Below, piece by piece: positions 1 to 64,000 of a DNA stretch of 64,000 bases; within the stretch, counting starts at the first letter, position 1, and every line of letters begins with the position of its first letter. The notes beneath the pieces are model-generated. The model was given only the letters and a program-made list of their open reading frames with translations. It ran no database searches and was not told where the DNA came from. The position numbers were made by a program, and so were the translations under genes. The DNA comes from Paludibacteraceae bacterium (GTDB lineage: Bacteria; Bacteroidota; Bacteroidia; Bacteroidales; Paludibacteraceae), in NCBI GenBank assembly GCA_017439235.1, contig JAFSJN010000022.1, positions 1 to 64,000 on the forward strand, written 5' to 3'.

Positions 1-470
1 CGGTGTATTGGTTCGTCGTTGTGGTGTAAGTGGCTGTATATTCGGCATCGGCTACAACGGCTACAACGGTCTTATCCCAACCGCCGAAAGTATAGGTATA
101 TTGAACATCGGGTTGTTTAGATGGCTCGGTACAAGTCGGTGTTGCTCCGTAATCCCACTTCTTACTTTCGAGCGTGGTGCCGTCAGCGTCTTTGAAGGTG
201 ACGGTGTATTGGTTCGTCGTTGTGGTGTAAGTGGCTGTATATTCGGCATCGGCTACAACGGCTACAACGGTCTTATCCCAACCGCCGAAAGTATAGGTAT
301 ATTGAACATCGGGTTGTTTAAAGGGTTCGGTACAAGTCGGTGTTGCTCCGTAGTCCCATTTCTTACTTTCGAGCGTTGTGCCGTCGGCGTCTTTGAAGGT
401 GACGGTGTATTGGTTGCGAACGCTATCGAAGGTAGCGGTATAAGTAGCAGCTTGGGTGATGCGGACGATG
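1..470 (-). repeat. 201-base tandem repeat inside the partial surface gene
   Basis: The unit begins at 1, 202 and 403 (CGGTGTATTGGTT at the first two), giving a period of exactly 201 bases or 67 codons. The first two units are almost identical; the third diverges after a few dozen bases. Each unit encodes one InlB-B-like module. The array continues beyond the left edge, so the copy number is unknown. Confidence 0.9.
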
Positions 471-3289
471 GCGGGGGACCAAGATTTGAAGGTGTAAGTC
501 ATACTATCGTTCGCCGGTTTGGAGGGTTTGGAACCTTCATAGGTCGGAATCTTGCCGTAAGCTAAGATTTCGCTTTGGAGTTCGGAGCCATCGTAGTTGA
601 CGAAAGTGATGGGGAAAGCGAGCGTGACGCTGTCGTAGTCAGCAGTATAGGTCGTAGCCTCCGTTACGGGAGAGATGGCGGGGGACCAAGCCTTGAAGGT
701 GTAAGAGGTGCTGTCGTTGGCGGGACGGACGGGGATGCTGTCGCACGAGGGAGTGACGCCCGCATCGAAGTTTTGTTCAGAGATGAGTGAGCCGTCCCAG
801 TTAAGGAATCGTATCAAGAACGCGTGCGGGTCGCAGGCGTAGTGGTAACGATTGTGCGAATACGTTTGCAACACGCCGTCTGAATAAGAAGCTGCATATT
901 CTAAACGCAATTTAGATGCCGTATCCTCATCGTAGGTTTTCTCAGAAATAGACACCGGTGCCCAATCCCCGTTGAGCCACGTGTAAGAATTGGAAACGAT
1001 AAGGCGCTTCTTAGAGTCATATGTATTAATTTCTTTACTCTTATTCTCCCATTGCCCATCGATATATTGACTAATCATATACAGCGTATTATGACCATCT
1101 GCATCATAGGCATATTCCGTTTTCGTGGCTGGAACCCAATCATTGTTCGACCAAACGTATGACACGTTTAATATTTTATTTTTCTTCTCGTCATACGCTG
1201 CATCTTCTTTATTCGTTCCTCGCCATCCGCTATTGCTCCACACATATTTTTCCGTCATAGTGGTATTGCCTGCAGCATCATAATCATTTAGGTTTTTGTA
1301 TGTACCTATCCACGTTCCATATGACAATTCCATACTCATCTCCAGAGTCTTCTTCCCCTGAGCATTATACTCAGCCTGATAATACTTCGTCAACTGCCAA
1401 TCATTATCTACCCATTTATAGTATCCGGAATAAGTTTGGGCATTACTTGCGTTGTATATATACTCATATTTTTCTATACCAGACCAAACGCCGGCAGACC
1501 ATACATAAGTTTCCGAAAGCAACATCTTTCCGGCTGCGTTATATTCATATACTGCCGAATCTTGTGCAAGGATAGCCCATACCCCTTCGCCCCATTGCAT
1601 AGACGCACTATAAATCTGTTCTCCTTTACTATTAAAGCGAAATACTGAACGGGTATCATTCACCCAAGCATTATCTTGCCACACATAACGTATCTCTTCT
1701 ACTTTTTTGCCCCCCTCATATGTATAAGATACATGTGCGGTCCCTACCCAATGGTCTTCGGACCACACATATTCCGATTGATCGGTCAGCACGCCTCCGG
1801 TATAAGCATAAGTGATACGATTCTTATACACCCATTGCGTACCGTCCCATGAGGCTGTATAGTCTTCAATTTTGGTAGTACCGTCGTAGGTATAGCCTTT
1901 CAAATCCTTATTCACCCATTGTGTTCCGTCCCACGTGGCAGTATACTCTTTCACTAATTTTTGATTGAGATACTCATAACCTTTCAGGTCCTTATTCACC
2001 CATTGTGTCCCGTCCCACGTAGCGGTATATTCTTTGGTCGTCTGGCCATTCTCATACTCATAGCCTTTTAGGCCCTGCCCCACCCATGCATCATCTTTCC
2101 ATTGCCACGTTATTTCTTGCTCTGTCTTGCCTGCCGAAGTATAGGATGTTGTTTTACGCTGACCGGCACCAACCCACGCCTCATTCGTATAATTATATGA
2201 TGCCGTCTCTGTTGTGCGTCCGGCAGCATCATAGGCAGTCACGTTCTTAGAACCATATATCCAACCATTGTTTGACCATTTATAGCTTAACACCAAAGTC
2301 GTTTTGCCGGCCGCATTATATTCAAATTCTTTCTTAGAAGAGCCCTTCCAATCCTTTAAATTAGCATCCCAAGTATATTGTTCGTCTAAAAGTTTCTTAT
2401 TGGAGGAGTTGTATTTATATATCTTTTTGTAATTACCGGTCCACGTGTCTGTTGAAGCGGCATACGCCGAATAGTAGGAATCCAGTATTTGGTTTCCCCA
2501 TTCATCAAAAGCATACACATATTTTTTTTGCGCCACCCATGTTTCGGAGGAAGTATTCCAACCTGATGTTAAGGATAGGAGCAAACGGTTAGCCGCGTCA
2601 TACTCGTAGTCCGAACGCGTAGAACCGACCCATTTTTTAGTCGTGGTATTATAATTGAATTGCTCTGTCATGAGCGTCTTTCCCGCTGCATTATACTCTT
2701 GGTTCTTAAGGGTCTTACCAACCCAAGTCCCGTTTTTCCATTGAGAAGCTTCTTCTTTGGTTGTGCGTCCTGCTGCATCATACTCGTAGGCTGTACGAGA
2801 AGTCCCCTTCCAATCGTTAGTATTATAATCCCAGCCCCATTTGGTCGTCATCTTGGTCTTGCCGGAGGCATAAAACTCGGTTTCTAATTTCGTCACGCCT
2901 GTCTTCACTCCGTTCACCCATTTCCATTCTGCGGTCTCTATAGTCCGTCCGGCATCGTCGTAACGATAGGTCTTCAGCGAGACGTAGTTGCCGTTCACGT
3001 CGCGTCCAACAACGCTATCCGTTGGACACGACGATGCCTGCGCCGCCATTTGACGCGAAGGAGCCTTCAACACGGTATCTTTTGCAAACACAAGCATAGG
3101 ATGAGCAAAAGGAAGCGTATCGGGAACTAATGTCTCCGACTCCACCTCATTGCTATCCACTAAAGCTATCTCATCGCCCACCAACGATGGGATAGTATCT
3201 TCTATATAGTAAGGAAAACGATTCGGCGCTTGCGCCCAAAAGGGCATAGCAACAACAGCAATCAAACAGGTAATACAAAATCTTTTCAT
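1..3289 (-). CDS. Large secreted repeat protein, 3' end outside the window (partial)
   Basis: An uninterrupted reading frame runs from ATG at 3289 to the window edge, about 1096 residues, with no stop seen. The N-terminus (MKRFCITCLIAVVAMPFWAQ) is a signal peptide. From about residue 95 to 800 there are some 18 to 20 modules of about 40 residues with the pattern Y-x-Y-[DN]-A-A-G-[KR]-T, then x-W-x-x-x-x-W-V-G/N, resembling YD/RHS-type or DUF3836-like repeats. Then follow 67-residue modules with TYTFGGWD and DAEYTATY, which resemble the Listeria-Bacteroides (InlB B) repeat. A promoter lies at 3313-3344. The product is probably a surface adhesin-like protein; the secretion signal at the C-terminus is not visible here. 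Family names are recalled, not searched. Confidence 0.85.
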   Translation of the reverse strand, partial: MKRFCITCLIAVVAMPFWAQAPNRFPYYIEDTIPSLVGDEIALVDSNEVESETLVPDTLPFAHPMLVFAKDTVLKAPSRQMAAQASSCPTDSVVGRDVNGNYVSLKTYRYDDAGRTIETAEWKWVNGVKTGVTKLETEFYASGKTKMTTKWGWDYNTNDWKGTSRTAYEYDAAGRTTKEEASQWKNGTWVGKTLKNQEYNAAGKTLMTEQFNYNTTTKKWVGSTRSDYEYDAANRLLLSLTSGWNTSSETWVAQKKYVYAFDEWGNQILDSYYSAYAASTDTWTGNYKKIYKYNSSNKKLLDEQYTWDANLKDWKGSSKKEFEYNAAGKTTLVLSYKWSNNGWIYGSKNVTAYDAAGRTTETASYNYTNEAWVGAGQRKTTSYTSAGKTEQEITWQWKDDAWVGQGLKGYEYENGQTTKEYTATWDGTQWVNKDLKGYEYLNQKLVKEYTATWDGTQWVNKDLKGYTYDGTTKIEDYTASWDGTQWVYKNRITYAYTGGVLTDQSEYVWSEDHWVGTAHVSYTYEGGKKVEEIRYVWQDNAWVNDTRSVFRFNSKGEQIYSASMQWGEGVWAILAQDSAVYEYNAAGKMLLSETYVWSAGVWSGIEKYEYIYNASNAQTYSGYYKWVDNDWQLTKYYQAEYNAQGKKTLEMSMELSYGTWIGTYKNLNDYDAAGNTTMTEKYVWSNSGWRGTNKEDAAYDEKKNKILNVSYVWSNNDWVPATKTEYAYDADGHNTLYMISQYIDGQWENKSKEINTYDSKKRLIVSNSYTWLNGDWAPVSISEKTYDEDTASKLRLEYAASYSDGVLQTYSHNRYHYACDPHAFLIRFLNWDGSLISEQNFDAGVTPSCDSIPVRPANDSTSYTFKAWSPAISPVTEATTYTADYDSVTLAFPITFVNYDGSELQSEILAYGKIPTYEGSKPSKPANDSMTYTFKSWSPAIVRITQAATYTATFDSVRNQYTVTFKDADGTTLESKKWDYGATPTCTEPFKQPDVQYTYTFGGWDKTVVAVVADAEYTATYTTTTNQYTVTFKDADGTTLESKKWDYGATPTCTEPSKQPDVQYTYTFGGWDKTVVAVVADAEYTATYTTTTNQYT

Positions 3290-3312
3290 TCTTCTTAACG
3301 CATTTCAGGGCG

Positions 3313-3344
3313 CAAAGTTACAACAAATATTTGGAATACACAAG
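3313..3344 (-). promoter_or_regulatory. Bacteroidota-type promoter of the partial surface gene
   Basis: On the minus strand the -7 box TAACTTTG (3313-3320) is preceded by a -33-like CTTG (3341-3344) with a 20-base spacer. The start codon at 3289 is about 24 bases downstream. The -33 box has only TTG of the TTTG consensus. Confidence 0.6.
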
Positions 3345-3733
3345 GTTTTAATGGTAAAAAGACAAATTTATTGGACTTTAGACATTAAAATCCTTGTTAT
3401 TCGCACATTGTGCGACTGTAATTTCGGGGGAATGCGTGCAACGTCACGCAGGCGGCGTCCGAAAGTACAACAAATATTTGTTTTCCTTCCAAGTTTTCTT
3501 CTAAGGCGACGAGAGGGTGTAGTTAACACCATCGTGTAGATAAGCAAGTAAGCAGACGTCTGAAAGCTTGCTTTTAAGCGGCTGATTAGGTGCTTAGATA
3601 CCAGTCGGTCATTATGACCCGTCACCGCGTTTTCGATTAACTAAAAGAAAAACGAGAGCGGTACAAGATGTGAACGAGAGAGGAAAGAGACTTGAACCAG
3701 TCAATAACAAGAGTTCCGATGAACTTATATAAC
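3345..3733. other. Gene-free gap with several short hairpins
   Basis: No convincing protein is encoded here. There are at least five short inverted repeats: 3401-3415 (TCGCACA/TGTGCGA), 3434-3449 (GCGTG/CACGC), 3516-3530 (GGTGT/ACACC), 3542-3573 (AAGCAAG/CTTGCTT around the palindrome CAGACGTCTG) and 3607-3619 (GGTCA/TGACC). This could be a structured non-coding RNA or just spacer; I do not recognise a known RNA family. Confidence 0.4.
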
Positions 3734-3767
3734 AAATCAACAAGGCCCATATGAGCCTTGTTGATTT
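3734..3767 (-). terminator. Terminator-like hairpin downstream of the 226-residue secreted protein
   Basis: A 13-base-pair perfect stem (AAATCAACAAGGC with GCCTTGTTGATTT) around a short loop lies 22 bases past the stop codon at 3789. On the minus strand it is followed by TTTGTTATAT, a modest U-rich tract. It could act in either direction. Confidence 0.65.
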
Positions 3768-3788
3768 ATTTTCTATCCGACAAAAGGA

Positions 3789-4469
3789 TTACTTACGGAT
3801 GATCAGCGTCTGGCTATTCCAAACCACTTTGTACTGAGTATCAGCGGTCAAAGCCGAGATGTCGATATCTTGGCTATCAGACGTAATTGCTACGGGAGCA
3901 ATAGCCTGGGTATCATCCATGTTGTTAATCTGAACCGTCATTCCGTTCGAGCCGGTTACTTGCAGAACATCACCATAGTGGCAGATGCCGGGAGCAGCGG
4001 GAGCAGGACGATTGATTACGAAACGATCAGCGAGAGTAGCATTGGCTGCGCAGTTAAAAGTATACGTACCATTGTTAGCCAAAGTGGTAGTCGTATTTTC
4101 TACTGCATCATACAATTTTACTGTGCCCGTTACTTTCGAGAAAGTCATTGTGTAGCTTGTAGCCGAAGCAGCCTTAAACGTCAAAGGCAGATTAGCGATA
4201 TCGTTGGTAACACACACTTGAAGGTTATTGCCACCAAGTACAGCATACAAGTTAATAGCATTGGCACCATCGTTCATAATCTTCATGGCATCCATACCAT
4301 CATCATAAGCAGCACTATAGGCATCATCCTCAACGACATACAAATTATCGGTACCGGTGCTATTATCCGTAGCAGCAATAACGATTTTTGCTTTTGCGGT
4401 TTGTGCAGCACTTGCTGCTAAAGTCATTGCGCACATGGCAACAACAGCCATAAGTTTGATAGTTTTCAT
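3789..4469 (-). CDS. Small secreted protein related to the C-terminal module of its upstream neighbour
   Basis: 226 residues with a signal peptide (MKTIKLMAVVAMCAMTLAAS). The mature part aligns by eye with about residues 765-900 of the 943-residue protein at 4707-7538: both carry Y-S-A-x-Y-[DE]-D-G-x-D-A-x-K-[IL]-M-N-[DE]-G, then Y-T-M-T-F-x-K-V-x-G, then a [RN]-RF-x-I-x-[NR] motif. It ends in a beta-rich tail with VVWNSQTLIIRK, similar to the final strands of T9SS type A sorting domains. It is last in an operon with the small protein 29 bases upstream. It is probably exported to or through the outer membrane; molecular role unknown. Confidence 0.8.
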   Translation of the reverse strand: MKTIKLMAVVAMCAMTLAASAAQTAKAKIVIAATDNSTGTDNLYVVEDDAYSAAYDDGMDAMKIMNDGANAINLYAVLGGNNLQVCVTNDIANLPLTFKAASATSYTMTFSKVTGTVKLYDAVENTTTTLANNGTYTFNCAANATLADRFVINRPAPAAPGICHYGDVLQVTGSNGMTVQINNMDDTQAIAPVAITSDSQDIDISALTADTQYKVVWNSQTLIIRK

Positions 4470-4498
4470 TGTATTTATAAATTGATATTAGTTAGACC

Positions 4499-4642
4499 TT
4501 AAATATATATGCGACCTGCAACACCTAAGTCGTTGCCAGTATGATCATTCTGATTGCCTATAAGGTCAGAAGGATTACATATATGGTTTAATAACCTGAC
4601 CTCCTGTGTGTCTACCCGAGGCACAAAATAAACCTTTTTCAT
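4499..4642 (-). CDS. 47-residue small protein, MKKxYxxP type
   Basis: ATG at 4642 opens a frame of 47 codons ending with TAA at 4499-4501. The product begins MKKVYFVPRVDTQEV and is polar, with no signal peptide or membrane segment. It sits between two secreted-protein genes on the same strand, 64 bases after the upstream gene and 29 before the next. Tyrosine 5 and proline 8 match those of the small protein at 36827-36967, which is also next to a large secreted protein. Short proteins starting MKKxYxxP are, as I recall, common in Bacteroidales beside surface-protein genes, but have no assigned role. The conserved start and placement argue for a real gene; composition alone would not prove it. 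Confidence 0.6.
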   Translation of the reverse strand: MKKVYFVPRVDTQEVRLLNHICNPSDLIGNQNDHTGNDLGVAGRIYI

Positions 4643-4655
4643 TTCTGTTAATATT

Positions 4656-4698
4656 AGAGGAGGGAGACTCCTATAGTTATGTATAAGAGTCTTCCCTC
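4656..4698 (-). terminator. Imperfect hairpin after the 943-residue protein gene
   Basis: AGAGG-AG-GGAGACTC and GAGTCTTCCCTCT can pair with a small internal mismatch around an 18-base loop, 9 bases past the stop at 4707. There is no strong U tract, so it may be a processing or partial termination site between this gene and the small protein gene rather than a full stop. Confidence 0.4.
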
Positions 4699-4706
4699 TT
4701 TCATGA

Positions 4707-7538
4707 TTACTTAACTACCTTCACTCCGTCAACAACATAGATACCTGCGGGCAACATATTCCAGTTAGCCGTCTCACCTACGTATTGACCAAGAACGGTA
4801 TAAACAGCCTTAGAATCGTTAGTGTCACCAACGATAGTATTGATATCGGTAGTAACTGCGTCACGGTTAACAATCTCAAAGCGGTTCTCAGCTACCTCAT
4901 TGGGTTGAGCAGAGAAGTTGTAGGTTGCACCCTCAACGATAGCGATAGTCTTGCCGGTCATATTGTCACGGAGAGCATACTCACCGTTCACCTTACCAAA
5001 GGTCATCGTGTAGTTGATAGCCTCATTAGCCTTCATCGAGATAGTTGTACCAAGAATCTCATCCGTAGCCAACATAGCGTAGTTCATATCGCCTTGTACA
5101 TACAGATTCAAGCCTTCGTTCATCAGTTTCTCTGCATCGTAGCCATCTTCATATTCTGCAGAATACTGATTGCCACCTAATACATAAACCACATCCGATG
5201 CGCCATTCTCAGCGGTTACGTTGATACGTACGCGATTAACATTGTTAGCAGCAATACGTTGCGGAGCGCCAGAACCACCATTCACGTTGTAGTTGTAAAT
5301 AGAGTTAGCATAGTCAATGTTCAAAGCACCCTTCTCTTGTGCCTTATTTCTGAGCACAAAGAACTGCATAGCGCTTAATTCTGTAATGCCTTCATCAAAC
5401 AAAAGCATACCGGCATTCATGGGGAGGAACTTAACTTCATTCATATCCCAGTAGTAAATGGTACCATCAACATTCTGTGCCGGCAGAGTATCCAACAAAG
5501 CTTGAACGCCCATAGGAGCCATAAAGCTGTTTCCGTAGTAGTTCCAAGTAGATGCCTTACGTTTTAAACTATCGGTTACATTACCCATCAATTTTCCCTT
5601 GAATGTGTAAACAACACCTGGCGTAGTAGATGAGTTAGTTAGAGAAGCCGCCATAAAGGGCTTAATATCCGTCCAAGCATTGATATCTTCCCACACCGCA
5701 GGATTAGAAGCATCATTAATGTATTGTGCATAAGTGGACACGGCAACACTCTTTTGGGGAGCGCCCGTAATTTCAATAGGAGCGGCGAAACGATGCCATA
5801 CATCATGCGATCCGTCAAAATAGCACTTCGAAACAAACTGTACCGATGCGTATGGTTGACGGTTGGAAGTAACAGCGGGACTAATCACGAATGTAGCTTG
5901 AGCATCAGCATTAGCTTGCAGTTCAATATTGCTGGTCGAAGGAGCGACGATACCTTGTTCGCCAGTAACAATAAGCTTAGCACCAGCCTCTACAACGATT
6001 TTAGCCTTGTTACCCATTACGACACGTTGCACAGTCAACTTCTTTCCCTCAGGAATAGTAAGCGTCTGGTTGTAGTTTTGGTTAATCTCCAGATAGTGGA
6101 GCGACTTATTAGCGGTCAATGTCTCGCTTGTAGTGGTCGAGTTCTTCCAAACAACAGAGGTATTCTCTGCAGCACCTACAACCGAGTTATTGTCGTCTTG
6201 GTCAATAACTTCAGTCTTTTCCACCTTAGTTACAACGATAACCTCTTTATCACCAACGGTAACCGTCGAAGTTACATAGTTATTCTCGGTATCATTATTG
6301 GGAGTAAAGGCCGTAATGGTGGTATCCTTAACATTGCCACTATCATTAACCTTAATCTCCGAACCGGTATTACCACCAACAACAGTGAAGCGTTTCTCAC
6401 CTGTCTCGTCGGTAGAAGAAATAGTACCCTTATCTACAACGATAGCACCCTGGTTACCGGACTCAATCGTTCCACCAACAAACTTAATAGAAGTAACTTT
6501 CGTTGTATCCGAGTTAGTAACCGTCTCCTCAATACCATAACCGCCCTTACCGGTAATTTTCGAGTCACCGCTGATAGTAACATCATGGTGGCCATCATAA
6601 CCCTTATTCGACTCTACTACGATAGCACTTCCGGCAGCATCAGCACCCGAATTCGTCGGTTTTGCTTTGGTATAACTGGTAGCATCCGAATAGATGGTAC
6701 CATTAATAACATCTACCTTACCGGACTTCACATATAAACCGGTTGCGCCGTGAACAGTACCTTCGACGATGCAAACGCCGACACCACCCATATAAACACC
6801 GCAACCTGTTGTAGCATTAGGATTAGCATATGCAAGTGCTCCCGAATGAATGTGAATAAACGGTGCACCAGGATCATTTGCATCATAACCTGCCAAGTTA
6901 CCGGAAATCTGGATACCATATTTATCGCCATAAACCGTTCCATACACATCAACAACGGTACCGAAGGCGCATGCAGCTGTGGGGTTTACACCATAACCAC
7001 TAAGGCCGCCTGCGTTAGATTGGTCAATACTGATAGCAGATTTACCCTTCTCAGTATAGAGCATAGCATCGGCAGCAACCGTTAACTTACTGAAATTAGT
7101 GGTCGTAGAAACATTGTCACCTGACATGTAGCACACAATGATTTGCTTACCATTCTCGTTTTTGAAATCTTTCGCTGCACGAACAGGCGTCTCATTTTTA
7201 ACAGTACCATTCTTGATGGTCAAATCGCCCTTAGTCAAAACAAAGTTTTGGGGATTGGCAGCAGTTTTAGCAGCATCAGCCTTACCATACGTCAGTGTTT
7301 TGCCATTCAGGTCAAGCGTCAGAACACGACCATCGTTAATAACAATCACTTCATTTTGAAGCACCTCCGCAGCAGCACCAATCAACTGAATGGTTTCACC
7401 AGTGGCAGCAGCTTCAAACGCTTCCTCAACGGTTGCGTATTCGTCACCGCCTACAATCTTGGCGACATTCTGTGCTTGAATGTTTGCGCTGATTAGCATA
7501 GAGCATGCTATCAGCAAGATAGAATAAATTTTACGCAT
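4707..7538 (-). CDS. Large secreted T9SS-type cargo protein with a beta-helix-like region
   Basis: 943 residues with signal peptide MRKIYSILLIACSMLISANI. Residues about 30-560 are rich in G, V, T and N with a spacing like right-handed parallel beta-helices, opening with YATVEEAFEAAATGETIQL, a motif common in such proteins. Around residues 560-720 is a module with WHRFAAPI, W-N-Y-Y-G-N-S-F-M-A-P and GMLLFDEG, related to the modules near the ends of the proteins at 29919-36821 and 60165-63449. The next 130 residues are paralogous to the protein at 3789-4469. The C-terminus (LPAGIYVVDGVKVVK) fits the end of a T9SS type A sorting domain. Probably cell-surface or released; function not assigned. 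Confidence 0.85.
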   Translation of the reverse strand: MRKIYSILLIACSMLISANIQAQNVAKIVGGDEYATVEEAFEAAATGETIQLIGAAAEVLQNEVIVINDGRVLTLDLNGKTLTYGKADAAKTAANPQNFVLTKGDLTIKNGTVKNETPVRAAKDFKNENGKQIIVCYMSGDNVSTTTNFSKLTVAADAMLYTEKGKSAISIDQSNAGGLSGYGVNPTAACAFGTVVDVYGTVYGDKYGIQISGNLAGYDANDPGAPFIHIHSGALAYANPNATTGCGVYMGGVGVCIVEGTVHGATGLYVKSGKVDVINGTIYSDATSYTKAKPTNSGADAAGSAIVVESNKGYDGHHDVTISGDSKITGKGGYGIEETVTNSDTTKVTSIKFVGGTIESGNQGAIVVDKGTISSTDETGEKRFTVVGGNTGSEIKVNDSGNVKDTTITAFTPNNDTENNYVTSTVTVGDKEVIVVTKVEKTEVIDQDDNNSVVGAAENTSVVWKNSTTTSETLTANKSLHYLEINQNYNQTLTIPEGKKLTVQRVVMGNKAKIVVEAGAKLIVTGEQGIVAPSTSNIELQANADAQATFVISPAVTSNRQPYASVQFVSKCYFDGSHDVWHRFAAPIEITGAPQKSVAVSTYAQYINDASNPAVWEDINAWTDIKPFMAASLTNSSTTPGVVYTFKGKLMGNVTDSLKRKASTWNYYGNSFMAPMGVQALLDTLPAQNVDGTIYYWDMNEVKFLPMNAGMLLFDEGITELSAMQFFVLRNKAQEKGALNIDYANSIYNYNVNGGSGAPQRIAANNVNRVRINVTAENGASDVVYVLGGNQYSAEYEDGYDAEKLMNEGLNLYVQGDMNYAMLATDEILGTTISMKANEAINYTMTFGKVNGEYALRDNMTGKTIAIVEGATYNFSAQPNEVAENRFEIVNRDAVTTDINTIVGDTNDSKAVYTVLGQYVGETANWNMLPAGIYVVDGVKVVK

Positions 7539-7613
7539 TTCTTTAAGATTTAAAATAAATTGTCATTTTTAGGTCTCGTCGCGGCTCAGCCGCTCGGAGT
7601 ATTTTTGAGGCAA

Positions 7614-7633
7614 GGGCCTCTGCGGGCCTCTGC
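7614..7633. repeat. Exact 10-base tandem duplication in the leader
   Basis: GGGCCTCTGC occurs twice back to back, followed by CCCGGGG, so each copy can also pair with the downstream C-rich segment. It is inside the presumed 5' untranslated leader of the gene starting at 7538. Confidence 0.85.
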
Positions 7634-7750
7634 CCGGGGACCAAGGACGTACCTTGTTAAAAAAGAACTAATACTCTTTCTGTTTCGTAAAAAAATACTT
7701 TTTTTTAATCGTTATTATTTGTTATCTTGTTTTTCGCACATTTTGCGGCG

Positions 7751-7780
7751 CAAAATTACACTTTTTTTTCAACATACAAA
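7751..7780 (-). promoter_or_regulatory. Promoter of the 943-residue protein operon
   Basis: On the minus strand TAATTTTG (7751-7758) matches the -7 box TAnnTTTG, and TTTG (7777-7780) lies 18 bases upstream, slightly short of the usual 19 to 20. It would give a leader of about 205 bases before the start codon at 7538. Confidence 0.55.
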
Positions 7781-7934
7781 AATATTTTAAGAAAAAAATA
7801 AAAATTTTTTCTTTCTACCTCCACTTCCCACCACTCAGGAAGCTTCTCTTAAAGGAAAACACGCTTCGCTTTTAGGAAAACAATCTCGAAAACGGTTTTC
7901 TTATTTGTTTTCGGTTAAACACCCATAAAACAAA

Positions 7935-7962
7935 CAAATGACGCCCGAATGGACGTCATTTG
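7935..7962 (-). terminator. Terminator of the ribosomal block, after rplQ
   Basis: CAAATGACG (7935-7943) pairs with CGTCATTTG (7954-7962) in a perfect 9-base-pair stem, about 22 bases past the rplQ stop. On the minus strand it is followed by TTTGTTTTATGGG, a U-rich tract. This is where the long operon most likely ends. Confidence 0.8.
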
Positions 7963-7984
7963 TCTTTGCATTGGGAGTAAAACC

Positions 7985-8476
7985 TTACTCGGCAGCGGCC
8001 TCTGCGGCAGGAGCTTCTGCTGCGGGAGCCTCAGGTGCAACCTCTGCAGCTGCAGTTTTCTTACCACCACGACGAGTGCTCTTCTTGGCGGCCTTCTTGG
8101 TGTCCTTGAGCATGTTCTCGTTGTAGTCCACGAGCTCGATGATACACATCTCAGCGGCATCACCCAAACGGAAACCGGTACGCAAGATGCGGGTGTAACC
8201 ACCGGGACGGTTGGCGATCTTCTCGCTTACGTTCTGGAACAATTCGGTTACTACCTCCTTCTGTTTGAGTTCACTGAAGACCAAACGGCGGTTAGCCATA
8301 TTGTCTTCCTTAGCGCGAGTTAGGAGCGGCTCTACGTAGATACGCAGGGCTTTGGCCTTAGCTAATGTGGTCGCAATACGCTTGTGCATAATCAGCGAGC
8401 AAGCCATATTCGACAACATAGCACTGCGGTGAGCAGCTTTACGGCCGAGATGATTGAATTTTTTATTGTGTCTCAT
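7985..8476 (-). CDS. rplQ: 50S ribosomal protein L17
   Basis: 163 residues. The first ~115 carry the L17 fold signature ([20 protein letters not shown], then the [23 protein letters not shown] stretch seen across residues 90-112). L17 lines the peptide exit region of the large subunit. The protein is longer than the usual ~120-130 residues because of a C-terminal tail rich in lysine, then alanine, proline and glutamate (for example [15 protein letters not shown]), probably disordered; such tails are common in Bacteroidota L17. It is last in the operon, 24 bases after rpoA, and followed by a terminator. Confidence 0.97.
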
Positions 8477-8500
8477 TGTTTGTAGTTTTTAATGTAGTGA

Positions 8501-9493
8501 TTACTCATTGAGTTTGTATCTGCTAATATCCATACCAAATGCCAAGCCGTTACGCTCCAGCAATTCGTCCAACTCGGTCAGCGACTTCTTACCGAAGTTA
8601 CGGAACTTCAGCAGGTCGGCGCGGTGGTACTTAACCAATGCACCCAAGGTATCTACCTCGGCTGCCTTCAAGCAGTTAAGCGCACGAACGCTGAGGTCCA
8701 TATCTTGCAGACGCTGATTGAGCAACTGACGCATACGCAGAATCTCTTCGTCCAAAGCAGTATTGTTCTTCGTCGTCTCTTCCTCCAGGATGATACGCTC
8801 ATCCGAGAAGAGCATGAAGTGATAAATCAATATCTTAGCCGCCTCTTTCAAAGCATCCTTCGGCGTAATCGAACCGTCGGTAACGATGTCCAACGTCAGC
8901 TTCTCATAGTCGGTACGCTGCTCAACACGATAGTTGTCGATAGCGAACTTGACATTGCGGACGGGCGTATAAATCGAGTCGATAGGCAACGTACCAATGG
9001 CATCATTGGGACGACGATTCTCGTCTGCGGGTACATAGCCGCGTCCTTTGTTAATAGTGATCTCAATCTCAAAATCAGCTGTGCTGTCCATCTCGGCCAG
9101 TTGGAGCTCAGGATTAAGTACCTCAAAGTCCTGAAGCACGCTATTCAAATCGCCGGCCATAAAGGCGGTCGATTTGTAAACATGCAAACGAATGGTCTCG
9201 CCGGTAGCTTCCGACTCCTCCTTGCGGATGAAACGCACCTGCTTGAGGTTGAGAATCAGGTTGGTGACATCAGTGATGACACCCGGGATAGTAGCAAATT
9301 CATGATCAATACCATTGATCTTAATTGAGCAGATAGCAAAGCCCTCCAGCGAGCCGATAAGCACGCGACGGATTGCATTACCTACTGTGATACCATAACC
9401 CGGCTCGAGCGGACGGAACTCGAAAGTACCGTGCGTGTTGCTCGACTCCAACATGATAACCTTGTCAGGTTTGATAAAATCTAATATTGCCAT
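8501..9493 (-). CDS. rpoA: RNA polymerase alpha subunit
   Basis: 330 residues, full length. The N-terminal assembly domain (about 1-230) shows [19 protein letters not shown] and [11 protein letters not shown]-type sequence, the dimer contact that starts core assembly. The C-terminal domain (about 260-320) carries the helix-hairpin-helix pattern [18 protein letters not shown] and [16 protein letters not shown], which contacts promoter DNA and activators. It lies between rpsD and rplQ with 12- and 24-base gaps, the classic alpha operon position. Confidence 0.98.
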
Positions 9494-9505
9494 GAATTTT
9501 AATTT

Positions 9506-10111
9506 TTATTTACTGTACAACTCAACGATTAACTGCTCCTTGATATTCTCAGGAATCTCCTCGCGCGGAGGGATGTTCAGGTATTTACCTGCCTTCTGCG
9601 CCTCATCCCATTCGAGCCAGTTGTATTTGCCGTGGTTGAAGCCTTCCAACGATGCGGCAATCACTTCTAACGATTTAGCCTTCTCGCGAACAGCTACTAT
9701 CATACCCGGCTTAACCTGGAATGAAGGGATATTTACAACCTTACCGTCTACAGTAATGTGACGGTGACTTACCAATTGACGTGCAGCAGCACGAGTAGGA
9801 GCGATACCCAGACGGTATACGATGTTGTCCAAACGGCTCTCCAGAAGCTGAATAAGGATCTCACCGGTAATACCCTTCTGACGTGAGGCTTGTGCAAACA
9901 AGAGACGGAACTGACGCTCTAATACACCGTAAGTGTATTTAGCTTTCTGCTTCTCAGCGAGCTGAGTACCGTACTCAGAGTTTTTCTTGCGGCGATTGAC
10001 GCCGTGCTGTCCGGGAGCATAGTTGCGACGGTCGAGCACCTTGTCCGGACCAAAGATAGGTTCACCGAAACGACGTGCAATACGTGATTTGGGTCCAGTA
10101 TATCTTGCCAT
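9506..10111 (-). CDS. rpsD: 30S ribosomal protein S4
   Basis: 201 residues. S4 binds 16S rRNA early in small-subunit assembly and, in studied bacteria, represses its own operon. The start [18 protein letters not shown] is the cysteine-free form typical of Bacteroidota. The S4 RNA-binding domain is at about residues 92-155 ([20 protein letters not shown]). Position in the rpsM-rpsK-rpsD-rpoA order supports the call. I could not identify an S4-binding leader with confidence. Confidence 0.98.
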
Positions 10112-10148
10112 AATATTTTGTTATTTACAATTGATAGTTGATGATTAA

Positions 10149-10538
10149 TTATACACGACGGCGCTTGGGAGGACGGCAACCGTTATGAGGCATCGGAGTA
10201 ACGTCGATAATCTCGGTTACATCAATACCGGCGGCCACACAGGCACGAATTGCACTTTCACGTCCTTGACCCGGACCCTTAACGTATGCTTTCACCTTGC
10301 GGAGACCAAGATCATAAGCGACCTTACCGCAATCGGCTGCAGCCATCTGAGCTGCATAGGGAGTATTCTTTTTGGAGCCACGGAAGCCCATCTTACCGGC
10401 CGAAGACCAGCTGATAACCTGGCCGTCTCCATTTGCCATAGTAACAATCACGTTGTTGAAAGAAGACATTACGTGGAGCTGGCCCACACCGTCAATCTTT
10501 ACGACGCGCTTCTTAGCTGCAACAGTTTTCTTTGCCAT
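10149..10538 (-). CDS. rpsK: 30S ribosomal protein S11
   Basis: 129 residues. S11 forms part of the mRNA path on the small-subunit platform. Typical blocks are visible: [20 protein letters not shown] near residues 20-40, [14 protein letters not shown] near 85-98, and the C-terminal [13 protein letters not shown]. Flanked by rpsM (26 bases) and rpsD (37 bases). Confidence 0.98.
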
Positions 10539-10564
10539 AATTGATTAAATAGTTTGATGGTTAA

Positions 10565-10945
10565 TTACTTAGTCGCCTTCTTCTTGTTAGCAACCGTTTT
10601 CTTCTTACCTTTGCGCGTACGGGCGTTGTTCTTGGTCGATTGTCCACGAACGGGAAGTCCAAGACGGTGACGAACACCGCGATAACAACCGATATCCATC
10701 AAACGTTTGATGTTCAATTGCGTCTCCGAACGAAGATCACCTTCTACTTTGTACTTAGCACCGATGATCTCACGGATTTTAGCTGCTTGGTCATCCGTCC
10801 AATCCTGCACTTTAATGCTTGGGTCTACGCCTGCTTCAGTCAGGATCTTCTTTGCGCTTGAACGACCTAATCCGTAGATGTAAGTCAATCCGACTTCACC
10901 GCACTTATTCTGCGGCAGATCTACACCGACAATTCTTATAGCCAT
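10565..10945 (-). CDS. rpsM: 30S ribosomal protein S13
   Basis: 126 residues. S13 contacts the 50S subunit and tRNA at the head of the small subunit. It starts [20 protein letters not shown] and shows the helix-two-turn-helix stretch, then [14 protein letters not shown] and a lysine-rich tail ([20 protein letters not shown]). It begins the S13-S11-S4-alpha-L17 group, 51 bases after rpmJ. Confidence 0.98.
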
Positions 10946-10996
10946 AATTCTTTACTTTGGGATAAATTGTTGTTTACTGTTTCCTCGATTAGATGC

Positions 10997-11113
10997 TTAT
11001 CCCTGACGCATCTTCATCTTGGGTTCTTTTTTGTTAATTACATAAAGCTTGCCTTTGCGACGTACAATCTTGCAGTCTGCATTGCGCTTCTTAATAGATG
11101 CTCTTACTTTCAT
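10997..11113 (-). CDS. rpmJ: 50S ribosomal protein L36
   Basis: 38 residues from ATG at 11113 to TAA at 10997-10999; starts [20 protein letters not shown] and ends [10 protein letters not shown]. Only one cysteine remains of the zinc ribbon ligands of the C+ form, so this is the zinc-free type, as usual in Bacteroidota. It is in its normal place between infA (21 bases) and rpsM. Confidence 0.96.
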
Positions 11114-11134
11114 AATAGTATAGAGTTAGTGATG

Positions 11135-11353
11135 TTATTTGTAGCGGAATGAAATTCTTCCTCGCGACAAGTCATAAGGACTCATCTCAACCTTTACGCG
11201 GTCACCCGGCAATATACGTATGTAGTGCATACGCATCTTACCCGAGATGTTTGCGATAATGACATGCCCATTTTCGAGCTGTACACGGAACATTGCGTTC
11301 GAGAGGGCCTCGGTAATCGTTCCGTCCACTTCAATTGCATCCTGTTTAGCCAT
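11135..11353 (-). CDS. infA: Translation initiation factor IF-1
   Basis: 72 residues, the standard length, one S1/OB fold. Visible signatures are [20 protein letters not shown], then [20 protein letters not shown] and [20 protein letters not shown]-1 blocks the A site during initiation. It starts 2 bases after the map stop codon, implying coupled translation. Confidence 0.98.
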
Positions 11354-11355
11354 AC

Positions 11356-12141
11356 TTAAATAAATCTGTCTCCCAAAACTTGTTGGATATAGTCAAACGT
11401 GGAGAGGATATCCGCCTTACCGTTACGCACACATATGCTTAACTCATAATGTGCTGCGGGCTTGCGGTCTGCCGTACGGGCTGTCCACCCGTCATCCTCC
11501 AATATTACATTTCTGCGTCCCATGAGTATCATGGGCTCGATTGCTAAGGTCATGCCCGACTTAAGTACAATGCCATTGCCGCGACGACCATAATTACATA
11601 CCTCCGGATCCTCGTGCATATTGCGTCCTATACCATGACCTACATATTCGCGACATACCGAATAACCGGCGCGCTCCGCATGGTTCTGAATAGCGAAACT
11701 CACGTCTCCCAGACGATGACCCGTTACGGCTTGCTCAATACCCAGATACAAACACTCCTTAGTAGTGCGCATCAATTGCAGCACATCCTCAGCTACATTA
11801 CCTACAGGAAACGTATAAGCCGAGTCGGCATGAAAACCGTTCAGGAGTACACATCCGTCTACCGATACGATGTCGCCGTCACGCAACACAACGTCCTTAG
11901 AGGGTATACCATGTACTATCTGCTCATTGACCGAAGTGCACAAGGTAGCAGGATAACCTTCAAACCCTAAGCAGGAGGGAATACCTCCGTGGTCGCAGAT
12001 AAATTCGTTAGCAATCTTGTCCAATTGCGCCGTAGTCACCCCCGGGGCGATGGCCTTGGCTACCTCGCCATAGGCCATGCCCAAGAGCTGATTACTCTGC
12101 CGCATGAGCTCTACTTCCTCTTCAGTCTTGAGATATATCAT
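11356..12141 (-). CDS. map: Methionine aminopeptidase, type I
   Basis: 261 residues. It removes N-terminal methionine from new proteins using a two-metal centre. The expected ligands are present: two aspartates ([19 protein letters not shown]), histidine in [14 protein letters not shown], glutamate in AIEPM, and a C-terminal glutamate. There is no N-terminal zinc-finger extension. Lies between secY (5 bases) and infA (2 bases), an arrangement also found in Firmicutes and Bacteroidota spc operons. Confidence 0.97.
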
Positions 12142-12146
12142 GACGA

Positions 12147-13487
12147 TTAGTAGGCCATTGCTCCGGTACGACCCTTGATGCGCATACCATTATCGAAGAA
12201 TCCATCGTAATGGCGCATGAGCAGGTGCGACTCAATCTGCTGGAGCGTATCTAAGATAACGCCTACCATAATCAGCAAACTCGTACCGCCGAAGAACTGC
12301 GCAAAACTCATCGACACACCAAACAGGCGAGCGAAAGCAGGCAATACAGCGATAATAGCCAGCAAAATAGAGCCGGGAAGGGTAATACGCGACATGATAC
12401 TGTCTATATACTCAGCCGTCTTCTTACCGGGCTTAACACCGGGAATGAAACCATTGTTCAGTTTCAGGTTCTCTGCCATCTGAACAGGGTTGATAATAAT
12501 AGCGGTGTAGAAGTACGTGAAGGCGATAATGAGGATAGCAAATACCACATTATAACCGAAACTGTTGTTATCCATAAACGTGCGAACAAACCAACTCGAA
12601 CCATCAGCACGGAAACCGGCCAAGGCTAACGGGATGAACATGATAGCCTGCGCAAAGATGATAGGCATCACGTTGGCGGCATTCACCTTCAACGGGATGT
12701 ACTGGCGCACACCACCATACTGTTTGTTACCAATAACACGCTTAGCATACTGTACAGGAATCTTACGAGTACCTTGAACCAAGAGGATAGCGAAGGCAAA
12801 CACAAGCAACAGGATGATAACCTCAGCCAGGAGGACTACCAATCCGCCACCAGCGTCATTCAAACGCGACGAGAACTCTTGAATCAACGCACCGGGGAAG
12901 CGGGCAATAATACCAATCAAGATGATGAAGGAAATACCATTTCCTACACCGCGGTCAGTAATACGCTCGCCCAACCACATCACGAACATCGAACCTGCGC
13001 ACAGGATGATGGTCGAAGCTATGGTGAACCAGTTGAATCCGATAGCCAGAGGCTGACCGGCCTGACCCATCTGTACCGAGAGGTTAACCAGATAACTGGG
13101 ACCTTGGAACAACAGGATAGCTACAGTCAGATAGCGCGTAATCTGATTCATCTTCTGGCGTCCCGACTCACCCTCTTTCTGCATCTTTTGGAAGTAAGGC
13201 ACCGCAATTGTCAACAATTGCACTACGATACTTGCCGAGATGTAGGGCATAATACCCAAGGCAAAGATGGAAGCGTTAGAGAACGCACCACCCGAGAACA
13301 TATCCAAAAGGGCCATCAAACCGCCTTCTGTCTGACCCTTCAGGGCCGTCAGAGCTGTCGGATCAATACCCGGAAGAACGATATACGAACCGAAACGATA
13401 GATGAGCACGAACAAAAGCGTGGTCAGCAAACGCGTACGCAGATCGTCAATCTTCCAGATGTTCTTACATGTTTCAATAAACTTCAT
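12147..13487 (-). CDS. secY: Protein translocase subunit SecY
   Basis: 446 residues with about ten membrane segments. SecY is the channel of the Sec translocon in the inner membrane; all signal-peptide proteins in this window depend on it. Typical stretches are FRFGSYIVLPGIDPTAL-like sequence near residues 30-45, GIMPYISASIVVQLL near 78-92, GERITDRGVGNGISFII near 168-184, and the C-terminal cytosolic loop. The gap to rplO upstream is 88 bases and contains a strong nested hairpin. Confidence 0.98.
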   Translation of the reverse strand: MKFIETCKNIWKIDDLRTRLLTTLLFVLIYRFGSYIVLPGIDPTALTALKGQTEGGLMALLDMFSGGAFSNASIFALGIMPYISASIVVQLLTIAVPYFQKMQKEGESGRQKMNQITRYLTVAILLFQGPSYLVNLSVQMGQAGQPLAIGFNWFTIASTIILCAGSMFVMWLGERITDRGVGNGISFIILIGIIARFPGALIQEFSSRLNDAGGGLVVLLAEVIILLLVFAFAILLVQGTRKIPVQYAKRVIGNKQYGGVRQYIPLKVNAANVMPIIFAQAIMFIPLALAGFRADGSSWFVRTFMDNNSFGYNVVFAILIIAFTYFYTAIIINPVQMAENLKLNNGFIPGVKPGKKTAEYIDSIMSRITLPGSILLAIIAVLPAFARLFGVSMSFAQFFGGTSLLIMVGVILDTLQQIESHLLMRHYDGFFDNGMRIKGRTGAMAY

Positions 13488-13510
13488 ATTAAATCTTTGA
13501 TTTAATCTGG

Positions 13511-13565
13511 AATCTTGGCTTCGTCGAGTGGCGAAAGCAAGCTTTCACTCGACTTGCACAAGATT
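13511..13565. promoter_or_regulatory. Nested hairpin between rplO and secY
   Basis: The outer stem AATCTTG (13511-13517) pairs with CAAGATT (13559-13565). Inside, GTCGAGT (13523-13529) pairs with ACTCGAC (13547-13553) and GAAAG with CTTTC around a short loop. The structure fills most of the 88-base gap just before secY. There is no U run, so regulation or RNA processing is more likely than termination. Confidence 0.6.
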
Positions 13566-13575
13566 TCATAAAAAT

Positions 13576-14022
13576 TTAGATCTTTTCAATGGTTCCACCG
13601 GCAGCGGTGATGGCAGCCTCAGCACTCTTACTGAAGGCATTAGCCTTAACCGTCAACTTAGCGGTCAGCGTTCCGTTACCCAGAATCTTAACCAGCATGG
13701 TCTTATTGATGAAGCCGGCCTCGAAGAGTTCGGGCAAACCGATAACCGTCAACTTCTTGGCATCTGCCAATTGCTGAAGCGTATCCAGGTTGATAGCCTT
13801 GTACTCCACGCGGTTGATGTTCTTGAAACCAAATTTGGGCAAACGACGCTGCATAGGCATCTGACCACCCTCAAAACCAATCTTCTTGGAATAACCCGAG
13901 CGCGACTTGGCACCCTTGTGACCACGGGTAGAAGTTCCGCCCAGACCCGAACCGGCACCACGACCGATACGTTTGGCGGTTTTTACGCTACCTGCAGCCG
14001 GAGTTAAATTATTTAATTCCAT
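13576..14022 (-). CDS. rplO: 50S ribosomal protein L15
   Basis: 148 residues. L15 is a late-binding large-subunit protein. The start MELNNLTPAAGSVKTAKRIG, the glycine/arginine-rich loop GRGAGSGLGGTSTRGHKGAK, and EGGQMPMQRRLPKFGFKN are diagnostic. Follows rpmD by 14 bases; precedes secY as in most bacteria. Confidence 0.98.
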   Translation of the reverse strand: MELNNLTPAAGSVKTAKRIGRGAGSGLGGTSTRGHKGAKSRSGYSKKIGFEGGQMPMQRRLPKFGFKNINRVEYKAINLDTLQQLADAKKLTVIGLPELFEAGFINKTMLVKILGNGTLTAKLTVKANAFSKSAEAAITAAGGTIEKI

Positions 14023-14036
14023 AGCTTTACGTGATT

Positions 14037-14213
14037 TTAATCAATTACTTTTACCAAGTGTTTCACTTTCTCTACCATACCTAAAATGGCAGGAGTAGCC
14101 TCGTGCTCGACGATAGCGTTCATTTTGCGAAGACCGAGAGCTGCCATCGTTTCCTTCTGCACCTTCGGGCTCTTAATAGTACTGCGTACTTTCTGAATCT
14201 TAATCTTAGCCAT
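14037..14213 (-). CDS. rpmD: 50S ribosomal protein L30
   Basis: 58 residues from ATG at 14213 to TAA at 14037-14039. Sequence starts MAKIKIQKVRSTIKSP and contains the L30 pattern ALGLRKMN, then VEHEATPAILGMVEKV. Length and place between rpsE (12 bases) and rplO (14 bases) match the family. Confidence 0.97.
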   Translation of the reverse strand: MAKIKIQKVRSTIKSPKVQKETMAALGLRKMNAIVEHEATPAILGMVEKVKHLVKVID

Positions 14214-14225
14214 AGTCTTACAAAA

Positions 14226-14732
14226 TTAACCGTTAAACACTACATCGAGGCTTACGCCGCGGTTTTGAGCAACCGTACGGGCATCACGCATCTCGCTCAA
14301 CGCAAGAATAGTGGCCTTTACCAGGTTGTGAGGGTTAGACGAACCTTTGGACTTAGCCAATACGTCATGCACACCTGCCGACTCTAATACGGCACGCATA
14401 GCACCACCGGCCTTAACTCCGGTACCGTGAGTAGCGGGCTGCAAATAAACGCGAGCACCACCGAACTTAGCTATCTGCTCGTGAGGAACAGTACCTTTCA
14501 GTACGGGAACTTGAATCAGGTTCTTCTTAGCAGCTTCGGTGCCTTTCTGAATGGCAGCCTGTACTTCACCGGCTTTACCAAGGCCCCAGCCTACAATACC
14601 AGCCTCATTACCTACAACAACGATGGCTGCAAAAGTCATAGTACGTCCACCTTTGGTAACTTTCGTTACGCGGTTGACAGCGACAAGGCGCTCCTTGAGC
14701 TCCAGGTCTTGAGTTGTTTTTACACGATTCAT
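14226..14732 (-). CDS. rpsE: 30S ribosomal protein S5
   Basis: 168 residues. S5 helps mRNA unwinding and decoding accuracy. The double-stranded RNA binding half shows [20 protein letters not shown] and [20 protein letters not shown]; the C-terminal half shows [20 protein letters not shown]. Complete and of normal length; 14 bases after rplR. Confidence 0.98.
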
Positions 14733-14746
14733 AGTCTTCGTTGTTT

Positions 14747-15091
14747 TTAGAATTTAAGACCAGCCTCGCGAGCTGCGTCTGCTAATGTTTGTACACGACC
14801 GTGATAGAGATAACCATTGCGGTCAAATACCACCTGCTCTACACCGGCAGCCTTAGCTGCAGCTGCGATAGCGGCACCTACCTTCTTGGCCTTCTCGGTC
14901 TTGGTCATCTTATCCTTGATGGCGAGCGACGATGCGCTGGCAAGAGTTACACCCTTAACGTCATCAATAACTTGAGCATAAATCTGGCAGTTCGAACGGA
15001 ATACAGTCAGACGAGGTTGCTCTGCCGTACCCGACACCTTAGTGCGGATGCTGGCTTTAATTTTCTGTCTACGTGCAATTTTCTTATCCAT
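14747..15091 (-). CDS. rplR: 50S ribosomal protein L18
   Basis: 114 residues. L18 binds 5S rRNA together with L5. Family stretches: [38 protein letters not shown], and the C-terminal [20 protein letters not shown]. Lies 17 bases after rplF. Confidence 0.98.
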
Positions 15092-15108
15092 AACTTTATT
15101 CCTTTCTA

Positions 15109-15669
15109 TTATTTAGCTGCCGACTTACCGGCCTTACGACGAACAACTTCACCAAGGAACAAAATACCCTTACCTTTATACGGCTCCGGCTTGCGGAAGG
15201 TACGTATCTTGGCGCAAATCTGACCGAGCAATTGCTTGTCGGCGCACTCGAGCATAATCAGAGGATCCTGGTTACGTTCAGTCTTCGTCTCCACCTTTAC
15301 CTCTTTGGGAAATTGGAGCAAAATGGGGTGTGTATATCCGAGAGTCAGGTTGAGCGTGTTGGGCGTTTGAGCCATCTCTACACGATAACCTACCCCGTGG
15401 AGTTGGAGAGTAGCCTTGTAACCTTCGCTTACACCTACCACCATGTTGTGGATCAATGCGCGATACAGGCCGTGCTTAGCGCGACTTTCCTTCTCATCAT
15501 TCGGACGGGTGACGTGGCACACGCCCTCTTCTACGGTTACGGCAATCAGGGGATCAACCTGTTGTACGAGTTCACCTTTGGGACCTTTTACAGTCACTAC
15601 GTTTTCGGGGCTCACTGCTACGGTAACGCCGGCAGGAATAGCGATGGGTAATTTACCAATTCTTGACAT
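15109..15669 (-). CDS. rplF: 50S ribosomal protein L6
   Basis: 186 residues forming two related alpha/beta domains. Starts [20 protein letters not shown]; the conserved C-terminal signature is seen as [18 protein letters not shown] followed by [13 protein letters not shown]6 sits near the factor-binding site of the large subunit. Follows rpsH by 17 bases. Confidence 0.98.
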
Positions 15670-15686
15670 AACTAATCCTCCTTACA

Positions 15687-16082
15687 TTAATAAACATAGC
15701 ACAATACTTCGCCACCTAACTTCTGCGTCTCAGCTTCCTTATTGGTCATTACTCCCTTCGAGGTACTGAGGATGGCGATACCCAGGCCATTGAGTACGCG
15801 GGGCATCTCACGATAACCTACATACTGACGCAAACCGGGAGTCGATACACGTTGTAAACTCTTGATGGCGTTAACTTTGTTAACCGGATCATACTTCAGA
15901 GCCACCTTGATGGTGCCCTGAGGGCCATCTTCCACGAATTTGTACGAGAGGATATAACCCTTCTCAAACAAAATACGCGTGATCTCTTTCTTCAGATTCG
16001 AAGCCGGAATCTCCACTACACGGTGGCCGGCCTTGATTGCATTTCTCAAACGAGTGAGATAATCTGCGATAGGATCTGTCAT
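15687..16082 (-). CDS. rpsH: 30S ribosomal protein S8
   Basis: 131 residues. S8 is a primary 16S rRNA binder and in E. coli represses the spc operon. Starts MTDPIADYLTRLRNAIKAGH; the C-terminal signature is GLGIAILSTSKGVMTNKEA. Separated from rpsN by 125 bases that hold two hairpins, unusual within this tight group. Confidence 0.98.
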   Translation of the reverse strand: MTDPIADYLTRLRNAIKAGHRVVEIPASNLKKEITRILFEKGYILSYKFVEDGPQGTIKVALKYDPVNKVNAIKSLQRVSTPGLRQYVGYREMPRVLNGLGIAILSTSKGVMTNKEAETQKLGGEVLCYVY

Positions 16083-16104
16083 TTGTTTTTGTTGTTTAAA
16101 ATTA

Positions 16105-16119
16105 TCAGGACTGTCCTGA
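16105..16119. promoter_or_regulatory. Short palindrome upstream of rpsH
   Basis: TCAGGA-CTG-TCCTGA is a perfect 6-base-pair inverted repeat 23 bases before the rpsH start codon, next to the larger hairpin at 16147-16200. Confidence 0.45.
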
Positions 16120-16146
16120 CATTGTTTAATAAATTAAGTTAACTTG

Positions 16147-16200
16147 CCGTAGTTTTCCGGACATACCGAGCGGCGTGCTCGGATGTTCCGGAACTTACGG
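16147..16200. promoter_or_regulatory. Long imperfect hairpin between rpsN and rpsH
   Basis: The arms CCGTAGTTTTCCGGACAT and ATGTTCCGGAACTTACGG pair with few mismatches, and the apical part CCGAGC/GCTCGG closes a GGCGT loop. The stem of roughly 24 pairs occupies the middle of the 125-base gap. No U tract follows on the minus strand, so processing, translational control or an S8-type site are possible; none is proven. Confidence 0.6.
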
Positions 16201-16207
16201 AATATTT

Positions 16208-16477
16208 TTACCAGCTGGCTTTCTTAACGCCGGGGATGAGACCCTTAGAGGCCATCTCACGGAACTGGATACGGCTCAAGCCGAAGGCGCGCATGTAACC
16301 TTTCGGACGTCCGGTGATCTTGCAACGGTTGTGCAAACGAACCGGGCTGGCGTTTTTCGGGAGAGCTTGGAGACCTTCGTAGTCACCATCCTTGAGGAGT
16401 TGAGCACGTTTAGCAGCATACTTAGCTACCAATTTAGCGCGTTTTACCTCGCGGGCTTTCATTGATTCTTTTGCCAT
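16208..16477 (-). CDS. rpsN: 30S ribosomal protein S14, zinc-free form
   Basis: 89 residues, the long cysteine-poor form without the CxxC-CxxC zinc site. Starts [20 protein letters not shown]; the family signature is visible as [20 protein letters not shown], followed by [20 protein letters not shown] and a final SW. Lies 21 bases after rplE. Confidence 0.98.
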
Positions 16478-16498
16478 AATTCTAATTCGTTTAAAAGG

Positions 16499-17041
16499 TT
16501 ACTTCTTGAACGGCAGCCCAAACTCGCGGAGCAGTGCATAACCTTCCTCATCCGTATTGGCGGTAGTAACGAAGGTGATGTTCATACCCAACAGTTTGGT
16601 GATGTTGTCAATATTAATCTCAGGGAAGATAATTTGCTCCGTGATACCTAAGGTGTAGTTACCACGACCGTCCATCTTGTTAGCGATACCCTTGAAGTCG
16701 CGAATACGCGGCAGAGCTACGCGAACCAGACGCTCCAAGAACTCGTACATACGATCACCACGCAACGTAACACGTACGCCGATGGGCATTTTCTTACGAA
16801 CCTTGAAGTTAGCAATATCCTTCTTGGAAACCGTAGCAACGGCCTTCTGACCAGCGATGAGCGTCATTTCCTGTTGAGCTACCTCGATGATCTTCTTGTC
16901 GGCAACAGCTTCACCAAGTCCTTGGTTGAGAACAATCTTCTGGAGTTTCGGGCACTGCATAACGGTGCTATAGTTGAACTCCTTCATCAGGATGGGCACG
17001 ATGCGCTCCTGATAGTCTTGCTTCATACTTGCTGTATTCAT
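16499..17041 (-). CDS. rplE: 50S ribosomal protein L5
   Basis: 180 residues. L5 binds 5S rRNA and contacts P-site tRNA. Signatures: [37 protein letters not shown] and [16 protein letters not shown]. The annotated start [10 protein letters not shown] is chosen because related proteins have a short N-terminal stretch before the KxxY motif; ATG at 17026 is an alternative. 3 bases after rplX. Confidence 0.97.
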
Positions 17042-17044
17042 TGC

Positions 17045-17353
17045 TTAGATTTCTTTACCTGTTTTTTTACTTACGCGGACCAACTTACCATCCTTCAGCA
17101 CACGTCCTACGCGAACGGGCTTACCGTCCTCAACGGGGTTGAGGTTCGAGATATGGATGGGAGCCTCCTGTTTAACTATACCGCCTTGCGGGTTTTTAGC
17201 ACTGGGTTTGGTAGCCTTGCTTACCATGTTGACACCCTCTACGATAGCACGCTGTTTCTCTACGAGCACCTCCAGCACACGGCCGGTTTTGCCCTTCGAA
17301 GCACCTGCGTTTACGTAAACGATATCACCCTTCTTAATATGTAATTTTGCCAT
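17045..17353 (-). CDS. rplX: 50S ribosomal protein L24
   Basis: 102 residues with an N-terminal KOW motif ([20 protein letters not shown], then RVLEV). L24 starts assembly of the large subunit near the exit tunnel. Twenty bases after rplN and 3 bases before rplE. Confidence 0.97.
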
Positions 17354-17373
17354 TACTGTAATAATTTAGATGA

Positions 17374-17739
17374 TTAGAGCACTTCAGGTGCCAGAGAAAT
17401 AATTTTCATGTTCGTTTGACGGAGCTCACGAGCTACCGGACCAAAGATACGCGAACCGCGGAGGTCACCGGTGTTCGAAATCAGCACGCACGCATTGTCG
17501 TCGAAGCGGATATAGCTTCCGTCAGCACGACGTACCTCTTTCTTCACGCGGACAACGATAGCACGGCTAACCGTACCGTCCTTGACCTCACTGCCAGGGA
17601 TCACGCCCTTAATAGCTACTACGATAGTATCACCGAGAGTAGCATAACGCTTCTTGGTTCCACCAAGCACGCGGATGCACAATGCCTCTTTGGCACCGGA
17701 GTTATCCGCAACTACGAGTCTTGATTCCTGTTGTATCAT
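17374..17739 (-). CDS. rplN: 50S ribosomal protein L14
   Basis: 121 residues, the standard length. Starts [20 protein letters not shown] and shows [21 protein letters not shown]14 lies at the subunit interface. Its ATG shares one base with the rpsQ stop codon (TAATG), so the two are translationally coupled. Confidence 0.98.
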
Positions 17740-17993
17740 TACTTAGCCCTTTCTACTATTTGAGTTAGACGCCAACGAACAGTTTTGCTCAGAGGACGAG
17801 TCTCCATAATACGTACGGTATCACCGATGCCGCACTCGTTCTTCTCGTCATGAACATGGAATTTGCGAGTTTTGTTCACAAACTTGCCATAGATGGGGTG
17901 TTTCTCTTTCCACTTAACGGCTACGACGATAGTCTTGTCCATCTTGTTGGAAACGACGATTCCCATACGCTCTTTTCTAAGATTTCTTTCCAT
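17739..17993 (-). CDS. rpsQ: 30S ribosomal protein S17
   Basis: 84 residues, OB fold, primary 16S rRNA binder. Signatures: [20 protein letters not shown] and [20 protein letters not shown]. Its stop overlaps the rplN start by one base. Confidence 0.97.
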
Positions 17994-18005
17994 TTCTGTC
18001 GATTT

Positions 18006-18200
18006 TTACTTGTTAATTTCTCTTGCGCGCAATTCGGTTGCAAGACGGGCGATTGTCTTACGAGCAACCTTAATCTGCAACGGATTGTCCAGCGGCGAGA
18101 TGCTGTGATTGAGTTTCATACGCACCAAGTTCTCTTTCTCGGTAGCGATACGCTCCTGGATCTCAGCAGTTGTCAATTCTTTAATTTCAGCTGTTTTCAT
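18006..18200 (-). CDS. rpmC: 50S ribosomal protein L29
   Basis: 64 residues. Starts MKTAEIKELTTAEIQERIAT; the conserved C-terminal half is PLQIKVARKTIARLATELRA. Helical hairpin protein near the exit tunnel, a docking point for nascent-chain factors. 8 bases after rplP, 12 before rpsQ. Confidence 0.97.
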   Translation of the reverse strand: MKTAEIKELTTAEIQERIATEKENLVRMKLNHSISPLDNPLQIKVARKTIARLATELRAREINK

Positions 18201-18208
18201 AATCCTTA

Positions 18209-18640
18209 TTATACTAATTGGGTTGCGTCGTAATCACGTCTTACGACAAATTTGGTTGTAATAGGCAGTTTCTGAGCAGCAAGGCGCAATGCCTCTTTTG
18301 CTACCTCAAAGGGTACTCCGTCAATCTCAAAGATGATACGACCGGGCTCCAAAGGTACTACGAATCCTTCGGGAGCACCTTTACCTTTACCCATACGTAC
18401 ATCCAAAGGTTTCTTGGTGATCGGTTTATCCGGGAAAACGCGGATCCATACCTGACCCTGACGTTGCATGTAACGGGTTACGGCCACACGGGCTGCTTCG
18501 ATTTGGCGACCTGTCAACCAGATGGTACCAAGACTCTTGATACCGAATGAGCCAAATGCCAGCTCATGGCCGCGCTGTGCATTGCCTTTAATACGGCCTT
18601 TCTGCGAGCGACGGAATTTTGTTTTCTTAGGTTGTAACAT
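18209..18640 (-). CDS. rplP: 50S ribosomal protein L16
   Basis: 143 residues. L16 organises the A-site region of the large subunit. Signatures: [20 protein letters not shown], then [20 protein letters not shown] and [20 protein letters not shown]. Complete, 26 bases after rpsC. Confidence 0.98.
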
Positions 18641-18666
18641 AACTGTAATCTACAAATCGGTTAAAC

Positions 18667-19425
18667 TTATTGTTTGTTGTTTCTGCGAGCATCACCACGG
18701 CGGTCACGACGATCGCGACGATCACCATCACGACGATCTCCACGACGGTCACCACGCGGGCCGGCCTGCTTCTCCGTGAAGTTGGGAGCAAGATCCTTCT
18801 TACCATAAACCTCACCGCGGCAGATCCATACCTTAACGCCCAAAATACCTACTTTGGTCAGAGCACCTACATGGCAGTAGTCGATATCGGCACGCAAGGT
18901 GTGCAGAGGAGTACGACCCTCTTTATACATCTCGCTACGAGCGATCTCGGCTCCGTTCAGACGACCACTAACCTGGATTTTAATACCCTCGGCACCCATG
19001 CGCATCGTCGAAGCGATGGCCATCTTAACGGCACGACGGTAGGCAATCTTACCCTCCAGCTGCTTAGCAACCTTCTGAGCTACGATAGTGGCATCCAACT
19101 CGGGACGCTTAACCTCATAGATGTTAATTTGAACATCCTGTTTGGTGATTTTCTTCAACTCCTCCTTCAATTTGTCAACCTCTTGTCCACCCTTACCGAT
19201 AATATAACCGGGGCGAGCAGTGCAGACAGTTACAGTCACAAGTTTCAGAGTTCTCTCAATGACGATACGGCTAATGCTAGCCTCAGCAAGACGGGCGTTG
19301 AGGTACTCACGGATCTTGGCATCCTCGAGGATGGTATCACCGTAGTTCTTACCTCCAAACCAGTTGCTATCCCAGCCGCGGACAATACCGAGGCGGTTAC
19401 TAATCGGATTAATTTTCTGTCCCAT
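18667..19425 (-). CDS. rpsC: 30S ribosomal protein S3 with an Arg/Asp-rich tail
   Basis: 252 residues. The first ~210 are ordinary S3: [20 protein letters not shown], a KH type 2 domain with [18 protein letters not shown], and the C-terminal domain with [21 protein letters not shown]3 forms part of the mRNA entry site. The last ~30 residues are built of repeats of R-R-D/G ([20 protein letters not shown]), encoded by repeated CGACG-type triplets; probably disordered. Long S3 tails occur in Bacteroidota but this composition is notable. Confidence 0.97.
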
Positions 19426-19429
19426 AGTC

Positions 19430-19834
19430 TTACTCAGCTTTAGCAGTTTTGGTATCTACAAAGATTGTAATGTGGTTGGAGCGTTTGCGGACGCGGTATC
19501 CACGACCTTGAGGAGCGGTCTGGAGACGTTTGAGCATCATACCGCCGTCAACCATAATATTACTTACATATAACGTTTCCGAATCAGCCTTTTTGCCTGT
19601 CTTGGTTTCCCAGTTGGCAATGGCCGACTTCAGAAGTTTCTCGAGTGCACGCGATGCCTCCTTAGTGGAGAAATGCAGTGCGCCGAGGGCACGGTTCACT
19701 TCCAAACCACGAATCATGTCAGCAACAAGGCGCATTTTTCGCGGACTGGTAGGAACATTATTGAGCTTGGCAAAATATTGGTTCTTGCGAGCCTCTTTCA
19801 TTGCCTCAGCCGTATTGTGTTTTCTAGCACCCAT
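19430..19834 (-). CDS. rplV: 50S ribosomal protein L22
   Basis: 134 residues. L22 has a beta hairpin lining the exit tunnel. Visible: [40 protein letters not shown], and the C-terminal RRPRGRGYR-like stretch ([20 protein letters not shown]). Four bases separate it from rpsC. Confidence 0.97.
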
Positions 19835-19880
19835 TTTAAATTCTTAATTAAATGTTTTGTTGTTTGAATGATTCAATGGA

Positions 19881-20144
19881 TTATCTATTGCCGGAGTGAC
19901 CACGGAAAGTACGAGTGGGAGCAAATTCGCCCAACTTGTGACCTACCATATTCTCGGTTACATATACCGGAATAAACTTGTTACCATTGTGAACTGCAAT
20001 CGTATGACCCACAAAATCAGGAGAGATCATACTGGCGCGCGACCAGGTCTTAACAACTTCTTTCTTGTTAGCCTCATTCATCGCGATTACCTTGTCTTCC
20101 AATTTCCGTTCGATGTACGGACCTTTCTTTAATGAACGACTCAT
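19881..20144 (-). CDS. rpsS: 30S ribosomal protein S19
   Basis: 87 residues. Starts [20 protein letters not shown] and ends [18 protein letters not shown]; both are diagnostic. It pairs with S13 in the head of the small subunit. Between rplB (20 bases) and rplV (46 bases). Confidence 0.98.
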
Positions 20145-20164
20145 AATTTCTCTGATTTTAATGG

Positions 20165-20989
20165 TTATTTCTTACGTCTTTCGATTATGTATTGGTTGCT
20201 CTGGTTCTTCGGGTGACGAGTCTTATAACCCTTAGCCAGCAAGCCCTTACGGCTACGCGGATGTCCACCGCTGGCGCGACCTTCACCACCACCCATCGGG
20301 TGATCTACAGGGTTCATCGTTACACCACGGTTGTGAGGACGACGGCCTAACCAACGGCTGCGACCGGCCTTACCCGACTTCTCCAATGCGTGATCGCTGT
20401 TACCTACAACACCTACAGTGGCTTTGCAAGCGGCAAGTATCTTACGCAATTCACCCGAAGGTAATTTGATGATAGCATACTTGTCCTCACGACCGGCTAA
20501 CTGTGCGAACACACCTGCCGAACGAACCATCTGGGCGCCCTGACCGGGACGCATCTCGATGTTGTGAATCAGAGTTCCCAAGGGAATCTCCGTCATCGGA
20601 AGAGAGTTACCAACTTCGGGAGCGATACCGCTACCCGACATAACTTGTTGACCTACTTGCAATCCATTGGGTGCAAGAATGTAGCGCTTCTCACCGTCTG
20701 CATAGAACAACAGAGCAATGCGAGCCGAACGATTCGGATCGTACTCAATCGTCTTAACTGTAGCGGGTACACCGTCTTTATTGCGCTTGAAGTCAATTAC
20801 GCGGAATTTCTGCTTGTGTCCGCCGCCGATGTAACGCATGGTCTCTTTACCGACATTGTTGCGTCCACCCGACTTGCGTTTACCGAACACGAGAGACTTC
20901 TCAGGTGCGCTTGCGGTAATTGTCTCAAACGCGCCTATAATTTTGTGTCTTTGCCCCGGTGTAGTGGGTTTAAATTTACGTACAGCCAT
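20165..20989 (-). CDS. rplB: 50S ribosomal protein L2
   Basis: 274 residues, full length. L2 is essential for subunit association and peptidyl transfer. The signature [20 protein letters not shown] near residue 220 contains the histidine linked to catalysis; [20 protein letters not shown] is the usual start. Two bases after rplW. Confidence 0.98.
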
Positions 20990-20991
20990 TT

Positions 20992-21282
20992 TTAGATATT
21001 GCTATAAAAATCGATTGTTTCACCTTCTTTCAATGTAACGATAGCTTTCTTGTAAGCCTGCTTGGCACCGCGGAGCAAACCGCTCTTGGTATAACGCTGC
21101 TTAGTCTTGGGAGCCACGATCAACGTGTTAACATCCACTACCTGTACATTGTACATTTCTTCCACTGCCTTCTTGATTTCCACTTTGTTGGCAGTACGTT
21201 CTACTTGAAAACCGTAACGGTTCAACTTCTCGCCGGCGGCGGTCATCTTTTCGGTGACGATGGGTTTAATAATAATTGCCAT
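20992..21282 (-). CDS. rplW: 50S ribosomal protein L23
   Basis: 96 residues. L23 is the docking site for trigger factor and SRP at the tunnel exit. Starts [20 protein letters not shown], with [20 protein letters not shown]; the C-terminal half has [20 protein letters not shown]. 12 bases after rplD, 2 before rplB. Confidence 0.97.
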
Positions 21283-21294
21283 AATTCTACCTCC

Positions 21295-21924
21295 TTATGC
21301 GTTAAAAGTTGCCTCAATAGCCGGAACCGCACTCTCCAGGAGCACTACGGCGTTCGAGTTCATAATTGCGTATGTATTGAGTTCGTTAACGGTAGTAACA
21401 TTGGTGCGCTGAATGTTGTTGGCACTCTTGAGAACAGTGGCGTTGTTCTCGGGGAGAACGAACAGCACTTTCTTGCCGGTTACATTCAATTTTGCCAATA
21501 CTTCAGCCATAGCCTTGGTCTTAGGTGCATCAAAGTTCAGAGCGTCCAAAACGATGATCTGACCATTCTTAGCACGCAGACTGAGAGCCGAACGGCGAGC
21601 TAACTGCTTAACCTTGCGGTTGAGCTTGAAGCTATAGTCGCGAGGTACGGGACCAAAGATGGTACCACCACCTACGCGTACCGGAGACTTCAAATCGCCG
21701 GGACGGGCACCTCCACCACCCTTCTGGCGGCCGAGCTTGCGGGTCGAGTGAGCGTTTTCACTACGTTGTTTAGCCTTGGCGGTACCTTGACGGTTGTTTG
21801 CCAAGAATTGCTTAACGTCCAAGTAGATAGCGTGGTCGTTAGGCTCGATACCGAAGATCTCATCATTGAGTTGGATCTTCTTACCGGTTGCAACACCGGC
21901 TTGATTCAAAATACTAAGTTCCAT
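21295..21924 (-). CDS. rplD: 50S ribosomal protein L4
   Basis: 209 residues. L4 has an extended loop lining the exit tunnel, visible as [20 protein letters not shown] and [20 protein letters not shown]. In enterobacteria L4 also represses the S10 operon. 6 bases after rplC. Confidence 0.98.
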
Positions 21925-21930
21925 ACTGTC

Positions 21931-22548
21931 TTACTTGTTAATAGTTACAATACTGTTCTTTGCTCCCGGAATAGAACCCTTGACCATGATCAAGTTGTAC
22001 TCGGGAATCACTTTCAATACTACAAGGTTTTGAACGGTTACACGGTCCTGACCCATGTGGCCGGCCATACGTGTACCCGGGAAAATACGACTCGGATATG
22101 CACATGCACCTACCGAACCGGGAGCACGAAGACGGTCGTCCTGACCATGTGTAGACTGACCTACACCACCGAAACCGTGACGTTTAACAACGCCCTGGAA
22201 ACCTTTACCTTTGCTGGTGCCGACTACGTCAACATACATACCTTCGCTGAAGATACTTACGTTGATCTCGTCACCCAATTTGACTTCCTGGTCATAGCCT
22301 GCAAATTCGGCTAAATAGCGCATGGGATTAACGCCTGCTGCCTTGAAATGACCGGCCTCAGCCTTGTTGGTGTGCTTCTCGCTCTTCTGCATGAAACCTA
22401 CCTGAACAGCTTCGTAACCGTCTTTCTCCACAGTCTTCAACTGCGTTACCACGCAAGGACCAGCTTCAATAACGGTGCATGGGATATTCTTACCATCAGC
22501 ACCGAAAACGGATGTCATTCCGATTTTTTTACCTAATAATCCTGGCAT
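21931..22548 (-). CDS. rplC: 50S ribosomal protein L3
   Basis: 205 residues. Starts [20 protein letters not shown]; the hallmark [20 protein letters not shown], followed by [20 protein letters not shown], is present. L3 helps form the peptidyl transferase centre. A 94-base gap with a hairpin (22597-22624) separates it from rpsJ. Confidence 0.98.
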
Positions 22549-22596
22549 TTTTGCTGTAGATTAAATTAATTAATTATTAGTTTCTTCCCACTCTCG

Positions 22597-22624
22597 CCGA
22601 CGGGTTCTCGATGCTATCCGTCGG
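22597..22624. promoter_or_regulatory. Hairpin between rpsJ and rplC
   Basis: CCGACGG (22597-22603) pairs with CCGTCGG (22618-22624) around a 14-base loop, and one more pair can be added on the outside. On the minus strand it lies about 50 bases before the rplC start, followed by an A/T-rich stretch. Confidence 0.5.
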
Positions 22625-22642
22625 AAGTGGTCAGTTGGGTTA

Positions 22643-22948
22643 TCAAACTTTAATTTCTACTTCCACTCCGCTGGCAAGTTCCAACTTCATCAAAGCCTCA
22701 ACAGTCTTTTGATTCGAGCTGTAGATATCAATCAGGCGCTTGTAGCTGGCCAATTCGAATTGCTCACGGCTCTTCTTGTTAACGAATGTCGAGCGGTTAA
22801 CGGTAAAGATACGCTTGTGCGTGGGTAATGGAATAGGACCACTTACTACTGCACCCGTAGCCTTAACGGTCTTGACAATTTTCTCGGCGGACTTGTCCAC
22901 CAGGTTGTGGTCAAACGATTTCAGTTTGATACGGATTTTTTGACTCAT
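22643..22948 (-). CDS. rpsJ: 30S ribosomal protein S10 (NusE)
   Basis: 101 residues. Starts [20 protein letters not shown] and carries the S10 signature [20 protein letters not shown]. Besides its ribosomal role, S10 is the NusE transcription elongation partner. In many bacteria tuf lies just before it; here the previous gene is fusA, with a 133-base hairpin-containing gap. Confidence 0.98.
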
Positions 22949-23051
22949 TTTTGTTTTTTGTTTTTTAATTTTTTACATCATTCACAAGCGCAGAGTCCCC
23001 TAAAGAGTCATTCGCTCAGAAGACTCGTACGCGTGTGTGTTAATTATAGGT

Positions 23052-23069
23052 ACGTGCACGCTCGCACGT
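23052..23069. promoter_or_regulatory. Hairpin downstream of fusA
   Basis: ACGTGC (23052-23057) pairs with GCACGT (23064-23069) around a 6-base loop, 12 bases past the fusA stop. A second weaker pairing (GAGTC/GACTC) lies closer to rpsJ. No U run follows, so it may be a processing or partial termination site between fusA and rpsJ. Confidence 0.45.
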
Positions 23070-23081
23070 GATAGTTGTCTT

Positions 23082-25196
23082 TTATACCAGGTCCACTCGT
23101 CCTCCTACCTCGGTCAGCACTGCCTTAGCGATACTGGACGAAACAGGCTCGTAATGACTGAACTCCATGGAACTGGTGGCGCGTCCGCTGGTAATCGTTC
23201 TCAGGGCGGTAACGTAACCGAACATCTCAGCCAACGGCACCTTTGCCTTGATGATACGAGCACCCGTGCGGGCGGTATCCATGCCTTCAACCTGACCGCG
23301 ACGCTTATTCAGGTCACCGATAACGTCACCCATATTCTCCTCGGGTGTTACCACCTCGATCTTCATGATGGGCTCCATCAGTACCGGTTTAGCCTTGACG
23401 CAGGCATTCTTGAAGGCAATCTGAGCGCAGACCTCAAAGCTCAATTGGTCGGAATCCACAGGGTGGAACGAACCGTCCAATACAGTAACCTTGAGTTTAT
23501 CCAGCGGATAGCCGGCCAATACACCGCTCTTCATAGCCGTCTGGAAGCCTTTCTCGATAGCAGGGATATACTCCTTAGGTATATCGCCGCCCTTGACTAC
23601 GTCCACAAATTGGAGCGTACCCTCGAATTCGGGATCGGCAGGTTCCACACGTACGATGATGTCGGCAAATTTACCGCGACCACCGGTCTGCTTCTTATAG
23701 GTCTCGCGCAACTCTACAGGAGCGCTGATAGCCTCACGATATGCCACTTGCGGACGACCTTGGTTGCACTCAACCTTGAACTCACGTTTCAAACGGTCGA
23801 TAATAATCTCCAAGTGCAACTCACCCATACCGGAGATAACGGTTTGCCCCGTCTGCTCGTCGGTCTTAACGGTGAAGGTAGGATCTTCCTCGGCCAACTT
23901 AGCCAAGCCGATACCTAACTTATCCAGGTCAGCCTGGCTCTTGGGTTCTACGCTGATACCGATAACGGGAGCGGGGAACTCGATGCTCTCCAAGGTGATC
24001 TGAGCACCTTCCGAGCAGAGGGTATCGCCCGTGCGGATATCCTTGAAGCCTACTCCGGCACCTATATCACCTGCCGAGATTACCTCTACAGGGTTCTGGT
24101 GGTTGGAGTGCATCTGGAAGATACGCGATATGCGCTCGCGCTTGCCCGAGCGCGTATTATATACATAGGTACCGGCTTCTAACTTACCGCTATAAACGCG
24201 GAAGTAGCACAGACGACCTACATACGGATCGGTAGCAATCTTGAACGCCAAAGCGCACAAAGGCTCATCCTCGTCCGGATGACGGATTATCTCTTTATCG
24301 TTATGGGGATCAATACCCTTAATCTCGGCTGTATCCAGCGGACTGGGCAGGTAAGCGCATACAGCGTCCAACATAGTCTGGACACCTTTGTTACGGAAAC
24401 TCGAACCGCAGATAACCGGGAAGATATGCAGGCCTACAGTACCCTTACGGATAGCGCCGCGTATCTCAGCCTCGGTCAGCGAAGAGGGATCAGAGAAATA
24501 TTTCTCCATCACTGCGTCGTCAAACTCGGCACAGGTCTCCAGCATCTTGTCACGCCACTCCTCTGCCTCGGCTACGAGGTTAGCAGGAATCTCTTCTTCC
24601 GAATATTCCGCACCCATCGTCTCGTCGTGCCACAGGATAGCTTTCATCTTAATCAGGTCTACTACACCTTTGAAGCTCTCCTCTGCTCCGATGGGGATTT
24701 GGATAGGACACGGAGTAGCACCCAACACTTCTTTGATTTGGCTGACTACAGAGAAGAAGTCGGCACCGCTGCGGTCCATCTTATTGACGTAGCATATACG
24801 GGGCACGTTATACTTATCAGCCTGACGCCATACCGTTTCTGACTGGGGCTGCACACCACCTACTGCACAGAAGGTAGCTACAGCACCATCCAGAATACGC
24901 AAACTGCGCTCCACCTCGACCGTGAAGTCGACGTGACCCGGAGTGTCTATCAAGTTGATTTTGTATTTCTGTCCCAGATACGGCCAATAGGTAGTCGTAG
25001 CAGCCGAAGTGATGGTGATACCACGCTCTTGTTCCTGCTCCATCCAGTCCATCGTAGCTGCACCGTCGTGCACCTCACCAATCTTGTGAGTCAGTCCGGT
25101 GTAGTACAGGATACGCTCAGATGTAGTAGTCTTACCGGCATCAATGTGAGCCATGATACCGATATTCCTGTTATATGTCAAGTCGTGTTTTGCCAT
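23082..25196 (-). CDS. fusA: Translation elongation factor G
   Basis: 704 residues, full length. EF-G is the GTPase that drives ribosomal translocation. GTPase motifs: [15 protein letters not shown] (P loop, residues 16-30), DTPGHVDFT (about 86-94) and NKMDR (about 140-144), followed by domains II to V. It follows rpsG by 34 bases. No tuf gene follows, so elongation factor Tu must be encoded elsewhere. Many Bacteroidota have a second EF-G-like gene; this one sits in the canonical str position. Confidence 0.98.
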
Positions 25197-25230
25197 TTCT
25201 TAAAAAATACAGACTAATACCTTGAAAAAT

Positions 25231-25707
25231 TTAGAATCTGAAATGTGCAAAAGCACGGTTGGCCTCTGCCATGCGGTGCATATCCTCTTTGCGTTTGAAG
25301 GCACCACCTTGGCTATTGATTGCGTCCATAATTTCAGCCGCTAACTTCTCAGCCATCGAGTGGCCGCCACGTTTGCGGGCGAAAGCGATCATGTTCTTCA
25401 TCGCGATGGACTCCTTACGGTCAGCGCGGATCTCGGTAGGAACCTGGAAGGTAGCACCACCGATACGTTTCGACTTAACCTCTACCAGAGGAGTGATGTT
25501 GTCCAGAGCCTGTTTCCAGATTTCGAGGGCCGGCTTGTCGGCATCTTTCATCTTTTGACCAACGGTCTCAAGAGCGGTATAGAATACATTGTAAGCAGTA
25601 TTCTTCTTACCGTCAAGCATGAGGTGGTTCACAAACTTTGCCACCATTACCTCACCATACACCGGATCCGGCAGGATCACACGTTTTTTTGGTTTTGCTT
25701 TTCTCAT
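25231..25707 (-). CDS. rpsG: 30S ribosomal protein S7
   Basis: 158 residues. S7 nucleates assembly of the head of the small subunit. Signatures: [40 protein letters not shown] and [20 protein letters not shown]. Between rpsL (119-base gap with two hairpins) and fusA. Confidence 0.98.
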
Positions 25708-25743
25708 TGTTGTTTTTAGTTTTTGTGGTTGTCTATCGTCTTC

Positions 25744-25805
25744 AAGCGGAACCCGTCCGCTTTACTCAACCGATCAACCCAGTTAATCTTCCCAACGTAT
25801 GGGAA
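25744..25805. promoter_or_regulatory. Two hairpins between rpsL and rpsG
   Basis: AAGCGGA (25744-25750) pairs with TCCGCTT (25756-25762), and TTCCCA (25789-25794) pairs with TGGGAA (25800-25805), both perfect with 5-base loops. They fill the 119-base gap between the two genes. No clear U tract; probably RNA stability, processing or translational control rather than full termination. Confidence 0.5.
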
Positions 25806-25826
25806 CTCTTAGTTAATTAAAAGGAA

Positions 25827-26207
25827 TTACTTTTTTGCTTTCGGGCGCTTAGCACCGTATTTGCTTCGACGTTGCAGGCGGTTAGCCACGCCGGCGGTAT
25901 CCAAGGTACCACGAACGATGTGGTAACGAACACCGGGCAGGTCCTTTACACGGCCACCACGTACCATGACGATGCTGTGCTCCTGAAGGTTGTGACCTTC
26001 ACCGGGGATGTAAGCGTTCACTTCCTTTTGGTTCGTCAGACGAACACGGGCCACCTTACGCATAGCGGAGTTAGGCTTTTTAGGAGTTGTGGTGTAAACG
26101 CGTACACATACGCCACGACGTTGCGGGCAGCTGTCCAATGCGGGACTCTTGCTCTTGTCGATAAGTTCTGCTCTTCCTTTTCTAACTAATTGTTGAATTG
26201 TAGGCAT
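25827..26207 (-). CDS. rpsL: 30S ribosomal protein S12
   Basis: 126 residues. S12 controls decoding accuracy. [20 protein letters not shown] and [19 protein letters not shown] are diagnostic. The lysines changed in streptomycin-resistant mutants (the KK at 43-44 and K88) are all present, so the sequence looks streptomycin-sensitive at this locus. It is the first gene of the long ribosomal block, with a consensus promoter at 26300-26331. Confidence 0.98.
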
Positions 26208-26299
26208 TGTAACTTTTTTTGGTTAATAATGTTAATTTTTCGTGTCATTTTCTCTCCCGCTCGCGTGTACATATATACGCGCAGAGCCGAAAAAGCGTG

Positions 26300-26331
26300 C
26301 AAAGGTACAACAAATTTTTGATATGCGCAAA
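26300..26331 (-). promoter_or_regulatory. Promoter of the ribosomal block
   Basis: On the minus strand TACCTTTG (26300-26307) is a perfect -7 box and TTTG (26328-26331) a perfect -33 box, separated by exactly 20 bases. The leader before rpsL is about 90 bases and includes a near-palindrome around 26262-26280 (GCGTGTACATATATACGC). Confidence 0.85.
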
Positions 26332-26541
26332 TCTTTTGATTAAAAAATTCAAATTTTTATGCATTTTCTTTATTTTTTCGCAAGAATAAGGATTAGGCGT
26401 GCGCATATGAGGCAAAAATATCATCACCTCGAAAGCTTACCATTTTTTAATCATCATCGAAACAAACAGCCGGAAATTCGCCCTCAATAATATACTATTT
26501 TTAATATTCAGTTCGCTTTTGTTCGGAATAGCACCCCAAAA
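26332..26541. other. Gap between divergent promoters of rpsL and a giant secreted protein
   Basis: The non-coding stretch from 26208 to 26658 contains the rpsL leader, the two promoters (26300-26331 minus, 26542-26573 plus) and an A/T-rich spacer with poly-T/poly-A tracts. Apart from the promoters I see no gene or strong structure. Confidence 0.6.
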
Positions 26542-26573
26542 TTTGGTGGTTTGCAAATTTAGCAGTAATTTTG
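26542..26573 (+). promoter_or_regulatory. Promoter of the 977-residue secreted protein
   Basis: TTTG (26542-26545), a 20-base spacer and TAATTTTG (26566-26573). CAAA at 26554-26557 follows the -33 box after 8 bases, giving TTTG-N8-CAAA, the geometry also seen at three other promoters here. The leader before 26659 would be about 80 bases. Confidence 0.8.
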
Positions 26574-26658
26574 CACTTGCTGAAGGATGGGCTGTGCCGA
26601 AATGAGCCACTCTATCGCTCGGCAAAACAACATTAGAAAACTAAAAAATTAAGGTATA

Positions 26659-29592
26659 ATGAAGAAGATTTTTACAACTTTATTTGTCACTTTGTTGACC
26701 ACCTGCGCTTTTGCCGCTACCGAGCAAGCCTGGTACAACGATGTAACATCTATTTCCAACAACGGACAGTACTATATCTACTCCGTTAACGGGAAAGGCT
26801 TTATGCAGGCCGGACAAGGCAAGGTAAAGTCCATCACAACGAGCAACTACACCAACGTAGCAGATTTTAAGTTCACCATCACGAAAGCCGAAAAAGGTAA
26901 TGTGAAGAGCGGAAGCAAATACTTGAAGTCCTATATGGTATTAACCGGAAGTAGCGGTAGCGGTCCTGTTTGCGACAACAACTCCGACGACGGAACAACC
27001 ATTATCTGGACGTCGATGGACAACGGTTCATATTGGAATATCCACGGTTCTTATCACGCTTGGACCAAAGACCGTTATCCTGCTTTGCGCTATCAAAACA
27101 ACACGTACGACGGACACATGAGCGGAAGCGGTATTAATTACAGTAGCACCAAAGACCTCCAGACAGGTACGGAGTATCGCTGGTACTTAATCTCTCAAGC
27201 TCAATTAGATCGTCACTTTGCGATTTATTTCTTTGATGCATTCAAAGAGACGCTCGCCGACTACACCAAGTTTAACGGCACAGTCCCCGCAGCCTATTAT
27301 ACAGCTCTGCAAGCGGCTTACAACAAGACGTTTAGCGTAACAGACGCTTCTGTGACGACAGCCGTTGTTGATGCTGCCAAGACGACGCTCGAGAACCTAT
27401 ATAAGAACGCGCCCGCGATGGCGGAGGCGTACGCGAGTGCCAAGAGCGTCATCAATGCCCTGGATGGTCTTAAAGACAAGGGTGAGGGTGACTTGACGAA
27501 GATTTATGCAGACATAGCCACAGCCCGCGAAGCTATCGAGCAAGCCACGACCGTAGAGGCTCTGACCACGGCCGTTAGTGCTCCTGCCCTCAAAGGCATC
27601 GATCCTATCACGTTCACGGTGACAACCTTCAAGGCGTTGGAGTCGATTGGAAACCCTGCAGCTACGACCAACGGCCGCAGCATTACCTATGAGGCTGCTG
27701 ACAAGAAAATCATCAACGCGGCCGGTATGGCACTATACAAAGGTACCACTATTCTAACGGCTACCGCAGCCGAGAATAACGACTACTACACCTTTGTGCG
27801 CAAAGCAGAGGTGGTGGTAATGCCTATTAATAATACCGGCACGTTCAGCACCAGTATCTGTCAGGGCGAGAGTTACACCTTCCAAGGTGAGACCTTCACC
27901 GAGGCTACGGTAAAAGATTTCACCTTAGTCAACCGCACCGGTGGCGACAGCGTGGTAACGTTCACGTTAACCATCAATCCGACGTATGAGATTGCCGAGA
28001 CTCTGAGTTTCTGCAAGGGCACCAGCATCGTTTGGCGCAACAAGACACTCGACAAGGCCGGCACGTACTACGATTCGCTTACTACAGCCGCAGGCTGCGA
28101 CAGCGTATATGTACTCACGCTCACCGAGGATCCGACGTATGAGATAGCCGAGGCATTGAGTTTCTGCAAGGGCACCAGCATCGTTTGGCGCAACAAGACG
28201 CTCGACAAGGCCGGCACCTACTATGATTCTCTGACTACCGTCAAAGGCTGCGACAGCGTATATGTACTCACGCTGACCGAAAATCCCACTTACGAGATAG
28301 CCGAGAGTGAGCAGGCTTGCGACACCTACACGTGGCGCGGCAAGACGCTGACCACCAGCGGCGTATACTACGACTCGCTCACTACCGTCAACGGCTGCGA
28401 CAGCGTTTATGTACTGACACTTACTATCACCAACAGCATCCGCACCCACGACGGCGCTGCTATCTGTCAGTCCGAACTGCCCTATCAATGGAACGACATC
28501 GTCTTCACCGAGGCCGGCAGCAAGGAAGCCACCTTTACGGCTGTTGCCGGTTGCGACTCGACAGTTACCTTCACGCTGACCGTATTGCCCGAATATACGA
28601 TTGCTGAAAGCAAGACGATGATGACAGGTGCTGCTGAGACTTGGCACAACCGCGACCTAAGCAAGTACGCCATAGGCGAATATACACTCTATGACAGCCT
28701 AAAGACCGTTGCCGGTTGCGACTCCGTCTATGTGCTCACGCTTACCGTCAACGAAGCTCCTGTCACCTATGGTGAGGAAAGCGGCTCGTTCTGCGGAGAA
28801 GATATGTTCACTTATTACGACATGCAATATGCAGGCGGTACGTACAACGTAACGCTCAAGAACGCTAATATCTACGGCGGCGACAGTATCGTCACCCTGA
28901 CCGTGACTGCTTATCAGACCTATTCGGTAAGCGTAGATGAGACGGCTTGCGAATCGTACGAGTGGTTCGGTAAGAAACTGACTAACAGCGGCGTATACCA
29001 CGAGACGCTGTCGACCATCAACGGTTGCGACTCGACCATCACACTCAACCTCACCATCATCCACGGCGTCACCGGCACCGACAATATCGTGCTCTGCGCC
29101 AGCGACCTGCCTTATAACTGGAATGGCGAGATATTTACCGAATCGGGCGTTAAGACGCACACGTTCACAGCCGCTAATGGTTGCGACTCGGTAGTAACGA
29201 TGACGGTAGAAGTAGTACGCTGCAAACAGACCGTTACGTGGCTCACAGAGGAACAAACGCTTACCGTAGGTGATTCGCTCACTCTCGAGGCAGAAGCTAC
29301 GTCCTTAGAGCCCGTTATTTACGATCTCGACGATCCTACGCTGGCCATCATCACCGACGACAACGTGCTCGTAGCCATGAGTGCCGGTCAGGTAACCGTA
29401 ACCGCCACACAGCGTGGTACTTACTACTGGGAATCGGCGGCCGCTGACCTGGTCATCACTATCGAACCGACCACGGCTCTGGATATCGTTCCGGCTGACG
29501 TAGAAGGCACCCGTAAATTCATCCGCAACGGGCAACTCTACATCATCCGTAACGGCGAGATTTACAACGCACTTGGTAAGCGTATCGAGTAA
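26659..29592 (+). CDS. Secreted protein with GCDS repeats and short T9SS-like tail
   Basis: 977 residues. Signal peptide MKKIFTTLFVTLLTTCAFA. An N-terminal globular part (about 20-200) is followed by a helical stretch (about 200-310, alanine-rich). From about 390 to 860 there are nine modules of about 50 residues of the type C-x-W-x-x-x-x-x-x-x-G-x-Y-x-D-x-L-x-x-x-x-GCDSV-x-x-L-x-L-T; this is a common Bacteroidota surface repeat with paired cysteines. A bacterial Ig-like segment follows, and the tail ends LYIIRNGEIYNALGKRIE, like the tails of the proteins at 29919 and 60165. Own promoter and terminator. Likely an adhesin or matrix protein; ligand unknown. Confidence 0.88.
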   Translation: MKKIFTTLFVTLLTTCAFAATEQAWYNDVTSISNNGQYYIYSVNGKGFMQAGQGKVKSITTSNYTNVADFKFTITKAEKGNVKSGSKYLKSYMVLTGSSGSGPVCDNNSDDGTTIIWTSMDNGSYWNIHGSYHAWTKDRYPALRYQNNTYDGHMSGSGINYSSTKDLQTGTEYRWYLISQAQLDRHFAIYFFDAFKETLADYTKFNGTVPAAYYTALQAAYNKTFSVTDASVTTAVVDAAKTTLENLYKNAPAMAEAYASAKSVINALDGLKDKGEGDLTKIYADIATAREAIEQATTVEALTTAVSAPALKGIDPITFTVTTFKALESIGNPAATTNGRSITYEAADKKIINAAGMALYKGTTILTATAAENNDYYTFVRKAEVVVMPINNTGTFSTSICQGESYTFQGETFTEATVKDFTLVNRTGGDSVVTFTLTINPTYEIAETLSFCKGTSIVWRNKTLDKAGTYYDSLTTAAGCDSVYVLTLTEDPTYEIAEALSFCKGTSIVWRNKTLDKAGTYYDSLTTVKGCDSVYVLTLTENPTYEIAESEQACDTYTWRGKTLTTSGVYYDSLTTVNGCDSVYVLTLTITNSIRTHDGAAICQSELPYQWNDIVFTEAGSKEATFTAVAGCDSTVTFTLTVLPEYTIAESKTMMTGAAETWHNRDLSKYAIGEYTLYDSLKTVAGCDSVYVLTLTVNEAPVTYGEESGSFCGEDMFTYYDMQYAGGTYNVTLKNANIYGGDSIVTLTVTAYQTYSVSVDETACESYEWFGKKLTNSGVYHETLSTINGCDSTITLNLTIIHGVTGTDNIVLCASDLPYNWNGEIFTESGVKTHTFTAANGCDSVVTMTVEVVRCKQTVTWLTEEQTLTVGDSLTLEAEATSLEPVIYDLDDPTLAIITDDNVLVAMSAGQVTVTATQRGTYYWESAAADLVITIEPTTALDIVPADVEGTRKFIRNGQLYIIRNGEIYNALGKRIE
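27981..28290 (+). repeat. 153-base near-identical tandem repeat
   Basis: GACGTATGAGAT begins at 27981 and GACGTATGAGAT again at 28134, a period of 153 bases (51 codons). The two units are almost the same at DNA level, including GTTTCTGCAAGGGCACCAGC; the neighbouring modules are related only at protein level. This indicates a recent duplication. Confidence 0.85.
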
Positions 29593-29635
29593 GATTTAGA
29601 GATTCTCTATAGCCTCTTTTTGAGGTCAAAAATTT

Positions 29636-29682
29636 CGGCATCTTGGGCTCCGATTAGGTGAGTTTCCGAGATGTCGTTTTTT
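29636..29682 (+). terminator. Terminator of the 977-residue protein gene
   Basis: CGGCATCTTGGG (29636-29647) pairs with TTCCGAGATGTCG (29664-29676), about 12 base pairs with G-U pairs, and is followed by TTTTTT. Forty-odd bases past the stop codon. Confidence 0.75.
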
Positions 29683-29775
29683 AATATTGACATAAAGGAA
29701 TGAATATAAATCGCAAGAAAAAACTATTCATTTTTTAAGAATCGGTTGACATCTATTGTGAAAACGCTCCGAATA

Positions 29776-29807
29776 TTTGTCAGTTTGACATATTTGTAGT
29801 AATTTTG
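29776..29807 (+). promoter_or_regulatory. Promoter of the 2300-residue protein
   Basis: TTTG (29776-29779), exactly 20 bases, then TAATTTTG (29800-29807). An inverted repeat TGTCA-GTT-TGACA lies just downstream of the -33 box at 29778-29790. Leader of about 105 bases before 29919. Confidence 0.85.
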
Positions 29808-29918
29808 CATCGTCCGTAAAATAGGCTTTAAGCATTTCGGGCAAAATACTTACTAAGTAAGTACAGAAAATTAAGCAAAACAAGAAACAACAACATCGAT
29901 TTTTAAGGAATAAAAGAT

Positions 29919-32900
29919 ATGAGAAACTTTTACAAAAATCTCAAAACATTAGCATTAACCCTTACGCGAGTAGGACATAAGTCCGATTCGATTCTCTCTC
30001 GATTCTGTCTCGTTAGTCTGATTTTGCTCGTAATGGGCGGCTTCACGATGAATGCGTGGGGCTCGACCTTAAAAGGTAAAACTGCAGTAGGCAGTGGAAA
30101 AGGAACAGCTAAAGTAGAAGTCTGTTATTATTCAGGGGCAGTTGTAGATGACAACTCAACAACAGGTTCTTCGCTTGTTGAGGCAAAAACAAGTGCCGTA
30201 ACGGGCGTATCATGGTTCTATTGTACTTTTACGGCAACGCCTGCAGATGGTTATTACTTTGATGCATGGTATACTAATAGTGCATGCAGTCAAGGAAAAC
30301 AAACTGCAAATTCATATTCTACGGGGTATTATAAAAGTACTTTTGGAACAAGAGAAGATATCTATTATGCTCGTTTTCTTCCTGTTACAGTAAGTTCAGC
30401 CGGATCGGCTTCGACTTCATTCAATCATCCGGAGCCAAAGACGGTAACACTATATTTCCCTGTTTCTGATAAAGCCGACGCTAATGCAGACTTTAACGCC
30501 CCTACGATTGAAGCCAATACAGGATGGTCTATTTCTTCTTGGAATTTGAATACTTCCACTCATAAGGTAGAGGTTATTTGTTCGTACACTGCTAGTTCCG
30601 ACATCTCAAAAGGAGCTCATTCAGCCACAGTAACATTGAAAGCCAAGAGTAATAATTCTAATACCGGTACAGTAACTGCTAATGTAGATTTGACGCCTAC
30701 GTTGACATACAAGAATAGTTCGGTAGATATCTCGGTAAGCGATGCAGACAAAACAATTATCAATGTTGATACGTTGCGTACCGCCTACAAGGGTGCAGAT
30801 AATGTGGCCGGTGATGGAACGATTACGTATTCGTTGAAGACCGTTAACAGCAATGTATCACTAACATCTGCCGGTATTTTCTACGCAAAGGCAGAAGGAA
30901 CGTACACTATTGTGGCAAGCGCAACCAAAAAACGTTATTATGCCCAGACTGCTGAGTTTACCATTACCGTCGGCAAGCGTACACCGGTAATCACTTGGGA
31001 TGAGCCGGAACACATTTATGCAAGCAATGTATTGAGTAATCCGGCTTCGGCTTCCTACAAGGGCAATAATGTCACTTTGACACGCACCTATACCTCTCTT
31101 AATGAGGGAGTAATGACGGTAAACGGAACCAATATTACAGCGAACCCTCAATTGACCGTAGAGAGCAACTGTACCATTCGCGTGGTGACAACCGGGACGG
31201 GATATTACAAATCGGTTACCGCAGAACATGTATATTTCGTTGAGCCGAAGGCGACACCATTGTTTAAATTGAATGGAGAAGATCTGCCGGAATCGCCTGT
31301 AAAGAGTTTGAATCTATTGATTGGCGAAACGGCTACGATGACGTTTGAGAATACGGATGAGACAAACAATCGCTTCAGCTATCCGCAAAACAACAAAATC
31401 ACTTACGTCACTTACGACCACTCGACGGGTATTATTACCGGTAAGAAAGCCGGTGATGAGGTGATTCAGTTCGCTCAGACAGGTACTCCTACCATCTTTG
31501 AGCACACGCGTTCCATCCACGTCTATGTACACAAACACAATGTGACACTTACCACGACGCTGAATGGTGGTACATGGAAAGTGGATAGCGTATATACCGG
31601 CAGCGTATATGGCATCGAGACGACGACGGGCGACGCGAATCAAGCGATGAATGCCGTAACGGTTACTTCTTCGAACGAAAATGTGCTGAAGCCTGTTGAT
31701 GGAGGCTGGAAAGCAGTAGGTGCCGGACAAGCCACGCTGACGATTGCACAAGCAAACAACGACTATTGGACAGGAGATACGATTACTGCCACTATCACGG
31801 TAGAGAAATATGTGCCGACGATTACCTGGCACTTGGAGGCTTCGTATCCTTGGGGTGCGCATATCTTAACTCCCGTTACCTCTTCCAACGAGGAGTTACC
31901 CTTTACGCTTACGTCTTCCGATCCCACCAAAGCTGACTACGTGGACGGCAAGATTGAAGTGTATAATGTATCGGGTAATGTAACCTTTACGCTTTCGCAA
32001 CAAGGCAACTATAAGTGGGCGGATGCAGCGCAGAATTTGACCTTTATGTTTAACTGCTTCAAACCGGAAAACCACGTGCCGTTTACATTAGCAACCAATA
32101 ATTACAAACACTACGAGAAATCTACTTCTCGTGCATCTTGGAGCAGCCCGGGTTACTATTTAGGCGATGGAGGGTGGACAACAAAAGATGATTATGTCAT
32201 CATTCGTTTCACCGGCATACCGCAGACCTTGTCTTTTGACAAGATATTAGAAACATCTTGGGGACAACTTCCCGGAACGCACTTATGTCAGGTTTATGAG
32301 AGTGTTGATGGAAACAGTTGGGGTGCGGCGATTTGGACGCACGATGAGCGTGTAGCTCAGAAAAACGGAAATAGCGTCAACTTGCAGCCTTCTACTCGAT
32401 ACATCAAGTTTGCATATCACGGAACGGTATATTGCGATTATAACAACATCAGCGTTACCGAGCGCAAGGAGGTAAGCGCCCCGACATCAGTAACCTTCCC
32501 GACGAACTCTGTGGATGCAAGCGCTAACACACAGACCGTTAATGTCAACTGGTATAACATTAAGCCCTGTACGGTAACGATTACCGGCCCGAACGCATCG
32601 TTCTTCCACTTGGCAGATGACAGTCCCGAGATTGCTTCTGCAATAGACGACTATGGCACGAAGGCAATAAAAGTTAGCTATGCTTATCCTGAAGGCGGGA
32701 CACATACTGCCACTCTGCACATCGAGAGCGAAGACGGCTATACGGCAAATGTGGCATTAAGCGCTACGTCGAATAAGTTGACGCCGGCTATTACATGGAA
32801 GGAGAACCTGACGCCTATGTCTCGTGGCGAGAATGTGGAGAATCCGGCTCTTTCGCCTGTCACATTGGTTTACACTTCCACCGACTCCACCGTAGTGGAT

Positions 32901-35900
32901 ATAGAGGGCAACACACTTAAGCCCTTGAAGAAAGGAACCGCGACGATTACCGCCTCTTTTGACGGGACAAGCGATACCAAGTACAACAGTAACTCCAGCA
33001 CGATTGATGTGGAAGTGACCGACATGAAGGTGCTGCATATCACTTGGCCGCAAACCTTTACACGTCTCAAATATTCCTCAGAGAAGCCCGAAAAGACGAC
33101 TGCTAATTTTGCGTTGACAGCTACGGTAAGTTATTTCGATCCGGACACCAAGGAAGAAATCAACATCGATCGTACGGTTACCTTTACCAGCGGAGATAAT
33201 ACAGTAGTACAAGTATTAAAGGGCAATATCCTGCATGTAGTAGGCGAGGGCAACACCACGCTGACGGCACATGTGGATGGCATCGAGAATGAGTTTATTG
33301 AGGCGAACGTGGTACGTGCCGTCAAAGTGCGTGAGCCGAGTACCGACTGCGACACCTATATTTTGGAAGACGCGCATGAGTCCTTGTTCACGGAAATCAA
33401 CTCGTTCGATGGTGTCAAGAAAGAATACACGTTGAGCGGAGAACCCGGTTATCTCACCTTCTCGGCATGGACGGAGAGATGGTATTTGGGCAAGATTGGG
33501 TTTGATCCTGCCGGCGATTTGAAAGTAGCGCAACTCATTGATGGTGAATGGAACGCTATTTGGAGCAACGGTTTGCAGGTAGGCGTAGAGCAGTCCTTTG
33601 GACCGATTGAGTTGGATCGTCGTGCCACCAAGATTAAGTTCTACAAGGAAGTAGGCTCCACTTGCTATCATAACTTCGCCGAAGGTTACATCACCTTGGC
33701 GCGTTATGTCGAGTTGGATAACACTCCCAAGAAGACCACTTCTAACATCGCCTTTACAACCAGCGAAACCAAGCCGGGCGTGGCCGTAGTGAAGACCTTT
33801 ACGGTTAACTACTCGAATATCACCGACCAGTTGCAAGTCGATTTGACAGGTTCGGATAAGTTCTCTATTTTGTCCGCTACCACGATTGGTGAAGAGTGCG
33901 GCGATAAAGGAACGGCAACGGTAGAGGTACAATTCCTCTCGAATGACGTTGCGCATTATGAAGGCACGATTACTGTTCATAATGAGAACCAGTCGGTGAC
34001 CGTTAACCTAAGTGCCGATGTAGATAAGCACGCTCAACAAATCACTTGGAATCCTGAAACAACGGATTTGAAGACCACGGATAATGTGACCTTTGACGCC
34101 ACCACTTCGGGTTCGGCAGCAGGTCTTAGTGTAACGTACGTGGTGACGGAAGGAAGTGATGTAGCAACGGTGAATGAGACTACGGGTGAACTGACGATTA
34201 TCAAGGATGGTACGGTAACGATAGAAGCTCGTGCTGCAGGTAACGACAGTTATTACGCTGCAACGGCTGTGCCGACCACCTTCACCATCAGCAAAGTGAC
34301 GCCGTCCATTACGGCTATCCCGATGGCAGCCACGATGACGATGCCGAACACGAACTTGGGTAGTTGCGGTTTGACCGGCGGTACGGCATCTGTGGATGGT
34401 TCGTTCGCTTGGCTGGACAAGACTATCAATGCCACGCTCAACAATACGGGTTATACGGTAGTGTTCACTCCGGACAACGACGATTGGTACAACACGGCTA
34501 CGTGCACGGTAGTAGTTCCGGTGAATAAACAAGTCAATACGATTACTTGGGACTTCAACGTCACCGAGATGTACTGCAACGCAGACTACACCTTTGACGC
34601 CACTGCGACCAGCGGTTTGGATATTCGTTACGAGACCTCTAATGCTTCTTCAGCCTATGTGGACGGCAACAACCATCTGTCCATCATCACGGGTGGCGAA
34701 GTGACTATTACGGCTTATCAAGACGGTGATGACGATTGGGCAGCGGCAACTCCTGTGAGCAAGACATTTACCATCCGTCGTTTCACGCCGCAGATTATTA
34801 CATTGCCGACCGCAGCTCCGATGTCCATCGGTTGTCTGTTGTCCAACGCTTCGTTAACCGGTGGTTACGTGAGCCTGGATAATGTACAAGTACTCGGTAG
34901 CTTCGCGTGGGAGAACGGCAATACGCAAGTGGAGAACACGGCCGGTACGTTCCCGCGTACGGTCATCTTTACACCGTCGAACACCAACTACTACGAGCCG
35001 GTCAGCACGACGATGAATGTGGTGGTAGAGAAATATGGTCCTACGATTACATCGAATAATCTGCAAGCCACCTCTATCGAGTTCCCGCAAACGCTTTCTT
35101 ACTCTACCCTTTCGGGCACGGTAACGGCGTGGGACTATGTGAAGGTGCCGAATGTAGAGGTAACCGGAACCGTTGTATGGCAAGACGAGACGACCGTTCT
35201 TCGTCCGGGTCAGCAAACCGGTATCGCTCTCTTCGTTCCGGATAGCACCGACTGGTACAACGCAGTACCGTTGTCCGTCAACGTAGTTGTAACCGGAGGT
35301 TATGTGTTCGACGGAACGACCACCTCTTGGACCGAGCAGACGAACTGGGAAGGCAACCTCGTTCCCGGAACAGATGATCCGGTGATTATCAAGAAAGATG
35401 TAGAAATCACTACTAATGTAATGGTAGGCTCTCTTATGATTGATAAGGATATCAACGTCATTGTGAAAGATGGTGGTGTACTGAACGTGGGCAGCGATGA
35501 TTCCGGAACAGGAATCGGTGAATATGGTAACTTGCGTGTCAATAAAGGCGGAGAAGTGAAGCTCAATGGTACGCTTAAAGTCAATGACTTTATCATCGAA
35601 TCGGCCATCGGTACGAGCGATGGAACCAGCCGCAGCGGTCAATTAGAGAATGTCAACAACCTGCAGCTCTACGGTGACGCTTATATCGATATCACCTTTG
35701 ATCCGAGCGGAACGCTTAACACCACCGAATGGTACGGCTTTACCGTTCCCTTCACCGTGAATGGTTCCAACGGCATCTACCAGATGCAAGACGATAGCAC
35801 GTTCATTAAGGCCACCTATGGTGTTCATTACATCCTTACGTCGTTTGACGGTACACGTCGTGCCACAACAGGTAAAGGATGGAAGCACGGTAGCACCATT

Positions 35901-36821
35901 CTGCAACCGGGACGCTTCTATATGTTTGGTGGCGACTCTCATCATAACACATACCGCTTCAAACAGATGCCCGGCACTGCGCTGCCCACCACCAATACCT
36001 CTTTGTCTTTGTACGATGCAGCTGATGGCAGCGATGCTAACTGGAATGCCGTAGGTAACGCTACCCTACACCACGTAAGTGTTGCGTTTGAGAATAGCGG
36101 TCTGCCGACATATGTACAAGTGTTTGAGAATGGAGCAAGTACTTATAAGGCCATCTCCACTAACGAGGCTAACTTCGTAGTTGGTTGTCCGTTCTTCATC
36201 CAAGCCAAAGAGAAAACCGAACTGATTCTTAATAATCCGACTGCCGCTACGGCCTACTATGCTCCTGCACGCAATAGCGAAAACGCACCATCTTATAAGA
36301 TAAGTATCGAGCCAGAAGATGGTGGCTATTCTGACCAGATTTACATCTCTGCTTCACAAGAAGCATCGGCAGAGTATGAAATAGGTCACGACCTTAGTAA
36401 GGCCGGCATAGGAAAACGTACCGCACAGATGTGGGTAAATGCTTATGGCAAACAATTGTGCGTCAACGAAGCCGAGTTGAATAACTCTGTTGCTCAATAT
36501 AACTTAGGTATGTACGCGCCCGCCAATGGAGGTTATCGCATTGCCGCATCGGCTACGCCGGAAGAAGTAACTCTCTACCTCACCATGAACGGCAATATCA
36601 TTTGGAATCTCTCGAAGATGCCTTATGTTGCCGACTTAATGAAGGGTGAGAGCAACGAATACGGCATTTTGATGCTTGTTCAAAAGAGCAACGTCAGCAC
36701 AGATGTTGAGAATATTAACAACCCGGATAATGAGGGCATTGAGAAGATTATTCTCAACAACCGCCTCTATATCCTCCGCGATGGCGAGATATATGACGCT
36801 ACCGGTGCAAAAATACAATAA
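29919..36821 (+). CDS. Giant Ig-like surface protein with T9SS-like tail
   Basis: 2300 residues. The N-terminus is long for a signal peptide, with the hydrophobic core FCLVSLILLVMGGFTMNAWG at about residues 29-48. Most of the protein is a chain of Ig-like or BIG-type beta domains (repeats of [IV]-T-W-x, G-x-x-T-[IL]-T, x-Y-x-x-x-x-x-x-x-x-T-x-T-I). From about 1790 to 2270 there is a parallel-strand stretch (DVEITTNVMVGSLMIDKDIN) and a module with TEWYGFTVPF, GRFYMFG, WNAVGNATL and CPFFIQA that is shared with the protein at 60165-63449. The tail LYILRDGEIYDATGAKIQ is a short sorting-type end. Probably exported by type IX secretion and surface-attached; function not assigned. A small protein gene follows after 5 bases. 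Confidence 0.88.
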   Translation: MRNFYKNLKTLALTLTRVGHKSDSILSRFCLVSLILLVMGGFTMNAWGSTLKGKTAVGSGKGTAKVEVCYYSGAVVDDNSTTGSSLVEAKTSAVTGVSWFYCTFTATPADGYYFDAWYTNSACSQGKQTANSYSTGYYKSTFGTREDIYYARFLPVTVSSAGSASTSFNHPEPKTVTLYFPVSDKADANADFNAPTIEANTGWSISSWNLNTSTHKVEVICSYTASSDISKGAHSATVTLKAKSNNSNTGTVTANVDLTPTLTYKNSSVDISVSDADKTIINVDTLRTAYKGADNVAGDGTITYSLKTVNSNVSLTSAGIFYAKAEGTYTIVASATKKRYYAQTAEFTITVGKRTPVITWDEPEHIYASNVLSNPASASYKGNNVTLTRTYTSLNEGVMTVNGTNITANPQLTVESNCTIRVVTTGTGYYKSVTAEHVYFVEPKATPLFKLNGEDLPESPVKSLNLLIGETATMTFENTDETNNRFSYPQNNKITYVTYDHSTGIITGKKAGDEVIQFAQTGTPTIFEHTRSIHVYVHKHNVTLTTTLNGGTWKVDSVYTGSVYGIETTTGDANQAMNAVTVTSSNENVLKPVDGGWKAVGAGQATLTIAQANNDYWTGDTITATITVEKYVPTITWHLEASYPWGAHILTPVTSSNEELPFTLTSSDPTKADYVDGKIEVYNVSGNVTFTLSQQGNYKWADAAQNLTFMFNCFKPENHVPFTLATNNYKHYEKSTSRASWSSPGYYLGDGGWTTKDDYVIIRFTGIPQTLSFDKILETSWGQLPGTHLCQVYESVDGNSWGAAIWTHDERVAQKNGNSVNLQPSTRYIKFAYHGTVYCDYNNISVTERKEVSAPTSVTFPTNSVDASANTQTVNVNWYNIKPCTVTITGPNASFFHLADDSPEIASAIDDYGTKAIKVSYAYPEGGTHTATLHIESEDGYTANVALSATSNKLTPAITWKENLTPMSRGENVENPALSPVTLVYTSTDSTVVDIEGNTLKPLKKGTATITASFDGTSDTKYNSNSSTIDVEVTDMKVLHITWPQTFTRLKYSSEKPEKTTANFALTATVSYFDPDTKEEINIDRTVTFTSGDNTVVQVLKGNILHVVGEGNTTLTAHVDGIENEFIEANVVRAVKVREPSTDCDTYILEDAHESLFTEINSFDGVKKEYTLSGEPGYLTFSAWTERWYLGKIGFDPAGDLKVAQLIDGEWNAIWSNGLQVGVEQSFGPIELDRRATKIKFYKEVGSTCYHNFAEGYITLARYVELDNTPKKTTSNIAFTTSETKPGVAVVKTFTVNYSNITDQLQVDLTGSDKFSILSATTIGEECGDKGTATVEVQFLSNDVAHYEGTITVHNENQSVTVNLSADVDKHAQQITWNPETTDLKTTDNVTFDATTSGSAAGLSVTYVVTEGSDVATVNETTGELTIIKDGTVTIEARAAGNDSYYAATAVPTTFTISKVTPSITAIPMAATMTMPNTNLGSCGLTGGTASVDGSFAWLDKTINATLNNTGYTVVFTPDNDDWYNTATCTVVVPVNKQVNTITWDFNVTEMYCNADYTFDATATSGLDIRYETSNASSAYVDGNNHLSIITGGEVTITAYQDGDDDWAAATPVSKTFTIRRFTPQIITLPTAAPMSIGCLLSNASLTGGYVSLDNVQVLGSFAWENGNTQVENTAGTFPRTVIFTPSNTNYYEPVSTTMNVVVEKYGPTITSNNLQATSIEFPQTLSYSTLSGTVTAWDYVKVPNVEVTGTVVWQDETTVLRPGQQTGIALFVPDSTDWYNAVPLSVNVVVTGGYVFDGTTTSWTEQTNWEGNLVPGTDDPVIIKKDVEITTNVMVGSLMIDKDINVIVKDGGVLNVGSDDSGTGIGEYGNLRVNKGGEVKLNGTLKVNDFIIESAIGTSDGTSRSGQLENVNNLQLYGDAYIDITFDPSGTLNTTEWYGFTVPFTVNGSNGIYQMQDDSTFIKATYGVHYILTSFDGTRRATTGKGWKHGSTILQPGRFYMFGGDSHHNTYRFKQMPGTALPTTNTSLSLYDAADGSDANWNAVGNATLHHVSVAFENSGLPTYVQVFENGASTYKAISTNEANFVVGCPFFIQAKEKTELILNNPTAATAYYAPARNSENAPSYKISIEPEDGGYSDQIYISASQEASAEYEIGHDLSKAGIGKRTAQMWVNAYGKQLCVNEAELNNSVAQYNLGMYAPANGGYRIAASATPEEVTLYLTMNGNIIWNLSKMPYVADLMKGESNEYGILMLVQKSNVSTDVENINNPDNEGIEKIILNNRLYILRDGEIYDATGAKIQ

Positions 36822-36826
36822 GAACG

Positions 36827-36967
36827 ATGAAGAAATACTATAACACACCTATTACAGACATTTTGGCAATATTAGGAAAGACTCCCCTAGCCTTTCCGGA
36901 TCAGAGCAATGCTCCCGAACCCCAATCGGCTCCTATTCGTGTGCCTGCTCAGAAATTGTACATTTAA
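36827..36967 (+). CDS. 46-residue small protein, MKKxYxxP type
   Basis: ATG at 36827 opens 46 codons ending with TAA at 36965-36967; it starts MKKYYNTPITDILAILGKTP and ends VPAQKLYI. It begins 5 bases after the giant gene's stop, so it is almost surely co-transcribed. The first eight residues match the pattern of the small protein at 4499-4642 (MKK, Y5, P8), and both lie beside T9SS-type cargo genes. The rest is proline-rich and polar, with no signal peptide. Role unknown. Confidence 0.6.
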   Translation: MKKYYNTPITDILAILGKTPLAFPDQSNAPEPQSAPIRVPAQKLYI

Positions 36968-36992
36968 CCCAGTTTAAGCCCTTAATACGAGT

Positions 36993-37448
36993 ATGAACGT
37001 ACGAATGCAACGCATGCGCATGATCAAGAATATATTGAATGCGCAGGTAATAGATAGTCAGGAGCAGTTGCTCGGTGCCTTGCGGATGCAGGGTATTGAG
37101 GTAACGCAAGCTACTCTATCGCGCGACCTGAGAGATTTGCGCGCCGAGAAGAAAGTGATGGCTGACGGGTCATCCAAATATTGTGTACCCGCCAATCCGG
37201 TGATAGAGAAGCGCGTATTAGGTATGAGCAGCGATTTGGCACGCCTATCGATAGTGTCGGTGGACTTCTGCGGTCAGTTTGCCGTAGTCAAGACCCGTCC
37301 GGGGTATGCTAACGCAGTGGCGTACGACTTGGACAGCCGCGGTTCGTCGTTATTGCTCGGCACCCTCGCCGGCGACGACACCATCCTGCTTATCCCCCGC
37401 GAGACCACGACTCGCGACCAACTGCTCGACTTCCTCAACCGCGGATAA
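36993..37448 (+). CDS. argR: Arginine repressor ArgR
   Basis: 151 residues. ArgR senses arginine and controls arginine synthesis and use as a hexamer. The winged-helix DNA-binding half shows IDSQEQLLGALRMQGIEVTQ and ATLSRDLRDLRAEKK (about 20-55); the C-terminal half contains the oligomerisation and arginine-binding part, with GTLAGDDTILLIPRETT (the GDDT motif contacts arginine in the family). The first ATG (36993) is given; in-frame ATGs at 37005, 37014 and 37020 are possible starts. Lies 25 bases after the small protein gene; no arginine genes are in the window. Confidence 0.92.
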   Translation: MNVRMQRMRMIKNILNAQVIDSQEQLLGALRMQGIEVTQATLSRDLRDLRAEKKVMADGSSKYCVPANPVIEKRVLGMSSDLARLSIVSVDFCGQFAVVKTRPGYANAVAYDLDSRGSSLLLGTLAGDDTILLIPRETTTRDQLLDFLNRG

Positions 37449-37481
37449 TCCGTAGGTAAGAGAGTAACAAAATACAACATA

Positions 37482-37499
37482 GCCGGCTAAAGAGTCGGC
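37482..37499 (+). terminator. Weak terminator-like hairpin after argR
   Basis: GCCGGCT (37482-37488) and AGTCGGC (37493-37499) pair with one G-U pair around a 4-base loop, followed by CATTGTTGTT. Weak because the U tract is interrupted. Confidence 0.45.
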
Positions 37500-37544
37500 C
37501 ATTGTTGTTAAAATACACTTTTGCAGAAAAAAAACTATCTTAAA

Positions 37545-37576
37545 TTTGCAAGTGTAAGAAAAATTTTGTACCTTTG
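37545..37576 (+). promoter_or_regulatory. Promoter of pnp
   Basis: TTTG (37545-37548), exactly 20 bases, TACCTTTG (37569-37576); both boxes are perfect. The leader of about 105 bases before the start at 37688 includes a heptamer array. Confidence 0.85.
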
Positions 37577-37630
37577 CGCGACTTTTTGTGGGTCTAATAG
37601 ATTAACCGGACGCAAACGGCGTCCATATAA

Positions 37631-37670
37631 GTAACGGTTAACGGTTACCGGTTATCGGTTAACGGTTAAC
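37631..37670 (+). repeat. Heptamer tandem array in the pnp leader
   Basis: Reading by sevens from 37631 gives GTAACGG, TTAACGG, TTACCGG, TTATCGG, TTAACGG and TTAAC: about 5.7 copies of TTANCGG. It ends 17 bases before the pnp start codon. Because GTTAAC and ACCGGT are self-complementary, the array can also fold in several alternative hairpins. Confidence 0.9.
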
Positions 37671-37687
37671 AAAATTATGATGAATTG

Positions 37688-39976
37688 ATGAATATTGTAA
37701 CCAAAGAGATTGCTCTTCCGGACGGTCGAGTAATCAAACTGGAGACAGGCAAGTTAGCTAAGCAAGCCGACGGCGCTGTAATGGCTACCCTCGGCAACAC
37801 GATGATTCTCGCAACTGTCTGCTCCGCCAAAGATGCAGTACCGGGTACCGACTTTATGCCCCTTACTGTAGAGTACAAAGAGAAATTTGCGTCTGCAGGA
37901 CGCTTCCCCGGCGGTTTCACTCGCCGCGAAGGCAAAGCTTCGGATTACGAAATCCTGATTGCCCGCCTCATCGACCGCGCATTGCGCCCGTTATTCCCCT
38001 CTAACTACCATGCTGAGACATTTGTCAACGTGACCATGTATTCGGCCGACGGCATCGATATGCCGGAGTCGATAGCCGGTCTGGCTGCAGGTGCCGCTCT
38101 GGCTTGCTCGGATATCCCCTTCGAAGGACCGGTGAGCGAAGTACGCGTAGCACGCGTCAACGGTAAGATGGTCATCAACCCCACGTTTGAGCAATGCGAG
38201 AACGCTGACCTCGAGCTGATGGTTGCCGCTACCTACGACAACATCATGATGGTAGAGGGCGAAATGAAAGAGGTACCCGAAAGCGTTATGCTCGAGGCTA
38301 TCAAAGCCGCTCACGAAGCTATCAAACCTCAGTGCCTGGCCATCAACGAGATGATGAAGGCTTACGGCAAAGAGACCAAACGCGAATATTGCCACGAGGT
38401 AAACGACGACGAACTCAAACAAGCCGTTCACGACTATAGTTATGCTCGCGCATATGCTCAGGCTACCAGCGCCGATACCGATAAACATCACCGCGAGGCT
38501 ATGTTCTCTGCTATCTGCGAGGACTTCAAGACCGAGAAGGCCGATTATATGGCTGAGCGCGCCGAGGCATTAGGCGTAGATGTAGACGAGATAGCAGCCT
38601 TAGTAGATCGCTACTACCACGATGTAGAGAAAGAGGCTATGCGCCGCGCCGTATTGGATGAAGGTAAACGTCTCGATGGCCGTAAGACGACCGAGATACG
38701 TCCTATCTGGTGCGAAGTAGGTTACCTGCCCGGCCCTCACGGATCGAGTATCTTCACCCGCGGTGAGACTCAATCGCTCTCTACCGTTACCCTCGGCACC
38801 AGCCGTGACGAGAAAATAGTAGACGAGGCTCTCATCCAAGGTTCTGACAAGTTCCTGCTCCATTACAACTTCCCGCCCTTCTCTACGGGTGAGGCGAAAG
38901 CAGCCCGCGGCGTAGGTCGTCGCGAGATTGGTCACGGTAACTTAGCTTGCCGCGCCCTGAAGAATATGATTCCGGAGGACTTCCCCTACACCGTTCGCGT
39001 AGTATCGGATATCCTGGAGTCGAACGGTTCCAGCTCTATGGCTACCGTTTGCGCAGGTACCCTCGCCCTCATGGACGCCGGTGTTCCTATGAAGAAGCCC
39101 GTCAGCGGTATAGCTATGGGACTTATCTCCGAGAACCAAGGTAAGAACTACGCCATCCTGAGCGATATCCTCGGTGACGAAGATCACCTGGGCGATATGG
39201 ACTTCAAGACCACCGGTACGAAAGACGGTCTGACAGCCTGCCAGATGGATATTAAAGTAGACGGACTCTCGTACGAGATTTTGGAGAACGCCCTGGCACA
39301 AGCTCACGAGGCACGTATGTACATCCTCGGTAAGATACTCGAGTGCATGCCCGCTCCGCGTGCTGACCTCAAGCCGCACGCTCCGCGTATTGTCAGCTTC
39401 TATATACCGAAAGATATGATCGGTGCTGTTATTGGCCCCGGCGGTAAGATTATCCAAGGTATCCAGGCCGAGACCGGCGCAGTTATCTCAATCGACGAAG
39501 ATGAGAAGGGCGGCAAGGTTGAAGTAGCTTCCAACAACGGCGAATCGATGCAAGCCGCTATCGCTAAGATTAAAGCTATCGTAGCTCTGCCCGAGGTGGG
39601 TGAGACATACGAGTCGACCGTTAAGAGCATTATGCCTTATGGTTGCTTCGTAGAGTTCATGCCCGGTAAAGAAGGTCTGCTCCACATCAGCGAGATAGAT
39701 TGGAAACGCTACGAGACAATGGAAGAGACCGGCATCAAAGAAGGCGACAAGATTATGATCAAGTTGCTGGAGGTAGATGAGAAGACCGGTAAGTTCCGAT
39801 TGAGCGCTAAGGCTCTCAAAGAGAAACCCGAAGGCTACGTAGAGCCCGAACGTGCTCCGCGTCCTGAGCGTGGTGACCGTGGTCCCCGTCCCGAACGTCG
39901 CGGTCCGCGTCCCGAACGCAGAAACGGTACGCACGACTTCGAAGGTGACGGAGCCCGTCTAGATAGACGTCATTAA
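37688..39976 (+). CDS. pnp: Polynucleotide phosphorylase
   Basis: 762 residues from ATG at 37688; a TTG three bases earlier is in frame but not needed. PNPase degrades RNA from the 3' end with phosphate and is part of RNA turnover complexes. Two RNase PH-like domains (about 5-140 and 320-540) are separated by a helical domain; FFRGRR-type loop sequence appears as [20 protein letters not shown] near 75-95. A KH domain follows ([20 protein letters not shown], about 578-597) and an S1 domain (about 640-710: [20 protein letters not shown]). The C-terminus is an added Arg/Pro tail ([20 protein letters not shown]). The LRR gene starts 12 bases downstream. Confidence 0.96.
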
Positions 39977-39988
39977 AATGTAGTCACT

Positions 39989-41704
39989 ATGAGAACGAGA
40001 CTCCTACTTATTCTCATAATCATAAGTCTGCTGCCTAGCTTAGGGCAGCAGACTGCTTTCGTGAACGATGTAAACTATCGTCTTGATGCTATCCACCTGA
40101 CAGCCGAAGTAACCGCTACCCCGGGTCTCACGGGCGAGGTCGTTATACCGGAGTCGATACGCGTCGGCAACGACACCTATACCGTTACCGAGATTGGTGA
40201 CAAGGCTTTTAAGGGCTGTAAGCGATTGACAGGGGTAGTACTGCCCACTACGCTGACGCGCATCTACCGCAGCGCCTTTGACGGCACCGCTATCGTGCAG
40301 GACAAGAACAACTGGGAAGAAGGACTACTCATCATCGACAGTTGTCTCATCGCTACCAATAAACTAATCAAACCCAGATGGCAGATGCCGGAAGGGTTGC
40401 GCTTGGTAGCCTGCGGAGCGTTCGAGAATAACAAGACTATCGTGCGCGTAGACTGGTCAGCCGATATGCCCCGTATCGATCACGACATGTTCCGCGGCTG
40501 CAAGAGCCTGGAGCGGCTGGTCATCCCCGAGACAGTCAATTGGATAGGACAAGATATATTAACCGGCAGCGGCATCTACACCAATGATAAGAAATGGCGC
40601 CGCGGAGCCTTAGTGATAGACGGATGCCTGATTAGCGTCAAAGAAGATGCACCGGCTAAGTTTGAATTCAAGGGCAAGGTGCCCATCCGATTGATTGCCG
40701 GCGGAGCGTTCCGCGACAATAAGACCATCAAAAAACTCTCCCTACCGGAAGGCATCACGTCCATCGCTGATGCTACTTTCTACCACTGTGAGGAGTTACA
40801 GGAAGTGACGCTACCCGCCTCTGTCCGGACTATAGGTCATTTTGCGTTCTACGAATGTGGTAAACTCAAGCACGCGACCCTGCCCGACTCGGTTGACGAG
40901 ATAGGCGCACGCGCTTTCTACGGTTGTACAAACCTATTGAGCCAACATATTGGACCACAGGTCAAAGCTATCCCCGTAGGCTGTTTCTTTGCTTGCCGCA
41001 GTCTGCGTCTCTTGCCTCTGCCGGAAGGATTGGAGCGCATAGAAGATGGCGCTATGGCCGGATGTTCCAACCTGGAGAAGATTGTCTTCCCCGAATCGCT
41101 GACCTATATCGGTGAACAGGCTTTTGCCGGTTGCGTCAAGTTGGTAGAGGTCTCCCTGCCGGACGGCATCAATGAGATTAAGAAAGGCTGCTTTGCCGAA
41201 TGCCGCCAGTTGTACCGCGTGCATCTGCCGGCTGCCCTGTATGCCGTAGGTGATGAGGCGTTTAAGACCTGTCTGGCCTTAGATAAGATTGCTATCCCCG
41301 ACAAGACTTTCCGTATTGGTCAGTCGGCCTTTGCCGATTGTCAGCAATTGCAGCGTCTGGCCCTTCCTGAACAAGTGCACGTCATAGAAGCCGGCGCGTT
41401 CCGTAACTGCAAGATACTGCTGGAGATGCACCTGCCAGAACAATTGGAGGTATTGGGAGACGGAGCATTTGAGCATTGTCTGAATATGCGCAAACTGACT
41501 TTTGGTCCCAAACTAAAGAAGATTCCTGCGCGCGCGTTCAAAGAATGTAAAGGTATAGAAGAGATTGACCTGCCGGCCAAACTTACCGAGATAGGCGATG
41601 AGGCGTTCTTAGACTGCGTCCGCTTACGCAAGGCTTTCATCCCTGCTGATGCTACTATCGGCAAGAATGCTTTTAAGAACACCAAGATGATGCTCACCAA
41701 ATAA
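39989..41704 (+). CDS. Secreted BspA-like leucine-rich repeat protein
   Basis: 571 residues with signal peptide MRTRLLLILIIISLLPSLGQ. Most of the protein is a series of about 23-residue LRR_5 (BspA-type) repeats such as LTEIGDEAFLDCVRLRKAFI and INEIKKGCFAECRQLYRVHL, i.e. x-I-x-x-x-A-F-x-x-C-x-x-L-x-x-[IV]-x-L-P. BspA-like proteins in oral and gut Bacteroidales bind host proteins. No sorting tail is obvious; it ends NAFKNTKMMLTK. It follows pnp by 12 bases, so may share its transcript, and ends at a strong terminator. Confidence 0.9.
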   Translation: MRTRLLLILIIISLLPSLGQQTAFVNDVNYRLDAIHLTAEVTATPGLTGEVVIPESIRVGNDTYTVTEIGDKAFKGCKRLTGVVLPTTLTRIYRSAFDGTAIVQDKNNWEEGLLIIDSCLIATNKLIKPRWQMPEGLRLVACGAFENNKTIVRVDWSADMPRIDHDMFRGCKSLERLVIPETVNWIGQDILTGSGIYTNDKKWRRGALVIDGCLISVKEDAPAKFEFKGKVPIRLIAGGAFRDNKTIKKLSLPEGITSIADATFYHCEELQEVTLPASVRTIGHFAFYECGKLKHATLPDSVDEIGARAFYGCTNLLSQHIGPQVKAIPVGCFFACRSLRLLPLPEGLERIEDGAMAGCSNLEKIVFPESLTYIGEQAFAGCVKLVEVSLPDGINEIKKGCFAECRQLYRVHLPAALYAVGDEAFKTCLALDKIAIPDKTFRIGQSAFADCQQLQRLALPEQVHVIEAGAFRNCKILLEMHLPEQLEVLGDGAFEHCLNMRKLTFGPKLKKIPARAFKECKGIEEIDLPAKLTEIGDEAFLDCVRLRKAFIPADATIGKNAFKNTKMMLTK

Positions 41705-41705
41705 A

Positions 41706-41732
41706 AAAAGCCGGACACGCAGTCCGGCTTTT
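41706..41732. terminator. Bidirectional terminator
   Basis: AAAAGCCGGAC (41706-41716) pairs perfectly with GTCCGGCTTTT (41722-41732) around ACGCA. A run on the left and T run on the right make it work in both directions, serving the plus-strand LRR gene and the minus-strand tryptophanase gene that converge here. Confidence 0.9.
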
Positions 41733-41748
41733 CTATTCATAGCGTCTA

Positions 41749-43122
41749 TTACAGACGCTCCAGCTCTACCGTAAAGTGACGCATCAGCGGAGCTTCTTTA
41801 GTAATCTTCAGTCCGCGCGTCAGGCTCATACGACGGTCGAAGACATTCTTCAGAGCCGCAGCGATAACGTCCATGTGATTATTGGTGTACACGCGGCGCG
41901 GGATACATAAGCGCACAAAGTCGAGACCTCCAAAACGATTCTCACGCGTTACAGGATCACGGTCGGCTAAGATATAACCTATCTCGCAGGCACGAATACC
42001 GGCCTCCAGATACAATTCACAGGTGAGGGTCTGAGCCGGGAACTCCTCCTTAGGAATTTGCGTCAGTATCTTATCGGCATCTACGAAGATAGCATGACCG
42101 CCGGCAGGACGCTGGTAAGGTATACCGTACTCGTCCAACTTAGCTGCCAGATACTGCACTTGACGGATACGCGTGTCGAGCATATCGAATTCGGTATTCT
42201 CCATCAATCCTACAGCCAGAGCAGCCATATCACGACCATTCATACCGCCATACGTAATAAAGCCCTCAAAGGGGATACAATAGAGTTTGCAGCCCTCGTA
42301 CCAGTCTTCCTTATTGGTAGCAATAAAACCTCCCATGTTGACCAAGCCGTCTTTCTTAGACGACATAGTCATCGAATCGACATACGAGAACATCTCGCGG
42401 GCTATCTCCTTAATCGATTTATCGGCATAACCGGCCTCGCGAGTCTTAATAAAATAAGCATTCTCGGCAAAGCGGGCAGAGTCCAGATTAACAGGCACGC
42501 CGTATTTATGGCACAACTCACAAGTAGCCTTGATATTGGCCATCGAGACGGGTTGACCACCTACGGTGTTGTTAGTAACGGTCAGTACGAAAAAGGGCAC
42601 ATTCCCTTTATTCTCACTCAGCACTTTCTCCAACTTCTCCAGCGATACATTGCCCTTGAAGGGAGCCTCCAACTGGGTATCGTGCGCCTCATCGCAAGTT
42701 ACGTCAATAGCAAACGCCTTACGCGACTCGATATGTCCTTTGGTAGTATCAAAATGGGCATTGCCGGGCACCACCTGACCGGGTTTAACCAGATACGAGA
42801 AAAGCACATTCTCAGCTGCACGTCCCTGGTGAGTAGGTATCACATACTTAAAGCCGGTGAGAGAGGTCACCACATCCTTGAATTCAAAGAACGAACGAGC
42901 GCCCGAATAACTCTCGTCACCCGTCATCATCGCCGCCCATTGACGGTCAGACATAGCACCGGTACCGGAATCGGTCAGCAGGTCGATATACACCTGCTCC
43001 GACTTAAGCAAAAAGACATTGTTCTTGGCTTCTTTGAGCCATTGTTCGCGCTCAGCGCGGGTGGATTTGCGGATGGGCTCAACCATCTTGATTTTCCACG
43101 CTTCAGCAAAAGGGAGTTCCAT
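41749..43122 (-). CDS. tnaA: Tryptophanase (tryptophan indole-lyase)
   Basis: 457 residues from ATG at 43122. An in-frame extension to 43260 is excluded because the promoter (43161-43192) lies inside it. The enzyme splits tryptophan to indole, pyruvate and ammonia with pyridoxal phosphate. The cofactor lysine is K257 in SSKKDGLV; the fold is typical (PTHQGRAAEN, DSARFAENAYF). Residues that separate tryptophanase from tyrosine phenol-lyase favour tryptophanase: FDTTKGH (D125, like Asp137 of E. coli), RACEIG in place of the VRSMERG of the lyase, and MRHFTVEL (H449) in place of LRFFTARF. No tnaC-like leader peptide is visible. Monocistronic, divergent from ispE. Confidence 0.93.
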   Translation of the reverse strand: MELPFAEAWKIKMVEPIRKSTRAEREQWLKEAKNNVFLLKSEQVYIDLLTDSGTGAMSDRQWAAMMTGDESYSGARSFFEFKDVVTSLTGFKYVIPTHQGRAAENVLFSYLVKPGQVVPGNAHFDTTKGHIESRKAFAIDVTCDEAHDTQLEAPFKGNVSLEKLEKVLSENKGNVPFFVLTVTNNTVGGQPVSMANIKATCELCHKYGVPVNLDSARFAENAYFIKTREAGYADKSIKEIAREMFSYVDSMTMSSKKDGLVNMGGFIATNKEDWYEGCKLYCIPFEGFITYGGMNGRDMAALAVGLMENTEFDMLDTRIRQVQYLAAKLDEYGIPYQRPAGGHAIFVDADKILTQIPKEEFPAQTLTCELYLEAGIRACEIGYILADRDPVTRENRFGGLDFVRLCIPRRVYTNNHMDVIAAALKNVFDRRMSLTRGLKITKEAPLMRHFTVELERL

Positions 43123-43160
43123 AGTATTACATTTTATTAGATTGCTTTGCAAAATTTGTG

Positions 43161-43192
43161 CAAAGATACGATTTTTTTTGTATATCTGCAAA
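43161..43192 (-). promoter_or_regulatory. Promoter of tnaA
   Basis: On the minus strand TATCTTTG (43161-43168), 20 bases, TTTG (43189-43192). It interlocks with the ispE promoter on the other strand (43177-43208). Confidence 0.85.
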
Positions 43193-43208
43193 TTTATTTG
43201 TACTTTTG
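43177..43208 (+). promoter_or_regulatory. Promoter of ispE
   Basis: TTTG (43177-43180), 20 bases, TACTTTTG (43201-43208). The -33 boxes of the two opposed promoters face each other 8 bases apart (TTTGTATATCTGCAAA, 43177-43192), so RNA polymerase cannot bind both at once. Confidence 0.85.
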
Positions 43209-43231
43209 CAGCAAAATTAAGTAGATAGGCT

Positions 43232-44089
43232 ATGCTTTTATTCCCGAACTGCAAAATCAATATCGGTTTGCGTGTCGTACGTAAGCGCGAAGATGGCTAC
43301 CATGACATAGAGACCGTCTTTTATCCTATTAAGGGTCTGCGGGACGAATTGGAAGTAGAGAGAGTCTATAGTCAAGAGTCAAGAGCCCAGAGCGACTTGA
43401 GTTTTGTGCAAGAGGGATTAGCAGTCGATTGTGCGGCGGAGGACAACCTGATCATGAAATGTTACCGGCAGATGGCCGAGCGGTATCCTCAGATAGGGCC
43501 GGTACGTATCCGCTTGAGGAAAAATATCCCCTTCGGCGCCGGATTAGGGGGCGGAAGCAGTGATGCGGCTCATATGGCGATAGCCCTGAACGAGTTGTTT
43601 GCCTTAGGTCTCAGTCGCGAGGAGTTGGTACAAGAGGTACGCTCGTTAGGTGCGGACTGTGCAATCTTCATATACAACGAGCCGTGTTTTGCTACGGGAA
43701 TAGGCGATATACTCACTCCCCTGCCCCTCTCGTTGAGCGGGAGACGCATCATCATGGTCAAACCCGACATTCACGTCAGCACTCGCGAGGCCTATCTGGG
43801 ACTCGCTCTTTCAGCCGACACCGCCCCCCATACTCCGCCTTGTACGATAGAGGAAATGCTGAGGCTCAGCAACGACTTTGAGCAGACGGTTTTTGCCCTG
43901 CACCCCAAGTTGGCAGAAATAAAACAGCACCTGATAGATGCAGGTGCCGTCTATGCCGCTATGTCCGGTTCCGGGTCAACCGTTTTTGGCCTTTTCGAAA
44001 ACGATACGGAAAGTAGTGCCCACGCCGGGCGTCGACTGCTTGATGAACAGACGGCCTCGATGGTAATCCTGGATGATACGCTGGCTTAG
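43232..44089 (+). CDS. ispE: 4-(cytidine 5'-diphospho)-2-C-methyl-D-erythritol kinase
   Basis: 285 residues, GHMP kinase family. IspE phosphorylates CDP-methylerythritol in the non-mevalonate route to isoprenoids. MLLFPNCKINIGLRVVRKRE and DGYHDIETVFYPI form the N-terminal substrate region; PFGAGLGGGSSDAAHMA (about residues 97-113) is the ATP-binding loop; AAMSGSGSTVFGLF is the third GHMP motif. The last 114 bases overlap the 3' end of the histidine kinase gene on the other strand. A polyprenyl diphosphate synthase, a later step of the same supply route, is encoded at 50527. Confidence 0.95.
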   Translation: MLLFPNCKINIGLRVVRKREDGYHDIETVFYPIKGLRDELEVERVYSQESRAQSDLSFVQEGLAVDCAAEDNLIMKCYRQMAERYPQIGPVRIRLRKNIPFGAGLGGGSSDAAHMAIALNELFALGLSREELVQEVRSLGADCAIFIYNEPCFATGIGDILTPLPLSLSGRRIIMVKPDIHVSTREAYLGLALSADTAPHTPPCTIEEMLRLSNDFEQTVFALHPKLAEIKQHLIDAGAVYAAMSGSGSTVFGLFENDTESSAHAGRRLLDEQTASMVILDDTLA

Positions 44090-45100
44090 GCTCAGTCCCA
44101 GTCCCCACCCGCGTGCCTTACTGGTATAACCGGGACGGAAGACGGTGCGATACAGACTGCGGTCGATACCGCGTCCCGTATCCGAGATATCCAAGAGAAG
44201 ATGGTCTTCATCTTCGCTCAACTGCAAGGTAATACGCCCTCTTCCGTCCATGGCATCGATAGCATTCTTAATCAGGTTCTCCAACACCCAACTGACCAGC
44301 GGTTTACTCACATCCGCCAGTACCGACTGCGCTTGGCATTCGGTCATCACCTCTACCTTAGACGAGATACGCGTACGCATATAGTCGGCCGTCTCCGTAA
44401 CCAATTGATACAGGTTAGTCGTCTCCAGTTCCGGTTCCGAACCCACCTTAGAGAAACGCTCTGCTATCACCTGAAGACGGTCGATATCCAGCCGCATCTG
44501 CGGGATAAGGTCGTCCTCCGGATAACGTGAACTGAGCAATTCCTGCCAGGCATTAAGCGACGAGATAGGCGTACCCAACTGATGGGCAGTCTCCTTACTC
44601 AAACCTACCCAAACGCGGTTTTGCTCGCTACGCTGCCCCGTATAGAGGGTTACTACTGCAATGAGTACAAAGAGGAAGATAATACCGAACTCGATATAGG
44701 GGAAGAAGCGCAAGCGGGTGAGCATCAGCGATTCGTCGTAATAGATATACTGCACTATGTCGTCCGAGATACGCAACTCGATAGGGCCGTTAAGCGTACG
44801 CGGGTCGGCTACCGGATGTCGTACATTACGGCTGTCGATGACTTTGCCGTCCGCATCCGTCATATAGACGGGAATAGTGGTGTTGCCCTCGATGATGGTC
44901 ATCAGAAAATTCAAATCCGTCGACTCATCCGCCAGAATCAACTGACGTGTTGCCTCCGCCCAAGTCTCCACATGACGCTGCTCCTCCTGCTGGAGTTGGC
45001 GGGCCAGATTATTGGTAAATAGTACGGAAACAATAACAATAAGCAGAGCTATAGACAAAAAAAGCGAGCCGGATTTATATGAGATATAAGGCAGTTTCAT
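43976..45100 (-). CDS. Orphan membrane sensor histidine kinase
   Basis: 374 residues from ATG at 45100; an upstream in-frame ATG (45145) lies beyond the -7 box and is excluded. Two membrane segments (about 11-29 and 136-153) frame a 105-residue extracytoplasmic sensor part. The H box is KETAHQLGTPISSL with phospho-acceptor H173; then N box ENLIKNAIDAM, G1 DTGRGID and G2 GWGLGLSLSQRI. No response regulator lies next to it, so its partner must be elsewhere. Such kinases with an AHQLGTPISSL H box are widespread in Bacteroidota. Its last 114 bases are antisense to ispE. Confidence 0.92.
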   Translation of the reverse strand: MKLPYISYKSGSLFLSIALLIVIVSVLFTNNLARQLQQEEQRHVETWAEATRQLILADESTDLNFLMTIIEGNTTIPVYMTDADGKVIDSRNVRHPVADPRTLNGPIELRISDDIVQYIYYDESLMLTRLRFFPYIEFGIIFLFVLIAVVTLYTGQRSEQNRVWVGLSKETAHQLGTPISSLNAWQELLSSRYPEDDLIPQMRLDIDRLQVIAERFSKVGSEPELETTNLYQLVTETADYMRTRISSKVEVMTECQAQSVLADVSKPLVSWVLENLIKNAIDAMDGRGRITLQLSEDEDHLLLDISDTGRGIDRSLYRTVFRPGYTSKARGWGLGLSLSQRIIQDYHRGRLFIKQSTPGVGTTFRIVFEKAKNG

Positions 45101-45122
45101 TTTTATTTGTGTTTTTCGGGTG

Positions 45123-45154
45123 CAAAGGTAATAAAAAATTTGCATATATGCAAA
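45123..45154 (-). promoter_or_regulatory. Promoter of the histidine kinase gene
   Basis: On the minus strand TACCTTTG (45123-45130), 20 bases, TTTG (45151-45154). Interlocked with the opposed promoter at 45139-45170. Confidence 0.85.
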
Positions 45155-45170
45155 AAAAAATGTAACTTTG
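45139..45170 (+). promoter_or_regulatory. Promoter of the methylmalonyl-CoA operon
   Basis: TTTG (45139-45142), 20 bases, TAACTTTG (45163-45170). The -33 boxes of both directions are the arms of the perfect 16-base palindrome TTTGCATATATGCAAA (45139-45154). Confidence 0.88.
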
Positions 45171-45214
45171 CGCCCAAATTGTAAATAAGTATACTAACTA
45201 AAAATATTTTTATC

Positions 45215-45628
45215 ATGAAACCTACTCACATCGAGCATTTAGGAATTGCTGTAACGAGTTTGGAAGAGGCTATGCCCTTCTTTGAGTTTTTAACCGGTAG
45301 CAAATGCTACTCTATCGAAGAAGTTGCGGATCAAAAGGTTCGTACCGCTTTCTTCAAGGTTGGCGAAGTAAAGATTGAATTGCTGGAGCCTACCTGCCCG
45401 GAGAGCACTATTGCTAAGTTTATCGAGAAGAACGGCGGTCGCGGTGGTGTGCACCACGTAGCCTTCAATGTAGACAACGTAGCCGATTGTCTGGCCGAAT
45501 GTGAAGCTGCCGGTATCCAACTCATCGACAAAGCTCCGCGTAAGGGTGCCGAGAACCTGATGATTGCTTTCTTGCATCCCAAGAGCACCAAGGGTGTGCT
45601 GACCGAGATTTGCCAACAACCTAAGTAA
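45215..45628 (+). CDS. mce: Methylmalonyl-CoA epimerase
   Basis: 137 residues, glyoxalase/VOC fold of two beta-alpha-beta-beta-beta modules. It interconverts (R)- and (S)-methylmalonyl-CoA. Likely metal ligands are H8 (IEHLGIAV), a histidine in GVHHVAFNV (80/81) and E131 (LTEIC). First gene of the propionate operon: the next gene is the carboxyltransferase subunit that uses the (S) form. Confidence 0.95.
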   Translation: MKPTHIEHLGIAVTSLEEAMPFFEFLTGSKCYSIEEVADQKVRTAFFKVGEVKIELLEPTCPESTIAKFIEKNGGRGGVHHVAFNVDNVADCLAECEAAGIQLIDKAPRKGAENLMIAFLHPKSTKGVLTEICQQPK

Positions 45629-45658
45629 TTCTTAATTTTTAATTCTCAATTTCGAATT

Positions 45659-47215
45659 ATGGATCAAGCCAAATTGAATAAATTGGTCGATAGCCGCGAG
45701 AAGGCTATTGCCGGTGGTGGCGAAGCTGCCGTAGAGAAGCACCATGCCAAAGGGTGTTATACCTGCCGCGAGCGTATCAACATGCTCTTGGACGAGGGTT
45801 CGTTTGAGGAAGTGAACATGTTCCTCACCCATCGTTGCCACGATTTCGGAATGGACAAGAAAGTGTTCTTGGGTGACGGCGTAGCTGTTGGCTCGGGAAC
45901 TATTGACGGTCGTTTGGTATATGTCTTTGCCCAGGATGCTACCGTTATCGGCGGTTCACTGAGCGAGACGATGGCGCTGAAGATTTGCAATGTCATGGAT
46001 CAGGCCATGAAGATGGGAGCCCCGATTATCGGATTGAACGACTCAGGTGGTGCCCGTATCCAGGAAGGTGCGTGCGCTCTGGCCGGCTATGCCGAGATAT
46101 TTGAGCGTAACATCTTAGCTTCGGGTGTAGTACCGCAGATCAGCGTTATCTTTGGTCCCTGCGCCGGTGGTGCTGTATATAGCCCGGCCTTGACCGACTT
46201 CATCATGATGACCGAGCAGAACTCGTACATGTTTATTACCGGTCCTAAGGTAGTAAAGAGCGTAACGGGTGAGGACGTCACCGTAGAGCAGTTGGGCGGC
46301 GCCAAAGTGCACGCCACTAAGTCGGGTGTCACCCATTTTGTAGCTGCTGACGAGGAAGAGGCCGTTCAGATGGTTCGCCGTCTGGTAAGCTTTATCCCGC
46401 AAAACAATATGGAGGAAGCTCCGCTGATGGATTGCACGGATGATCCTATGCGTGTAGAGGACGAGTTGAACGAGATTGTTCCGGACGATCCCAATAAGCC
46501 CTACAACATGAAGGACATCATCAATCTCATTGTCGACAATGGTGACTTCATGGAGGTGCAGAAAGACTACGCCAAGAATATCATCTGCGGTTTTGCCCGT
46601 TTCAATGGTCGTTCGACCGGTATTATCGCCAACCAACCTTCGTGGTTAGCCGGCGTATTGGACTGCGACGCCAGTCGTAAGGCAGCCCGTTTTGTTCGCT
46701 TCTGCGATGCCTTCAATATCCAGATTCTGACTTTGGTAGACGTACCGGGCTTCCTATGCGGTACAGGCCAAGAGTATGCAGGTATTATCGACCACGGAGC
46801 TAAACTGATGTTCGCTTACGGTGAGGCTACCGTACCTAAGGTAACCGTTACCGTTCGTAAGAGTTACGGCGGCAGTCACATCGTGATGAGCTGTAAGCAG
46901 CTGCGCGGCGACATGTGTTATGCTTGGCCAAATGCAGAGATTGCCGTGATGGGTGCCAGCGGTGCAGTAGGTGTACTGCAAGCTAAAGCCCTGAAGGCCA
47001 TCGAGGATCCGGAAGAGAAGAAAGCATTCATCGCCGAGAAGGAGGCTGAGTACAAAGACTTGTTCGCCAGTCCGTATCAGGCAGCCAACCGCGGTTATAT
47101 AGACGACGTCATTGAGCCTCGCAACACTCGCGTACGCATCATCAATGCCTTCGAGAAATTGCAGACCAAGCGTCTGAATAACCCGATGAAGAAACACTCG
47201 AATATTCCTTTGTAA
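45659..47215 (+). CDS. mmdA: Methylmalonyl-CoA decarboxylase alpha subunit (carboxyltransferase)
   Basis: 518 residues, carboxyl transferase family (as propionyl-CoA carboxylase beta). It moves the carboxyl group of (S)-methylmalonyl-CoA to biotin, leaving propionyl-CoA. Two crotonase-like halves; oxyanion-type glycine loops are seen as GLNDSGGARIQEGACALAGY and DVPGFLCGTGQEYAGII. The neighbours, a gamma-type membrane subunit, a biotin carrier and a beta-type sodium pump, decide for the decarboxylase over a propionyl-CoA carboxylase. The mmdD start follows directly (TAATATG). Confidence 0.93.
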   Translation: MDQAKLNKLVDSREKAIAGGGEAAVEKHHAKGCYTCRERINMLLDEGSFEEVNMFLTHRCHDFGMDKKVFLGDGVAVGSGTIDGRLVYVFAQDATVIGGSLSETMALKICNVMDQAMKMGAPIIGLNDSGGARIQEGACALAGYAEIFERNILASGVVPQISVIFGPCAGGAVYSPALTDFIMMTEQNSYMFITGPKVVKSVTGEDVTVEQLGGAKVHATKSGVTHFVAADEEEAVQMVRRLVSFIPQNNMEEAPLMDCTDDPMRVEDELNEIVPDDPNKPYNMKDIINLIVDNGDFMEVQKDYAKNIICGFARFNGRSTGIIANQPSWLAGVLDCDASRKAARFVRFCDAFNIQILTLVDVPGFLCGTGQEYAGIIDHGAKLMFAYGEATVPKVTVTVRKSYGGSHIVMSCKQLRGDMCYAWPNAEIAVMGASGAVGVLQAKALKAIEDPEEKKAFIAEKEAEYKDLFASPYQAANRGYIDDVIEPRNTRVRIINAFEKLQTKRLNNPMKKHSNIPL

Positions 47216-47216
47216 T

Positions 47217-47552
47217 ATGACACTTCTAGCTGTAACCACACAAACATGGATAGTTACCGGACTGGGCTTCGGTATCGTCCTGATATTGTTGACCGTGTTT
47301 GTCTACATGATGAAGTTGCTGGGTTGGATTATGCAACCGCGTAAGGCGGCTGCTCCTGCCTCGCAACCGGCATCGCCTCCGGTACAGGTTGTCTCCGCTC
47401 CCGTCAGTAGCGACGAGCAAGAGATGGCCGCAGTAGCCTATGCGCTGTACCTGTACACTAACGACTTGCACGACCACGACACGTGCCATTTAACCATCCA
47501 TGCGCATGCTACAGGATGGAACAGCAAATCATTCGGAATTAATAATCTATAA
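47217..47552 (+). CDS. mmdD: Decarboxylase gamma/delta subunit (OadG family)
   Basis: 111 residues with one N-terminal membrane helix (about 10-35: WIVTGLGFGIVLILLTVFVY) and then an alanine/proline linker and a short C-terminal domain (EQEMAAVAYALYLY). It anchors the alpha subunit to the membrane pump. The pattern matches the small subunit family of oxaloacetate and methylmalonyl-CoA decarboxylases, and the gene lies between alpha and biotin subunit genes. Confidence 0.9.
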   Translation: MTLLAVTTQTWIVTGLGFGIVLILLTVFVYMMKLLGWIMQPRKAAAPASQPASPPVQVVSAPVSSDEQEMAAVAYALYLYTNDLHDHDTCHLTIHAHATGWNSKSFGINNL

Positions 47553-47566
47553 CATCATCATTGAAT

Positions 47567-47989
47567 ATGAAAGAATTCTCATTCAAAATCAACGGCGTAG
47601 AATACAAGACTGCCGTAAAGGAAATCGAAGGCGGTATGACCGAGGTAACCGTTAACGGCAAGACCTATCAAGTAGAGACCGAGAAGAAAGCCGCTCCCGC
47701 TAAGGCTGCTGCTCCCAAGGCTGCACCTGCTGCGGCACCTAAGGCTGCTCCTGCTGCCGCTGCAGCTCCTGCCAATGGCGTCAAAGTGACCAGTCCCCTG
47801 CCCGGCTCTGTTATCAAAGTGCTGGTAAGCGAAGGACAAGCCGTTAAGAAAGGCGACACACTGCTCACCCTCGAATCCATGAAGATGGAGAATACTATTG
47901 CCGCTGAATGCGACGGTACCGTTAAGCAGATTGCTGTTACCGCCGGTCAGAATGTAATGCAAGACGACTTATTGATGGTTCTCGGTTAA
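47567..47989 (+). CDS. mmdC: Biotin carboxyl carrier subunit
   Basis: 140 residues from ATG at 47567 (the in-frame TTG at 47561 is less likely). An N-terminal beta region ([20 protein letters not shown]), an Ala/Pro/Lys linker ([20 protein letters not shown]) acting as a flexible arm, and a C-terminal biotinyl domain. The biotinylated lysine is in [13 protein letters not shown]. It carries CO2 from the carboxyltransferase to the pump subunit. Confidence 0.95.
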
Positions 47990-47994
47990 GACGT

Positions 47995-49176
47995 ATGGAC
48001 GGCATCAATATACTGGAATTTTTCCTGAACATGGGATTCATGAATATGACCTGGCAACAAGGTGTTATGTTGCTGGTGTCATTCTTCCTGCTGTTCCTGG
48101 CTATCAAGAAACAATACGAGCCGCTATTGCTCCTGCCTATCGCTTTCGGTATGCTGTTGACGAATCTTCCGATGGCGGGCATGTTTCATGAAGAGCTGTG
48201 GACGGAGTTCCTGAATCCCGACAGTCCTATGTACCATAGTTACGGTGCCATTCTCAAGCATGCCGGATTATTGGACATCATGTATATCGGCGTTAAGGCC
48301 GGTCTGTATCCCTGCCTGATATTTATCGGCGTAGGCGCTATGACCGACTTCGGACCGCTGATTGCCAATCCTAAGAGTTTTATCTTAGGTGCAGCCGCAC
48401 AGGTAGGTATCTTTATTACCTTCCTTTGCGCCAATATCTGGTTCACGCCTGCTGAAGCCGGTAGTATAGGTATTATAGGTGGTGCTGACGGTCCTACGTC
48501 TATCTTCCTGACCAGCAAACTGGCTCCGCACCTGTTGGGTCCTATTGCTATTGCCGCTTATTCGTACATGGCTCTGGTGCCGGTTATCCAGCCGCCTATC
48601 ATGCGTCTGCTGACTACCGAGAAAGAGCGTAAGATTAAGATGAAGCAGTTGCGTCAGGTCAGCAAGACCGAGAAGATTGTCTTCCCCATCATCATTACCG
48701 CTGTGGTAGCACTGGTATTGCCCGATGCAGCTCCGCTTATCGGATGCCTGATGTTGGGTAACCTGATGAAAGAATGCGGCGTAGTAGACCGTTTGAGCAA
48801 GACGGCTCAGAACGAGTTGATGAATATCGTCGTTATCTTCTTAGGCTTGAGCGTAGGCGCTACAGCTACGGGCACTACTTTCTTGAGTGTCAAGACGCTG
48901 CTCATCTTAGCGATGGGTATTATTGCCTTTGCCCTAGGTAGCGCCGGCGGCGTACTATTAGCTAAACTGATGAACCTGTTCTCCAAAGAGAAGATCAATC
49001 CGCTTATCGGTTCGGCCGGTGTATCGGCTGTGCCTATGGCTGCTCGTGTTAGTCAGGCTGAGGGTCAGAAAGCCGACCCGTCTAACTTCCTGCTCATGCA
49101 CGCTATGGGACCCAATGTGGCCGGCGTTATCGGTTCGGCCGTAGCAGCAGGTATATTGCTGACGATGCTCGGATAA
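47995..49176 (+). CDS. mmdB: Sodium-pumping decarboxylase beta subunit
   Basis: 393 residues with about ten membrane segments. It releases CO2 from carboxybiotin and exports sodium ions across the inner membrane. Family stretches: [20 protein letters not shown] (an Asp-containing segment linked to sodium binding), [20 protein letters not shown], and [20 protein letters not shown]. Last of the four decarboxylase subunits; sufC starts 8 bases later. Confidence 0.95.
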
Positions 49177-49184
49177 TATAAGTT

Positions 49185-49931
49185 ATGAGTCATCTATTGG
49201 AAATACACGACCTGCATGCTACTATTGCAGGTAAAGATATCTTGAAGGGCGTGGACCTGACCATCAATGCGGGTGAGGTTCACGCCATCATGGGTCCCAA
49301 CGGAGCCGGTAAGTCGACTTTAAGTGCGGTTTTAACCGGTCATCCAGCATATACGGTAATCGGTGGTCAAGTACTGTTTCGTGGCAAAGACCTCCTGGCT
49401 ATGCCTGCCGAACAGCGTGCCCGCGAAGGTTTGTTTCTCAGTTTCCAATACCCGGTAGAGATACCCGGCGTGAGCATGGTTAACTTCATGCGCACGGCGC
49501 TCAACGAGACACGTAGCTATCGGGGACAAGAAGCACTCTCCGCTACGGAGTTTCTGAAACTCATGCGGCAGAAGAAGCAGCTGGTAGGCATATCGGAGAA
49601 GATGAACAACCGTTCGGTCAATGAAGGTTATTCGGGTGGTGAGAAGAAGAAGAACGAGATATTCCAGATGGCTATGTTAGAGCCGGTGCTCAGCATTTTG
49701 GACGAGACGGACTCGGGTCTGGATATCGATGCTCTGCGCATAGTAGCCGAAGGTGTCAATGCCCTTAAGACGGCAGACAACGCCAGTATCGTCATCACCC
49801 ACTACCAACGTTTGCTCGACTATATAGTGCCTGACTTTGTGCACATCCTGGCCGACGGACGTATCGTCAAGACGGGCGATAAGACCTTAGCCCTTGAATT
49901 GGAAGAGCATGGCTACAATGGTATTGCATAA
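49185..49931 (+). CDS. sufC: Fe-S cluster assembly ATPase SufC
   Basis: 248 residues, ABC-type ATPase. Walker [10 protein letters not shown] (37-45), signature [16 protein letters not shown], Walker [17 protein letters not shown], and a histidine switch in [11 protein letters not shown], all as in SufC. It powers Fe-S cluster building on the SufB/SufD scaffold. Here it follows mmdB by 8 bases and overlaps the short sufD by 14 bases; no sufB, sufS or sufE is in the window. Confidence 0.95.
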
Positions 49932-50556
49932 GGGCGAGACATTTGAGCATGTCTACATCAACGAACCGGCCATCGACCTGCACATCGTACAGGAGGCCGA
50001 TTCGCATGTCAAGATTCATATTATCAATCTACAGGACAGTGAAGGACAGAGTGAGGTGACTAACCTCATTCATATCGACCACGCCGATACCGGGTGTATG
50101 ACAGAGATTTATGCTCTCGCGTGCGCGGGTGCGGACGATAAGATTAGTACGCGCACACGCGTGCATCACGATAAGGGAGAAGGCGTCAGTCGCCAACTCA
50201 TCAAATTCGTGTTACGCGACCGCGCACAAGGCTCGTTTGAGGGTGAACTGAAGATTCGTCAGGATGCGCAGCATGTCGATGCGCAGCAGCTGAACCGCAA
50301 CCTCGTCCTCACGCCGACAGCCCTGATGCGTACCAAGCCGCAACTGGAAATCTATGCCGATGATGTCAAAGCCTCGCATGGTGCTTCGACAGGTCAGTTG
50401 GACGAGTCAGCACTCTTCTATATGCGCCAACGCGGCATCGATGAGCCTACGGCCCGACGGATGTTGATAGGAGCGTTTCTGAAAGATGTATTAGACACTA
50501 TTGCTGATGAGCAGCAGCGCGAGGCATTAATGGACGCGATTGATCGTATAGTCTAA
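49918..50556 (+). CDS. sufD: Half-length SufD-like Fe-S scaffold protein
   Basis: 212 residues from ATG at 49918, which overlaps sufC by 14 bases; ATG 49909 is also possible. Ordinary SufD has about 430 residues; this one lacks the N-terminal half and contains just the parallel beta-helix core and C-terminal helices. The motif [20 protein letters not shown] (147-166) carries H154, equivalent to His360 of E. coli SufD, and [20 protein letters not shown] ends the core. The usual KCSHG cysteine is alanine here. It may be a reduced SufCD or SMS-like two-protein system. The 3' end overlaps the convergent gene by 30 bases. Confidence 0.85.
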
Positions 50557-51519
50557 CAGTGCTAACAGCGAGTTTTTAGCAGACGAGTCGTGGAAGGTAT
50601 TGAGAGCCTCCACGGCTTTTATTTTATGCTCTTGCATCTTGCGATAGGCATAACGCACACCGTCGTAACGCATGACGAAGGATTTTATCTCCTGCTCGGC
50701 CTCAAAGATGTCGAGATGCTGGGCATCGTTACTCAGGTCTTCGGCCAATTGGCGTATCTGTTCAGCTTCGCTGCGTTCGGCACGTGCTAGGGCGATGATG
50801 AGCGGCAGGGTCACCTTGCCGTCGCGTATGTCGTTCATCGTCGGCTTGCCCAATTCATCGGAATCTGAGTAGTCGAAGACATCGTCTTTGAGTTGGAAAC
50901 ACATCCCCAGATGCAGTCCGAACTCACGCAACGCTGTCGACTGACGCATCGTAGCGCCCGATGACTCGGCTCCGGCTTCCATACAGGCGGCAAAGAGACT
51001 GGCGGTCTTCTGCTCGATAACGGCCTCGTATTGTTTCTCGCTTATCCACATGCCGGACTCGGTATGCAGTTGCAGCAGTTCGCCGGACGACAGGGTGGCT
51101 CCCATCGAGGCGATGATATTGAAGATACGCAGGTTGCGCACATTAGCCACCAGTTCGATGACCTTAGCCAACAGATAATCTCCTACGAGCACGGCGACCT
51201 TATTGCTCCAGCGCGTATGCACGGCTTCGACTCCGCGACGCATGGGGGACGAGTCCACCACATCGTCGTGAACGAGCGAGGCGGTATGCAGCAATTCGAG
51301 CGCCACGGCGGTCTGAATAGTCTTATCCGTCACGCCATGACACATCTGAGCCGCCAAGAGGGTCAGTTGGGGACGCAACTGTTTACCGCGCTTAGCGTGG
51401 ATATATTGCAGCACACGGTTGAGCAACGCATTATTGCTACTCAGAGCCTGCTCAAAGGCTTTCTCGTAGAGCCGAAACTCTTCCTCAATGGGACGTCGTA
51501 TGTCTTCTATGCGGGTCAT
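50527..51519 (-). CDS. Polyprenyl diphosphate synthase
   Basis: 330 residues, all-alpha trans-prenyltransferase. It extends allylic diphosphates with isopentenyl diphosphate to make the long side chain of menaquinone. First aspartate motif DDVVD (85-89, in LVHDDVVDSSPMRRG) and second DDVFD (212-216, in LKDDVFDYSDSDELGKPT) are intact. The two residues before the first motif region (small/large pattern) do not let me fix chain length, so octaprenyl (IspB-like) or heptaprenyl are both possible. Its start lies inside the upstream lipoprotein gene (35-base overlap). Confidence 0.92.
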   Translation of the reverse strand: MTRIEDIRRPIEEEFRLYEKAFEQALSSNNALLNRVLQYIHAKRGKQLRPQLTLLAAQMCHGVTDKTIQTAVALELLHTASLVHDDVVDSSPMRRGVEAVHTRWSNKVAVLVGDYLLAKVIELVANVRNLRIFNIIASMGATLSSGELLQLHTESGMWISEKQYEAVIEQKTASLFAACMEAGAESSGATMRQSTALREFGLHLGMCFQLKDDVFDYSDSDELGKPTMNDIRDGKVTLPLIIALARAERSEAEQIRQLAEDLSNDAQHLDIFEAEQEIKSFVMRYDGVRYAYRKMQEHKIKAVEALNTFHDSSAKNSLLALLDYTINRVH

Positions 51520-52375
51520 GATAAATGGAATAAGCCGGCTCTTGCACGGGCATAAAAATACTCTCTAAACCGTCCGGGTCGGCCTTACGGATAAGCGGAT
51601 CGCCACCGGGTTGCGGGATAGCCCACCATACTTCGTAGGCATCCGTCGTCTCGCCTCTCAGGCCGTCGTAACCGACGAACATAATGACTAATGTATCGTT
51701 TTGCACATCCGGCAACTCGAAGATATCTTTGGTTGCCACCAGCTCCGGGCCCCGGTTCACCATTTCCTTAGTAAAGTCGTAGTAGTAGAACTCCTCCAAC
51801 AAGTCGTAGAAATAGAAGGAGGTGCAACCGGCAGTAAGGCGTATATCCGACATCAGACCTAATTCCCAGATATAAGTATCCTCATTGTTGCTGGGCGTGA
51901 GGATGAGGTCGGTATCGTCCATCTTAAGGTCGGCGATGTGTATATCGCTGGTGACGCGCTCCAAGGTAGTAAACGGTTCTTTGCGGATAGGCAAGACAGG
52001 CTTGTTATTGCTGTAGCCGACGAGCATGAGGTAGTAATCGGTAGCCGGATGAGTTACGCAAGCGCCGAACATAGCGCCCTGCTGAATCATTCCTGACCAC
52101 TCTCCTTGCGTATGCGTCATGGAGTCCATCTCTTGAACAAAGCGTTTATCGCCATCGGCACCGCCGTAATACTTCTCATAATCCGCTACGGGCATCAGGG
52201 TCATCAGGTACTTGGTCTGTTCGGACGAGGGGAATACCTCTATCCACACCCGTTGCGCCTGGATACGGTTGATAGTTACCGCATAGTCACGCGGGAAGAC
52301 CGAATCGCCTTTTACCGACTTGCACCCGCAAAGGAAAGGCAGCGTAATGAGTATCAGTAGCAACAACTTGCGCAT
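51485..52375 (-). CDS. Conserved lipoprotein of unknown function
   Basis: 296 residues from ATG at 52375; longer in-frame starts overlap the previous gene and lack a signal sequence at the terminus. MRKLLLLILITLPFLCGC is a lipoprotein signal with C16 or C18 as the acylated residue. The mature protein has no motif I recognise; it shows a mixed alpha/beta pattern and aromatic-rich stretches (CTSFYFYDLLEEFYYYDF). Between the hydrolase lipoprotein gene (5-base gap) and the polyprenyl synthase gene (35-base overlap) in one operon. DUF4827 or related families are guesses only. Confidence 0.8.
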   Translation of the reverse strand: MRKLLLLILITLPFLCGCKSVKGDSVFPRDYAVTINRIQAQRVWIEVFPSSEQTKYLMTLMPVADYEKYYGGADGDKRFVQEMDSMTHTQGEWSGMIQQGAMFGACVTHPATDYYLMLVGYSNNKPVLPIRKEPFTTLERVTSDIHIADLKMDDTDLILTPSNNEDTYIWELGLMSDIRLTAGCTSFYFYDLLEEFYYYDFTKEMVNRGPELVATKDIFELPDVQNDTLVIMFVGYDGLRGETTDAYEVWWAIPQPGGDPLIRKADPDGLESIFMPVQEPAYSIYHDPHRRHTTSH

Positions 52376-52380
52376 AGCGG

Positions 52381-53706
52381 TTATCGGAGTTTGTGGAACA
52401 TAGTAATCATAAACTTCATGCATCCCTCCACGTGATTGCCATAGTGGCCGAAGTTACAGGTATAGTCAGTAAAACCTACCTCCTTGAAGTTGCGGCACAC
52501 CGTCTGCGAATTGATAAAGGGCACCGTCGGGTCGTCCATTGAATGGAACAGGTAGATAGGCGCTTGCGGGATGTAGCGGGACGGGATGCTGTTCATGATC
52601 AGTTGGCGATAGAGCCGTTGTGTCTGCGGCTGACTGCGGTCCATGCCCATCGGCGTCAGGATACAGCTCAGACGCTTCGAGCCTATCAGTTGTGAGAGTT
52701 GCACGCCGGAGTAGCGTTTGGAGTTAAACCACTCCTGATAATGACTCTTGAGCGGCTCTTGGAAGAACTGGTCAAAGGGTAGCGGATTCGACATGCCCTC
52801 CGACATACCTAAGATAATCATCGGCACGGCATAGGGGATAGGCGTATAGTCCTGACGCACGGACATGTCATAGGTGCGTGCCACGTCATAGGGACCGCTA
52901 CCGCAGTAGTTGCGTTTGATGCGGAACTTCCCCTGGTAGCGCTCAACGTTCTCCATGCAGTACTGCACGAATAGCGAGGTAGCTCCGCCCTGACTATAGC
53001 CCATGATGATGACTTCATCGCTCTCCACTTTGATGCCTCGTTGCGCCAAGAACGGCCGCACAGCCAAAGCCATGTCGATGACGTTGGCGGCAGTGACGTA
53101 GGCTTGCAGGTAGGGATGTACGCGGTCGGCTGTCTCACCATAACCTATATAGTCCGGCATGATTACCACATAGCCCAAGGCGGCAAAGGCAGCCTCCAAG
53201 GGGAAGGTCTGCGTAGGTACTTCGTAGTTGGCAGCTACGGTATAGTGCGAGCAGATGATGATATTACGGATGCGTCCCTTAGTAGGATAGAAGACGGCTC
53301 CGCTCACTCTAATGTCGTTGTACATCGCATCGGTGGACATATAGGTGCCGCACACCTGATGTACACTTCGGCTGCACAGCGAACCTATTACGGCGCGTGC
53401 CAGGTCGGTCGAGTTGATGGAGCTGGCCTGTTGACGACCATGTATGGCCATCGGCTGTACCGCCATCGTATCCGACAGCGAATCGGCTACTTGGCGTCCC
53501 CATTCGGCCATTGCGGCAGCGGCTTCTTCTAACGGACGCCACGGTGCTTCCTGCTCCACGTCGTGCTCCTGCTCGCTATAGGGAAGAAAGACCTTGCCAT
53601 TAGTCGGCATAGCCGAGAAGTCGACACCATAGGTCGGCTCGTCCTGCTGACACGAGGTGAGCAGTACTGCGGCAAACAGTAGATATGTCCATCGGCGCAT
53701 CGTCAT
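52381..53706 (-). CDS. Alpha/beta hydrolase lipoprotein
   Basis: 441 residues from ATG at 53706, whose ATGA overlaps the stop of the previous gene. MTMRRWTYLLFAAVLLTSC is a lipoprotein signal with C19. The hydrolase core shows IICSHYT, VIMPDYIGYGET, the nucleophile elbow GYSQGG, an acid in FHSMDDPTVPF and the histidine in NFGHYGNHVEGC, so the Ser-Asp-His triad seems complete. Such secreted enzymes act as esterases or lipases; the substrate cannot be told. Operon with a barrel-like protein upstream and a lipoprotein downstream. Confidence 0.85.
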   Translation of the reverse strand: MTMRRWTYLLFAAVLLTSCQQDEPTYGVDFSAMPTNGKVFLPYSEQEHDVEQEAPWRPLEEAAAAMAEWGRQVADSLSDTMAVQPMAIHGRQQASSINSTDLARAVIGSLCSRSVHQVCGTYMSTDAMYNDIRVSGAVFYPTKGRIRNIIICSHYTVAANYEVPTQTFPLEAAFAALGYVVIMPDYIGYGETADRVHPYLQAYVTAANVIDMALAVRPFLAQRGIKVESDEVIIMGYSQGGATSLFVQYCMENVERYQGKFRIKRNYCGSGPYDVARTYDMSVRQDYTPIPYAVPMIILGMSEGMSNPLPFDQFFQEPLKSHYQEWFNSKRYSGVQLSQLIGSKRLSCILTPMGMDRSQPQTQRLYRQLIMNSIPSRYIPQAPIYLFHSMDDPTVPFINSQTVCRNFKEVGFTDYTCNFGHYGNHVEGCMKFMITMFHKLR

Positions 53707-54317
53707 TGCCATCTATATCCTATACTGACCGTGAGCATACGGCTGGAGAGCATCACGATATCGTCCATATTGTTAAGGGCATACAGTCCACCTATCTCTA
53801 AGGCGCCAAACCATCCTTTCTGCCCCACCTGCATGCCGAAGGCGGTCAGTCCCCATCCCGGATAGCAGATAGTGTATTTACCGCGTACCAAGTCTTTCTC
53901 CGAACCGCCGTTGATAGTCAGTCCGGCAAAGACGGCGCTGTAGAGTTGGACCCACGGATGCCGATACCAGGTAAAGCGTACCGCGGGCAGGAAGCTGAGG
54001 TTGTAGTAGTTATGGGCAGAGTTGTCGCGGCGGTCGTGCCACCCCATACCGCTAAAGTCCACTATCATACCTGTGCTCAGCCAGCGCAACCACGAATATT
54101 GGTATTCGGCAAACAGGTGACCGGTAATATAGTCGGTGCGTATATTCGGACGTCCTATATGCGGGAACTCGTACTGCGTAGCACTCTCAAAGAGCAGATC
54201 GCCCCATCCTATCCTCACCTCATGACGCAAACTGTCCCACGTCTGCACCGTCCCCTTCGCCCCTACCGAGAGCGACAGGAGTAGCAACAAGACAATATAT
54301 GTATAGCGCCATTTCAT
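53703..54317 (-). CDS. Predicted outer-membrane beta-barrel protein
   Basis: 204 residues from ATG at 54317, starting MKWRYTYIVLLLLLSLSVGA, a signal peptide. The mature part alternates polar and hydrophobic residues with aromatic girdles (EYQYSWLRWLSTGMIVDF, YYNLSFLPAVRFTWYRHPWV) and ends in an aromatic strand (LTVSIGYRW), as 8-stranded barrels do. Starting at 54329 is excluded because that codon lies inside the -7 box. The mRNA would be nearly leaderless. First gene of the operon that continues with the hydrolase. Confidence 0.8.
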   Translation of the reverse strand: MKWRYTYIVLLLLLSLSVGAKGTVQTWDSLRHEVRIGWGDLLFESATQYEFPHIGRPNIRTDYITGHLFAEYQYSWLRWLSTGMIVDFSGMGWHDRRDNSAHNYYNLSFLPAVRFTWYRHPWVQLYSAVFAGLTINGGSEKDLVRGKYTICYPGWGLTAFGMQVGQKGWFGALEIGGLYALNNMDDIVMLSSRMLTVSIGYRWQ

Positions 54318-54326
54318 AATAGGCTG

Positions 54327-54358
54327 CAAAATTACAAAAACTTTTGGATATATCCAAA
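54327..54358 (-). promoter_or_regulatory. Promoter with palindrome, barrel-hydrolase operon
   Basis: On the minus strand TAATTTTG (54327-54334), 20 bases, TTTG (54355-54358). The -33 box is one arm of an 18-base perfect palindrome TTTTGGATATATCCAAAA (54342-54359). Confidence 0.85.
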
Positions 54359-54359
54359 A

Positions 54360-54383
54360 AAAAGCGACCGGCAGGCCGCTTTT
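54360..54383 (-). terminator. Terminator of the 1914-residue protein gene
   Basis: AAAAGCGACC (54360-54369) pairs with GGCCGCTTTT (54374-54383) with one mismatch around a 4-base loop, and on the minus strand is followed by eight T. It lies 28 bases past the stop at 54411 and directly abuts the next promoter. Confidence 0.85.
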
Positions 54384-54410
54384 TCATCTCTAAACACTCA
54401 ACTCTAAACT

Positions 54411-57400
54411 TTATTCCACCATCACCTTGACGGCGCGGTATTTCTCCTTGAGCGGTTTGGTCTCGTGGCGTGGGGTGAAGACGAGGATGTACATCGTCTG
54501 AGCCTCAAAGAGGCGTATATCGAACACCTCGTGGTCACAAGGCTCATAATCCGCCGTGCGGAGCAGTTTGCCCGTCAGGCTGTAGATCCAGTACGTGCCC
54601 TGCGTATTGGTCATCACGTGTACTACCGGGTTCTCGTGACTGACGATAGTGGGTGCTACAGCTACATAGGGTTCGGTGAGTACATTGGTACTGTCGATAT
54701 GATACGGCGTCATCGGACAGGTCAGTATCGACTTGCCGTCATCCGCACGGGTGAGCAGGGCTTGGTATGCATAGTCATGATGCTGTTCCTCAGGTGTCGT
54801 CCACAACTGATGCGGCAGGTAGATATACAGCTCTCTCTCACCGGGGATAACTTCGCCATCACGCAGCCAGCGTATATCGGAGAAAGTATAACCACCATTG
54901 TATCTATCGTTGAGGATAGCTATAACATCATCCCAGTGCTGGTCTAAAAGCCAGGATGGGAAGAGTACATCGAAGGTGGTTGATGCCAAGTGCAGGCTGT
55001 CGCCACAAGCATCGTAGATGGTCATCGCTATACCGTAGGTGTCGGGACGAGGATAGTGCGTACGGTCGGCAGCGTCATGCGGCACAGGTAAGGTAAGCGT
55101 GACGGGTACTGACTGGTCGGCAGGAGCATCGTTGATGACGGTGTCGCGGAACGGCATCGCATTGCCGGGTGCATTGGTATAATGTACGCGATAGGAGTTA
55201 AAGGCTCCGCGTTGCATAGTAACGGTTACTTCCATTGATGCATCATCAGCACAGACATCGGGTACCTGCATCGTAGCCTCCATCGGTGCGCAGCAGGTAT
55301 AGGTGGTGAGGGTCAGGAAGTAGAGTATACTATCGCAACCGTCATCGTTGCGTAGTGTGTCGCTATATTCTCCCGCTTGGTCTATAGTCAATGTATGGGC
55401 TGCCGTCCAGGTATAGGGCAATAAGGTATCGCAGATGTTGACTTCTGCTATGTTATGTATCGTATCCGGGCAGCAATGGTTATTAACGTGGAGCGTGAGG
55501 GTTATCGTACTGTCGCAGCCGGAGGCATTAGTGAGTATGGCTATCTTAGTGCCGGCCTCGGTCCAGGTGGAGTCTGCCCATACAATCGGTAAGGCTTCGG
55601 CGCAGACCGTAGTATCCTTAGCCAATGAGGAGACAGGTTTCGTTATCAGATGCAACGTCACTACACTATCGCAGCCTGCAGCATTCGTCAGCGTCAGTTG
55701 TGCGCCGTCGTTCGCTAATGTTCCATGCCAGTAATAATCCGTGCCGGCACAAACGTATGCTGTCGTATCACCTGTTGTAGGTTTATTAATCGTCAGATGC
55801 AGCGTACGGGTGCTATCGCAGCCGTTGGCATTGGTTGTATGATAGTCGTAGTCACCGCTGGCGGTATAGGTCGTACCATGCCATGTGAACGATGAGCAGG
55901 CAGTGGCAGTAGTGTCGCTCGTGGTAGGCTCATTGACGGTAAGCGTCAGGGTAATGATCGAATCGCAGAGGACACTATTGACCATCGTATCTTTGAGTGT
56001 ACCGGCATCGTGGAGTTGTTTACCATGCCAGGTATACGGTAAGTCGGCACGACAGATAGCCGCTGCCGTATCGGAGGCGGAGAAGACATCTACCGACAGG
56101 TGGAGGGTGACAACAGAGTCGCATCCTGCGGCGGTAGCAGAGTCAAGGACATAGTCGCCGGCTTGGGTGCAGGTGATACCATTCCAGGTATAAGGCATCT
56201 GCTTATCGCATACCGTCAGATTGACATCTTGATGGTAGACGGGTCGAGTAATCAGATGCAGCGTTACTACCGAGTCGCAGCCGGCAGCATTGGTGAGTGT
56301 CATTTGTGCGCCGTCCTGCGCTAAAGTTCCATGCCAATAGAAGTCCGTTCCGGCACATACGTAAGCTGTCGTATCGCCTATAGTCGGTTGGTTAATGGTC
56401 AGCTGCAGGGTGAGTGTACTATCACAACCGGCGGCGTTAGTGAGCATGTGCGTATAGCTGCCGCTATTGGTATAGGTTGTTCCGTACCACGTGAAGGACG
56501 TGCATGCTACTGCAGCCGTATCGCCGGCGGTGGGTTCGTTGACAGACAGCGTCAGCGTAACAACGGAGTCGCATCCTGCGGCATTCGTCAGTATCTTAGT
56601 CTTAACGCCGGCATCCGTCCAGGTGGAGTCTTCCCACAGGAGCGGTAAGTCATTGCGGCAGACAGTGGTATCGTTCGTGCCCGCTGACGCATGACGTATC
56701 GTCAGGTGTAGGGTTCGCGTACTGTCGCAGCCTGCAGCGTTGGTCGTCTGGTAATCATAGTCACCGGACATCGTGTAGGTGATTCCGTGCCATACGATGG
56801 AGTCGCAGGCGACGGCTGTGGTATCACTCGTGGTAGGCTGATTGACGTAGAGCGTCAAGGTAACGATAGAGTCACAGCCTACGGCGTTCGTCAACACTTT
56901 CCTCTTGGTGCCCGCTGCAGTCCAGGTAGAATCTTGCCAGATGAGTGGTAATGCATCGGCACAGACGGTGGTGTCCTTAGCACCGTTGGTCGGTTGATTG
57001 ATTGTCAGCTGCAGCGTCAGTGTGCTATCGCAACCGGCGGCGTTAGTAAGCATATGTGTATAACTGCCGCTGGAGGTGTAGGTCTGCCCATACCACGTGA
57101 AGGACGTGCATGCTACGGCAGCCGTATCACCGGCTGTAGGTTCGTTGACGGACAGCGTAAGCGTGACCACGGAGTCGCATCCTGCGGCGTTGGTCAGTAT
57201 CTTCGTCTTAACGCCGGCATCCGTCCACGTGGAGTCTTCCCAGACGAGGGGTAGGTCATTGCGGCAGACGGTAGTATCGTTTGTGCCCGCTGACGCATGA
57301 CGTATCGTCAGGTGCAAGGTGCGCGTACTATCGCAGCCGGCGGCGTTAGTGGTCTGGTAGTCGTAGTCACCGGACATCGTATAGGTTATTCCGTGCCATA

Positions 57401-60155
57401 CGATAGAGTCGCAGGCGATGGCTGTGGTATCACTCGTGGTAGGCTGATTGACATAGAGCGTCAAGGTGACAATAGAATCGCAGCCGACGGAATTCGTGAG
57501 TACTTTGGTCTTCGTGCCCGCTGCTGTCCAGGTAGAATCCTCCCAGAGGAGCGGCAGGGCGGGAGCGCAGACGGTGGTGTCCTTAGCACCGTTGGTCGGT
57601 TGATTGATTGTCAGCTGCAGCGTCAGTGTGCTATCGCAACCGGCGGCGTTAGTGAGCATGTGCGTATAGCTGCCGCTATTGGTATAGGTTGTTCCGTACC
57701 ACGTGAAGGACGTGCATGCTACGGCTGCTGTATCGTCGGCTGTAGGTTCGTTGACGGATAGCGTCAGGGTAATGACGGAGTCGCAGCCTGCGGCGTTGGT
57801 CAGTATCTTCGTCTTAACGCCGGCATCCGTCCAGGTGGAGTCTTCCCAGACGAGCGGTAGGTCGTTGCGGCAGACGGTGGTGTCATTATCCCCCACAGAC
57901 GCATGGCGTATTGTCAAGTGCAGCGTGCGCGTACTGTCGCAGCCGGCAGCGTTGGTCGTCTGGTAATCGTAATCGCCGGACATCGTATAGGTTATTCCAT
58001 GCCAAACGATAGAGTCACAAGCGACAGCTGTCGTATCACTGGTAGTCTGCTGGTTGACGTAAAGCGTTAGGGTGACGATAGAGTCACAGCCAACGGCATT
58101 GGCGAGCACCTTGGTCTTAGTGCCTGCTGCCGTCCAGGTAGAATCCTCCCAGATGAGTGGTAAGTCGGGAGCGCAGATAGTGGTATCGTTTGTGCCGTAC
58201 GTTGTGTCGCAGTCGCAGATTTTCGTCTTAAGATCCAAGACCCAATAGACGCTGTCCGCACCGAACCAGTAATATCCCGTATCGCGATAAACGCCCTCAT
58301 TCCACACTCTAAAATGTTTCCACTCCAATGTATCGCCAAGACACACTATAGTGTCAATAGAATCAGTAAACGGGATATAGCGTTGTGGGTTCAACGGAAT
58401 AGAATCTCCACTTGGTTTTGAGCAATCATAACCATATAATCTCAATGTAACGATACTATCACACCCAGCATATGAAGGAATCGTGTCATAATATGTACCA
58501 GAATGCAATATTTCAAGTCCATGCCATGTAAAGGGGAAATCCGTTAAACATATTACAGCGGATGTATCGGAACGCGCAGGATTCCCCTCAGTAAGATATA
58601 GATATGCGATACTATCCCCCCCAACGTGAGAGGATAGAGTTGCCTTATATGTACCTTGGGTCCAAATAACTTGATTATTCCATGCGTATGGGAAATGCTC
58701 CGGACATAGCGTTAGATATGTTTTAGATTCTTTCGGTTTGATAACCGTCAGAATCATCGTCACAACACTATCACAACCAATTGCATTAGTATATACTCGT
58801 GATACCATTGTGTCTCTCATGTAGCGCTCCCCCTTCCACACAACACTTTCACCCTCTTTAATAGAATACCTCATAGTATCATACGACAATTCTAATACAT
58901 TTAAAATTAATTGGCGAATACTATCGCACCCCCATTGATTAGTTAATGTATCGTAGTATACCCCACCGCTATTAATTTCTTTTGAGCGCCAAATATAAGG
59001 TAATTCATTTCTACAAATTGTTATCGTTTGGTCTTCATACACGATTGTGCCAATAGTCACTCTAGACGTGAGCATTGTATCACAGAAAAAATTTCTATTT
59101 CCAATGCGCAATTTTAAATCAATGACTTGTGAGGAATCAAAAACTATCGGATCCGGATTGCTGGAAGTTGATATTCGACCGTTTCCAAAATCCCATATGA
59201 GCGTATCACATTCCAGTTTTTGACCGTCATTACGATGTTTCATGTAGCTTTGATTAGTTACATATAGAGTATCTTTTTCCCCACACGTAACTCGATACAC
59301 CCACTGTGGATATAAGTCGAGCCCACGGGCAAGTAAAAGAGAAATAGAGTCGCATACAGATGTACCTATAGTACAATAATAGTCATCTATCGCATTCCTA
59401 TTCACTGTCAAACTAGCATTATGACCGACAATCGGGCCATTAGGAGTTCCTCTGTGCCAATTGTAGGATTTTGCATATGGAGGTGCAGAAATAGTAGCCA
59501 CATCACACGACCCACAAAGATCGTAAATAGAGAATGCGTCAAAAGCCATATATAGACGACTTCTACAACGAGATGTTGAGCATCCTGCAGCGGCTCCTTC
59601 TATCCGAAGAGACTGACCAATATAATCCGAAAAGTCCCACACCAACACATCCCATGGCCGATATGTCTGTTTTTGTCCTAAATATGTTCCGGATTGAATA
59701 AAACCCGGAGACGGCTCCTCCTCTGACTGAGTATAAAAAGAACAATTTAAAATGGCTCCATCTGGAGAATAAGCATATATATAATCGTATGCCGGTATAT
59801 GGCCGCCCGTTCCATGTGTTTTTTCAACTGCGAAAAACACACATAAGTAAGGATTTTCCTTTGTGGGAGTATATTGAAACCTTATGCCCGATGCCTCATT
59901 GTAAGATTGGTCAGGAGAATGTTCCGAAGAAATGGCATATACTATTAAATCTTCCCGATTTAATTTAGGGAGTCCACACCATATGGTATCATAATTAATG
60001 TCAAAATATGCCGAAGATTCCGTCAAAAAAGGATTCGCGGGTGTACCATGATAGGTTCGATAACTTGGGGAAATAGGTGCTGAAATAGCAACTACTACCC
60101 GAACATATAATCCGAGTAGTAGCAATATTCCATATTTCGTAAGACGTTTAATCAA
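54411..60155 (-). CDS. Giant surface protein with about 23 GCDS repeats and T9SS type A tail
   Basis: 1914 residues. Signal peptide about 1-23 (MIKRLTKYGILLLLGLYVRV). The first ~380 residues include a lectin-like or PKD-like part (CDTLIWDFGNG) with several cysteines. From about 400 to 1640 there are some 23 modules of about 50 residues, of the type C-x-x-x-W-x-x-x-x-x-x-x-G-x-[KY]-x-x-x-L-x-[NT]-AAGCDS-[TV]-x-T-L-x-L-[TS]-[IV]. Near 1000 residues within it form a 4-module super-repeat. Then beta-rich domains and a full sorting domain (GTYWIYSLTGKLLRTADYEP to RAVKVMVE). Starts 9 bases after the previous gene. Likely long fibrous adhesin. The 5' part is visibly more AT-rich than the repeats. 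Confidence 0.88.
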   Translation of the reverse strand: MIKRLTKYGILLLLGLYVRVVVAISAPISPSYRTYHGTPANPFLTESSAYFDINYDTIWCGLPKLNREDLIVYAISSEHSPDQSYNEASGIRFQYTPTKENPYLCVFFAVEKTHGTGGHIPAYDYIYAYSPDGAILNCSFYTQSEEEPSPGFIQSGTYLGQKQTYRPWDVLVWDFSDYIGQSLRIEGAAAGCSTSRCRSRLYMAFDAFSIYDLCGSCDVATISAPPYAKSYNWHRGTPNGPIVGHNASLTVNRNAIDDYYCTIGTSVCDSISLLLARGLDLYPQWVYRVTCGEKDTLYVTNQSYMKHRNDGQKLECDTLIWDFGNGRISTSSNPDPIVFDSSQVIDLKLRIGNRNFFCDTMLTSRVTIGTIVYEDQTITICRNELPYIWRSKEINSGGVYYDTLTNQWGCDSIRQLILNVLELSYDTMRYSIKEGESVVWKGERYMRDTMVSRVYTNAIGCDSVVTMILTVIKPKESKTYLTLCPEHFPYAWNNQVIWTQGTYKATLSSHVGGDSIAYLYLTEGNPARSDTSAVICLTDFPFTWHGLEILHSGTYYDTIPSYAGCDSIVTLRLYGYDCSKPSGDSIPLNPQRYIPFTDSIDTIVCLGDTLEWKHFRVWNEGVYRDTGYYWFGADSVYWVLDLKTKICDCDTTYGTNDTTICAPDLPLIWEDSTWTAAGTKTKVLANAVGCDSIVTLTLYVNQQTTSDTTAVACDSIVWHGITYTMSGDYDYQTTNAAGCDSTRTLHLTIRHASVGDNDTTVCRNDLPLVWEDSTWTDAGVKTKILTNAAGCDSVITLTLSVNEPTADDTAAVACTSFTWYGTTYTNSGSYTHMLTNAAGCDSTLTLQLTINQPTNGAKDTTVCAPALPLLWEDSTWTAAGTKTKVLTNSVGCDSIVTLTLYVNQPTTSDTTAIACDSIVWHGITYTMSGDYDYQTTNAAGCDSTRTLHLTIRHASAGTNDTTVCRNDLPLVWEDSTWTDAGVKTKILTNAAGCDSVVTLTLSVNEPTAGDTAAVACTSFTWYGQTYTSSGSYTHMLTNAAGCDSTLTLQLTINQPTNGAKDTTVCADALPLIWQDSTWTAAGTKRKVLTNAVGCDSIVTLTLYVNQPTTSDTTAVACDSIVWHGITYTMSGDYDYQTTNAAGCDSTRTLHLTIRHASAGTNDTTVCRNDLPLLWEDSTWTDAGVKTKILTNAAGCDSVVTLTLSVNEPTAGDTAAVACTSFTWYGTTYTNSGSYTHMLTNAAGCDSTLTLQLTINQPTIGDTTAYVCAGTDFYWHGTLAQDGAQMTLTNAAGCDSVVTLHLITRPVYHQDVNLTVCDKQMPYTWNGITCTQAGDYVLDSATAAGCDSVVTLHLSVDVFSASDTAAAICRADLPYTWHGKQLHDAGTLKDTMVNSVLCDSIITLTLTVNEPTTSDTTATACSSFTWHGTTYTASGDYDYHTTNANGCDSTRTLHLTINKPTTGDTTAYVCAGTDYYWHGTLANDGAQLTLTNAAGCDSVVTLHLITKPVSSLAKDTTVCAEALPIVWADSTWTEAGTKIAILTNASGCDSTITLTLHVNNHCCPDTIHNIAEVNICDTLLPYTWTAAHTLTIDQAGEYSDTLRNDDGCDSILYFLTLTTYTCCAPMEATMQVPDVCADDASMEVTVTMQRGAFNSYRVHYTNAPGNAMPFRDTVINDAPADQSVPVTLTLPVPHDAADRTHYPRPDTYGIAMTIYDACGDSLHLASTTFDVLFPSWLLDQHWDDVIAILNDRYNGGYTFSDIRWLRDGEVIPGERELYIYLPHQLWTTPEEQHHDYAYQALLTRADDGKSILTCPMTPYHIDSTNVLTEPYVAVAPTIVSHENPVVHVMTNTQGTYWIYSLTGKLLRTADYEPCDHEVFDIRLFEAQTMYILVFTPRHETKPLKEKYRAVKVMVE
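56382..58199 (-). repeat. 606-base higher-order repeat, three copies
   Basis: GACGCATGACG-type sequence recurs at 56686, 57292 and 57898, a spacing of exactly 606 bases (202 codons). Each unit encodes four different GCDS modules in the same order (openings CDSIVWHGITYTMSGDYDY, CRNDLPL, CTSFTWYG and C-x-x-x-LPL). DNA identity between copies is high. Block limits are approximate; single modules at both ends resemble the unit. Confidence 0.9.
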
Positions 60156-60164
60156 CCTAACTGA

Positions 60165-63100
60165 TTATTTTATCTTTTGTCCTTGTGCATCGTAGATATT
60201 CGAGCCATAGTATATATACATTATACCATCTTTTATAACCTTGCCGGGACTTGTTGACACTTCAATTGGATCAAGCCTTGTTGGAAGATTGTGCATTGCT
60301 CCGACACGAACGATAAACTTAGAAACTCCCTTGTTTAAATGTAGGCTTACTGGAGTTGACAAGTCTGCCATAGTAATACCATCTTTTATCAACCATAAAT
60401 CGTATGAAATATTACTAGCGCTCAAAGTATACTCTCCCTCTTGAGGGGCGTAAAGAGTAATCTGATAATCCATAGGGGCGGAGTCATCATATCGCATATC
60501 TTGAGCACACAAGATGGATCCATACGCATTTGCCCAGATATAGTGAGTATTGGAACCTCCCATTATTTTTGCTACATCCTTACCCACCTCATAGGAGTCG
60601 GTTCCAAATTCTGATGAAGATATGAATAATGCGTCATACACATTATCTCTACTAAGGCGTAGTTCACACACAAATCCACCCAAAATAGATGTTCGCTGAG
60701 GTGCATATAGATTGTCTGGGTTCGTTTCATTACTCGACATCAGGCTCAACTCTTTGCCCGCATTATCCACTTGAATAAAAAAAGGACATGCCATAACAAA
60801 TGAAGTCATGTCAAATCTCTTTACATCATATTTGCTTAACTTGTTATTATAGACTTGACAATACTCAATATCTTCACCGGCACCACTTACACTAGCATGC
60901 ACATACTCTAATGTAGTATTTCCAACGGCATTCCAGCCTTGATTCTTTATATCACCCGGAAACTCTTCAAGCGCAACACAACTGCTTCCTCCAAGTGGTG
61001 CAGCATCGTTTTTCGTAAAGCGCCAAACATTTTCATTTCCATCAATCCCAATCATATAAAAACGCCCTGCATGCATAGTGCCGCCTAACATTTTTTCCCA
61101 ACCATTCCCTGTGTTTGCACGCAGATTTCCATTATACTCCCACACCAAATAATCAGTCCCTGATATATGACTACCATTGCCAGAAGCCCTTTTAATCCCA
61201 GACTCAACATCAACATCAAACGGTACCGTCAATCCATACCACTTATCCGGTGACGCTTCACTTTCTGTAGCTTCCAATTTTATATCAATATAGACCTTAT
61301 TATTAACATTGAGATTCCCACTATAATTTCGGAGTTGAGAAGACTGACCGGTTGTAGCATTTAAATACAAATTATTAACTTCCAATGGCCCATTAATTGT
61401 AAGATTGCCACCCAATGCAATGGTCAAATCACGAATAATATGGTTATCCCCATCTATCAAGACTGATGAATTAATAGTCACATTATCATCAACATCATCT
61501 ATCAACACGATAGATTTTGTTCCCCCCGCCGCAATAACGGCGTCCTCAAATGTCGCATATACTACATTGTCCACTTTATACGCAGACTTTCCGAAATGTG
61601 CAGCATACTCACCTGGGGCATAATCTACATCTCTAAAAACAGTGTTTATAGACGCATCATCCTCCCATTTAATAAAATGATACCCCTCATCAGGAACAGC
61701 TTCAATTGTGAAGCCACAACTCAAAGGCGTAATATTTACTTGACCGCCGGGATTTGTCTCTTTTGAATACTTTACGGAATTGGCTCCATGCGAAAAAACA
61801 GGGATCAAAGTTTCATCGGTCTCCAAATAGGTTTGAGACAGGTTAGAACTACCATTAGTCCATTTATAAAATGTTGCACAATCCGTGTTTGGGTTTGCAA
61901 GTAAAGTGAAAGAAGGTAAGAAGTAGTTCTTAACGGAAACTGATGTAGTGCCACCTGTTTGAATCACATCTTCAGTTTTAGTAAATACTGCTGAAATCGC
62001 CGAATCTAACGCAAAACTCATAGCATGAGTATACGTACGAGGATTCGCCATTCCTCCATCAAGCCACTGCTGGAAAGTATATCCAGGTTTAGGTACGGCA
62101 TTAAGAGTGAAGGCATTTCGAGAATTTCGAATAACCTCAACATTGCCACCTGGATGGTTAAAAATTCTATAATTTACTATGCCAAGCGATGACGTAAAAA
62201 ACGGCAAACGTGTTCCATCGCTCTCTTCATAAGTTATTACATCCTCATTAACGCCATTATCCCAGCTTTTGAATATTGCATCCGCATCAGCTACAGCATG
62301 TAAAGAGAAATTCGGAATTGAGGAGTCAAAAATTGACACTTCAGAATGACCATAATTTCGATTTATATCGCTTCTTTTGGCAAAAACTGCGTCAAAGGCC
62401 GCATCATCTCCGCCCTTCGTATGGGTATGGGTAATTATACTATCTGTTGTTCCATCGAGCCAAGATATAAAGTCATACCCATCAGCAGGTCTTGCTATAA
62501 GCCGATATTGTAATCCAGTAATAGGCTCAACAAAAACATGTCCACCAGGATGATCTACATAAAAGACAGAAACACTTCCATTTGTATTGATAAAGAACGG
62601 CTTACGATTACCATCACTTTCCCGATAAGATATCACAGCATTGGTGTTTCCATCATCCCAAATTCGAAATACAGCATCTGGATTTGGTTCTGCAGACAGT
62701 TGGAATGTGGGAATTTTCACATTGTCAACACTAACATTAATATGACCATCTTTCTGTGCAAGATCTACATCCCTAGTAAATACTGCGTATAAAGTAGTAT
62801 CACGACTGAAGTCAGCAGGATGTGTATATGTTCGAGTCGAAGAAGCCCCAAGATCATCTGCCCATTGTAAGAAGGAATAACCGTTATTACGCAATGCCGA
62901 TAAATTGTACGTAAAGCCTGAAGTATTAGAATACGTGATATTACCTCCGGGATGACCATCAACCGTAATGATTACAGAGCCTAATAAATTGATAAAATAT
63001 GGCCTGCGATTTCCATCTGACTCAAAATAATCAATTGTAGTGGTTGACACGCCATTATCCCATCGCCTAAACGATACGTTTTCATGAGGTGTCACAGTTA

Positions 63101-63449
63101 AAGAATATTGCATCGTTCTACTATCGACAATGTCAGCTGTTACATCACCATCAGCAAAGGTCATATCCGCATTTTTCGTAAAAACTGCCCATAAAGTTGA
63201 ATCTTTTGAAGGATCCGCTGTGTGCGTATAGTCTTTTTGGGCATTTGTATCTCCATCCGACCACTTAAGGAATGTATACCCAGCATTGGGAGTGGCGGTT
63301 AACCGAAAAGATAAGTCAGATAATTGTTCCACGCTAATAACTCCCCCAGGATGAGAGTGTAGAACGCGCACAACAGACGCATCACCGACATTAGCTAGCG
63401 CAATTATTGTGCATATAAGATTTATTATCGATAAGAAGCACCTTCTCAT
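60165..63449 (-). CDS. Large secreted HPGG-repeat protein with short T9SS-like tail
   Basis: 1094 residues. Signal peptide MRRCFLSIINLICTIIALAN. Residues about 20-620 hold five copies of a ~110-residue double module: DHPGG, then x-F-x-L-x-A-x-P-x-x-GY-x-F-x-x-W-x-DG, then AVF-x-K-x-x-D, then a second half ending Y-x-ESDG-x-x-[RK]-PFF. This is a relative of the Listeria-Bacteroides repeat. Next YATFEDAVIAAGGTKSIVLI and a short parallel-strand part lead into the module shared with the protein at 29919 (WYGLTVPF, AGRFYMIG, WNAVGNTTL, CPFFIQV, VWANAYG-like IWANAYG). The tail is MYIYYGSNIYDAQGQKIK. In an operon: upstream partial gene 29 bases away, downstream giant gene 9 bases away. Confidence 0.87.
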   Translation of the reverse strand: MRRCFLSIINLICTIIALANVGDASVVRVLHSHPGGVISVEQLSDLSFRLTATPNAGYTFLKWSDGDTNAQKDYTHTADPSKDSTLWAVFTKNADMTFADGDVTADIVDSRTMQYSLTVTPHENVSFRRWDNGVSTTTIDYFESDGNRRPYFINLLGSVIITVDGHPGGNITYSNTSGFTYNLSALRNNGYSFLQWADDLGASSTRTYTHPADFSRDTTLYAVFTRDVDLAQKDGHINVSVDNVKIPTFQLSAEPNPDAVFRIWDDGNTNAVISYRESDGNRKPFFINTNGSVSVFYVDHPGGHVFVEPITGLQYRLIARPADGYDFISWLDGTTDSIITHTHTKGGDDAAFDAVFAKRSDINRNYGHSEVSIFDSSIPNFSLHAVADADAIFKSWDNGVNEDVITYEESDGTRLPFFTSSLGIVNYRIFNHPGGNVEVIRNSRNAFTLNAVPKPGYTFQQWLDGGMANPRTYTHAMSFALDSAISAVFTKTEDVIQTGGTTSVSVKNYFLPSFTLLANPNTDCATFYKWTNGSSNLSQTYLETDETLIPVFSHGANSVKYSKETNPGGQVNITPLSCGFTIEAVPDEGYHFIKWEDDASINTVFRDVDYAPGEYAAHFGKSAYKVDNVVYATFEDAVIAAGGTKSIVLIDDVDDNVTINSSVLIDGDNHIIRDLTIALGGNLTINGPLEVNNLYLNATTGQSSQLRNYSGNLNVNNKVYIDIKLEATESEASPDKWYGLTVPFDVDVESGIKRASGNGSHISGTDYLVWEYNGNLRANTGNGWEKMLGGTMHAGRFYMIGIDGNENVWRFTKNDAAPLGGSSCVALEEFPGDIKNQGWNAVGNTTLEYVHASVSGAGEDIEYCQVYNNKLSKYDVKRFDMTSFVMACPFFIQVDNAGKELSLMSSNETNPDNLYAPQRTSILGGFVCELRLSRDNVYDALFISSSEFGTDSYEVGKDVAKIMGGSNTHYIWANAYGSILCAQDMRYDDSAPMDYQITLYAPQEGEYTLSASNISYDLWLIKDGITMADLSTPVSLHLNKGVSKFIVRVGAMHNLPTRLDPIEVSTSPGKVIKDGIMYIYYGSNIYDAQGQKIK

Positions 63450-63478
63450 TTATTTTTGTTTTTTGATGACACTATTAC

Positions 63479-64000
63479 TTACAAATCTTTCACAAGTCGA
63501 ACACATCGCCCAGATCCTGCAGAATTCGATGAAATAGTAATGTCTGAATTTGACGTATTCATGTAGAGACGCCATGCAGTTCCACTAGAATTATAAGTTG
63601 ACGTCCATATATACCCTTGAAGGTTACTTCCAACTTCGTTAACTGACGTACCACTTCTATAGCCCCCCTTCGGAATAAATATAGCACCATTTTCCTCCAT
63701 TGAAGTCCATTGAGCATCAGTCAAGGTATTATTTGAATAATATCGAATAGTTTGAGATAATGATACGCCAGGATTTATCCAAGCATCGGGCAAAAGGATT
63801 AGTCCCTCTACTCCGTGAACGATTGCGGCATAACGCCTAGTAGAATAATTTGCTCTACTACTAAAAAGATATTCCCATTCCTCTTTTGTCAATGAGCGCC
63901 ACGTGCCAGGAGCATCATTCCCGATCGTATTGTAATACCCCCAATCATATTTTCGATTATTTTCACTTGCTGTAGGTCCAAAACTAACCTCTGCATACGT
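63479..64000 (-). CDS. Surface protein, C-terminal part (5' end outside the window)
   Basis: The frame is open from the right window edge to the stop at 63479, at least 173 residues; the start is beyond the window. An internal TTG/ATG-like start at 63892 should not be taken as the true start, because the frame runs on upstream (ending NDAPGTWRSLTKEEWEYLF). The sequence WRSLTKEEWEYL, AIVHGVEGLILLPDAW, GYIWTSTY and CVRLVKDL resembles the Fibrobacter succinogenes major-domain / DUF1566-like C-terminal domain found in Bacteroidota surface proteins. Upstream gene of the operon with 60165 and 54411. Confidence 0.75.
   Translation of the reverse strand, partial: TYAEVSFGPTASENNRKYDWGYYNTIGNDAPGTWRSLTKEEWEYLFSSRANYSTRRYAAIVHGVEGLILLPDAWINPGVSLSQTIRYYSNNTLTDAQWTSMEENGAIFIPKGGYRSGTSVNEVGSNLQGYIWTSTYNSSGTAWRLYMNTSNSDITISSNSAGSGRCVRLVKDL

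Follow-up and report, generated by a model that had tools for sequence, protein, structure and literature searches.

The 48-bp block at positions 45123-45170 of the window (the whole 64-kb stretch of DNA analysed) is probably a polymerase-intrinsic bidirectional housekeeping promoter, built around an extended -33 element. The block is one copy of a genome-wide module in which two divergent promoters overlap across a palindrome. Its spacing is fixed, whereas the overlapping arrangement comes and goes, and the genes that it separates change.

Architecture of the block

Read directly from the DNA, 45123-45170 is a divergent promoter pair, each member following the Bacteroidota type TTTG-N20-TAnnTTTG (-33 TTTG, 20-bp spacer, -7 TAnnTTTG). 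The -7 box of the histidine kinase promoter occupies 45123-45130 on the minus strand (plus-strand letters CAAAGGTA, minus-strand TACCTTTG), and that of the mce promoter, TAACTTTG, occupies 45163-45170 on the plus strand. Two A/T-rich spacers of 8 bp (ATAAAAAA, 45131-45138; AAAAAATG, 45155-45162) flank the perfect 16-bp palindrome TTTGCATATATGCAAA (45139-45154), giving an 8-8-16-8-8 layout. The plus-strand mce promoter takes its -33 from the left palindrome arm, TTTG (45139-45142), and the minus-strand histidine kinase promoter from the right arm, CAAA (45151-45154). Each promoter uses the more distant arm as seen from its -7 box, which makes the two overlap by 16 bp.

The left partner is an ORF for a sensor histidine kinase (HK) with a HATPase_c match (43976-45100, minus strand). 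The right partner, mce (45215-45628, plus strand), is methylmalonyl-CoA epimerase-like and belongs to the glyoxalase superfamily; both its epimerase name and an operon with the next carboxylase and decarboxylase-like genes are suggested by the ORFs. From the position of the promoter, the HK start codon would be at 45100 rather than at the ATG at 45145, inside the palindrome. The ATGCAAA found within the palindrome, here at 45145 and in other modules, leads ORF callers to add an N-terminal MQIF..., probably from a false start. The true starts of module genes should be downstream of the -7 box, and ORF callers risk starting genes inside the palindrome, of which the histidine kinase is an example.

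A preliminary description had called this a second 48-base divergent block with the same spacing as a neighbour, and the match is exact: 43161-43208 has identical offsets throughout and the same 8-8-16-8-8 layout. There, the promoter of the beta-eliminating lyase has its -7 box (minus-strand letters TATCTTTG) at 43161-43168; the near-palindrome TTTGTATATCTGCAAA with both -33 boxes lies at 43177-43192 and the -7 box of the ispE promoter, TACTTTTG, at 43201-43208 on the plus strand. The description had also made the -33 boxes the arms of a perfect palindrome, which is so for 45123-45170, the centre of the sister block being a near-palindrome. The genes flanking the sister block are corrected here to a beta-eliminating lyase on the left (ORF 41749-43122, minus strand), presumably tryptophanase-like, and a GHMP kinase on the right (ORF 43232-44089, plus strand), which we take to be ispE.

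A genome-wide module

Divergent TAnnTTTG pairs at gaps of 20-50 occur twice in the 64-kb window (shuffle mean 0.21; 1 of 100 shuffles reaches 2). The pattern used for window and assembly, CAAANNTA-N20..50-TANNTTTG, finds 57 pairs in the whole 1.49-Mb assembly, compared with 1 for a reversed-pattern control. At the exact gap of 32 (outer length 48) there are 28 pairs, while gaps 33-47 combined hold 10, or 0.67 per neighbouring spacing, a 42-fold enrichment (Poisson P ~2e-35). Among the 50 places listed of the 57, the outer length is 48 in 23, 40 in 16 and another value in 11. In a 452.5-kb sample, divergent box pairs are distributed similarly: an outer length of 48 has 9, one of 40 has 4, and no other length from 30 to 69 has more than 1. 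An automatic ORF rule puts divergent genes on either side of the module in 16 of the 23 cases from this genome and, for a database set of at least 120 loci, in 80 of the 120 matches listed.

Two other readings of the region were examined and set aside. The 48-mers fold as RNA hairpins (z -2.2 and -3.1), as any inverted repeat would, and the predicted transcription starts lie outside the 48-mers. A search of 43000-45400 for E. coli-type sigma-70 promoters gave 1 match against a shuffle mean of 2.9.

The extended -33 element and the choice of 48 bp

In the one-way promoters of this genome, the -33 extends to a common TTTGC[AG]TATATS, with an A-rich run after it. The extended element comes close to being self-complementary, its centre lying at the step between positions -17 and -16. 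In the 452.5-kb sample, TTTG stands at spacer 20 in 50 of 90 box-bearing upstream regions and at spacer 19 in 7; the 42 unpartnered spacer-20 promoters have A-17 in 83%, T-16 in 90% and T-14 in 95%.

Across the genus, the peak at 48 goes with an abundance of extended promoters. Counted on both strands, these number 121, 211, 181, 124 and 208 in the five genomes that hold 26-37 pairs, against 82 in G014 (14 pairs), and 25 and 13 in G011 and G104 (4 and 5 pairs). Over the 8 genus genomes, however, the rank correlation of fold-enrichment with the fraction of extended promoters, modules removed, is only 0.69 (Spearman, P 0.06).

We then scored overlaps at outer lengths 30-62 using a matrix built from 53 unpartnered promoters. 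With the core matrix, 48 is the least conflicting overlap (1.5 bits lost; next 56 at 3.7), and with a wider matrix (positions -34 to +13) it loses 9.6 bits, the next being 46 at 18.5. The joint optimum sequence of the 53-promoter matrix contains TTTGCATATATGCAAA. The strictest subset, 39 promoters, leaves out those with a CAAA arm or a near-complete second -7 box, which might be cryptic bidirectional promoters. In it the wider matrix still places 48 first (16.5; next 46 at 20.5). The core matrix instead prefers 56 (3.0 bits) to 48 (5.3), yet an outer length of 56 was not seen among the divergent pairs of the 452.5-kb sample; compatibility thus explains much of the choice of 48, but perhaps not all of it. 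Matrices built from other genomes, of 5-12 promoters each, do not put 48 in first place, for which they are too small; this includes two genomes with the peak (G061, rank 4; G090, rank 3). For one other genus of the family, a matrix of 88 sequences has 48 third at 5.9 bits, the best being 54 at 3.4.

On this basis, we propose that the primary-sigma RNA polymerase of the clade would read the -7 TAnnTTTG together with the extended -33 TTTGC[AG]TATATS. Because the extended -33 is near self-complementary, the opposite strand would offer a second -33 element 12 bp away. Adding a -7 box to each arm, with the usual spacer of 20 bp, would produce two divergent promoters that overlap and together span exactly 48 bp. 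The polymerase may engage the shared palindrome in either orientation, one at a time. Since two polymerase complexes would overlap, one would exclude the other, and two divergent housekeeping genes would share and compete for one loading site. Transcription in both directions, reading of the palindrome by polymerase rather than by a regulator, and mutual exclusion are what we infer from the layout. In its favour, each half of the block is a complete clade-type promoter; weighing against bidirectional reading, divergent genes have separate promoters at an HK/mce locus (G125) and at an ispE locus (L110). Sigma factors were located by motif in two database loci only.

The strongest competing explanation, though an improbable one, is that a dimeric transcription factor, Crp/Fnr-like for instance, uses the palindrome as its operator and regulates the two genes together; the position of the palindrome around the -33 boxes would then reflect regulation rather than reading by polymerase. 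TTTGCATATATGCAAA and TTTTGATATATCAAAA are indeed well-formed palindromes, near-perfect palindromes also occur at a few one-way promoters that have no second -7 box (such as 54343-54358), and the core matrix makes 56 about as compatible as 48, yet 56 is absent. However, the second arm mostly tracks the second -7 box, which is present with 0-1 mismatch at 12 of 20 promoters with a CAAA second arm and at 3 of 46 without the arm (each module entered once per strand). Moreover, the left half of the palindrome is the normal -33 element of one-way promoters, the flanking genes recognizable by eye look like unrelated housekeeping genes, and the module stays while its partners change.

Orthologous loci

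The preliminary description had held that orthologous regions keeping the spacing while other bases turned over would support a module, and had counted the loss of one promoter, or freely varying spacing, against it. At HK/mce, spacing and both promoters are kept despite base turnover in two relatives whose HK is 54-56% identical. The G061 locus, located by protein search, keeps the exact block with spacer and centre changed (HK 201/371 identical, mce 86%); G162, whose locus was chosen because it carries the pattern, also keeps the exact block (HK 56%, mce 91% identity). By contrast, the divergent HK/mce pair of G125 has two separate, non-overlapping promoters. A motif test of 30 HK loci placed mce upstream of HK in the window's own genome and G125 only.

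The ispE upstream regions, 30 loci fetched by protein, gave a similarly mixed outcome. The exact 48-bp block is present in 7, against separate divergent promoters in 1 (L110), a strict one-way promoter in 4 and no strict promoter in 18, several of which are apparently inside operons. Where the block is present its partners change, with a tRNA gene opposite in two loci. The anticipated argument against a module is thus borne out in part: the overlapping form comes and goes, but its spacing is fixed.

We also compared 86 modules from four genomes. Fifteen cross-genome pairings, representing 9 distinct gene pairs, were similar on both sides and 22 on one side only; these are similarities (blastp E up to 1e-8) and orthology is not proven. 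Nearly all loci in this set were chosen by the pattern or came from stretches holding it, and the conserved spacing within the set is due to most of it having been chosen by the 48-bp pattern.

These comparisons bear on the highly improbable alternative that the block is a spreading palindromic repetitive element, containing two promoters by chance and copied widely. It would account for the many similar 48-mers within one genome. Against this, the spacer and central bases vary between copies, and the copies occupy different divergent gene pairs, mostly between divergent gene starts. The 9 distinct gene pairs that keep the module between genomes indicate that the copies are not recent. A repeat or mobile element was therefore rejected on copy divergence, varied gene pairs and cross-genome retention.

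Distribution across genomes and viruses

The 7 other members of the genus within our family sample were tested for the same peak. At gap 32 we found 28 pairs in G061, 37 in G090, 26 in G145 and 33 in G162 (30-, 35-, 28- and 22-fold over the mean of gaps 33-47), 14 in G014 (10-fold), and 4 and 5 in G011 and G104 (~3-fold each). The peak is therefore 10- to 35-fold in five of the seven and ~3-fold in two. By eye, the 33 places in G162 have a TTTG/CAAA-type centre with few departures.

In 112 genomes from other genera of the family, there were 292 pairs at gap 32 and 3661 over fifteen gaps, a ratio of 1.2. Raised counts in four of these (16 in G161, 10 in G089, 13 in G047 and 8 in G140) were discounted, as the places listed, three in the case of G140, have no palindrome; several of those listed for G161 are one repeated sequence. 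In a phylum sample of 345 genomes, the window's own genome has 28 pairs at gap 32 and the others 0-12, the highest (G503) having 12, but also 9 in the control. Separately, a weak, roughly twofold excess was seen in f49, a family of distant Bacteroidota (G300, G351, G387, G478 and G505), with 5-9 pairs at gap 32 compared with 2.6-4.9 expected from neighbouring gaps.

Scanning a collection of 84,980 species for the 48-bp geometry with both -33 arms yielded at least 120 loci. Among the 120 matches listed, 51 are labelled Paludibacteraceae, 3 Candidatus Colicola (a Paludibacteraceae genus), 56 Bacteroidales only, 7 Prevotella or Prevotellaceae, 1 Bacteroidia and 2 Flavobacteriaceae. In 82 of these 120, three or all of the four free central pairs are complementary, although the pattern did not demand complementarity. 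Judged by sequence, the 48-bp module appears restricted to one clade among the genomes sampled.

Viral contigs gave 72 matches at the 48-bp geometry against 25, 2, 4 and 0 at four neighbouring offsets. This looked like a peak, but the 72 collapse to 10 clusters, the same number as for the next offset, and we claim no viral preference. Five of the ten clusters (62 of the 72 matches) look like one helicase/small-gene locus, judged from one member each. In this divergent phage pair (L306, L307, L313, L314, L331 and others), the 48-bp geometry has varying, often symmetric centres, for example TTTGGTAATAACCAAA.

A coincidence of A/T-rich gene spacing with a common promoter motif, for which one could cite the A/T-rich boxes, the near-background 292 gap-32 pairs over the 112 other-genus genomes and the matching geometry in phages (mostly one gene locus), has a negligible probability and is already refuted for the window's genus by the 42-fold excess over neighbouring spacings, the strong peaks in five of the seven other members of the genus and the nearly empty reversed-pattern control. 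The suggestion in the preliminary description that two blocks of identical geometry reflect a module rather than chance is accordingly upheld by the 28 pairs at exact spacing in the assembly and by the contrast between the genus and the other genera.

Relation to known promoters

The bidirectional promoters of E. coli and Salmonella described by Warman, Grainger and colleagues arise from -10 symmetry, with starts mostly 18 bp apart and by definition 7-25 bp apart (PMC10268837). The polymerase-intrinsic promoter proposed here would resemble them in that a near-symmetric core promoter element permits polymerase binding in two orientations (PMC10268837). The difference lies in what is shared: the -10 hexamer in their promoters and the extended -33 in the 48-bp block, where the -7 boxes are 32 bp apart and non-overlapping, so no symmetric -10 is shared. 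The predicted starts would also be more than 48 bp apart, outside their range of 7-25 bp.

The sigma ABfr promoter of Bacteroidota has a -33 TTTG and a -7 TAnnTTTG (PMC7366714). The block has this -7 on both strands, each with a -33 TTTG ~20 bp upstream, and in sequence its halves resemble ordinary sigma-ABfr promoters. The B. thetaiotaomicron motif has an A/T-rich spacer of variable length (PMC7366714), whereas the spacer here is nearly fixed at 20 and, unlike in the B. thetaiotaomicron motif, the -33 extends to a near-palindrome. Searches of an open-access library turned up no account of bidirectional promoters centred on the -33. What is new is thus the -33-centred variant, divergent transcription from -10 symmetry being already known in E. 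coli.

Evenly balanced, in our judgement, is the wider proposition that a self-complementary extended -33 arose in one clade of Paludibacteraceae-like gut bacteria and brought with it, throughout the genome, a class of bidirectional promoters strictly 48 bp long. In these, the symmetry would be set by the upstream contact (sigma region 4), not by the melted -10/-7 element, and divergent housekeeping genes would share a single loading site with built-in mutual exclusion. If true, symmetry-driven bidirectionality would not be tied to the -10 hexamer; any core element that is near-palindromic in a given lineage could give rise to it. Because the genus includes both genomes that have the extended -33 and genomes that lack it, how bidirectional promoters emerged could be tested by comparison.

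Other promoter elements

The second peak, at outer length 40 (16 of the 50 listed places), was considered as a further bidirectional form and rejected, since by eye most of these places are one-way promoters that have A/T sequence joined to their -33, the second box having no -33 of its own. One is nested in a 48. The same places point to a second promoter type: TTTGCGTATATC, an A-rich stretch, then GCAGTA or GTTGTA. In this type CAAAAATA is often joined directly upstream of the -33 TTTG, and the promoter seems one-way.

At 54327-54358, a one-way minus-strand promoter carries the perfect palindrome TTTGGATATATCCAAA (54343-54358) and has no second -7 box; by eye, an inverted repeat rich in G/C and then a run of T are found immediately upstream. 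A AATTAAAAATTAAAAATTAAGAATTAA-like element recurs beside promoter-like boxes at three places in the window's own assembly (G000 C1:49229-49290, C16:4894-4955 and C19:5938-5999). Finally, in the segment 60001-64000 of the window GC falls to 0.396, with a GC skew of -0.141, lowest among the sixteen 4-kb steps; the segment is possibly acquired DNA.
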